Origin: an uncultured Ulvibacter sp.
GTDB lineage: Bacteria; Bacteroidota; Bacteroidia; Flavobacteriales; Flavobacteriaceae
Direction of reading: 5' to 3'
Assembly: GCA_938041335.1 (NCBI GenBank)
Contig: CALIAF010000047.1
Location: 1-36,179 of the forward strand
DNA: 36,179 nt
The translations under genes and the position numbers were made by a program. This document shows, one piece after another, positions 1-36,179 of this stretch. Under the pieces are notes generated by a model. That model was not told the DNA's origin and ran no database searches. It saw only the letters and a list, made by a program, of their open reading frames with translations. The stretch's first letter is position 1; every line of letters starts with the position of its first letter.

Positions 1-21
1 AATAACAACAACATCAATTCA

Positions 22-1074
22 TTACTTTTTAATAAATAACATTCTCTTAGATCGTTCTAATTCAATAATATAACTACCCGTTGGCAAGACCTCTATGTCT
101 ATATTCGATTCGTTAAAGATTACCCCTTCCATTACTTTGACTCCCAATTGATTGTAAATGATATAAGGGGTAGCGCCAAACAAACCACTAATAGCTATGT
201 TATCGGAAGAAGGGTTCGGGAATAGAGTTGTTTCCGCTTTATTAAATTCATCTGTATTTAAGACAAAATCATTGTAGACTATTAAATTTCCGTTACTAAA
301 ATCTGTTACATAAACATCGGCTTCATCAAATAGAATATCACCTCCTAAAAACCCAGAGTCCAAATTGATAACTTCTGGATCATCCAGTGAAAGATCTATT
401 TTGGAGAATTCTTCGCTATTTTGTTGAAAGAAATAAAGTTCATTATTATAAATCTTCATTCCACCATTAGGCCCAACTAGTCCTTCTTTTATAATTTCAT
501 GAGGAGGATCTGTAATCGTTAAGTCAATACGAATTATTTTGTCACCGATAAAGTCAGAAATGTACATAAAGTCATCTTGGATAACAATTCCCCCAACAGA
601 TTCTAGACCATAAGTTAGGATAATATCAGTTGGATTGGGAGACGTAATATCAATTTTTTTAACTACTCCAGAACTAAACTGTCCAACATATAAATAATTG
701 TCTTTAATGAAAAGATCCTGTGGATTAGTTAAGCCCATTACTAATACCTCAACAACTGGTGCTGGACTAGCAAGATTTATACTCAAAATTCTACCAAGAT
801 AATAATCTGACACATATAGAATGTCTTCATGAATTAATGTAAAGAATGGGCCGTCAATACCACTAACAAATACTTCTGGTGTTGGGTCTGGTGCACTTAA
901 GTCAATTCTTAATATTCGATCTTCTACTGATTCACATACATATAGAAAATCTCCATGTTTTTCCATTCCGATAGGACCATTAAGCCCTGAAACAATTATC
1001 TCACTTTGACCGAAACCTACTAAAGCATAAAATATACTGAAAACAACACTAATTTTTCTCATTTCTATATACAT
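22..1074 (-). CDS. Secreted beta-propeller-like protein with T9SS sorting domain
   Basis: A 350-residue protein with a Sec signal peptide (hydrophobic stretch to about residue 23, ending GFGQ). It then has about six repeats of roughly 40 residues built on NGP...G...LYV.....I..IDL, the pattern of NHL/SMP-30-like beta-propeller blades. The last 70 residues (from LFPNPSSDN to the terminal FIKK) form a T9SS type A sorting domain, so export and attachment to the cell surface are expected. A second start at 1062 (MRKIS...) gives a more typical signal-peptide n-region and may be the true one. No enzyme motif is visible. The ligand or substrate is unknown. It lies inside the putative genomic island with no operon partner in view. 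Confidence 0.85.
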   Translation of the reverse strand: MYIEMRKISVVFSIFYALVGFGQSEIIVSGLNGPIGMEKHGDFLYVCESVEDRILRIDLSAPDPTPEVFVSGIDGPFFTLIHEDILYVSDYYLGRILSINLASPAPVVEVLVMGLTNPQDLFIKDNYLYVGQFSSGVVKKIDITSPNPTDIILTYGLESVGGIVIQDDFMYISDFIGDKIIRIDLTITDPPHEIIKEGLVGPNGGMKIYNNELYFFQQNSEEFSKIDLSLDDPEVINLDSGFLGGDILFDEADVYVTDFSNGNLIVYNDFVLNTDEFNKAETTLFPNPSSDNIAISGLFGATPYIIYNQLGVKVMEGVIFNESNIDIEVLPTGSYIIELERSKRMLFIKK

Positions 1075-1216
1075 CTAATTGAATTTACAAGTTAGTGAAA
1101 ATATTATTCAGAAGCTTAAAATGCCTTTTTCTTTAGGATCGAAGTTTTAGAAAAGAAAAACCAATTAAAAGAGAGCATACTCGTTAAACAGGTAATCAAA
1201 AACACTTGAAATATGA

Positions 1217-1882
1217 CTAATTTAATCTTGTCTTTTTAACATTTTGTTCTACTTGCCTAATATATTTTGATGGATACATCTTATATCTATTAAGAAACCA
1301 TTTTGAGAATGACTCTGCCGTTTTAAAACCACATTCGTTTGCAATCACCTCCATTTTATATCTGCGAAACTTGTACTCTGCATCAATTCTCGACTTTGCA
1401 AATGCCACTTTTAAATCTTTTATATACGCTTTATAGGGCTTCCCTTTTTCTTTAAAAATAACTTTTGAGAGATACTTTGTGTTTGTTTCAAAACATTCTG
1501 CAAGCTTTGTTAATTTTAATTCTGGGTCTAAATATTCTTGTTTCTTTTCAAATTTTTGCAACTTCTTCTTTATCTGGATAACAATTTTGAGAGGAACTTC
1601 CCTATCTGGAGTTACCTTTATTTTGGTCACAATAGGAGGTTGATGGGTATATTGGTATTTAGTCATCTCTGTGACCACTCTTGATACAATGATATTAGCA
1701 TTATCTTTTAAAGATGCAGTTATAATTTCGTTATTCCGTTTCAATTTTAAATTTAAAATTGAAACGCCAATAAAAGCAGAGAGCAAGAATAGAACTACAA
1801 TAACAAGCCCAACCCATACATTATTAGGGATTTGAACTAAATTTTCTGTAAAAAATTGTCGCAATACTATTATACCATTCAA
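1217..1882 (-). CDS. Membrane-anchored AraC-type HTH protein, short form
   Basis: A 221-residue protein with one N-terminal membrane segment (about 23-43), a cytoplasmic linker and a C-terminal AraC/XylS-type double helix-turn-helix (about 125-215; NTKYLSKVI and CGFKTAESFSKWF mark the two recognition helices). It resembles the C-terminal half of the neighbouring divergent regulator at 2104-3849 but lacks the periplasmic TPR sensor. The only upstream in-frame start is TTG at 1880-1882, preceded a few codons earlier by a stop, and the next Met is at residue 73. The gene may therefore be a 5'-truncated derivative of a TPR-TM-HTH regulator. DNA binding is inferred from the domain; the target is unknown. 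Confidence 0.7.
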   Translation of the reverse strand: MNGIIVLRQFFTENLVQIPNNVWVGLVIVVLFLLSAFIGVSILNLKLKRNNEIITASLKDNANIIVSRVVTEMTKYQYTHQPPIVTKIKVTPDREVPLKIVIQIKKKLQKFEKKQEYLDPELKLTKLAECFETNTKYLSKVIFKEKGKPYKAYIKDLKVAFAKSRIDAEYKFRRYKMEVIANECGFKTAESFSKWFLNRYKMYPSKYIRQVEQNVKKTRLN

Positions 1883-2061
1883 TATGTTAATTATTTATTA
1901 GATTAGGAATAAATATTTAATAAGTACTTTTATTCATCCAAAACAATGCAGGCTTTTCCTAGTAGTGCTCACACATCATTTTTTCTAGTAGATTCTAAAA
2001 AAATTATGGATTCAAATTTAGATGAGGCTGATGATAAAACAAAAGAGAAGTGTGTGCTTGG

Positions 2062-2075
2062 CGTAAATTTTTACG
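2062..2075. promoter_or_regulatory. Palindrome upstream of the TPR-HTH regulator
   Basis: CGTAAA and TTTACG form 6-bp arms around two bases, 29 bp before the ATG at 2104. It lies in the divergent intergenic region between the two AraC-type genes, so it is a candidate operator, possibly autoregulatory. Symmetry is the only evidence. Confidence 0.3.
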
Positions 2076-2103
2076 TTCTGCAAATAATTAAAATTGTATT
2101 TAC

Positions 2104-3849
2104 ATGATATATAGCCTATTAGAAAAAGTATTAATTTTTAGTTTTTGTTTATTTAGTGCAACAATTATAGGCCAATCTCATCAAATAGAAGACGAATACC
2201 ACAGGAAAGCCAAAGCTTTTATAAGCTTAGGAAAGCTAGATTCTGCTAAAATTTACATTTCTAAAATGAAGCAATCGAAAAATCTATGCAGGTGCTGGAC
2301 GGGGCACAGTTATGAAGCAGGTGTATACTATAAACTTGGCGAGCATAAAAAATCAGACTCGATTCTACAAGAGCTTATTTTAATTACAGACCCCCACAAA
2401 AGACAAAATAACTTTAAGTACTCAGACCTTATGGTTGGAAAATCATTTAGTGATTGTGTTAAAATAGTGAACATAAACATATATAGAAGATTGTTTTATA
2501 TCTACAAACGATATAGTGCTTTTGATAGTGCTTTTTTCTACCTGAATAAAAGAAAAGATATTATTAAGTCTTTAAGCGAAAAAAACACCTATTACTATCG
2601 TAATTTAACTGCAATAGATAAAAATTTGGCAAATTTGTTTATGGAACTAAAGCAGTTTCAAAATGCAAAAGAGATATTAATTGTTGCAAATAGAGATATG
2701 AGAGATTTAAGTATAAGCACCAATGATGAATGGTACTTAGCATTTCAAAAGGAGAAAGTATACTTGTTAAGCAGTTTAGCAAATTCTTATTTTCATATTT
2801 TTAATGAAGAAGGTAAAAAAGAATACATTGATTCATCTTTTCAATATCAAAAAAATGCTTTTTATTTAGAAAAAAAAATTGACGGTATTGTTCTTAATAA
2901 TGTAAAGAGACATAACTATTCTAAACTTTCTAGGTTTTCGTATTATAAAGAAGACTTTAAGGCCTTTAAGCAATATTTAGATTCCTTGTCCATGTTAAAA
3001 AGTCAAGAAAAAAACTCGGGTGAGCTTTCATTATTTGCAAAGTATTTTAATCAAATCAATAACTTAGATTCTGCCATCTATTATGAAAAGAAATACCTAA
3101 AGACATTAACATCGAGAAGTATTTTTAAAATAGACCAAGTTTCAACATTGCAGCGTATTTCTGAGTTGTACTACAAAAAGAAAAACTTAGATAGTGCTCA
3201 CAAATTTTCACAAAGAACTCTAAACTTAGCTGATGAATTAAAAGAAAACGAAATTAACGGCATTACCTCGATAAAGCAAAAAGAGTTAAATGATATCAAA
3301 GAATTCAATAAGGAAATCGTATTTGAAAAAAACCAAAACCAAAATATGTTTTTTATTATTTTAGGGTCACTAGTTACTTTATTAATATTGGTTAGTTTTC
3401 TTTATTTCAAAAATAAAAAGAAGCAAGTTGAGAAATTTAGAATTTTAGATAAAAAATATCAAAGTATTAAAAACGTAAAACCCTCAGAGAATTTAATAAA
3501 CAAGACGCGTGCTAATCAAATCGAATACGAATTACAAAAGATTGAAGACTCTACCTTATTTTTAAATTCAGATTTTAGCCTTCTATTCGTATCAAAAGCA
3601 TTGAAAATAAACAGAACGTATATTTCTAAGACAATAAATGAGTCAAAGGGTGTTTCTTTTAAAAAATACCTAGCTAAGTTAAGAATTGATCATTTAATTG
3701 AATTGTTAGAATCCGAGCCTAAGTATAGAAAGTATTCAATTAATGCTTTAGGGGAGGAGATAGGCTATACTAACGCCTCCTCTTTTACAAGAATTTTCAA
3801 AAATGAAGTAGGATGCAGCCCTTCAGAATATTTAAAGAGGTATAACTAA
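2104..3849 (+). CDS. TPR-domain transmembrane AraC-family transcriptional regulator
   Basis: A 581-residue one-component regulator of a kind common in Flavobacteriia. It has an N-terminal signal/anchor (to about residue 22), a periplasmic alpha-helical TPR-like region (about 30-380, recurring LDSA/YY pairs), one membrane helix at 415-435, a short coiled linker, and a C-terminal AraC-type double HTH (about 475-581, with RTYISKTIN and GYTNASSFTRIFK). The expected role is to sense an extracytoplasmic signal and control nearby genes. It is divergent from the shorter HTH gene at 1217-1882 and its stop overlaps the convergent FkbM gene by 4 bp (3846-3849). The signal and targets cannot be told from the sequence. 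Confidence 0.85.
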   Translation: MIYSLLEKVLIFSFCLFSATIIGQSHQIEDEYHRKAKAFISLGKLDSAKIYISKMKQSKNLCRCWTGHSYEAGVYYKLGEHKKSDSILQELILITDPHKRQNNFKYSDLMVGKSFSDCVKIVNINIYRRLFYIYKRYSAFDSAFFYLNKRKDIIKSLSEKNTYYYRNLTAIDKNLANLFMELKQFQNAKEILIVANRDMRDLSISTNDEWYLAFQKEKVYLLSSLANSYFHIFNEEGKKEYIDSSFQYQKNAFYLEKKIDGIVLNNVKRHNYSKLSRFSYYKEDFKAFKQYLDSLSMLKSQEKNSGELSLFAKYFNQINNLDSAIYYEKKYLKTLTSRSIFKIDQVSTLQRISELYYKKKNLDSAHKFSQRTLNLADELKENEINGITSIKQKELNDIKEFNKEIVFEKNQNQNMFFIILGSLVTLLILVSFLYFKNKKKQVEKFRILDKKYQSIKNVKPSENLINKTRANQIEYELQKIEDSTLFLNSDFSLLFVSKALKINRTYISKTINESKGVSFKKYLAKLRIDHLIELLESEPKYRKYSINALGEEIGYTNASSFTRIFKNEVGCSPSEYLKRYN

Positions 3850-4748
3850 GTTAAGAATTTTTCAATTAGATGAACCTTCTCTTTTGGCACAAAAAAGCAA
3901 TCTCTAACACCATTATCAGTTTTACGCTGGATAGAATTAACTTTTGTTAAACCATTTGGGTAGTGATCATACAATTCGTAATCGTTTTTAAGAATGATTT
4001 CCTCTAGTTCCTCCTCAATTCTATCAAACAATGTTTCGCAAATTATTATAGGCCTTAAGGTGCCTAACACAGAACTTGCCCCATTTAATATAGCGTTTTC
4101 ATTCCCTTCGGTATCAAGTTTAATCAAGTCTAACACTTTAATGTTATTTTTAATTACATATTCATCAAGGGTTAAAGATTCAACCATAGTAACCTTAGAT
4201 TCTAAGTTTGGTTTAGTTCCTAAGTTATGTTCTCCAGACAAATTATACGTTGAAGGGTATTTTTTATTAATGATGTTTGAAAACGGTAATTTGCCATTTT
4301 CTGACGATAAGGCAATAGGCTCCACTTTAATTTGATTAGAAAGATAATTGATTTTTACGTTTTCAGATAAATACACCATAGGCCCAATAGAAGGTTCAAA
4401 AGAAACAACATTTAGGTTTTTATTTATTGATGCTGCTAAAACACTATAGTATCCAATACTAGCTCCAACATCAAAAAACATCTTCTTTCCTTTTATCAAT
4501 TCAGAGAAAATAGTTGTGTACTCGTAGTTTTTAGCTCCTTTCCAGAATAGCTCTCTAGTAACATAACTAGTTTGATTTGTTTTGAACCTTAATTTAACAC
4601 CCTCATATTTTGAAATAAGAGTGCCAGATGGATGAATTTTAAAAGGCAGAATAGGGCGAAAAATATAGTTCACATTTCTAAGAACCTTATTTACAAAAGG
4701 AGAATAAATTAAATTATAGAATAATTGCATAGTATTTTTTGCTAACAT
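3846..4748 (-). CDS. FkbM family SAM-dependent methyltransferase
   Basis: A 300-residue protein with the FkbM/Methyltransf_21 layout: SAM motif I FFDVGASIGYYS (about 91-102), the acidic-loop motif SFEPS (116-120), and the family hallmark IKLDTEGNE (209-217). Members methylate hydroxyl groups on glycans or secondary metabolites. The substrate here is unknown, and no polysaccharide or NRPS cluster is in view, although the island continues left of the window. It is transcribed convergently with the TPR-HTH regulator, the two stop codons overlapping by 4 bp. No membrane segment or signal is evident. Confidence 0.85.
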   Translation of the reverse strand: MLAKNTMQLFYNLIYSPFVNKVLRNVNYIFRPILPFKIHPSGTLISKYEGVKLRFKTNQTSYVTRELFWKGAKNYEYTTIFSELIKGKKMFFDVGASIGYYSVLAASINKNLNVVSFEPSIGPMVYLSENVKINYLSNQIKVEPIALSSENGKLPFSNIINKKYPSTYNLSGEHNLGTKPNLESKVTMVESLTLDEYVIKNNIKVLDLIKLDTEGNENAILNGASSVLGTLRPIIICETLFDRIEEELEEIILKNDYELYDHYPNGLTKVNSIQRKTDNGVRDCFFVPKEKVHLIEKFLT

Positions 4749-4856
4749 AACAACAATTTAAAACAAAACTAACTATAACTTTAGTTGTTAAAAAATATTA
4801 AGTCATATTGATTAATTTTTATTTTAAAGGAATGTGGGGTAAAGAAACAAAAAAGC

Positions 4857-4873
4857 AACGATTTAAAATCGTT
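4857..4873. terminator. Palindrome with A/T tracts, possible bidirectional terminator
   Basis: AACGATTT and AAATCGTT form 8-bp perfect arms around one base. An A-rich run precedes it and a T-rich run follows. It sits between the start of the FkbM gene and the transposase. It could be a leftover terminator of a displaced gene or an operator; the one-base loop makes a simple terminator less certain. Confidence 0.35.
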
Positions 4874-4983
4874 ACCTTTTGTTTTAAATTTATCACTCTG
4901 CTTATCCCTGTTTTCATACGAGATTAAATTGTGTTTATTTTCAATAAAAATCTAACCCTAATTTTACCCGCTTAAACCTACTA

Positions 4984-6270
4984 ATGAACACGATCAGCAA
5001 ACGTAACTATCATCCACTTGTGTCTATATTTTACTCTAAAGGTATACTCAGCAAAGAGCAAGTACAGCAAATTCCAGAAAGAACCAGACAACACTGGAAC
5101 AAGAATAAAGAAAAGCCCTATGATTTTGACCATTGGATTAGACCTTTTACAGAGCATATTGAAGATGTTCAAAAGATATACCAACGTACCCAACTTAAAA
5201 AAACAATACAGTTTGTCATTAAAATAAGTGATGGATATCAACAAATACTAAATCAGATTAATGGTAATAAAAAAATAGTACAACAAAATGCCTCACATAT
5301 TGTAAAAGCCATTGATCAGATTATTTCCCTTTCAAGCATTAAAACAAAACGTGCTTGCAGGTTTTATGGTGTATCTAGTGACTGGTACTACCGTGAGAAG
5401 CGAAAAGTAAACTGTTCTCTAAATATTTTTAACAAGTGCTTTAAACAGCATCCTAATCAATTAACATTTGATGAAACAGTTGCCATTGAAAGACTTGTAA
5501 AAGATCCTAAGCATTTTGGCAAAACAAAGGTGACACTCTATTATCACGCTTTGCGAAATGAGTTAGTTTCTTGTGGGAAATCTACTTTCAGTAAATATGC
5601 CAAAGCATTAGGATATAAAAAACCTAAGAAACCAAAAATTCCTCCGAGAATTGGAGTGCGTGCTAGTCGTGTTTTTGAGTGGTTACATGTTGATATAACA
5701 TTAGTGCCTACCCTTGAAGGAGGTATGCAGAAAGTAGCTTTTGTAAAAGACAACTTTTCTAAAGCCATTTTGCACTGGGCGTCTGTTTCTGAAAAAGCAG
5801 ATAGTCGTTTTATCACAAAACTATTTAAAGAAACCTTTAACAAATATGACCTAAACAACGTTAAAAGGCCTATTAATATCCTAACAGATGGAGGTCCTGA
5901 AAATAAGGGAGCGTTTACGACTTGGGTTAATCATTTTAACGCACCACAGATAGTGACCAAAATTACTGCTCGCACTGTAGAATTTCCTTTATCTAATTCT
6001 ATGGCGGAGAGTACTCATAGTATTTATAAAACAGAATTTTTAAAGGGACAGGTATCAAGAGTCGTTAAAAATCATTTAGATAGTCTAGAGCGTTTTGTTA
6101 CCTATTATAATTATGAACGGTTTCCTGCAGATTTATGCGGTTTACATCCTATGGAAGTTATTGCTGGAAAAATACCTAATAAAGAGTACTTTAAAAATCA
6201 AATTGCTGAAGCCAAACTTAATAGAGTTGCTACTAATAAAGCGTTTAACAAGTGTGCTTTTATGGGATAA
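4984..6270 (+). mobile_element. IS3/rve-type DDE transposase, single full-length ORF
   Basis: A 428-residue transposase with an integrase-core (rve) fold. Residues 118-140 (KTKRACRFYGVSSDWYY) match the OrfB-type helix-turn-helix of IS3-like elements, and the N-terminal 110 residues take the place of OrfA, so no programmed frameshift is needed. The catalytic triad is D237 (HVDIT), D302 (LTDGGPEN) and E342 (SNSMAES). The last spacing is slightly longer than the usual DD35E. The only end symmetry found is AACCTACT at 4975-4982 against AGTAGGTT at 6270-6277, just outside the ORF, which is too short to prove insertion-sequence ends. No target-site duplication was recognised. The ORF appears intact and may be an active element or a solo transposase. 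Confidence 0.8.
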
Positions 6271-6395
6271 GTAGGTTCTATCATTAGTAAAAACAGTGTT
6301 TTATCCTGTTTTGAGGTTCGTCTTTGATAAAAAACTGGCTTACCAAATTCTATTAGAAATACAAACAACTTTAATTAAAATAAGCGGCTATATAT

Positions 6396-6539
6396 CTAAA
6401 AATAGAAGCCTAAATGCTCTTTAACCCCAATACGCAAACATTGGCGTAGTTTTGTTGCAGATTTTAATAGATGTTGCTCAGGATATAAACCATCCTTATT
6501 TTTTTTCTTTCTTAGTATTACCTTAATGCTTGATGCCAT
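6396..6539 (-). pseudogene. Truncated tyrosine recombinase (integrase), N-terminal remnant
   Basis: A 47-codon reading frame too short to be a whole gene. Its first 20 residues (MASSIKVILRKKKNKDGLYP) match the arm-DNA-binding N-terminus of Bacteroidota phage/island integrases, which normally run to about 400 residues. After residue 20 the resemblance is lost and a TAG follows. AGGGAG lies just before the ATG. It points leftwards from the tRNA fragment at 6695, where an island integrase would be expected, with an 11-bp tandem repeat upstream of it. It is read here as the 5' stub of the island's integrase, lost by deletion or rearrangement, perhaps linked to the transposase at 4984-6270. Family identity rests on the N-terminal motif only. 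Confidence 0.55.
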
Positions 6540-6571
6540 AACTCCCTGTTTTACAGCAAAGTTAACACAAT

Positions 6572-6593
6572 TAGGTAAAACATAGGTAAAACA
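6572..6593. repeat. Perfect tandem 11-bp direct repeat next to the att site
   Basis: TAGGTAAAACA occurs twice back to back at 6572-6582 and 6583-6593. It lies between the integrase remnant start (6539) and the tRNA fragment (6695). Short direct repeats at this place are typical of arm-type integrase binding sites; that role is inferred. Confidence 0.6.
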
Positions 6594-6694
6594 ATTGTTG
6601 TTTTTACTTGATTTAATAAAGCCCTTAAAGTGCGTAAAGTTCTCGTATTTGTTTGGTTATTAGCACAATTAGCAACAAATGAATACAAAAAGAA

Positions 6695-6749
6695 CTGGAT
6701 TCAAAATCCAGTGACTTCGGTCGTGCGGGTTCGATTCCCGCCTCGAGTA
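6695..6749 (+). other. Displaced 3' fragment of tRNA-Leu(CAA), putative att site
   Basis: The fragment begins at the anticodon stem. CTGGA (6695-6699) pairs with TCCAG (6707-6711) around TTCAAAA, giving anticodon CAA at 6702-6704. A variable arm containing ACTTCGGT follows, then the T arm GCGGG-TTCGATT-CCCGC (6725-6741), the acceptor 3' strand CTCGAGT (6742-6748) and discriminator A6749. The expected 5' half (acceptor ACTCGAG and the D arm with its GG) is absent: 6668-6694 is AT-rich and does not pair. This is the footprint of site-specific integration into a tRNA 3' end, where the element leaves a duplicated 3' segment at its far border. It places the island to the left, with the intact gene outside the window. 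Confidence 0.75.
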
Positions 6750-6750
6750 C

Positions 6751-6781
6751 AAAAGGCTTCACATTTCTGTGAAGCCTTTTT
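6751..6781 (+). terminator. Intrinsic terminator of the tRNA-Leu locus
   Basis: A 12-bp perfect stem, AAAAGGCTTCAC with GTGAAGCCTTTT around ATTTCT, ends in T residues. It follows the tRNA fragment by one base, so it is probably the original tRNA terminator displaced with it. It also separates the island from the core genes to the right. Confidence 0.85.
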
Positions 6782-6819
6782 AATAGGTGTGAAATAGATT
6801 CTAGATTTTCAGAATCAAT

Positions 6820-7533
6820 TTATTGTTTCATAAATTGTTTGAATGAAAACGAATCACCAATATATATTTTTAAAAAGTAATTTCCTTGAGGTAGCGTTGA
6901 AACATCGATTGAGGTAGAAGGATTATCTAACACTTTTAGTACTTGACCTTTTATTGAGTAAAATTCTATACGATCAATAGTATCCGTATTAGCCTCTATA
7001 ATAACTTGTGATGAGGCTGGATTAGGGTACATCGTAATGGTATGGATAGGGCTATTTGAAAAACCTAAACTATCTTCTTGGTAATGTGCTGTATCTCCGT
7101 TTGGCGAAGTTATGGTCATTACATATTCTGTAAGCTCAATTATTTCATAAGATAAAGGCGATCCTTGACTATCATAAAAGAAATCAAAATAGGCGCCTTC
7201 AAAATCTTGGTTACCACCTTGATCACAGGTGATGAGAGTTTGTATTAATTCTGGAAGCGTAAATGTGATTTGAGTATCGTCGTAAATCACTTCACCATCT
7301 GACGAGGTTAATGCATTACAGACGATAGTAACAAAGTCTTCTGTGCTAGGGTCATCATCTTGGAGCATGGATAATGTTACCTTATCTACTTCGCTATTAT
7401 TAAAAGGTGCTTGTATACTTTCTCCGTCAATATCCAAACCTACGCAGCGCCAATTATAGTTGGTTATTTCTGGGCTTTGACCAAAACCAATACATGTAAA
7501 TAACAAGGCAAAAAAGAGTGTAGTTTGTTTCAT
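6820..7533 (-). CDS. Secreted META-like protein with T9SS sorting domain (paralog 2)
   Basis: A 237-residue protein with a signal peptide (to about residue 18, ending GFGQ), a central domain of about 140 residues and a C-terminal T9SS type A sorting domain (from ITMYPNPASSQ to FKQFMKQ). The central domain is spaced like that of the gene immediately upstream (7540-8235): a W.....L.....(V) opening, an LTSSDGE/ITFT strand pair and an ITCDQ..Q.FE segment. This suggests a duplicated pair with a META/HslJ-like fold, though its own META signature is weak. It starts 6 bp after the upstream gene's stop, so the two are co-transcribed. No catalytic residues are visible and the function is unknown. Confidence 0.8.
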   Translation of the reverse strand: MKQTTLFFALLFTCIGFGQSPEITNYNWRCVGLDIDGESIQAPFNNSEVDKVTLSMLQDDDPSTEDFVTIVCNALTSSDGEVIYDDTQITFTLPELIQTLITCDQGGNQDFEGAYFDFFYDSQGSPLSYEIIELTEYVMTITSPNGDTAHYQEDSLGFSNSPIHTITMYPNPASSQVIIEANTDTIDRIEFYSIKGQVLKVLDNPSTSIDVSTLPQGNYFLKIYIGDSFSFKQFMKQ

Positions 7534-7539
7534 AATAAT

Positions 7540-8235
7540 CTATTTTTTAATTATCTTTTCTATTATTTTTCTTCCTTCAGTAGATATTTCAGCAAAATAA
7601 ACACCTTGTGGAAGTGATGATAAGTTTAATGATGTTTGATTACTTGACTTAAAGACTTGAACTCCTTGTGCATTAAATAGGGCAATGGTGTAGTTGTCTA
7701 AAGTATTACTCGCAATATTTATAGTTTGAGTAGTTGGATTAGGATATAATTTAAAATTGGTTAGTTGTACATTATCATTGGACAAAAGACGGTTAGTGAA
7801 GTATAATGAGAATCCTGGTATCTGCATATCTATATACAAACTCATGTCTCCATCATTATCTTCATCAATAGAATAAGTCATGGGTTGTTGGCCAAATTCT
7901 GTGAGATAGTAAATGTACATATCTTCTATTTCTTGGTGTGATTCAAAATCACAACTAATTAAAGTACTGCCAAAGTTGTTCGTAAAAAAAGTGTCATTTG
8001 TACTATCATAACTAAAGTTCCCTTCATAAACATTACATCCAGAATCACCCTCGAAAGTAAAATCATCTGCGATTGTTAAAGTAGGAGAGATTATTGGCAA
8101 CACAGCCTCAACATCTACATCACTATCTAGCTCTACGGTCATGTAAGTTAAGCGCCAAGTTTGAAAAAGATTTACATCTTGGCTTTGCATTTGGAAGACA
8201 GAGCACCATGCTATTATTAGTAAAAGTTGTCTCAT
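7540..8235 (-). CDS. Secreted META/HslJ-like domain protein with T9SS sorting domain
   Basis: A 231-residue protein: signal peptide (to about 18), a domain with the META/HslJ pattern (WRLTYM near residue 27, F.GDSGCNVYEGNFSYD near 60-75, then a strand ending in STLISC), and a T9SS type A sorting domain (LYPNPTTQT to EKIIKK). META domains occur in secreted stress-related proteins with no proven enzymatic role. It is the first gene of a two-gene operon with 6820-7533 (6-bp gap). The two cysteines (in SGCN and ISC) are where META proteins usually place them. Surface display by T9SS is inferred from the C-terminus. Confidence 0.82.
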   Translation of the reverse strand: MRQLLLIIAWCSVFQMQSQDVNLFQTWRLTYMTVELDSDVDVEAVLPIISPTLTIADDFTFEGDSGCNVYEGNFSYDSTNDTFFTNNFGSTLISCDFESHQEIEDMYIYYLTEFGQQPMTYSIDEDNDGDMSLYIDMQIPGFSLYFTNRLLSNDNVQLTNFKLYPNPTTQTINIASNTLDNYTIALFNAQGVQVFKSSNQTSLNLSSLPQGVYFAEISTEGRKIIEKIIKK

Positions 8236-8350
8236 AGTGACTGTGTTTGTTTATGTTAAAGATATAGCAAAACTTAGATTTTTAATATTTCCGAAGAAAA
8301 TCTTTTAATCCTGTAACACGCTATCACTTTCTACTACTTATATTTACATA

Positions 8351-8779
8351 ATGAACGATCGCAAACAGAAAAAATACGATATCGCCTATCTAAGGATGGC
8401 CAAAGAGTGGAGCAAACTATCTCATTGCAATCGCAAACAGGTAGGTGCGCTTATTGTAAAAGGTAACATGATTATTAGCGATGGTTATAATGGTACGCCT
8501 ACTGGTTTTGACAATGAATGTGAAGATTGCGATAACAACACGCACTGGTACGTATTGCACGCAGAGGCAAATGCCATACTTAAAGTAGCTGGCTCCACAC
8601 AATCGTGTCAAGGTGCAACCTTATATATTACACTTTCGCCGTGTAAAGAATGCAGTAAGCTCATACACCAATCTGGAATTAAACGTGTGGTGTATCACAA
8701 GGGCTATAAAGATGACAGCGGATTGAAATTTTTAGAAAAAGCCGGCGTTAGTATAGCGCATATTGCTGAACTAAATTAG
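8351..8779 (+). CDS. Deoxycytidylate (dCMP) deaminase
   Basis: A 142-residue zinc enzyme of the cytidine/deoxycytidylate deaminase family, normal in length. The catalytic HAE motif is at 70-72 (VLHAEANA) and the zinc-binding PCxxC at 97-101 (SPCKEC). The N-terminal CNRKQVGALIV and SDGYNGTPTGF segments are typical of ComEB/dCMP deaminases. It converts dCMP to dUMP for thymidylate synthesis in the cytosol. It is a single gene, divergent from the META-like pair and separated by 137 bp from the peptidase gene downstream. Together with NrdAB and Dgt in this window it belongs to deoxynucleotide metabolism. Confidence 0.93.
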   Translation: MNDRKQKKYDIAYLRMAKEWSKLSHCNRKQVGALIVKGNMIISDGYNGTPTGFDNECEDCDNNTHWYVLHAEANAILKVAGSTQSCQGATLYITLSPCKECSKLIHQSGIKRVVYHKGYKDDSGLKFLEKAGVSIAHIAELN

Positions 8780-8792
8780 TAGCAGTAGTATT

Positions 8793-8898
8793 GGTTGAAG
8801 TCGAAATCGAAACTAAAATTTTAAAAAAAAGAACAATTTAGGGTTGCTGAGTGATTTTGCGTAGCAATTCTAAAATAAAAACGCACATTACTTCAACC
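8793..8898 (+). ncRNA. Structured leader upstream of the S41 peptidase gene
   Basis: GGTTGAAGT (8793-8801) pairs perfectly with ACTTCAACC (8890-8898). Nested inside, TTTAGGGTTGCT (8837-8848) pairs with AGCAATTCTAAA (8863-8874), all 12 pairs if G-U is allowed. The nested stems fill most of the 137-bp gap before the ATG at 8917, so a folded 5' leader or small RNA is possible. No known riboswitch family is recognised. Confidence 0.35.
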
Positions 8899-8916
8899 GC
8901 AAAATAGTATCGAAGC

Positions 8917-10512
8917 ATGAATTTTAGAAAAGAATACATTCCATTACTTGTTGGCTTCGCTATGGCGGGAGGTGTTTATTTGGGCTCCAAACTCAACTTT
9001 AATGATCCCGGCGAGCAAATGTTTGCCACAAACTCAAAGAAAGACAAACTCAATAGACTTATTGATTACATAGATTTTGAGTATGTAGATGCAGTAAATA
9101 CAGACAGCATTGTAGATGTGACTGTAAACGAAATACTGGATAATCTAGACCCACATTCTGTATATATTCCGCAGTCAGAATATGAGGATAGTGTAGATGA
9201 TATGCGAGGTAATTTTACAGGCATTGGGGTGAGTTTTCACCTGCACAATGACAGCATTGCTGTTATTAGGGCGATTGCAGGTGGTCCTGCGGTGGAGGCA
9301 GGTATAGAAGAAGGAGATCGTATCATTAAAGCAGATGATCGTCAACTCTTCGGAAATGCCATAGAAAGAGATAGTATTCCAGGATACTTAAAAGGAGAGA
9401 AGGGTTCTAAAGTAGCTTTGCAAATCTATCGTCCTTCCGAAGATAAAATTATTGATATCACCGTACGTCGTGCAGATGTTCCATTAATTAGTGTAGATGC
9501 GGCTTATGCAATTAATGATAATGTAGGTTATTTAAAATTAAATCGTTTTGCAGAAACTTCATTTGAAGAATTTGAAATAGCACTTGACAAACTAATTGAT
9601 GTTGATATTTCGGCACTAATACTTGATTTACGTGGTAATCCCGGTGGCTATATTGCCACGGCAGAACAAATAGCAGACCAGTTTTTAGAAGATGATAAAC
9701 TCATACTTATCACCAGAAATAAGAATGGAGAAGAAGAAAAAACCTTTGCCACTCGCGACGGAGATTTTGAAGATAAAATGGTCTATGTATTAATCGATGA
9801 AAACTCTGCTTCGGCAAGTGAGATAGTGGCGGGAGCGCTGCAAGACAATGATAGGGGTATGATAGTAGGTAGGCGTTCTTTTGGTAAAGGACTAGTGCAA
9901 CGCGAGATGTCATTAGGCGATGGTAGTGCAGTTAGGCTAACTATAGCGCGTTATTTTACTCCTTCTGGCAGAAGCATACAGCGTCCATATGATGAAGGAA
10001 ACGAAGCTTATTTTAAAGAATATGAAACACGTTATCACAATGGCGAGCTGCTAGATGCAGAAAATATCGTGGTTTCAGATTCATTGGTATACAAGACCGT
10101 AAATGGACGCACCGTATATGGCGGTGGTGGTATCACACCAGATATTTTTGTACCAAAAGATACCACTAGAGAACATGAGACCATAGATTTTATAAGCAGA
10201 AGTGGGTCAATGAGTTATTTTGTGTTTACCGTACTAGATAGTCACAGAGACGAACTCAATCAATTATCCTTTAGTGAATTTAGTGAGACCTATCTTATTT
10301 CCACTAGTGTGGCTCAAGAATATATAGACTATATATGGGAGCTTAGTAGAGTGCGTTTAAACCTTGAACCGACTTCACCAGAATTGAAGATGGCGTTAAA
10401 GGCTGCAATGGCAGAGCAGTTATATGGGCCAGAACAAAAAGAAATACTGCTTAATCTTCAAGATCCTATGATCTTAAAAGTGCTAGAAATGGAAGGTGAT
10501 AATAAAAAGTAA
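8917..10512 (+). CDS. S41 family C-terminal processing peptidase
   Basis: A 531-residue periplasmic serine protease. The N-terminal hydrophobic segment (8-24) is a signal or anchor. A PDZ domain spans about 95-185 (NFTGIGVSF, GPAVEAGIEEGD), followed by the tail-specific protease core. The catalytic Ser/Lys dyad fits S299 in ENSASASEI and K324 in SFGKGLVQ, 25 residues apart as in Prc. LDLRGNPGGY (237-245) is the usual substrate-site strand. The C-terminal 110 residues form a helical extension seen in Bacteroidota members. Such enzymes trim C-termini of envelope proteins. The gene is preceded by a structured leader (8793-8898) and converges on the small membrane gene at 10514, leaving one base between stop codons. 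Confidence 0.92.
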   Translation: MNFRKEYIPLLVGFAMAGGVYLGSKLNFNDPGEQMFATNSKKDKLNRLIDYIDFEYVDAVNTDSIVDVTVNEILDNLDPHSVYIPQSEYEDSVDDMRGNFTGIGVSFHLHNDSIAVIRAIAGGPAVEAGIEEGDRIIKADDRQLFGNAIERDSIPGYLKGEKGSKVALQIYRPSEDKIIDITVRRADVPLISVDAAYAINDNVGYLKLNRFAETSFEEFEIALDKLIDVDISALILDLRGNPGGYIATAEQIADQFLEDDKLILITRNKNGEEEKTFATRDGDFEDKMVYVLIDENSASASEIVAGALQDNDRGMIVGRRSFGKGLVQREMSLGDGSAVRLTIARYFTPSGRSIQRPYDEGNEAYFKEYETRYHNGELLDAENIVVSDSLVYKTVNGRTVYGGGGITPDIFVPKDTTREHETIDFISRSGSMSYFVFTVLDSHRDELNQLSFSEFSETYLISTSVAQEYIDYIWELSRVRLNLEPTSPELKMALKAAMAEQLYGPEQKEILLNLQDPMILKVLEMEGDNKK

Positions 10513-10513
10513 T

Positions 10514-10711
10514 TTATCGCTTACTTTTTGCAGCTATCTTTTTTGAGACTAATAATATCGCCATTAAAGCGATACCACATGCGGCAGCAAAAACACCTAT
10601 TAGTGCGACACTGCTTTCTCCTTTAAAGGGGTTATCCCAATCTACCATTGTTAAATTGAAAATAAGTAATCCTGCAGATAGCAATATGATAATATAGATG
10701 AAGATTTTCAT
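10514..10711 (-). CDS. Small two-helix membrane protein
   Basis: A 65-residue protein with two membrane helices (about 3-20 and 34-57) joined by a short polar loop, and a basic C-terminus (SKKIAAKSKR). Its start overlaps the end of the MarC-family gene by 4 bp (ATGA-type overlap), which implies translational coupling and supports it as a real gene. No family function is recognised; it may be an accessory of the MarC-like protein. It ends against the S41 peptidase gene with no room for a separate terminator. Confidence 0.7.
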   Translation of the reverse strand: MKIFIYIIILLSAGLLIFNLTMVDWDNPFKGESSVALIGVFAAACGIALMAILLVSKKIAAKSKR

Positions 10712-11295
10712 ATAAATAATTCTTGAATATTAGACGTAAAGAGCTTTACTGCAATGGCTAGTAATATTACACCAAAGATCTTTTCAATAATTGCAATTCC
10801 ATTTTTACCTAAAAAACGTTGTAAAGCACCAGAAGTACGGAGCACAATAAACACAACTATTACATTTATGATGATCGCTACAATGATATTTTCTAGTTGA
10901 TATTCTGCCCGTAAAGATAGTAATGAGGTTAAACTCCCTGGGCCAGCAACAATAGGGAACGCAATAGGAAAAACCGTTGCCATCTCTAAATTTTCATCAC
11001 TTTGTTTAAATAGTTTGATACCCAAAATCATCTCTAAGGCGATAAAGAACAGTATGAATGAACCTGCAACGGCAAATTCATAAACATTAATCCCAATTAG
11101 GCCCAGAATTTTTTCTCCAACAAACAAGAAAACAATAAGTACAATTGCGGCAATAATAGATGCGCGTCCACTTTTTATTGTTCCAGATTTTTCTTTTAAA
11201 GATATTATAATAGGAATACTTCCTACAATATCAATCACAGCAAAAAGTACCATGGTGGCGGTTGCTATTTCTTTAAAACTGAAGTTAAAATTCAT
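10708..11295 (-). CDS. MarC family integral membrane protein
   Basis: A 195-residue inner-membrane protein with six predicted helices, the usual MarC/YchE size. Family marks include AVIDIVGSIPI near residue 20 and the central FPIAFPIVAGPGSLTSLL segment. MarC proteins were once linked to multiple antibiotic resistance but have no settled function; a transporter role is only assumed. It is the first gene of a two-gene operon with the 65-residue membrane protein (4-bp overlap), and is divergent from the DUF3109 gene at 11458. Confidence 0.88.
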   Translation of the reverse strand: MNFNFSFKEIATATMVLFAVIDIVGSIPIIISLKEKSGTIKSGRASIIAAIVLIVFLFVGEKILGLIGINVYEFAVAGSFILFFIALEMILGIKLFKQSDENLEMATVFPIAFPIVAGPGSLTSLLSLRAEYQLENIIVAIIINVIVVFIVLRTSGALQRFLGKNGIAIIEKIFGVILLAIAVKLFTSNIQELFI

Positions 11296-11457
11296 GGGTA
11301 TCCGTCAGCACGGGCTTTTAAAATTACATCACATTTGAATTGCAAAATTAGGCTATTCTTTTTAGTCATACTAACACTAAATGGGCGAAATGATATTTTT
11401 GTGTTTCAAGTTCGTTTAAGATTTCAATTTCAATTTCAAAATCCGTAGGTTTGCCTA

Positions 11458-12027
11458 ATGTTTCAACTAGGAAAAACCATCGTATCTGAAGATCTTATCG
11501 AGAAAGATTTTGTTTGTAATCTAGGTGCCTGCAAAGGAGAATGCTGTGTTTCTGGAGAAGCGGGAGCACCTGTTACAGAAGATGAGGTCCAGATCTTACA
11601 AGAGATATACCCTAAAGTGAAACCATTTTTACGAGCAGAAGGCATAGCTGTAATTGAAAAAGTGGGAACACATATTGTCTCTAAACGTGACGAACTTGAG
11701 ACGCCATTGGTCAATGTCGCCGAATGTGCTTATGTTACTTTTAAAGAAAACGGGACGGCAAGCTGCGGTATTGAAGACGCTTATAATGCTGGCGAAGTTT
11801 CTTTTAAAAAGCCAATCTCTTGTCATTTATATCCGGTACGAGTTCAAGACTACTCTGAGTTTGCAGCCGTAAATTATCACAAATGGCCTATTTGTAATGA
11901 TGCTTGTACTTTAGGGAATGAGCTTAAAGTTCCCGTATATAAGTTTGTAAAAGAGGCTTTAATACGAAGGTTTGGTAAGCACTGGTATGCTGAGTTGGAG
12001 AAAGTTGCAGCAAAACATGATTTCTAG
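11458..12027 (+). CDS. DUF3109 family cysteine-rich protein
   Basis: A 189-residue cytosolic protein with conserved cysteine clusters: C20, C25, C29 and C30 (CNLGACKGECC), then further single cysteines and a CHLYPVR segment near residues 121-127 and a C..AC pair near 142-146. This is the DUF3109 pattern, related to YkgJ/Fe-S or zinc-cluster proteins. Metal binding is likely from cysteine spacing; the function is not known. The ATG is only 4 bp after a perfect TAGGTTTG -7-type hexamer pair (11446-11453), so the transcript may be nearly leaderless, though no TTG was found at the usual -33 distance. It is divergent from marC. Confidence 0.85.
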   Translation: MFQLGKTIVSEDLIEKDFVCNLGACKGECCVSGEAGAPVTEDEVQILQEIYPKVKPFLRAEGIAVIEKVGTHIVSKRDELETPLVNVAECAYVTFKENGTASCGIEDAYNAGEVSFKKPISCHLYPVRVQDYSEFAAVNYHKWPICNDACTLGNELKVPVYKFVKEALIRRFGKHWYAELEKVAAKHDF

Positions 12028-12162
12028 AAGTCTTAATAGTAAATACCGACTACTATTTCTTAAATTTTTAATTCTATTTTACGTTAATAAGTTGTAAATT
12101 AGTCGTTTAAACCCGCCTGAAAAATAAATTCATATGAAAAAGTATATATACTATCACTCGCT

Positions 12163-12759
12163 TTGGTGACGTTAATGTCTTGTGACAAAATTAAAGAAAC
12201 TAAAAAGGCAGTGACTGAAGCTAAGAATGCAGTTTCTGAAGTTTCTGAAGCCGTAGGAGGTCTTGGAGATTTAGAGGAAAATCTTAACGAAATGCAGGAG
12301 GATATGGAACGGCTTAAAGAAGCAACACCATTGACTAATGCAGAATTAAAATCGTGGTTGCCAGAAGAAGTAAATGGAATGAAGCGAACTGGATTTAAAG
12401 CTGGACAAGCATCATACATGAAGATAGCGAGTATTGAAGCCACCTATAAAAACGAAGATAAAAGCAAAGAGTTAAATGTTATGATTCTTGATGGTGCAGG
12501 AGAAATGGGAGCGGGTGCAACTGCTGGAGCGAAGTTTATGTTTGCACAAGATTTTGAGGAGGAAGATGAGTATAAAATACGCCGAACTACCACTAAAAAA
12601 GGTGTAAAAATGATTGAAGAATATAGAAAAAACAACAATAAAAGTGACATTCAATTTTTTCATGATGACCGTTTCTACATCACTGTAAAAGGTAAAAACG
12701 TGGACCTTGACGAAACATATGAGGCTATTAAAGACCTTGATTTAGATGATTTGAACTAA
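12163..12759 (+). CDS. Putative lipoprotein with disrupted signal peptide, coiled-coil N-terminus
   Basis: A 198-residue frame opening with TTG at 12163. It begins MVTLMSCDK, a lipobox-like end of a signal peptide. The natural start is probably the ATG at 12134, which reads out of frame. If the five-A run after it had six As, it would read MKKVYILSLALVTLMSC, a textbook lipoprotein signal with Cys as the acylation site. The gene therefore carries a one-base deletion, or a sequencing error, at its very start. After the Cys comes a helical, charged coiled coil (about 10-55), then an unrecognised beta-rich domain (about 60-198). The gene ends in a strong terminator at 12784. The function is unknown. 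Confidence 0.7.
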   Translation: MVTLMSCDKIKETKKAVTEAKNAVSEVSEAVGGLGDLEENLNEMQEDMERLKEATPLTNAELKSWLPEEVNGMKRTGFKAGQASYMKIASIEATYKNEDKSKELNVMILDGAGEMGAGATAGAKFMFAQDFEEEDEYKIRRTTTKKGVKMIEEYRKNNNKSDIQFFHDDRFYITVKGKNVDLDETYEAIKDLDLDDLN

Positions 12760-12783
12760 AAGCTATAAATAGTATTCCCTAAG

Positions 12784-12812
12784 CCGTTGTTTATCTGAAC
12801 AACGGTTTTTTT
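12784..12812 (+). terminator. Intrinsic terminator of the lipoprotein gene
   Basis: CCGTTGTT and AACAACGG form an 8-bp perfect stem around TATCTG, followed by seven T residues. It lies 25 bp after the stop codon at 12759. Confidence 0.9.
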
Positions 12813-12871
12813 GTGTCTAAGAAGTAATGACTAATGCTTTTATCATTGGGTAGATTACTTATTTATAGGAC

Positions 12872-12910
12872 AAAAAAGAACCCTACTAACAATTAATTGT
12901 TAGTAGGGTT
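12872..12910 (-). terminator. Intrinsic terminator of the nrdBA operon
   Basis: AACCCTACTAACAA (12879-12892) and TTGTTAGTAGGGTT (12897-12910) form a perfect 14-bp stem with a TTAA loop. On the minus strand a CTTTTTTG tract follows. It lies just after the nrdA stop at 12934. Confidence 0.92.
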
Positions 12911-12933
12911 GAGGTTAAGTTCTTGTTTTTTAA

Positions 12934-14721
12934 TTAAGCTTCACAAGCTGCACAGTCTTTCTTTTGTTTAAATTTTTGTGCTGCGTTCATACTGTGCTGG
13001 TAGTACAATGACTTTAAACCTAGTTTCCAGGCAGTGATGTGTATTTTGTTAATCTCTTTTGTTGGCGTATCTGGATGCACTATAATATTAACAGACTGTC
13101 CTTGGTCAATGTGGTTTTGACGGTTAGCAGCTTGGTATATAATATCCATTTGGTCAATTTCAGAATAGGTTTTAAAGACATCCTTTTCATTTTCTGTTAA
13201 GAAATCAAGATGCTGTACAGAACCATCTCTGTCGCGAATATCCAGCCACACTTCTCTTGTGTCCATTCCTTTTTCTTTTAGTAACTCTACTAAAAATGGA
13301 TTCTTGATAGTCGTTTTAATTTTTGCAATATCCTTCACATAAATATTAGACCAGATAGGTTCGATACCTTGAGATACTTGCCCTAAAATAAAAGCAGAAG
13401 ATGTTGTGGGGGCAACTGCATTTAATGTAGCGTTTCTTCTGCCATATCCTTTTAGTACTTCTGGTTCTCCAAAAACAGCTGCAAGCTCTTCAGAAGCTTT
13501 GTACGATTTGTCTTTTATCTTTTTAAAGATTTCACTGTTTAGATTAAAAGCTTCTTGGCTATTAAAGGCGTGTTTTTTAGATTGTAATAAGGAGTGCCAT
13601 CCTAATGCTCCTAGCCCTAATGCTCTGTTTTCTTTTGCAAAGTTATAAGCACGTTCCATAAACATAAATGTCTGGCGGTCTTCTCTGTCTTCAGAGTTTT
13701 TATAGGACTCTAATTTTTCTAAAAATTCTGTGATTACTGCGTCTAAGAAATAGACCATTGTTTCTACCGCGTCGGTATCTTTCCACTTGTCGTAGTGTAA
13801 TACATTTATGCTAGAAAGTACACATACAAAAGACCAATCATGGTTAGATGGTAACATAATTTCTGTACACAAGTTACTTGCATAAATAGGGTGATTCTTG
13901 TCTTGATACACATCTGCTGCGCCATTATTTGCATTGTCTGTAAAGAATACATAAGGATATCCCATCTCGCCACGACTCTGCAATACTTTTGCCCATATTG
14001 TTCTTTTATCTTCATCTCCAGCAATCATATCTTCCATCCAAGCATTTGTCACAGTGACACCATGAGTCAATTCTTGAATAGGATTCCCTTCGCTTCCTAT
14101 TTCTAGAAACTCTTTAATATCTGCGTGATCTATAGGGAGGTATGGAGAAAAACGACCGCGACGCACAGACCCTTGGCTTACTACATCTACCATAGATTCA
14201 AATAAGCGCATGATATGCACTGCTCCAGAAGCTTCACCATTATTTTTAATGGCAGCACCGCGAGGACGTATTTTTCCGAAATATCCAGAAGTACCTCCAC
14301 CTAGCTTAGACATCATTCCTACTTCAGATTGTGTATAGAGGATGTTTCCAATATCATCATCTATGTGAGAACCAAAACAGCTAATAGGCAAACCACGCTT
14401 TTTTCCGAAGTTTGACCACACCGGAGAAGCTAATGAGTAATACCCTTCTGACATGTAGCCATAAAACTTATCTGCATAACCAGGCATACCCAGAATTTCT
14501 TCTGCGCGTTCAGCGACTTCTCTAATACGTTGCTCTGGGCTTACTCCTTCTGTAAGGTAACCCGCTTCTAGAAAGTTGCGACTATTTTCGTTGAGCCAAG
14601 CAAAGCTAGTATCGTTATTAACATCTCCTTTTGCAAGTGCTTCTTTTCTTGCTGCAAGTAAATTGTCATTCGGGTTTGTCGCTTTTTGAGCTGACTGTGA
14701 GGTTGTTTTGTCTTGGATCAT
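12934..14721 (-). CDS. nrdA: Ribonucleoside-diphosphate reductase, catalytic alpha subunit
   Basis: A 595-residue class I NrdA, which reduces ribonucleoside diphosphates to deoxy forms with NrdB. Active-site residues are in place: C115 (PISCFGS) and C300 (FVCVLSS) as the redox pair, N283-C285-E287 (SNLCTE) as the radical site, and a C-terminal C590xxC593 (KKDCAACEA) that re-reduces the active site. It is shorter than E. coli NrdA because the N-terminal ATP-cone is missing; that domain sits on NrdB here. It begins 1 bp after the nrdB stop, so the two are translated from one message ending at the terminator 12872-12910. Confidence 0.96.
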   Translation of the reverse strand: MIQDKTTSQSAQKATNPNDNLLAARKEALAKGDVNNDTSFAWLNENSRNFLEAGYLTEGVSPEQRIREVAERAEEILGMPGYADKFYGYMSEGYYSLASPVWSNFGKKRGLPISCFGSHIDDDIGNILYTQSEVGMMSKLGGGTSGYFGKIRPRGAAIKNNGEASGAVHIMRLFESMVDVVSQGSVRRGRFSPYLPIDHADIKEFLEIGSEGNPIQELTHGVTVTNAWMEDMIAGDEDKRTIWAKVLQSRGEMGYPYVFFTDNANNGAADVYQDKNHPIYASNLCTEIMLPSNHDWSFVCVLSSINVLHYDKWKDTDAVETMVYFLDAVITEFLEKLESYKNSEDREDRQTFMFMERAYNFAKENRALGLGALGWHSLLQSKKHAFNSQEAFNLNSEIFKKIKDKSYKASEELAAVFGEPEVLKGYGRRNATLNAVAPTTSSAFILGQVSQGIEPIWSNIYVKDIAKIKTTIKNPFLVELLKEKGMDTREVWLDIRDRDGSVQHLDFLTENEKDVFKTYSEIDQMDIIYQAANRQNHIDQGQSVNIIVHPDTPTKEINKIHITAWKLGLKSLYYQHSMNAAQKFKQKKDCAACEA

Positions 14722-14722
14722 A

Positions 14723-15997
14723 TTAAAAAAGGTCGTCGCTGGTTATACTTTGTGTTCTTTTGCTGTAGTTTACAGATCGTTTTACGAAAAAATCACCGTG
14801 TTTGGTTCCAATAATCTCGTCATCAAACCATTCGGTTTCTCTTACGAGGGTTTCATCAACCTCAAAAACTTTTTCTACACCTATACTTTCAAGTGACTTG
14901 TTAAAACGGTTTTTAAGAAACTGGTTAATCACGTTTTTAGGTAAAAAGTCTATTTCTCCTTCTTCAAAAATCCAATCTACTAAATCTACTTCTGCTTCAA
15001 AAGCCGCTTTACAGAGCTGCTGTATATTTTCATGATATTCTGGCGTAAACCACTCTGGATGCTCTTCTTTAAGAATCAAGATAAGTTCTATTCCAAAATC
15101 ACCATGTATTTGTTCTTCTTTTGAGGTTGCTTCAACCACATTAGAAATACCTTTCAGCATATTTTTGTGTTTGTTGAAAGCCATTATTATTAAAAACTGC
15201 GAGAATAATGATACGTGTTCTATAAATAGAGAGAACAATAACACCGCTTCTGCATATTCTTCATTATCATCACTTTTAGAGTTGCGTAATGCAGACTCTA
15301 AATATTGCACCCGTTTCATGATAACCGGTTTCTTTTTAAGCGCTTTAAATTCTTTGTTTAGTCCTAAAATTTCTAGAAGGTGTGAGTATGCATCTGCATG
15401 ACGTACTTCACTTTCTGCAAAGGTTGAACCTACGGCTCCTATTTCTGGTTTTGGCATTCTTTGGTGTAAATCACCCCAGAAATTTTTTACAGCTACTTCA
15501 ATTTGAGAAATAGCAAGCATCGTGTTTTTTATGGCACTACGCTCTACGTCATTTAATCTTGTTTTAAAATCTTGTATGTCACTTGTAAAATTAAATTCTG
15601 TATGAATCCAATACGAATGACGAATGGCAGGAACATATTCATATAACTGCGGGTACTCATAAGGTTTTAAACTTATACGTCTCTCAAAAATATCTGTTTT
15701 GCGTTCTTGTGCTCTTTTGTTTCTATATAATATGTACGCCTTTGCAACCTCTGGAAAACCACCTTCCATTAGCTTTGTTTCTACAATATCCTGTACTTGT
15801 TCTATAGTTGGTACATAGCCTACATTTTGCTCCTTTCTGAAGAGCAAAACTTTATAAACTTCAATAGCCACATTCTGGGCGTCATCTTCAGAGCCTGCAT
15901 TGTTTAAACTCATTGCTTTAACAACAGCAGCGGTTATTTTGTCTAAGTGAAAAGATTTTGTAGTAAAATCTCTCTTGATGATGTGTGTAATTTCCAT
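14723..15997 (-). CDS. nrdB: Ribonucleoside-diphosphate reductase beta subunit with N-terminal ATP-cone
   Basis: A 424-residue radical-generating subunit. Residues 1-100 form an ATP-cone (KRDFTTKSFHLDKI near the start, YILYRNKRAQER near 88-99), normally found on NrdA, followed by the ferritin-like core. Metal ligands visible are E197-x-x-H200, E260 and E295-x-x-H298, with E167 as a possible first ligand. Y204 occupies the radical-tyrosine position. Allosteric control through an ATP-cone on NrdB has been described for a flavobacterium (Leeuwenhoekiella), where dATP drives NrdB self-association and the cofactor is dimanganese. By homology the same may hold here; metal type cannot be read from the sequence. 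It is first in the operon. Confidence 0.95.
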   Translation of the reverse strand: MEITHIIKRDFTTKSFHLDKITAAVVKAMSLNNAGSEDDAQNVAIEVYKVLLFRKEQNVGYVPTIEQVQDIVETKLMEGGFPEVAKAYILYRNKRAQERKTDIFERRISLKPYEYPQLYEYVPAIRHSYWIHTEFNFTSDIQDFKTRLNDVERSAIKNTMLAISQIEVAVKNFWGDLHQRMPKPEIGAVGSTFAESEVRHADAYSHLLEILGLNKEFKALKKKPVIMKRVQYLESALRNSKSDDNEEYAEAVLLFSLFIEHVSLFSQFLIIMAFNKHKNMLKGISNVVEATSKEEQIHGDFGIELILILKEEHPEWFTPEYHENIQQLCKAAFEAEVDLVDWIFEEGEIDFLPKNVINQFLKNRFNKSLESIGVEKVFEVDETLVRETEWFDDEIIGTKHGDFFVKRSVNYSKRTQSITSDDLF

Positions 15998-16493
15998 AAA
16001 TATAGGGTGGCTTATTGTTCTATAATGATAGGTAAATATCCTATTAATTTAGATGCAAAATGAAGTTAATTATATCGTGTTCTCAACACGGTTATTAACA
16101 AAAGGTAAGGGAATCAATAATCATAGGTGTTGACACCAAATTGTAAAATATTAACATCCAATTGTTAAGAAGTATTGGCTTGTTTTAAAATAGTATGGAA
16201 ATTGATTTGTATGAAAACCACCTTGATTAGCCCTTTTTTTATCGGCCCCTCCCTACCGTGAAGTCCTAAATTTATGAGAAAAATAGTAGAAAGACGATAG
16301 GAATACAGTTGACCCGTTTATCTCTAAATAAATATACTATCTGTTTTAATTTGCACTAGAATAGGGATGGTGCTGGTTTGTTATATGGTTGTGATTATTT
16401 ACGCAGGAAACCACATTCAAATGGATACTTATACAAATACACGCGTATTTGGTTACTTTTTTCTAATTTCGATTTTTAAAAGTATATCTCGCT
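15998..16493. promoter_or_regulatory. 496-bp divergent intergenic region with three palindromes (nrdB upstream)
   Basis: No gene is seen in this gap. Near nrdB are CGTGTT-CTC-AACACG (16076-16090), GGTGT-TG-ACACC (16126-16137) and TTAACA-N6-TGTTAA (16151-16168). The first two share a TGTT/AACA core and lie 80-140 bp before the nrdB start, so they could bind a repressor such as NrdR or another dimeric regulator. The remaining 16170-16493 is AT-rich, without clear structure, and must hold the promoter of the zinc-ribbon operon. Confidence 0.45.
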
Positions 16494-16997
16494 ATGGAAG
16501 AAACCCAAATGGATCAATTAGAATGTAATCATTGTAAAAAAGAAGTGAATGAGAGTGTGAAGTTTTGTGAAAACTGTGGCTATCCACAGCATGGAACCGC
16601 TAGCGAAAAATCAAAATTTCATGCAGATAGGATTATTAACAATTCTAAATCTAAAGAAGCAGGAGGGGTTTTAAGAAAGGCAAGAAACACCCTCTTTTTT
16701 ATAGCTGCGCTGTCTTTTGGGATAGGCCTATTTTATATGGTTACTCAAAATGCATCAGATGTATTTATTACCTATTCCATAATGGCATTGATATATTTAG
16801 TACTTGGGTTCTGGTCTCAAAAGAAACCATTAATTGCCCTAGTGTTAGCATTATTGGTCTATCTAACAACTACCGTGATTTCAGGAATTGTAGATCCCGC
16901 AACTATATATAAAGGGATCATTATTAAAGTATTCATTATCGTTTTTCTAGCTAAAGGAATTAATTCTGCGCTACACGTTCGTAAAATGAAAGCCTAA
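16494..16997 (+). CDS. Zinc-ribbon membrane protein
   Basis: A 167-residue protein with an N-terminal zinc ribbon (C11xxC14 ... C25xxC28, CNHCKKEVN and CENCG), a charged linker and about four membrane helices (roughly 62-80, 88-107, 113-131, 138-155). It belongs with many small zinc-ribbon membrane proteins of unknown role. The following CPBP protease gene overlaps its stop by one base (TAATG at 16995-16999) and carries a similar N-terminal zinc ribbon, so the two probably form a functional pair at the membrane. Confidence 0.8.
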   Translation: MEETQMDQLECNHCKKEVNESVKFCENCGYPQHGTASEKSKFHADRIINNSKSKEAGGVLRKARNTLFFIAALSFGIGLFYMVTQNASDVFITYSIMALIYLVLGFWSQKKPLIALVLALLVYLTTTVISGIVDPATIYKGIIIKVFIIVFLAKGINSALHVRKMKA

Positions 16998-17746
16998 TGA
17001 TAGCCGGTCTATGTATACATTGTTCTCAGCCTAAAAATGAAGCGAGCTTGTTTTGCGGTAATTGTGGTAAAAAGGCAAGCCATGGTCTTGAAGTAAAAGA
17101 AAATAAGGCCATACAATTAGTAATTGCCTTTTACCTCTCATTTTTAGTGTTTGCAGTGGTTTCTTTTTTTGTCTATGATGATGAAGTAAGTCTTGAGAAT
17201 GAGATCATAATGGAGTCTATATTTATTCTTCTCACCATTGCTTTTACCTTTTTCGGTTTTAAAAAAGTATATGCTTTGTACTCCATAAAACAACTAAACC
17301 TATTAAATGTTTCGTTCTCTATACTCTTTCCTGTAGTAAGCGCAGTTGTAGTTTTTTATAGTATTAACTATATAAATGAAGCTTTTTTTGGAGAATCGAC
17401 AAACGTCTTTTTTGAATATGAAGGGGTGCCAAACGCATTTTTCTGGATTCTAATATTTTATACTGTTATTCCTCCCATATTTGAAGAACTTGCTTTTAGA
17501 GGCTTTCTTTTTAACCAACTTTCTATTATCGCAAACTGGAAGGTAACCGTCCTAGCTACCGCATTTCTTTTTGCATTAGTCCACTTTTCTTTTGTCTCCT
17601 TTTTGTGGATTTTCCCCTTCGGAATCGTACTTGGATATCTAAGACACAGATATAAAACACTATGGCTAGGGATGATTATCCATTTTATTCATAATCTATT
17701 AGTAGTGCTTCTTGACTATGTGATGTATACACAAGTCTTAGAATAA
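16997..17746 (+). CDS. CPBP family intramembrane glutamic endopeptidase with zinc ribbon
   Basis: A 249-residue protein with an N-terminal zinc ribbon (C6xxC9, C20xxC23), then about seven membrane helices with CPBP/Rce1-like motifs: E163-E164-x-x-x-R168 (EELAFRG), H196 (FALVHF) and H229-x-x-x-N233 (HFIHN). These residues form the active site of intramembrane glutamic proteases, some of which act in bacteriocin immunity or protein processing. The substrate is unknown. Translation is coupled to the upstream zinc-ribbon protein by a one-base overlap. It converges on the DUF6503-like gene with only 7 bp between the stops. Confidence 0.87.
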   Translation: MIAGLCIHCSQPKNEASLFCGNCGKKASHGLEVKENKAIQLVIAFYLSFLVFAVVSFFVYDDEVSLENEIIMESIFILLTIAFTFFGFKKVYALYSIKQLNLLNVSFSILFPVVSAVVVFYSINYINEAFFGESTNVFFEYEGVPNAFFWILIFYTVIPPIFEELAFRGFLFNQLSIIANWKVTVLATAFLFALVHFSFVSFLWIFPFGIVLGYLRHRYKTLWLGMIIHFIHNLLVVLLDYVMYTQVLE

Positions 17747-17753
17747 ATGATCA

Positions 17754-18464
17754 TTAGTTGAGGCTATCTGTACCCAAGTATTTGTCATCTTTATTATAAT
17801 ACCAAGCACGAATTTTTGGTACTTTAATTCCGTCAATTGTTTTTTCTTCTGAAAGTAGAATGTATTCACCAGAGTCCTTTTGCATACTACCATCTTCTGT
17901 TTTAAAAAACTGATAGATTTCCATGGCATAGGTTTCTGGGTCAAAATAGAAATACCAAATGTCGCTCCCCACGGCTTCATCATAGCTTGCTTTAAGTACC
18001 AGATATTCTTTGCCTTTAAAAGTTTTTCTTTCTACCACTTCGGAAACGTTAGTGCCATCATCTTTTAGCTTCATGGGTAGACCATATAGATACGTGTAAT
18101 AGTTTTTATAAAGTGCTGCTGTCTCGCAAGGGGTTCTTTTACCCGAAATACTATCAGTTAATGAAGTTAAACACTTTCCTTTATTTATTGTATACCTCGT
18201 TGTCACACTATCACGATTTTGAACTAAGTGAAATTTCTCTTCAAGTAAATTAATTTTAATTTCACTTACCCTAGGGCTCCCTTCTGGTGTAGTCATAGTT
18301 ACTTGAAAGGCTCCATCAAATGTAGGCCACTGGTGAGAAGGGTCGTGATATGATATTGCTTTTTCTAATAACTCAGTACCAGTTAGTTCTTGTGCCACAA
18401 TGTGCTGAAGGTTGCCAATAGCTAAACTTATGATCAATAATACAGTAGCGATGTAAGGTTTCAT
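17754..18464 (-). CDS. Secreted DUF6503-like protein
   Basis: A 236-residue exported protein: signal peptide to about residue 25 (ending HIVAQ), then one beta-rich domain. Features such as HDPSHQWPTFDGAF, DIWYFYFDPETYAMEIYQF and the closing KVPKIRAWYYN match a DUF6503/LolA-like half-barrel common in Flavobacteriia. Lipid or hydrophobic ligand binding is a guess from the fold. Two cysteines (KCLTS, TPCET) could form a disulfide. It is a single gene, convergent with the CPBP operon. No lipobox and no T9SS sorting domain are present, so it is probably periplasmic. Confidence 0.75.
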   Translation of the reverse strand: MKPYIATVLLIISLAIGNLQHIVAQELTGTELLEKAISYHDPSHQWPTFDGAFQVTMTTPEGSPRVSEIKINLLEEKFHLVQNRDSVTTRYTINKGKCLTSLTDSISGKRTPCETAALYKNYYTYLYGLPMKLKDDGTNVSEVVERKTFKGKEYLVLKASYDEAVGSDIWYFYFDPETYAMEIYQFFKTEDGSMQKDSGEYILLSEEKTIDGIKVPKIRAWYYNKDDKYLGTDSLN

Positions 18465-18572
18465 AATGCGATATTTTTCTGAATATATATAGGCCTAAAT
18501 TATAAAAGAAATGGCGCAATAAAAAACGAAGGCATATTTCAGAAGAAAAAAGACCAATAGAAACCTTATACC

Positions 18573-19736
18573 TTAAAAGATACTTCCAGAGCTAATATTT
18601 GCTGGGATATAATAAAGTACATAACCCAGAAGCGCACCAATAATAATGACCCAAATCACCGAAATCTTTTTAGGGCCAAATAGTAACAGTATCGCAACAA
18701 GTGTTATGAAAATAGATTGCCAGTCTATTAAAGTCGCGAAGCTCATGGTAATGAGTACGGCTAACATTACTGCCATGGCAGATACATTAACGGCGTCTAA
18801 AAAGTAACCCAAAATTTTAGATTTTCGCATTTTAGGAATCAAAGGATTTAATAGTAGAACGAATAAAAATGAAGGTAAAAACATACCTGTTGTGGCGGCT
18901 ATGGCGCCCCAAAATCCTCCCAATTGATACCCTATAAAGGTGGAAGTGGATAACACTGGCCCTGGTGTAAATTGCCCTATGCCTATGGCGTCAAGCAGTT
19001 CTGTAGTGGTTAATAGTCCTGTGGCTACTAACTCTGCATCGAGATAGGCGAAAAGCACATAACCACTTCCGTAGAGGATGCTTCCTACTTTTAAAAAGGT
19101 TAAAAATACTTTAAGAGTTGTGATGTTTTGTGACGTTTCCGAAGTTAAAAAGGTGAGGAGTAAGGCGGCAAAACTATGCAGCGTATTGTTGCGGGTCTTA
19201 CTTTTTAGATAAAAATAAAGTCCGCCAAGTAATCCGCCAATAAACAGTGCTAGCACTTCGTGCACTCCAAGCAAGCTTGCCACTAAAACTAAGGTTCCTA
19301 TAATGGCGAGTTCCCAGCTTTTTACAGCCTTCTTGCCAAGCTTAAATATGGCAGAAGCAATAATAACCAGCACCGCTGGCTGGATCCCTTTAATAAAGGG
19401 TGCTACTTCTGGTAACGTACCATAGTTTACATATAAATAGGCAAGAATTCCGGTTATAAATACCGCGGGGAAAATAAATGAAATACCTGCAACAAAAAGT
19501 CCTTTTTTGCCTGCGCGTTCGTGACCGCAATGCATAGTCATTTCTGTGCTATTAGGCCCAGGGATGAGGTTTGTGGCACCTATTAGATCTAAGTAGTGAT
19601 CACGTGTCATCCATTTACGTTTGGTGACCACCTCGTCTTCCATCATGGCAATATGTGCCGCAGGACCACCAAAAGCAAAGCAACCGAGCTTAAAAAACAC
19701 GAGGGCGACTTCTTTTAACTTATTGTTACTTGACAT
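18573..19736 (-). CDS. chrA: Chromate efflux transporter, CHR family
   Basis: A 387-residue inner-membrane protein with the two homologous halves of long-chain ChrA. The N-half has FGGPAAH (22-28) and NLIPGPNSTE (about 56-65), the second half GSGYVLFAYL and GQFTPGPVLST. About ten helices are expected. Family members export chromate, though many environmental homologs have no tested substrate. It is preceded by the terminator of the PiT gene (19752-19785), so it has its own transcription start in a short gap. No chrB-type regulator is next to it. Confidence 0.9.
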   Translation of the reverse strand: MSSNNKLKEVALVFFKLGCFAFGGPAAHIAMMEDEVVTKRKWMTRDHYLDLIGATNLIPGPNSTEMTMHCGHERAGKKGLFVAGISFIFPAVFITGILAYLYVNYGTLPEVAPFIKGIQPAVLVIIASAIFKLGKKAVKSWELAIIGTLVLVASLLGVHEVLALFIGGLLGGLYFYLKSKTRNNTLHSFAALLLTFLTSETSQNITTLKVFLTFLKVGSILYGSGYVLFAYLDAELVATGLLTTTELLDAIGIGQFTPGPVLSTSTFIGYQLGGFWGAIAATTGMFLPSFLFVLLLNPLIPKMRKSKILGYFLDAVNVSAMAVMLAVLITMSFATLIDWQSIFITLVAILLLFGPKKISVIWVIIIGALLGYVLYYIPANISSGSIF

Positions 19737-19751
19737 CTGCTACAAATATAA

Positions 19752-19785
19752 AAACCCCATAACTACTAGTGTAAGCATGGGGTTT
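19752..19785 (-). terminator. Intrinsic terminator of the PiT gene
   Basis: AAACCCCAT (19752-19760) and ATGGGGTTT (19777-19785) form a 9-bp perfect stem with a 16-base loop. On the minus strand a TTTATATTT tract follows. It separates the PiT gene from chrA downstream. Confidence 0.85.
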
Positions 19786-19805
19786 ATAAAACATTGAAAT
19801 ATTAG

Positions 19806-22052
19806 TTACTCACGCTTATAGCTTGTGTAGTATTCTTCCATAAGATTCATTACGCCGGTAGCAAGATCTTTAGTTTCTAACAAAATGTTGAAATATAAAG
19901 AAGTGTTTTTTGGACTCGATTCTTCTGTACGAGTGCGTTCTATTTGTTTATGTATCTTATCAGAAATTTGAGTAATTATTTCTTCTCTACGCGACAATAC
20001 GTAGCTAATACGCTCAAATTTACCACTGTCAAATACGTCAGCTATTTCAGTGAGAATAGCGCTCAATTTATCATCTATCTCTTGTAAATCTTTAATTTGG
20101 CTGAAGCGTAATTTTTTATGATTATTATTTACGTGCTTGTAACTCTTTTTAGCAATAAACTCTAAAGACTGTGCCATATCTGTTAGATGGGCAAGAATAG
20201 TGATGTAGAAGTTACTACCTCTAACACTTGTCTCATCTAAGTTTTTAATGAGATAGAAAATGTTATCTCTTAAGTCTTCTACTTCAGATTCAAGTTTTGC
20301 TACTCCTTTTTTACTCTTTTTAAGTTTCCCGTTGTCTTCTCTTGCAAGTCCTTTAAGTACGTCTGTATATATTTGGTTTGTTCTAGAAACAACGTTAGAT
20401 ATATTACTTGCACTTTCTGTAATAATACCTTGTACCGTACTACTCTCAGATTTCACAAGACTTTTTGGGTCTACCTTAGTATTACTTTTCTTTTTATGAG
20501 AAAGGTAATTACGTACCAACAATACTGCGGTTAAAAGCAATAATATAGGGATCATTACTTCTTTATTCCAGTTAATCAAGAATACTACTGTACCTGCAGC
20601 GATTAAGGCCCCAAATGCTGTAAAAAACCATCCTCCAATAACGTTTAGCACACCAGCCACTCTATATACGGCACTCTCTCTTCCCCAAGCTCTATCTGCA
20701 AGTGATGTACCCATAGCGACCATAAAAGTAACATAAGTTGTAGAAAGCGGTAACTTCATAGAAGTTGCAATAGAAATTAATACTCCAGCAACCATTAAGT
20801 TTACAGAAGCTCTAATCATATCAAATGCGGGTGCATCAATACTTTGATCTTTAGTTAGTGCTATTGCATCAGGTTTTTCGAAGCTAGCATTGATTCTTTC
20901 TTGTGTAGCTTTAGGAAGAACCCCACTAAAAGCGTTTGACAACCATGATGTTCCTCTTACAATCCCTCTGGAGAGCATGTTAGGTTGAAACTTCTCATGT
21001 GTATCGTTTTGACGAGAAAGACTTAACTCTGTCTCTGCAACAGTTTTTGCTTTTTTAGAAAACCATAAAGTGGCAACCATAATACCACCTGCAATGAACA
21101 ATAAAAATGGTTCTGCTGGCATTTTCTTGTCTAGTATTTCCATCGTGAATTCTGTTGCTGCTACGCCAGATCCAGACCACGCCTCATAAGAATGATACGC
21201 TGCCATAGGTACCCCGATAAAGTTTACCAAGTCATTACCAGAGAATGCTAAGGCAAGACCAAATGTTCCAACTGCGATAACCACAAGTAGAATACTCTTT
21301 TTCGTTACTTTCTGGAACAGATATGAGAATATTGTGAAAACCACAAAACTTACTGCCATTACTAAATACTCATTTCCTTCTAAATACCCTTTTAAGTCTT
21401 TGTAAAATGGAGATCCTTTAAGACCTTTCATGAATATAAAATACATAATAGCAGCCAAGGCAACACCGCCGAAGATTGCACCAAAATGCTTTATTTTTTT
21501 CTCAAAATGGAAGGTGAATATTCTTCTAGAAATCCATTGTACAAGTGCACCCACACTAAAGGCAATCACTACAGATAATAAAATACCGCTAATAATTTCT
21601 AGTGCTTTGTCTTTATTAATGTATTCTCCAAGATCTGAAATACTCTGGCCGTCATTTGCGCCAATTTTAATTAACGAAATAACAATAGCGGCTCCTAATA
21701 AATTAAAAACAATAGAAACGGTTGTTGAGGTGGGTAGACCTAGGGTATTAAAGAAATCTAACAGTAAGATGTCTGTGATCATTACTGCGAGAAAAATCAT
21801 CATGATCTCATCAAACGTAAACATGGCGGGGACAAAAATACCTTTCCGTGCAACCTCCATCATACCACTCGAGTAAACGGCACCCACAAAAATACCAAGA
21901 CTGGCTACGATCATTATCGTTCTCATTGAAATGGCTTTAGAACCTATTGCCGAGTTTAAGAAGTTAATAGCATCATTACTTACCCCTACTACAATATCAA
22001 GTACGGCAAGAATGACTAAGGCCACTAACATTAATAAATAAATATTATCCAT
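19806..22052 (-). CDS. PiT-family inorganic phosphate transporter fused to a PhoU-like (DUF47) domain
   Basis: A 748-residue protein. Residues 1-520 hold the PiT permease with its two inverted signature repeats: GVSNDAINFLNSAIGSKAI (23-41) with GLPTSTT (105-111), and KLPLSTTYVTF with GTSLADRA near 430-450. Residues about 535-748 form a soluble helical PhoU/DUF47-like domain (LKGLAREDNGKLKKSKKGV through the C-terminus). In many bacteria a separate DUF47 protein is encoded next to PiT; here it is fused. It imports phosphate across the inner membrane. It is followed by a terminator (19752-19785), and a promoter with two 11-bp-spaced TGTTA repeats (22070-22114) precedes it. Confidence 0.93.
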   Translation of the reverse strand: MDNIYLLMLVALVILAVLDIVVGVSNDAINFLNSAIGSKAISMRTIMIVASLGIFVGAVYSSGMMEVARKGIFVPAMFTFDEIMMIFLAVMITDILLLDFFNTLGLPTSTTVSIVFNLLGAAIVISLIKIGANDGQSISDLGEYINKDKALEIISGILLSVVIAFSVGALVQWISRRIFTFHFEKKIKHFGAIFGGVALAAIMYFIFMKGLKGSPFYKDLKGYLEGNEYLVMAVSFVVFTIFSYLFQKVTKKSILLVVIAVGTFGLALAFSGNDLVNFIGVPMAAYHSYEAWSGSGVAATEFTMEILDKKMPAEPFLLFIAGGIMVATLWFSKKAKTVAETELSLSRQNDTHEKFQPNMLSRGIVRGTSWLSNAFSGVLPKATQERINASFEKPDAIALTKDQSIDAPAFDMIRASVNLMVAGVLISIATSMKLPLSTTYVTFMVAMGTSLADRAWGRESAVYRVAGVLNVIGGWFFTAFGALIAAGTVVFLINWNKEVMIPILLLLTAVLLVRNYLSHKKKSNTKVDPKSLVKSESSTVQGIITESASNISNVVSRTNQIYTDVLKGLAREDNGKLKKSKKGVAKLESEVEDLRDNIFYLIKNLDETSVRGSNFYITILAHLTDMAQSLEFIAKKSYKHVNNNHKKLRFSQIKDLQEIDDKLSAILTEIADVFDSGKFERISYVLSRREEIITQISDKIHKQIERTRTEESSPKNTSLYFNILLETKDLATGVMNLMEEYYTSYKRE

Positions 22053-22069
22053 AATTTAAATTTTGTTTG

Positions 22070-22114
22070 GCAAAGGTCATATAAATGACTGAACCTTTTG
22101 TTACCAAATTGTTA
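22070..22114 (-). promoter_or_regulatory. PiT promoter with PhoB-like 11-bp repeats
   Basis: On the minus strand TAACA occurs at 22114-22110 and 22103-22099, exactly 11 bp apart, and CTTTGC (22075-22070) starts 28 bp after the second one begins. GACCTTTG fits the Bacteroidota -7 consensus TAnnTTTG at five of six positions, and TAACA overlaps the -33 region. The same arrangement precedes the porin and TonB-receptor genes, so a shared activator is likely. Confidence 0.55.
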
Positions 22115-22125
22115 TTAATTATTCT

Positions 22126-23325
22126 TTAAAAGTGTACGTCAAGTTGTAAGCGATAGATCCAATTATTACCGTCTCCATTAATAGTCTCATAAGTTAAATC
22201 TGTTTGTAATTTAAGCTTATGTCCAACAAAATACTTAGAAGCTCCTACAGTGTATTGGTCTGTTATACGACCTCCAATGATGTCCTCTAAGGTAATGTTA
22301 CTATATCTTCCAGATAATTCTAAGTTAGTAGGTAATAAATAACCAGCTTGCAAGTTAACGGAGTTTCCAACATTTACATTTCCAGCTTCTGTGCCGTCGG
22401 TATTCAGTGCAAATATATGTTCTGCATCACGGTTTGCGAATTCTCCTTGGAAAGAAAAACCTTTGTATTTAAACATCGCATCAACAAATAGCGTGTTAAT
22501 GTCTGTTTCAAATAATGAACCGTCGTCTATAAATAAATAACTCCCTAAGTTACTTCTTGAACGTACTGCGTTATTATTATGATCATAGGTAGCAGAAAGC
22601 ATAAGTTTTGGGGTTTCTTCGCGTTTTAAATCACTTGAAGAATAATCTCCTTTACTTGTAAATTCGCCAAAAGGTAATAACTCAATCCTTCCAGTATATT
22701 GAAGCCCTCCTTGATTTCCTTCTGTCACATTTCTTCCTTCTCCTTGAGAAACTGCTATTTTCTCTCTTATCACAAAGTTTTCGCCTATTTTATCTTTATG
22801 GCGTAATTGGATACCAGCATCACGGTCAATATTAAAACGAGAGTTCAATATGGAACGATCTACAAACTGCAAATTTCCAGAAGAGATCACACGCTCTATG
22901 TTACCAGGTAATTTAGTTTGACCCGCCCATAACTCCCAATCTGGAGCAAAATTCCACATGACCACTGCATCAAGAATATATCTTGGGGCATCTCGCGTAA
23001 ATTCGCTACCACCAGAAATATCTCTATTACTCAAACCTAGCTCAAATTTATATTTTAATTTTGGGCTAAATGCAAATCCATTAAACTTAAAACGAGCTCT
23101 ACGAACTAAAAAGTTTTGTTCTATTTCGGCCGAGTTAGGATTATTTGCAGCGAGTGAAGAAGTGGATAAGAATTGCATTCGTGTTGCAAATTTCATGCTC
23201 CATGAGCTATCTTTTGCGATAACATTAAAAATTCCTTTTCCAAATTTAGTATCAACAACTTGTTGAGCGTTTGCAGCGTAGCAAAAAGAGAATAATGCTA
23301 CAATTAGTAGGTAACGTAATTTCAT
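22126..23325 (-). CDS. Phosphate-selective-porin-like outer-membrane beta-barrel protein
   Basis: A 399-residue protein from the ATG at 23325. An upstream in-frame ATG at 23367 would add 14 residues before a clear signal peptide (MKLRYLLIVALFSFCYAANA), so the shorter start is chosen. After cleavage it is rich in alternating beta strands, with LVRRARFKFNGFAFSPKLKYKFELG near the start and a terminal YRLQLDVHF, which ends in the aromatic residue of barrel proteins. The pattern fits the OprO/OprP porin family. It lies directly upstream of the PiT gene, so outer- and inner-membrane phosphate transport are adjacent. The leader holds a promoter inside inverted repeats and a hairpin terminator. Confidence 0.88.
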   Translation of the reverse strand: MKLRYLLIVALFSFCYAANAQQVVDTKFGKGIFNVIAKDSSWSMKFATRMQFLSTSSLAANNPNSAEIEQNFLVRRARFKFNGFAFSPKLKYKFELGLSNRDISGGSEFTRDAPRYILDAVVMWNFAPDWELWAGQTKLPGNIERVISSGNLQFVDRSILNSRFNIDRDAGIQLRHKDKIGENFVIREKIAVSQGEGRNVTEGNQGGLQYTGRIELLPFGEFTSKGDYSSSDLKREETPKLMLSATYDHNNNAVRSRSNLGSYLFIDDGSLFETDINTLFVDAMFKYKGFSFQGEFANRDAEHIFALNTDGTEAGNVNVGNSVNLQAGYLLPTNLELSGRYSNITLEDIIGGRITDQYTVGASKYFVGHKLKLQTDLTYETINGDGNNWIYRLQLDVHF

Positions 23326-23329
23326 TGTA

Positions 23330-23353
23330 AAAATCAATTTTAGTTTTTGTCGA
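23330..23353. repeat. Left arm of inverted repeat flanking the porin promoter
   Basis: The 24-bp segment just before the porin ATG is an inverted copy of 23464-23485, identical except for a 2-base TT insertion. Key parts are AAAATCAATT and AGTTTTTGTCGA on the plus strand. The arms enclose 110 bp that hold the porin promoter and a minus-strand terminator, the layout of an invertible promoter. Confidence 0.75.
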
Positions 23354-23355
23354 GG

Positions 23356-23389
23356 GCAAAGGTGCATATTAATCCTAGTATGAATGTTA
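23356..23389 (-). promoter_or_regulatory. Putative porin promoter
   Basis: On the minus strand TAACA at 23389-23385 is followed by CTTTGC at 23361-23356 (CACCTTTG fits TAnnTTTG at five of six positions). The distance equals that in the PiT promoter and is within one base of that in the TonB-receptor promoter. Only one TAACA unit is convincing here. Confidence 0.45.
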
Positions 23390-23419
23390 ACATAACTTTA
23401 ATTATTTACCCTATTTAAT

Positions 23420-23448
23420 GAAAAAAGGCTGCCCAAAAAGACAGCCTT
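23420..23448 (-). terminator. Minus-strand intrinsic terminator inside the porin leader region
   Basis: AAGGCTG (23425-23431) and CAGCCTT (23442-23448) form a 7-bp stem around a 10-base loop, followed on the minus strand by TTTTTTCATT. It lies upstream of the porin promoter and points at the porin, so it would stop read-through from the right or act as an attenuator. Confidence 0.7.
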
Positions 23449-23463
23449 AGCACCTTACAATAG

Positions 23464-23485
23464 TCGACAAAAACTAATTGATTTT
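23464..23485. repeat. Right arm of inverted repeat flanking the porin promoter
   Basis: Plus-strand TCGACAAAAACT followed by AATTGATTTT is the reverse complement of 23330-23353 apart from two missing bases. See the left arm. No recombinase gene adjoins it in this window. Confidence 0.75.
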
Positions 23486-23623
23486 GTGCTGTCTTATAGA
23501 AAGACAAGCAAAGAAAAGCAAATACTACTTGTTGAGTGTTATTTGAATATTATCAAACAACGCTTGTAATCTGAGAAAATAGTTACATACAAAATACTGG
23601 TAATTAACACCTTATAACCTCAA

Positions 23624-23683
23624 TGTTAAGTTAATGTTATGTAAATGTTGTGTAGGTGTAAAATTTGCATTAATTTTATGTTA
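23624..23683. promoter_or_regulatory. 11-bp-periodic TGTTA array between the porin and MORN genes
   Basis: Plus-strand pentamers at exact 11-bp steps: TGTTA 23624, TGTTA 23635, TGTTG 23646, TGTAA 23657, CATTA 23668 (poor) and TGTTA 23679. The array runs to within 23 bp of the ATG at 23706. A possible -7 for that gene is TTTGC at 23664-23668, or TTG 23648 with TAATTTTA 23671-23678. The same period and consensus precede the TonB-receptor gene, so this is a likely OmpR/PhoB-type operator. Confidence 0.6.
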
Positions 23684-23705
23684 TTAAATAAATACCCCTA
23701 TAGTT

Positions 23706-24086
23706 ATGAAAAAATTAATGATTGCTTTTGTTTTAGTTTTAAGTGCAAGTATGATGTATGGGCAAGCTTGTTCTAAGACATGTAGTAAAAAGAACTCTTA
23801 TGTTAAAAATGGTGACATTATAGAGGCCATTATTTATCATGATAATGGTGCTGTTGCTCAAACAGGAACATATTCCCTAGATAATGAATTAGAAGGAGAA
23901 TGGATAAGTTATGATACTAAAGGGAATAAAACTGCCTTGGCAAATTATAGCAATGGAAAAAAAGTGGGGACTTGGTTATTTTATCAAGGAGATGAAATGA
24001 AAGAAGTAACCTATACAGATACTAGAATTGCAGAAGTAAAGACATACGCAATACAGGATACAAGAGTTGTGTCTAATAGGCCTTAA
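23706..24086 (+). CDS. Small secreted MORN-like protein
   Basis: A 126-residue exported protein: signal peptide to about residue 19 (ending MMYGQA), a short Cys segment (CSKTCSKK, 21-28), and three MORN/YwqK-like strands (DNGAVAQTGTY, EGEWISYDTKGN, KVGTWLFYQGDEM). Databases often call this fold a YwqK-family antitoxin, but there is no toxin gene beside it and that name should not be trusted. It sits between phosphate-transport genes, and an 11-bp-periodic TGTTA array overlaps its promoter, so it may belong to the same regulon. It ends in a shared bidirectional terminator at 24104-24134. Confidence 0.75.
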   Translation: MKKLMIAFVLVLSASMMYGQACSKTCSKKNSYVKNGDIIEAIIYHDNGAVAQTGTYSLDNELEGEWISYDTKGNKTALANYSNGKKVGTWLFYQGDEMKEVTYTDTRIAEVKTYAIQDTRVVSNRP

Positions 24087-24103
24087 AGCTAAAATTGATA
24101 TAT

Positions 24104-24134
24104 AAAAAAGGAGACCAATTTGGTCTCCTTTTTT
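24104..24134. terminator. Bidirectional intrinsic terminator
   Basis: AAAAAAGGAGACCA and TGGTCTCCTTTTTT form a 14-bp stem around ATT, with A and T tracts usable from either side. It serves the MORN gene (plus) and the lipoprotein gene ending at 24154 (minus). Confidence 0.92.
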
Positions 24135-24153
24135 TATGGGCTATACTCAAATA

Positions 24154-25332
24154 TTAGTTACGCGTCCATCCAGATCCCCAAGTATTGAAATCTGTTCCAG
24201 TAGCATTACCGTCGCCAATGATGAAATCTGATTCATCAAAAGTAAATTCTGTGTCATTTTTTAGTTTCGTAGTAACATCTATAAAAGTTACATCCGTCAC
24301 AGAAAGATCGCCGTCAATTACACCTTGTCCAGTAGGGCTATCTCCCATATCACCATCAAGATCAAAACCTTCATCAAACCCTTGTAAAAGGATATTTGTA
24401 AATATACCTTGCGTACCAACTCTCAATCTAATTGCCTCTGGCGTTGAAGAAGCAGTAGAGCCTCTACCAATAATAGTAACATTGCTTACGGTTGGTTTTG
24501 AGAAGTATAGAGGGTTTGAATTATTCCCTATATCAGAGTTAAATCCATCTGCTTCAATACCTTTATCATGCTCAATACCGTGAAGAATGTAAACGTTATT
24601 TAACGTTCCAGTATATCCTTCTGTCCAATCTACAGAGTCGTCTTGCGCTCCAGATACAGCAACAAAACTTGCGTTTACTGTGCCTCCAAAAAACTCAACT
24701 CCATCATCTTTACCTTCAAAAGCTTGAATGTATGCTACCGTTGTTCCATTCCCAACACCGTAAAAAGAAAACCCGTTGTTTTCACTAGAAGCATCTGCAG
24801 CACCTCCAGAGTACTCCACACGTAAATAGCGTAAAACACCAGAGTCATCGTCTGATATTGAACCTCCATAAGGCAATCCACCTATTTCACTTGTAGAGGT
24901 TGCATCGCCACCAGCTACAGAATTAATTGGCGCACGACCTAATAAAATTAAACCTCCCCAGTCTCCTGCGTTAGGTGTAGTATTACTAGAGGTAAGTACC
25001 ACTGGATTAGTAGAGGTACCTTCGGCATTAATTTTACCACCTTGCTTCACTGCGATGTAAACATCTGCTCCAGGAGTAGCTCTTACCACTGTACCAGGGT
25101 TCATTGTTAATGTAAAGCCTTCTTCTACTATTAATGCAGAAGTTAAATCGTACGTGGTATCGGCATCTAACTCTAAGTCTGCACTGAGTGTTCCACCTAT
25201 TTCGTTTTCTATTTCTGCACCTGCACCTGCACCGTTGATATTGATTACGATATCTGATGTATCATCAGCTTCGCAACTCGCAAAAAGCAAAGCCATTAGA
25301 GCGAATCCTAGAAATAATGTATTCTTTTTCAT
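24154..25332 (-). CDS. Beta-helix surface lipoprotein paired with a TonB-dependent receptor
   Basis: A 392-residue protein from the ATG at 25332; an earlier ATG at 25359 would add nine residues before the signal peptide. MKKNTLFLGFALMALLFASC is a lipoprotein signal with Cys20 as acyl site. After an Asp/Gly-rich spacer the chain has repeating short strands (LTMNPGTVVRATPGADVYIAV, GKINAEGTSTNPVVLTS, GDWGGLILLGRAPIN), the look of a right-handed parallel beta-helix. Such proteins commonly accompany a SusC-like TonB receptor in Bacteroidota, though not SusD-type. It starts 34 bp after the receptor's stop and shares its promoter. A ligand role in phosphate or organophosphate uptake is inferred from context only. 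Confidence 0.8.
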   Translation of the reverse strand: MKKNTLFLGFALMALLFASCEADDTSDIVININGAGAGAEIENEIGGTLSADLELDADTTYDLTSALIVEEGFTLTMNPGTVVRATPGADVYIAVKQGGKINAEGTSTNPVVLTSSNTTPNAGDWGGLILLGRAPINSVAGGDATSTSEIGGLPYGGSISDDDSGVLRYLRVEYSGGAADASSENNGFSFYGVGNGTTVAYIQAFEGKDDGVEFFGGTVNASFVAVSGAQDDSVDWTEGYTGTLNNVYILHGIEHDKGIEADGFNSDIGNNSNPLYFSKPTVSNVTIIGRGSTASSTPEAIRLRVGTQGIFTNILLQGFDEGFDLDGDMGDSPTGQGVIDGDLSVTDVTFIDVTTKLKNDTEFTFDESDFIIGDGNATGTDFNTWGSGWTRN

Positions 25333-25366
25333 AATTATTAATTTTAGTTTTTGTTTCAATTTTAGT

Positions 25367-28144
25367 TTAAAAGTTATATTTCAATTGTAATGCGAGGTTA
25401 ATTCCTCTTTTGTATTTTGATAAAGTAATGTCTTCTACATCTTCTTCTCGTACACGCTCTATATCTGGGTTTAATAGATTTTTTGCGCTTGCGTTAAGTT
25501 CTAAATGATTTCCTAGCTTGTTCTTCCAAACAAAATCAAGTGTGCCTACGCCTTTTTCAACGATGTTACCTAGTTGACCAGATCCTATAGCATCTATACG
25601 GTCGCTGAAATAAGAATACACCACATTAAACATAGGTTTGTAGGTATTGAAAACTGGAGTATAGTTTATATCTGCATTTATAAGTAGGGGAGAAGCTCCT
25701 TGAAGCATTTCGCTACCTCTATTAAATGTGGTTGTAAAAAGTCCTGTAGCGTTTCTTAAATCTTGTTTGGTGTACATATAAGTAGCATTAATACCTGCAC
25801 TTAGTGTTGTGTTTTCATCTGCACCTATCATTAGGTTTTTTCTTAGTTCTACTTCAAGACCTAAAACTTCGGCTTTATCTCCTGTTCTAAAATAGCGCTG
25901 TGTTCCCGTAGCGTCATTTGCGATTACTTTATTAACAGGGTCATTAATTTGTTTTGCAAATGCTGCAATAGAAAAAATTTCGTTTTTCCCGAAGAAAGAC
26001 TCATACTTTAGGTCAAGATTGTATACTTGTGAAAAAGATGGATCGTTTAATAAATCTGGATTACCGCCCACACGTTGCGTAACATCCTCATAAACAAAAG
26101 GAGTAATCTCTTTAAATTCTGGAACAGAAATCGTTTTACTAAAACCAAATCTTAAGTTGTCATCTTCTGTTATTGCAAACTTTATATTCAAAGCAGGTAA
26201 AAGGAAATTTTCTTTAGCGTCTCTAAAACCTGGGTCTGTATCCGGAAGGTTAATTACATCATATTCAATTTGCTGCTCATAATTTTCAAAACGAAGCCCG
26301 GGGATGATTGTAAATTTTTCAGAAGCTTGAAGCTCAGCATCTGCATAGCCAGAAAAGATGTTTAAAATTCCTTTATAGGTGTTTTCTGGCAGCCCTGGTA
26401 AATTTGTACTCGTAAGACCTAAAGAAGGGTCTATTGCTCTAAAGACACTTGTATTATAAACAGTGCCTATGTTTTGAACATCAAAAATCGCGTCAAAATT
26501 AGTTACATCTGTAATAGGCGTGTTTGGCTGTATAAAGTCATACCCATATCTAATGTTCTCAAAACTACGCTCCTTTGATCTTGCATTATAGCCAAAGTTT
26601 AGTACAGTTTTTTCTGAAACCTCATAGTTAAAACCAATCACACCATTATATTCGGTATCAAGAATACTCTGAAAATATCGCTGGTTATCAAATACAATAT
26701 TGTTAAAGAAAGAAGGGTTTGTCGCGGGATCATTGTCTAGTGCAAGATCATAGCGTTCTAAACTAATACGCTTTCTATCTGGTTGTCTCGCATTCACCCT
26801 ATTATAACCTATACCCCAGTCTAGCGTTATTTTTTCTGATATTTTACTGGTTCCTAATAGCTGATTTACATAAATAAGATCTTGATCAAACTGAATATTT
26901 TGCTGAAAAAAACCTTTATCTGTATCTAAAATTGCATTCTGATTTCTACCTAATCCATCAGTTCCGTAAAAGCCTACTTCGTCGTTTGCGCTATTAATAA
27001 ATAAGCTATTAAAACTAAATTTGTGATCTGAAGATTGACGATATACTATGTTTGCCATAGCAGTGGTAGTAGCATTTGTTTTATAAACTTCTGTAGCAGA
27101 GAACCCTTTATTTTCTGTGGTTGTATAGTCTATAGCAACACCGTCTCTGTACTCAAAGTCTGTATTAAAAGAAGCTGTTGCAAAAAGACTTACTTTGCTG
27201 TCATCTTTAAAATCTATGCTTGTCCCGCCAGATATGGCACCATTATAAGCAATAGGAGTGCCAGCGTTAACAGGATCTACACCGTGAGAAAGTATCACAG
27301 CAAATGGATTGTTATCATAACGGTTGTAGAAACCAAAATTACCAGTACCCTCACTTTTCACAAAATCCTGTTCTATAGCGCGTGTATTAATACCAGCCCC
27401 TAATTCTATGTCAACAAAATTTTTCCCTGAATGTTCTTTAGAAGAAATATTCACATTACCTGCAGCAAAGTCACCATAAAAATTAGCAGCATATGTTTTG
27501 CTTACAGATACATTCTGGATAATGTCACTCGAGAATAAATTAAGATCAATATTTTTCTTTTCAATATCATTTGAAGGTAGCGAAAGACCATTATAAGTAG
27601 TATTAAGGTAGCGGTCACCTAATCCTCTTACATACACATTAGAGCCACCTTCTTGTTTTGAGATGCCAGAAATTTTTGTTACCGCACCTGCCGCATCACT
27701 TACCCCTTTTCTAGAAAGCTCATCTGCACCGATGCTTTGTTTCATAGTCACCGCTTTCTTTTGTTCTAATAAAAGCGCAACTTCACTATCTCTTCTTGTG
27801 GTTGTTCTTATTACAACTTCGTCAAGTGCCGCTGCACTCGCGCCCATAGGCATATTTAATATTGTTGCTTTATTCGCTTCAACAGTAACTTCAATTTCTG
27901 TTGTTTTATACCCTACGTAGCTAAACTGAATAATATATGAACCCGCTGCAAGATTTTCAATTATATATAAACCGTCAAAATCTGAGGTTACTCCTTTATC
28001 AGTTCCTTTAATAATCACATTTGCAAAAGGCAAGGGCTCATCGTTATAATCTTTGTCTGTAAGTTTTCCAACAATGGAACCCGATTCTTGGGCAAACAAA
28101 GAGGCACTAAAAACTACTAGAAGTATGGTAAAAATTTGTTTCAT
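25367..28144 (-). CDS. TonB-dependent outer-membrane receptor with CarboxypepD-reg-like domain
   Basis: A 925-residue protein: signal peptide (to about residue 18), a carboxypeptidase-regulatory-like beta-sandwich (about 22-105, SIVGKLTDKDYNDEPLPFA), a plug domain (about 112-235, with GGSNVYVRGLGDRYLNTTY), and a beta-barrel ending in LALQLKYNF with the C-terminal Phe needed for barrel assembly. The domain order is that of SusC-type receptors, but the partner gene downstream is a beta-helix lipoprotein, not SusD. Uptake would be TonB/ExbBD-powered. The promoter carries a six-unit 11-bp array (28185-28244) like those of the PiT and porin region, so phosphate limitation is the likely inducer. 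The substrate is not known. Confidence 0.9.
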   Translation of the reverse strand: MKQIFTILLVVFSASLFAQESGSIVGKLTDKDYNDEPLPFANVIIKGTDKGVTSDFDGLYIIENLAAGSYIIQFSYVGYKTTEIEVTVEANKATILNMPMGASAAALDEVVIRTTTRRDSEVALLLEQKKAVTMKQSIGADELSRKGVSDAAGAVTKISGISKQEGGSNVYVRGLGDRYLNTTYNGLSLPSNDIEKKNIDLNLFSSDIIQNVSVSKTYAANFYGDFAAGNVNISSKEHSGKNFVDIELGAGINTRAIEQDFVKSEGTGNFGFYNRYDNNPFAVILSHGVDPVNAGTPIAYNGAISGGTSIDFKDDSKVSLFATASFNTDFEYRDGVAIDYTTTENKGFSATEVYKTNATTTAMANIVYRQSSDHKFSFNSLFINSANDEVGFYGTDGLGRNQNAILDTDKGFFQQNIQFDQDLIYVNQLLGTSKISEKITLDWGIGYNRVNARQPDRKRISLERYDLALDNDPATNPSFFNNIVFDNQRYFQSILDTEYNGVIGFNYEVSEKTVLNFGYNARSKERSFENIRYGYDFIQPNTPITDVTNFDAIFDVQNIGTVYNTSVFRAIDPSLGLTSTNLPGLPENTYKGILNIFSGYADAELQASEKFTIIPGLRFENYEQQIEYDVINLPDTDPGFRDAKENFLLPALNIKFAITEDDNLRFGFSKTISVPEFKEITPFVYEDVTQRVGGNPDLLNDPSFSQVYNLDLKYESFFGKNEIFSIAAFAKQINDPVNKVIANDATGTQRYFRTGDKAEVLGLEVELRKNLMIGADENTTLSAGINATYMYTKQDLRNATGLFTTTFNRGSEMLQGASPLLINADINYTPVFNTYKPMFNVVYSYFSDRIDAIGSGQLGNIVEKGVGTLDFVWKNKLGNHLELNASAKNLLNPDIERVREEDVEDITLSKYKRGINLALQLKYNF

Positions 28145-28165
28145 TTTTTCTTTTAAATTTCTACT

Positions 28166-28244
28166 GCAAAGATGGTATGCCTTGTGTAAAGTTCTTGTTA
28201 ACTCAAAATTATGCTTGTGTCATGAGTGTGTTATTTTAATGTTA
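28166..28244 (-). promoter_or_regulatory. TonB-receptor promoter with six-unit 11-bp TGTnA array
   Basis: Plus-strand pentamers at exact 11-bp steps: TGTAA 28185, TGTTA 28196, AATTA 28207, TGTCA 28218, TGTTA 28229 and TGTTA 28240. GCAAAG at 28166-28171 gives a minus-strand CTTTGC (CATCTTTG fits TAnnTTTG at five of six positions), 30 bp from the unit at 28196. TGTCA with 11-bp spacing is the PhoB half-site pattern, but it is inverted relative to the receptor gene. It also lies upstream of dgt (start 28319). Confidence 0.65.
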
Positions 28245-28318
28245 ACTTCTTCTAAAATTTTATGACGTAAAAAATTAATCGCAAATAGTTATCTTGCCAA
28301 GACTAAAATAGATGACAC

Positions 28319-29662
28319 ATGATGCAATGGGAACAGCTCCTTTCATTAAGAAAACAAGGAGTTACAAACAAGCGATTACGTATAGAAGAAGATGAAACCC
28401 GCCTGGGGTTTGATGTAGATTATGATCGTATCATTTTTTCTTCGGCCTTTAGAAGCTTACAAGACAAAACACAAGTGATTCCGCTGTCAAAGACTTCATT
28501 TGTGCATACCAGACTTACGCATAGTTTAGAGGTTTCTGTGGTAGGGCGATCTCTAGGTAGAACCGTTGGGAAAGCCATCTTAGATGTACACCCTTCCTTA
28601 CATAAAGTGCACGGATATACCTTTAATGACTTTGGTGCCATTGTGGCCGCTGCATCATTAGCGCATGATATAGGTAATCCACCCTTTGGTCATAGTGGTG
28701 AAAAAGCCATAGGCGATTATTTTTTACACGGAAATGGGAAGCGTTTCAAAACGGCACTGACAGATAAAGAGTACCAAGATCTCATCACTTTTGAAGGAAA
28801 TGCCAACGGCTTTAAAATACTTAGCGAAAGCAAAAATGGAGTTGAAGGTGGACTAAGATTAACGTATGCAACATTAGGCGCATTTACCAAATACCCGAAA
28901 GAATCATTGCCTAAAAAACCTACGAGTCATATTGCGGATAAAAAGTATGGAGTTTTTCAAGGTGATACTACTTTTTTCACTGAAGTCGCAGATGAACTTG
29001 GTTTGACAGAAAGAGGTGCAGCTGGAGATTTAAGTTATAACCGCCATCCTTTAGCTTTTCTAGTAGAGGCGGCAGATGACATCTGTTACACGATCATCGA
29101 CTTTGAAGACGGCATTAACCTAGGTCTAATAGAAGAAGAATTTGCCCTAGAATATCTAATAGCATTAGTAAAAAACACTATAGACACTAAAAAGTATCAA
29201 GGGCTAACAAACGTTTCAGATAGATTGGCTTATTTACGTTCGCTGGCTATTGGTGTTCTTATTCAAGAAGCGGCACAAATTTTTATTAAGAATGAAAAAG
29301 CAATTTTAGACGGTTCGTTTACCCAAGCATTGCTAGACAAGAGTTCTTATAAAGCGCAGATAGACGATATCATTAAAATTTCGGTAGAGAAAGTATATAA
29401 AAGCACAGAAGTAATTGAAAAAGAAATAGCAGGTTATTCTATTCTTGAAACACTTTTAGAAACCTTTACTATTGCCTTAGAAAATTATCATGATAATACT
29501 GGATTAAGACATTATGATAGCTTAGTATTGGCACATTTTGATGACGCAATAAAAGAACCACAGACGGTATATCAATATCTAATGGGGTGTTGCGCTTATG
29601 TTTCTGGTCTTACAGATGGGAATGCCTTACAGATATTTCAGAAAATAAAAGGAAATCTCTAA
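28319..29662 (+). CDS. dgt: Deoxyguanosinetriphosphate triphosphohydrolase (dGTPase)
   Basis: A 447-residue HD-domain dNTP triphosphohydrolase that splits dNTPs to deoxynucleoside and triphosphate. The early signature RLRIEEDETRLGFDVDYDRI matches Dgt. HD-domain metal ligands appear as H68 (RLTHSLEVS) and the H116-D117 pair (SLAHDIGNPPFGHSGE). Two ATGs are adjacent (28319 and 28322); the second, MQWEQLL, is equally likely. It is divergent from the TonB-receptor gene with a 174-bp gap that carries the 11-bp array. With nrdAB and dCMP deaminase in this window it bears on dNTP balance, but it is a separate transcript. Confidence 0.92.
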   Translation: MMQWEQLLSLRKQGVTNKRLRIEEDETRLGFDVDYDRIIFSSAFRSLQDKTQVIPLSKTSFVHTRLTHSLEVSVVGRSLGRTVGKAILDVHPSLHKVHGYTFNDFGAIVAAASLAHDIGNPPFGHSGEKAIGDYFLHGNGKRFKTALTDKEYQDLITFEGNANGFKILSESKNGVEGGLRLTYATLGAFTKYPKESLPKKPTSHIADKKYGVFQGDTTFFTEVADELGLTERGAAGDLSYNRHPLAFLVEAADDICYTIIDFEDGINLGLIEEEFALEYLIALVKNTIDTKKYQGLTNVSDRLAYLRSLAIGVLIQEAAQIFIKNEKAILDGSFTQALLDKSSYKAQIDDIIKISVEKVYKSTEVIEKEIAGYSILETLLETFTIALENYHDNTGLRHYDSLVLAHFDDAIKEPQTVYQYLMGCCAYVSGLTDGNALQIFQKIKGNL

Positions 29663-29762
29663 TATCCTCTACTAATTTTCTCATAGTTGTTAAATAACCT
29701 CTAGAGATCAGATATTTCTAAAATTTCCTCGTATTTTTAGGGCTCAATAAAATTCGACTAAA

Positions 29763-32453
29763 ATGAAAAAAATATTACTCCCAGTCTTTCTGCTTGTTGC
29801 TATGGTGAGCTTTGGACAAGATTACACACAGACCATTTCAGACTATTTGTCAAATAATGTGGAAAATTTAGATCTGAGATCTACAGACGTTGCTGCCTTT
29901 AAAGTAAGTTCTCAGGCAGTTTCAAAAAGTATGAATGTTACTAATGTTTACATACAACAAACGGTAAATGGAATAGCTGTTCATAATACGGCTTCTCCCA
30001 TTGCAATACGAGAAAACCAAGTGATGAATGCTTCCGTTTCTTTTGTAAAAGATAGTTATGAAAAAGCCAACGCAACTACTCCAGCTATTACTGCGCAAGA
30101 CGCCATTAATGCAGTTGCACAGCGATATGGTCTAGGAGCTACTGGAGGTATCGTTGAGATCGCCAACCCAGACGCACATTCATATGTGTTTTCTAAGGGT
30201 GCTATTTCTGCAAGTACAATACCTGTAAAACTAGTATATGAAAAAGATACAAATAACGAGTTAATACTAGCTTGGGATGTGAGTATAGATATTGTTTCTG
30301 GAACTCATTATTATAGTGCACGTGTAAATGCTGTAACTGGTGCTGTAATTACGATGCAAGATTGGGTAGTAAGTTGTTCTTTTGATACCAATCCACACAA
30401 TCATGCGGAGCATGAAAAAAGCATATTGTTTGCTGATAGTAAAATTAAAACTACACCTGCTGCAAGTGCAGCAATAGGTGGTGGGGCTGGTTATAATGTA
30501 TTTCCTTTTCCGGCAGAGAATCCTGATGAGACGGATGATCAATTAGTGACTGCTCCAGAGAATTTAACGGCTTCCCCTTTTGGTTGGCATGATACGAATG
30601 GGGCTGTTGGTCCAGAATTTACAATTACCCGAGGTAATAATGTTCATGCTTATGAAGATATAGATGGGAATAATAATACAGTAGGAACTTCGCCAGACGG
30701 AGGTTCAACATTACAGTTTGACTTTCCGTATAATATCCCTCAAGCACCAGGTAACTATACCGAGGCAGCAACGGTAAATCTTTTTTACTGGAATAATATT
30801 ATACACGATGTATTATATCAATATGAGTTTGATGAAGCTAGTGGTAATTTTCAACAAAACAATTATGGTAATGGAGGTGCGGGCAATGACTACGTAGTAG
30901 CACAAGCCCAAGATGGAGGAGGTACTAATAATGCTAATTTTTCTGTAACACCAGATGGTATTAACGGAAGAATGCAAATGTTTTTATGGTCTGCACCTGG
31001 AGAAGTCTTGTATGAATTATTAACTATTAATGGAGGTCCTCTTGCAGGAGGGTATTTTGGTTTTGACTCTGACTTTACAGGAACATCAACAGAATTACCA
31101 ACGGATACTCCAATTACGGCAGATTTAGCCTTAGCCATAGATGATAATGCAGGGAATTCTACTGATGAGAATGATGCTTGTGACCCTTTAACAAATGCAG
31201 CAGACCTTAATGGAACTATTGCAGTTATTAGAAGAGGAGAATGTAATTTTACGGTTAAAGTGGCAGCTGCAGAAGCAGCTGGGGCAGTTGCTGTTATTAT
31301 TGTTAACAATGTAACAACAGACCCAATTGGGCAACAAGGTGCGGCTGTAGACTTAGGGATACCCTCGGTAATGATTTATAGCGAAGAAGGGGAATTAATT
31401 ATTGCTGCCTTAGAAAACGGAGATACCATCAACGCCAGCTTATTTAATGATGGTAGCGGTGTAGACAACAACCAAAGAGATGGATCTTTAGATGCAGAGA
31501 TTGTCTCTCATGAATATGGACACGGACTTTCTACACGACTAACAGGAGGTCCTAGTAACCCAGGGTGCCTATTGCCTTGTACACAAACGAACGCAAATGG
31601 TTGTGTAGCAGGTACATTTACAGAGCAAATGGGCGAAGGTTGGAGTGACTGGCTTGCCTTAATTACAACTATGACGGCAGGGGATAATCCTGAAGACCCT
31701 AGAGGTGTTGGTACCTATTCACTAGGTCAAGGAACTGCAGGCGCTGGTTTTCCTGACAGACCTGCTCCTTATTCAACAGATATGACGATCAATGCGAATA
31801 CATACATAACTACTAATAGTGCAGCAGTATCTGCTCCACATGGAGTAGGTTCTGTATGGGCAACAATGATATGGGATTTAACGTGGGCTTTTGTTGATGA
31901 ATATGGTTTTGATCCAGATACTTATAATGGAACAGGAGGTAATAATATAGCATTCCAACTTATTATTGACGGAATGAAATTACAATCTTGTAACCCTGGT
32001 TTTGTAAGTGGTCGTGACGGAATACTAATGGCAGATGAACTTGCCAATGCTGGTGCAAACAGATGTCTTATCTGGGAAACATTTGCAGCGAGAGGCCTTG
32101 GTGTAGATGCAGATCAAGGTAGTAGATTTGCTCGTTTTGATCAAACAGAAAACTTTGACGTTCCTGCTGGTCCTAATTGTACCTTGGCGGCTGGTGATTT
32201 TAGTGACGGTTTTGGATCCAACTTTACGGTATTCCCAAATCCTACAAACGGTGATGTGAATATTAGAACAAAAATTAATGTAGGTGACGTTACCGTGGCT
32301 ATTTATGATATGAACGGTAGAAAAGTCTTATCACAAAATATCACGCTCGAGAATATTGCAACAATAAGCACCAGTAGCTTAAATGCTGGTATTTATGTTG
32401 TAAACATAGAAGGTGCTAGTTATACACATACTACTAAGTTGATTAAAGAATAA
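29763..32453 (+). CDS. Secreted M36 (fungalysin-like) zinc metallopeptidase with PA insert and T9SS domain
   Basis: An 896-residue exported protease. Order: signal peptide (to about 19); a propeptide with FTP-like repeats (about 30-200); the M36 catalytic domain, interrupted by a protease-associated (PA) insert (about 450-565, NAADLNGTIAVIRRGECNF and IPSVMIYSEEGE); the zinc motif H583-E-Y-G-H587 and the third ligand E625 in GEGWSDW; a C-terminal T9SS type A sorting domain (VFPNPTNGD to TKLIKE). It digests extracellular protein, as expected for a particle-associated marine bacterium. A terminator lies at 32473-32502. The prodomain is presumably removed on activation. Confidence 0.93.
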   Translation: MKKILLPVFLLVAMVSFGQDYTQTISDYLSNNVENLDLRSTDVAAFKVSSQAVSKSMNVTNVYIQQTVNGIAVHNTASPIAIRENQVMNASVSFVKDSYEKANATTPAITAQDAINAVAQRYGLGATGGIVEIANPDAHSYVFSKGAISASTIPVKLVYEKDTNNELILAWDVSIDIVSGTHYYSARVNAVTGAVITMQDWVVSCSFDTNPHNHAEHEKSILFADSKIKTTPAASAAIGGGAGYNVFPFPAENPDETDDQLVTAPENLTASPFGWHDTNGAVGPEFTITRGNNVHAYEDIDGNNNTVGTSPDGGSTLQFDFPYNIPQAPGNYTEAATVNLFYWNNIIHDVLYQYEFDEASGNFQQNNYGNGGAGNDYVVAQAQDGGGTNNANFSVTPDGINGRMQMFLWSAPGEVLYELLTINGGPLAGGYFGFDSDFTGTSTELPTDTPITADLALAIDDNAGNSTDENDACDPLTNAADLNGTIAVIRRGECNFTVKVAAAEAAGAVAVIIVNNVTTDPIGQQGAAVDLGIPSVMIYSEEGELIIAALENGDTINASLFNDGSGVDNNQRDGSLDAEIVSHEYGHGLSTRLTGGPSNPGCLLPCTQTNANGCVAGTFTEQMGEGWSDWLALITTMTAGDNPEDPRGVGTYSLGQGTAGAGFPDRPAPYSTDMTINANTYITTNSAAVSAPHGVGSVWATMIWDLTWAFVDEYGFDPDTYNGTGGNNIAFQLIIDGMKLQSCNPGFVSGRDGILMADELANAGANRCLIWETFAARGLGVDADQGSRFARFDQTENFDVPAGPNCTLAAGDFSDGFGSNFTVFPNPTNGDVNIRTKINVGDVTVAIYDMNGRKVLSQNITLENIATISTSSLNAGIYVVNIEGASYTHTTKLIKE

Positions 32454-32472
32454 ACTATAAGAAAATGAGTGC

Positions 32473-32502
32473 AAAGGCTTCCAATTTAGGGAGCCTTTTT
32501 TT
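32473..32502 (+). terminator. Intrinsic terminator of the metallopeptidase gene, overlapping dxs 3' end
   Basis: AAAGGCTTCC pairs with GGGAGCCTTT (one G-U or mismatch) around AATTTA, followed by seven T residues. It runs into the last codons of dxs, whose stop is at 32486-32488, so the dxs C-terminus is encoded within the hairpin. Confidence 0.8.
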
Positions 32503-34279
32503 GTGCCAAAATGCGCTGGATTTTAGTGCTTATGGCGTTCACAGAAATACCTGCTTCTTCGTGGAGTTCAGCAATAGTTCCGTGTTGCGGAAAGTAGCTA
32601 TCTACTCCCCAATTGTGGATGGTATTTTTAAAAAATTGAGATGCGGCGTATTCTAAAATAGCAGTACCAAAACCGCCTTGAATTATTCCATCTTCAATAG
32701 TAATAATCGTTTCGTATTTCAGAAATATCTCTTTTAATAGATCCTGGTCTAAAGGAGTAATAAAACCAATATCATAATGTCCAATTAGCGTTTGTTCTTT
32801 GGATGAGAGTGCTGCGATTCCTGTCTCTACATTTCTTCTAATCGTACCAGTGGTAATAAGGGCAACTGTAGTTCCAGTTTTTAAAGTTTGTCCCTTTCCA
32901 ATGGCAATTTTACGAAAGGGTTCTTGCCGTTTCTTTATAGCACCTCTACCTCTGGGATAACGAATAGCAATAGGGTGATTAAGACCCAATTGAGCGGTAT
33001 ATAAAATGTTTCTTAATTGCACCATATCACTTGGAGCATAAACAATTAGGTTCGGGATACATCGTAACATTGCAATATCAAAAATACCATGATGGGTAGC
33101 ACCATCTTCACCTACAATCCCTGCTCGATCTAAACAAAAAATAACAGGTAGATTCTGTAAACAGACATCATGAATCACTTGATCGTATGCGCGTTGTAAA
33201 AAGGTAGAATACACATTACAATATACTTGCATTCCTTCTGCAGCCATACCAGCGGCTAAAGTAACAGCATGCTGTTCTGCGATCCCAACATCAAATGCGC
33301 GTTCAGGAAATCGCTCCATCATATATTTTAAAGAACTGCCTGTTGGCATGGCCGGAGTTATCCCTACAATGTTCTGGTTTTGTTCTGCTAATGCTACTAA
33401 GGTAAGCCCAAAAACATCTTGAAATTTAGGCGCTAAGCCTTCATTGTTTTTTGGGGTGAGTTCCCCTGTTTCGGCATTAAATTTTCCCGGGGCATGATAG
33501 GTAACTTGGTTTTCTTCGGCTTGTTTAAGGCCCTTTCCTTTTTTGGTAATTACGTGCAGTATTTTTGGTCCTTCAATGTTTTGAAGTCGGCGCATTTCGG
33601 CAATAAGCACATCTATATGATGACCGTCTATAGGTCCAGAATAATTAAAATTTAGTGCCTCAAAAATGTTATCGGTTTCTGGTGCCCCGTCCAGGGTGAC
33701 TTTGGTGAAATATTGTTTTAAGGCACCAATACTCGGGTCAATACCAATAGCGTTATCGTTTAGAATGATAAGGATATTAGTGTTTGTAACTCCGGCATGA
33801 TTAAGTGCTTCAAAAGCCATCCCACTTGCGATAGAAGCATCACCAATTATGGCTATGTGTTGTCTCTGTAGTCCTTTTAAATTGGCTGCCATCGCCATAC
33901 CGAGGATGGCCGAAATAGAGGTGCTACTATGCCCGGTGCCAAAGGCATCATACTCACTTTCTTCTATTTTAGGGAAACCACTAAGTCCTTTTAAGCTGCG
34001 GTTGGTGTGAAAATCATTTCTTCTTCCTGTCAATATTTTATGGCCGTATGCTTGGTGTCCTACATCCCAGATGAGTTTATCTTCTGGCGTGTTAAAAACA
34101 TAATGTAAAGCTACTGTGAGTTCTGCAACTCCAAGACTTGCACCAAGATGCCCTTCTTTTGTAGCCACTGCTTGTATGATAAAATCCCGTAGCTCTTGTA
34201 TAAGATGCGGTAACTGATCTTGAGAGAGCTTCTTAAGATCTAAAGGAGAATTGATGGTATTTAATAGCGGAGTACTCAC
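32486..34279 (-). CDS. dxs: 1-deoxy-D-xylulose-5-phosphate synthase
   Basis: A 597-residue thiamine-diphosphate enzyme that joins pyruvate and glyceraldehyde 3-phosphate in the first step of the MEP isoprenoid pathway. ThDP/Mg motif G146-D147-A-S ... N174 (IIGDASIASG to LNDNAIGI), the catalytic histidines near residues 44, 75 and 80 (KEGHLGA, DVGHQAYGH), the Glu of GIAEQHAVT and the DRAGIVGEDGATHHG segment are all present. The length is typical for Bacteroidota Dxs, somewhat shorter than the E. coli enzyme. It ends inside the metallopeptidase terminator. An attC-like half-site lies 38 bp before its start, at the edge of the cassette-like region. Confidence 0.96.
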   Translation of the reverse strand: MSTPLLNTINSPLDLKKLSQDQLPHLIQELRDFIIQAVATKEGHLGASLGVAELTVALHYVFNTPEDKLIWDVGHQAYGHKILTGRRNDFHTNRSLKGLSGFPKIEESEYDAFGTGHSSTSISAILGMAMAANLKGLQRQHIAIIGDASIASGMAFEALNHAGVTNTNILIILNDNAIGIDPSIGALKQYFTKVTLDGAPETDNIFEALNFNYSGPIDGHHIDVLIAEMRRLQNIEGPKILHVITKKGKGLKQAEENQVTYHAPGKFNAETGELTPKNNEGLAPKFQDVFGLTLVALAEQNQNIVGITPAMPTGSSLKYMMERFPERAFDVGIAEQHAVTLAAGMAAEGMQVYCNVYSTFLQRAYDQVIHDVCLQNLPVIFCLDRAGIVGEDGATHHGIFDIAMLRCIPNLIVYAPSDMVQLRNILYTAQLGLNHPIAIRYPRGRGAIKKRQEPFRKIAIGKGQTLKTGTTVALITTGTIRRNVETGIAALSSKEQTLIGHYDIGFITPLDQDLLKEIFLKYETIITIEDGIIQGGFGTAILEYAASQFFKNTIHNWGVDSYFPQHGTIAELHEEAGISVNAISTKIQRILAQKKAP

Positions 34280-34316
34280 TAAGCAAAATTACAATTTTTA
34301 GTTTTGGTAATTTAAA

Positions 34317-34326
34317 GTTGTTAGCG
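34317..34326. repeat. attC-like half-site before dxs
   Basis: GTTGTTAGCG is CGCTAACAAC on the minus strand, the same core as the 5' end of the attC-like element at 35121-35229 (GCTAACAACGC). No matching partner was found nearby, so this is a half-site at most. Confidence 0.35.
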
Positions 34327-34476
34327 TGTATTGAAGCCTTTAAAAACGAACGAGAAAAAAAATGATCCGTCCAAAAGCTAATCTTTTTTTTTGACGCAAA
34401 AAGGCTATGGTGTTTTTGTAAGAATTCTTTTAGGGTTTTATTAGTGATATACTATTTTAGCCACTGGCTTTTTCAT

Positions 34477-35094
34477 TCAGGTCAAATGCCTTTTAAAACT
34501 ACAAAACAAGAAGTTCTGAGTTGTTTTAAATGGTGTAAAGTGGTCTTCTGTAATGCACTTTATTTTGTCAAATCCGTCTTTTAATTCCAATGTTAATTCT
34601 TCTTCGTTGTATTGTTTTATTTCGAGACCGCTGCATTTTTCAGGTCCATTTTGTGAAAAGGGTCCGATGATCAAGAATCCACTCACAGAATTTCTTGCGG
34701 TTGTTATATATTTTTTTATTTGTTCAGGCCTTGTGAGAAAATGAAAGGTTGCTCTGTCGTGCCATACATCATAAGTTATATTGGGTTCAAATTCTGTAAT
34801 GTCGCTTACTATCCAATTTACTTTATTTGCTTTTTCTCCAAGTCGATTTTTTGCTTTTTCAAGTGATTTAGCCGAAATGTCAAGTACGGTAACATTTTCA
34901 AATCCTTCCTCAAGCAAGTAATCCACAAGTGTACTGTCACCACCGCCTATATCTATTATTTTTGCAGTTTTTTCTAGACCGAAAGAATGGATAAACCCAA
35001 GTGAAGTTTGGGGCTTTTCTTGCGTCCAACTCACTTGATCTGGATTTTTAGTTTCATAAACTGTTTCCCAATGTTTCTTTCTGTCTAATCTCAT
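34477..35094 (-). CDS. Class I SAM-dependent methyltransferase
   Basis: A 205-residue protein beginning DRKKHWETVYETK, a common opening in small class I methyltransferases of the TPMT/thiol or arsenite-like group. SAM motif I is DIGGGDSTL (48-56), followed by the acidic D72 (VTVLDIS) and motif IV-like WHDRATFHFL (about 110-119). The substrate is unknown. It stands alone, in the same direction as the ankyrin gene upstream, with an attC-like element between (35121-35229) and a half-site downstream (34317-34326). This one-gene-per-element layout suggests a mobile gene cassette. Confidence 0.85.
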   Translation of the reverse strand: MRLDRKKHWETVYETKNPDQVSWTQEKPQTSLGFIHSFGLEKTAKIIDIGGGDSTLVDYLLEEGFENVTVLDISAKSLEKAKNRLGEKANKVNWIVSDITEFEPNITYDVWHDRATFHFLTRPEQIKKYITTARNSVSGFLIIGPFSQNGPEKCSGLEIKQYNEEELTLELKDGFDKIKCITEDHFTPFKTTQNFLFCSFKRHLT

Positions 35095-35120
35095 GGGTAT
35101 ATCTCTTTTTTCAGCTTGTG

Positions 35121-35229
35121 GCTAACGGTATTGTGTACCAAGAATTTCGGCAGGAAATTCAGATGTTACAAAAATGCACTAGCTCTCGATTAAGAACTAA
35201 TTTACGCATTATTTTTATGCGTTGTTAGC
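35121..35229 (-). repeat. Integron attC-like element between methyltransferase and ankyrin genes
   Basis: On the minus strand it opens GCTAACAACGC (35229-35219) and closes CCGTTAGC (35128-35121), a pair like the R'' and R' ends of attC sites, though R' departs from GTTRRRY. About 109 bp long, it holds hairpins GAATTTC/GAAATTC (35142-35148 and 35154-35160) and ACGCAT/ATGCGT near the other end. It lies just after the ankyrin gene, where a cassette's attC should be. No integron integrase is seen. Confidence 0.5.
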
Positions 35230-35237
35230 AATAGTTC

Positions 35238-35837
35238 TTAGTTGACTAATAAGTCATTTAAACTCCAAGACTGGTCGTTATGTCCAGCTTCAATTCCACC
35301 TTGAATAATTTCAATCATATTACGGGCACTTTTTCCGTGGTAGTTTTGAGTATCCAATGAAGCTCCGTTTTTAATTAAATATTCCATTATTTCCTTTATA
35401 ATAATATCACCACGATATTCCAGAACACCTTTCCAAAGTGGCGTATTACCATTCTTATCTTGAAGTTCTATGGTCGCGCCAGATTCAACCAATGTTTTAA
35501 CGATTTCCATTGATTTAAACATTACACCTAAATGAAGAGCTGAGAACATTTGCGTTCTTTTATTCCCTTGATGGTTTATGTCAATTCCATTAGAAACAAA
35601 GAATTCAATCACTTTTTCAGGTTCAAGATTAGATTTGTTCCAATTTTGCACATAATAGACTAATATATTTTCGTTACCATATTCTTCAACACTATTAATA
35701 TTTAACCCTTCATTTATCCTCTTTTCAAGTTCATCTATTCCGGATATTACTGCCAATTGCAATGCTTGGTATTGTTCAGTTTGACTTTTTTTTGACCAAT
35801 TAGTTTTATTAGTACTTCCAAATAATTTCTTGAACAT
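35238..35837 (-). CDS. Ankyrin-repeat protein
   Basis: A 199-residue cytosolic protein with about three to four ankyrin repeats (roughly 60-185; SALHLGVMFKSMEIVKTLVESGA, NGNTPLWKGVLEY, EYLIKNGASLDTQN). It begins MFKKLFGSTNK, with no signal peptide or membrane segment. Ankyrin proteins mediate protein binding; some are immunity partners or co-chaperones, but nothing here identifies a partner. It is flanked by attC-like elements on both sides (35121-35229 and 35852-36048), as a single-gene cassette would be. Confidence 0.82.
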   Translation of the reverse strand: MFKKLFGSTNKTNWSKKSQTEQYQALQLAVISGIDELEKRINEGLNINSVEEYGNENILVYYVQNWNKSNLEPEKVIEFFVSNGIDINHQGNKRTQMFSALHLGVMFKSMEIVKTLVESGATIELQDKNGNTPLWKGVLEYRGDIIIKEIMEYLIKNGASLDTQNYHGKSARNMIEIIQGGIEAGHNDQSWSLNDLLVN

Positions 35838-35851
35838 CTTTTTTAATTATT

Positions 35852-36048
35852 GCTAACGTCTCTGTATATGAGCAGTGCGGAGGAAGAAAGGCATTAGCCT
35901 TTCGGACGTACACGAGCTGATTTTTACAAATTTCGATTATTAATTTTTTTGGCAATAAGTCGAATTTGTAAAAATTCGGCGGTCTCTCAAATATACCTTA
36001 ACTTTTAATTAAGCACAAACTCCCGCATTGCTTATATGCGTCTTAAGT
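35852..36048 (-). repeat. Large multi-hairpin attC-like element
   Basis: On the minus strand it closes with GACGTTAGCAA (35860-35850), the same end as the shorter element at 35121. Its outer arms pair imperfectly: plus-strand ATATGAGCAGTGCGG (from about 35866) against CCGCATTGCTTATAT (36023-36037). Inside are AAAGGC-ATTA-GCCTTT (35887-35902) and a long stem joining the region 35920-35935 to 35960-35974. The distal end (GCGTCTTAAG) is a degenerate match to GCGTTGTTAG. Confidence 0.45.
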
Positions 36049-36179
36049 TTGATTTCTAATAAAATACCTAGATTTAGTTATTAATCAGAAAGAACAAAAG
36101 AGAGAATTAAGGTTAGTATATACGGTGAAGCTTCAGACTTCGACAATCCCGATAGCTATCGGGAATAATCCTCTCTCTT
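36049..36179. repeat. Gene-free window end with an 18-bp palindrome
   Basis: TCCCGATAGCTATCGGGA at 36147-36164 is a perfect 18-bp palindrome. As an interspersed intergenic repeat it would resemble REP-type palindromes reported widely in Flavobacteriia; only one copy lies here. No other feature was recognised up to the end. Confidence 0.6.

Follow-up and report, generated by a model that had tools for sequence, protein, structure and literature searches.

Genes and promoters of the phosphate-uptake locus

The window, the whole stretch of DNA that was analysed (36,179 nucleotides of contig CALIAF010000047.1), belongs to the 3.25 Mb, 63-contig assembly of an uncultured Ulvibacter sp. (GCA_938041335.1). 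On its minus strand it encodes a PiT phosphate permease (19806–22052; Pfam PHO4, 105.6 bits against a cut-off of 33.7), a phosphate-selective porin (22126–23325, with its ATG read in the sequence; Pfam Porin_O_P, 43.2 bits against a cut-off of 20.9), and a TonB-dependent receptor (25367–28144; Pfam TonB_dep_Rec_b-barrel and Plug) followed downstream by a putative lipoprotein (24154–25332, ATG at 25332–25330). The porin probably starts at 23325 because the longer open reading frame start at 23367 precedes the TTTG of the promoter. The closest named porin among the best 80 of 565 stretches is that of a Dokdonia MAG, at 79% identity. The lipoprotein gave no match in Pfam or NCBIfam, and a match to it was found in 30 of the 31 genomes searched. 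Lipoproteins of this family in two related loci (L117 and L122) show box-like repeats 5' of a TTTG by eye.

The sequence-only reading had placed TGTTA 29, 29 and 30 bp from GCAAAG at PiT, the porin and the receptor, with an exact 11-bp period at PiT (two repeats) and at the receptor (six positions); reading the promoters directly bore out both the spacing and the period. On the minus strand, the PiT promoter (22071–22117) contains TAACA at 22114–22110 and 22103–22099, followed after 24 nt by TTTG at 22074–22071. The porin promoter (23357–23402), delineated with the aligned promoters of 36 loci, has a TAACA at 23389–23385 separated by the same 24 nt from TTTG at 23360–23357, and 11 bp beyond it stands a degenerate repeat (CTAGG). 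The receptor promoter (28167–28247) carries TAACA, TAACA, TGACA, TAATT, TAACA and TTACA, starting at 28244, 28233, 28222, 28211, 28200 and 28189, so that three of the six repeats are exact while two are one base off and one is weak; its TTTG (28170–28167) follows the last TAACA by 25 nt, one base longer than at the other two. The proposed match of CTTTGC to the Bacteroidota -7 element holds for the TTTG half, whereas the rest of the TAnnTTTG sigma-A box is not kept in the window promoters (GACCTTTG, CACCTTTG, CATCTTTG).

The three-promoter account was incomplete in that it missed a fourth promoter and the small RNA that this promoter is predicted to drive, both of which lie in the interval that separates the porin from a divergent MORN-like gene (23706–24086, plus strand). 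The fourth promoter (23509–23555, minus strand) has TAATA at 23552 and TAACA at 23541, and again 24 nt before TTTG (23512–23509). A strong triple 11-bp repeat (23615–23653) also stands between this RNA and the MORN-like gene, and the minus strand has a TTTG at neither 24 nor 13 nt from it. Read on the plus strand, this repeat appears as TGTTA facing the MORN-like gene. A similar divergent gene stands beside the RNA in another locus of the same genus (L326) and in L327, a locus of the MAG G414, whose porin is elsewhere.

A conserved operator in front of PiT and porin genes

The promoter signal is far above chance. In 120 genomes of the family, a strict PiT-type pattern occurred at 52 places against one in the reversed control, and a strict porin-type pattern at 32 places against none, the window's own porin not being among them. 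Of 60 strict boxes that were opened (30 per type), 28 stand before PiT and 28 before the porin, as recognized from motifs in the next protein. Two of the other four (L302 and L323, both porin-type) precede a second porin-like protein, that of L302 being Porin_O_P when tested, and two, of the PiT type, precede other genes. Aligned on TTTG, 20 PiT promoters read ATAACA.TTaggTAACA..TTTGC and 36 porin promoters read TAAt...AAACATTaA.TTAAcATt..TTTGC, in the same 11-bp register; the porin loci were sampled from 60 family genomes, 41 of which had a porin match, with 30 loci opened (own included). One PiT promoter (L044) is displaced by one base from the register, and two of 19 PiT upstream regions (L048 and L061) had no such box by eye.

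A matrix trained on 19 PiT promoters of other species, the own PiT site being left out, returned the locus in the window. Among 72,312 window positions, the triple repeat at 23615 ranked first, PiT second, the distal pair of TonB receptor repeats third, the small-RNA promoter sixth (score 10.8) and the porin 25th, and ranks 1–4 and 6 all fall within the porin/PiT/small-RNA/receptor locus. The receptor repeats taken at the 24-nt register score -35 (rank 63,739), their actual spacing being 25. The same matrix was slid along those small-RNA promoters, 54 of 102, in which a rule based on the 5' hairpin located a TTTG; the remaining 48 were dropped. The mean score was 2.9 at the exact register, with side peaks near -2.4 at ±11 and all other shifts below -10, against -21.3 ± 1.1 for shuffles.

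The genome of the window itself is less informative. A loose PiT-type pattern (up to two mismatches) is not specific there, with 116 matches against 77 in the reversed control; the exact pattern occurs at PiT only, and the small-RNA promoter matches it with one mismatch. A whole-genome matrix scan had been named by the sequence-only reading as a check on its regulon, together with a search for phoA and phoB. Scanning with a combined box model gave 36 matches at E <= 10, of which PiT came first, the 23615 array second, the porin tenth and the receptor 18th; the rest were weak, the small-RNA promoter was absent and 13 of the 30 matches opened fall inside genes, so the scan found no wider enrichment. 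Judged from the conservation of its sites, this is a genuine operator associated with the phosphate permease and the porin.

The Pho reading and the candidate regulator

The sequence-only reading proposed one activator for porin, permease and receptor. For porin and permease the shared operator is well supported, because its register is conserved across genera and 56 of the 60 strict boxes stand before these two genes; the receptor, however, is one base off register. The Pho label given to this regulon is plausible rather than demonstrated. The own alkaline phosphatase, recognized by Pfam, does have a box in exact register, although its score of 9.7 is moderate: three other sites score higher when four own stretches (68,824 positions) are scanned. 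In the case of phoB, the outcome was negative: the best own PhoB-like regulator reaches 205.6 bits where 296.2 are required (TIGR02154) and 195.9 where 270 are required (NF053854). Its gene (L182, 5282–5986, minus strand) shares contig C36 with that of a histidine kinase, and both proteins fall under the cut-offs of the PhoB/PhoR models. A secreted protein beside this gene was considered as a nuclease and rejected, since Pfam recognized only DUF5689 and a sorting tail.

The regulator that we infer is a member of the OmpR family of response regulators, with the flavobacterial Pho regulator as the likeliest candidate; a Pho regulon would plausibly fit both the operator and the alkaline phosphatase box, short of proof. 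In the excerpts of a Riemerella study, PhoP binds a motif with the core TTTAACA, close to the 11-bp repeat found here (PMC9603813). The same excerpts liken that motif to the one of ArcA and stress aerotolerance and membrane genes, which, together with an own regulator under the PhoB cut-off, would favour an operator that serves not phosphate but a different system of the OmpR family, namely redox control of the ArcA type or envelope control. We regard this as unlikely, though it is the most probable of the alternatives: 56 of the 60 strict boxes that were opened across genomes of the family sit before PiT or the phosphate porin, and the excerpts also describe Riemerella PhoPR itself as upregulated under phosphate starvation (PMC9603813).

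A predicted, conserved small RNA upstream of the porin

In relatives, a conserved block 5' of the porin box consists of 11-bp repeats, TTTG, a short hairpin, TTAGTTTTTGTCGAC and a terminator. In the window, this block corresponds to a predicted antisense small RNA of 84 nt (23421–23504, minus strand) with a 5' hairpin, a central hairpin bearing the loop UUUGUC, and a terminator (23448–23425), at which the RNA ends just upstream of the porin promoter. A model of the element (R1), built from 27 sequences, matches the window at 23421–23529 with E 5.5e-10, the own sequence being inside the training set. The fold of 23420–23504 has a predicted energy of -26.3 kcal/mol (z -4.45, equalled by 0 of 200 shuffles).

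Relatives carry predicted RNAs of roughly 100 nt, the median length over 102 sequences being 102 nt. The two arms of the central hairpin, which were tested separately after the MAFFT/RNAalifold alignment had missed that hairpin, covary across the 102 sequences (-6.00 against -4.35, 0 of 5000 permutations), and the terminator stem shows compensatory changes. The longest closed ATG open reading frame in any of the 102 is 21 aa and the median is 0. With structure, promoter, terminator and little coding potential, the element has the features expected of a base-pairing small RNA. Rfam 15 had nothing matching in 23421–23504 and gave seven weak matches outside the small RNA in 22000–28400, all below the gathering score, and no flavobacterial porin RNA was seen in the literature searched.

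Predicted pairing with the porin leader

The small RNA contains a region, TCAATTAGTTTTTGTCG (23465–23481, minus strand), that is complementary to the leader of the porin mRNA, CGACAAAAACTAAAATTGATTTTTACA (23326–23352, minus strand), with a predicted duplex energy of -23.2 kcal/mol for the own pair. The +1 of this leader was set from a TTTG ending at -5, as the excerpts of a Flavobacterium psychrophilum study place the sigma-A box TAnnTTTG at -12 to -5 (PMC9723704); by this rule, the porin mRNA is predicted to start at, or one base before, GACAAAAACTAA. On this prediction, the small RNA is the complement of the first ~13 nt of the mRNA. The leader is short: the G of GAC stands a median of 20 nt from the ATG.

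We collected 107 RNA–leader pairs (27 from training, 9 from the order search, 70 from named loci, and L265), which left 102 distinct pairs after removal of exact duplicates, although near-duplicates may remain. All 102 reach -16 kcal/mol or lower. The mean duplex energy is -21.8 kcal/mol for cognate partners, -18.6 for swapped partners (sd 0.2; 0 of 5000 permutations, a test that is inflated by relatedness and for which the tree count below is only a rough correction), and -6.8 for shuffled leaders. Over 13 positions, 1279 of the 1326 pair cells are kept. Positions 1–8 are nearly invariant; positions 4 and 10–13 hold 33 cells in which both partners have changed. Of the 47 broken cells, 23 are at position 13.

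On a porin tree of 202 branches, which includes the L085 protein, perhaps not a porin, 15 events (counted as branch by position) alter both sides, and all 15 keep the pair; by our arithmetic from the tree counts, about 2.4 double events would be expected by coincidence if changes were independent. The combinations of TTTTAGTC with GACTAAAA (L062, L085) and of AATGG with TCATT (L245, L263) are examples. One-sided changes, 61 on the mRNA side and 16 on the RNA side, were counted against the pairing. The sequences therefore contain compensatory changes between the predicted RNA and its putative target.

Distribution among relatives

Of the 30 porin loci opened, the own one among them, 27 contain the seed and three (L035, L054 and L061) lack it. 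Among 80 named loci, which are the best of 565 stretches and hence biased to close relatives, the element adjoins the porin in 70 and there is no match to the RNA at all in nine. In Lutibacter oceani (L265), the element lies about 3.4 kb upstream of the porin with three opposite-strand open reading frames between them. The RNA is not essential for use of the porin, since about a tenth of the loci opened lack it.

Searching 296 genomes of the order with R1 under strict filters, we found 10 with the RNA at E <= 1.4e-5, a number that we count against our reading. These are the own copy and nine matches outside the training set. Each of the nine lies just 5' of a gene whose leader matches, and by eye eight of the nine genes read as the porin. 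In L085, from another family, the RNA precedes an outer-membrane-like protein with no Porin_O_P match, and seed and leader both carry a T/A exchange. Seven weaker rows of the same search (E 6e-5 to 1e-3) were dismissed since they resemble stray terminators, and L330 and L331 were dismissed as small-RNA copies for that reason too.

Nine genomes chosen for having no RNA near the porin were searched whole. Eight had no credible RNA anywhere, and one, the MAG G414, has a copy on contig C240, about 130 nt from the contig end and with no porin beside it, which makes it less sure; its porin leader is complementary to this RNA apart from one G-U pair. Both L265 and, with less certainty, G414 combine an unlinked RNA copy with a complementary porin leader. 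Two of the eight (L238 and L242) keep a perfect leader though no credible RNA was found, and this counts against our reading.

A predicted brake on the induced porin

Our computational observations, namely the boxes and their register, the RNA element conserved among relatives and the compensatory changes, lead us to favour, with some reservation, a model in which one Pho-type operator drives the phosphate-uptake genes together with an antisense RNA that limits porin translation. The regulator, presumably of the OmpR family, would bind the 11-bp repeats (TTAACATT), whose register relative to the -7 element is fixed, and would activate transcription of PiT, the phosphate porin, the TonB receptor–lipoprotein pair and the ~84-nt small RNA. 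The loop UUUGUC of the RNA may then pair at the predicted 5' end of the porin mRNA (GACAAAAACUAAU), from which the duplex could zip on to the start codon ~20 nt away and block ribosome entry. Repression of translation is expected because the loop meets the mRNA 5' end and the pairing runs toward the start codon. Since RNA and porin share the operator in the same register, an incoherent feed-forward loop is likely, in which phosphate shortage would induce the porin and its dedicated brake together.

Several findings count against this circuit. Folding predictions leave the 13-nt seed 57% unpaired on average, and none of the 102 RNAs reaches 80%; the candidate regulator lies under the PhoB cut-offs. 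The 5'-hairpin rule placed a TTTG in only 54 of the 102 small-RNA promoters. In the excerpts of a study on Flavobacterium johnsoniae, moreover, the porin OprP is not induced by Pi depletion, while the receptor and lipoprotein of the PhoBR operon are strongly so (PMC8115612).

The same RNA and the same pairing might instead protect the mRNA 5' end or help translation, which would make the RNA a co-activator. Pairing that starts at the predicted +1 could act as a 5'-end shield, and transcripts that seem to share an operator fit such a role; with so short a leader, however, the duplex overlaps the area covered by a starting ribosome, and we hold this version to be rather unlikely. We find it more doubtful still that the RNA has several targets in trans, including lipoproteins, with the porin leader as one of many. 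ACAAAAACTAA is found 5' of the window lipoprotein and of its paralogue on contig C9, and pairing with these leaders against shuffles gave p 0.07 for the window and 0.007 for the paralogue, but the own genome has 16 matches to ACAAAAACTAA against 16 in the reversed control. The lipoprotein test covered 39 of 44 loci (two own and 36 valid relatives, L123 being excluded for a wrong start), and only one of the 36 valid relative leaders (L120) fell below 0.05, so lipoproteins were rejected as conserved trans targets and the porin is, on these sequence comparisons, the only conserved target found. Finally, that there is no trans-acting RNA, the two arms being a hairpin within a read-through transcript or a DNA inverted repeat, would agree with the distance of 98–234 nt from seed to porin TTTG in all but one of 102 pairs, but is very improbable given the terminator between the arms with its compensatory stem changes, the arms separated by kilobases in L265, the RNA and porin on different contigs in G414 (a weaker case), and the common G-U pairs of the RNA–leader duplexes, which indicate RNA rather than DNA.

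As to the wider identity of the brake RNA, we lean slightly toward a Pho-regulon RNA of marine Flavobacteriaceae that is dedicated to a single mRNA, that of the phosphate porin, and pairs with its first transcribed nucleotides, shares its operator, has co-evolved with it base by base and was retargeted to another outer-membrane-like protein in the distant L085 lineage.

Relation to known systems

Small RNAs of Bacteroidota with a known partner are few, and Hfq is not known from this phylum. The element described here would offer a partner fixed by covariation, a target of ~13 nt at the mRNA end and a predicted inducing condition. MicF, MicC and other Hfq-dependent RNAs of enterobacteria repress porins, and the present RNA resembles MicF and MicC in pairing near a porin mRNA start; it differs in its phylum, in the one conserved target found, in pairing from the predicted first nucleotide and in having its operator in common with the target. 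The Pho box of E. coli is made of 11-bp direct repeats at the -35 region, bound by the OmpR-type regulator PhoB in front of phosphate genes. The repeats described here are alike in period, predicted type of regulator and genes, whereas they read TAACA on the coding strand (the reverse orientation), number up to six and are combined with a Bacteroidota -7 box. Cis-encoded antisense RNAs of Bacteroides polysaccharide loci, the subject of Cao et al. 2016, whose title speaks of repression, reportedly lie antisense within the target locus. Like them, the present RNA is a Bacteroidota small RNA beside outer-membrane uptake genes; unlike them, it would be a separate gene, upstream and co-directional, that has an operator of its own, and it is unlinked in L265.

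Among flavobacterial systems, the excerpts on Riemerella PhoP describe a response regulator with a TTTAACA core and EMSA that included a TonB receptor promoter, but a global regulon with an ArcA-like motif for which they do not describe an 11-bp spacing (PMC9603813). The F. johnsoniae cluster is similar in having OprP, a TonB receptor and a lipoprotein beside phoBR, the latter two Pi-induced, and differs in its uninduced OprP; the excerpts describe no small RNA or Pho box (PMC8115612). The Rfp RNAs of F. psychrophilum are independent flavobacterial small RNAs, of which Rfp18 acts on protease genes, while the excerpts describe no phosphate or porin RNA among them (PMC9723704).

If the proposed circuit is true, it would show how marine flavobacteria hold back a phosphate channel of the outer membrane at the same time as they induce it, such that a cell may switch on the phosphate gate and the brake on that gate together. 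The boxes also supply a usable operator definition for the phosphate genes of flavobacteria.

Elsewhere in the window, two further open reading frames were noted by eye. The one at 4984–6270 (plus strand) resembles a transposase or integrase, and the one at 14723–15997 (minus strand) appears to encode a ribonucleotide reductase small subunit with an N-terminal ATP-cone-like domain, an arrangement known in Bacteroidota.
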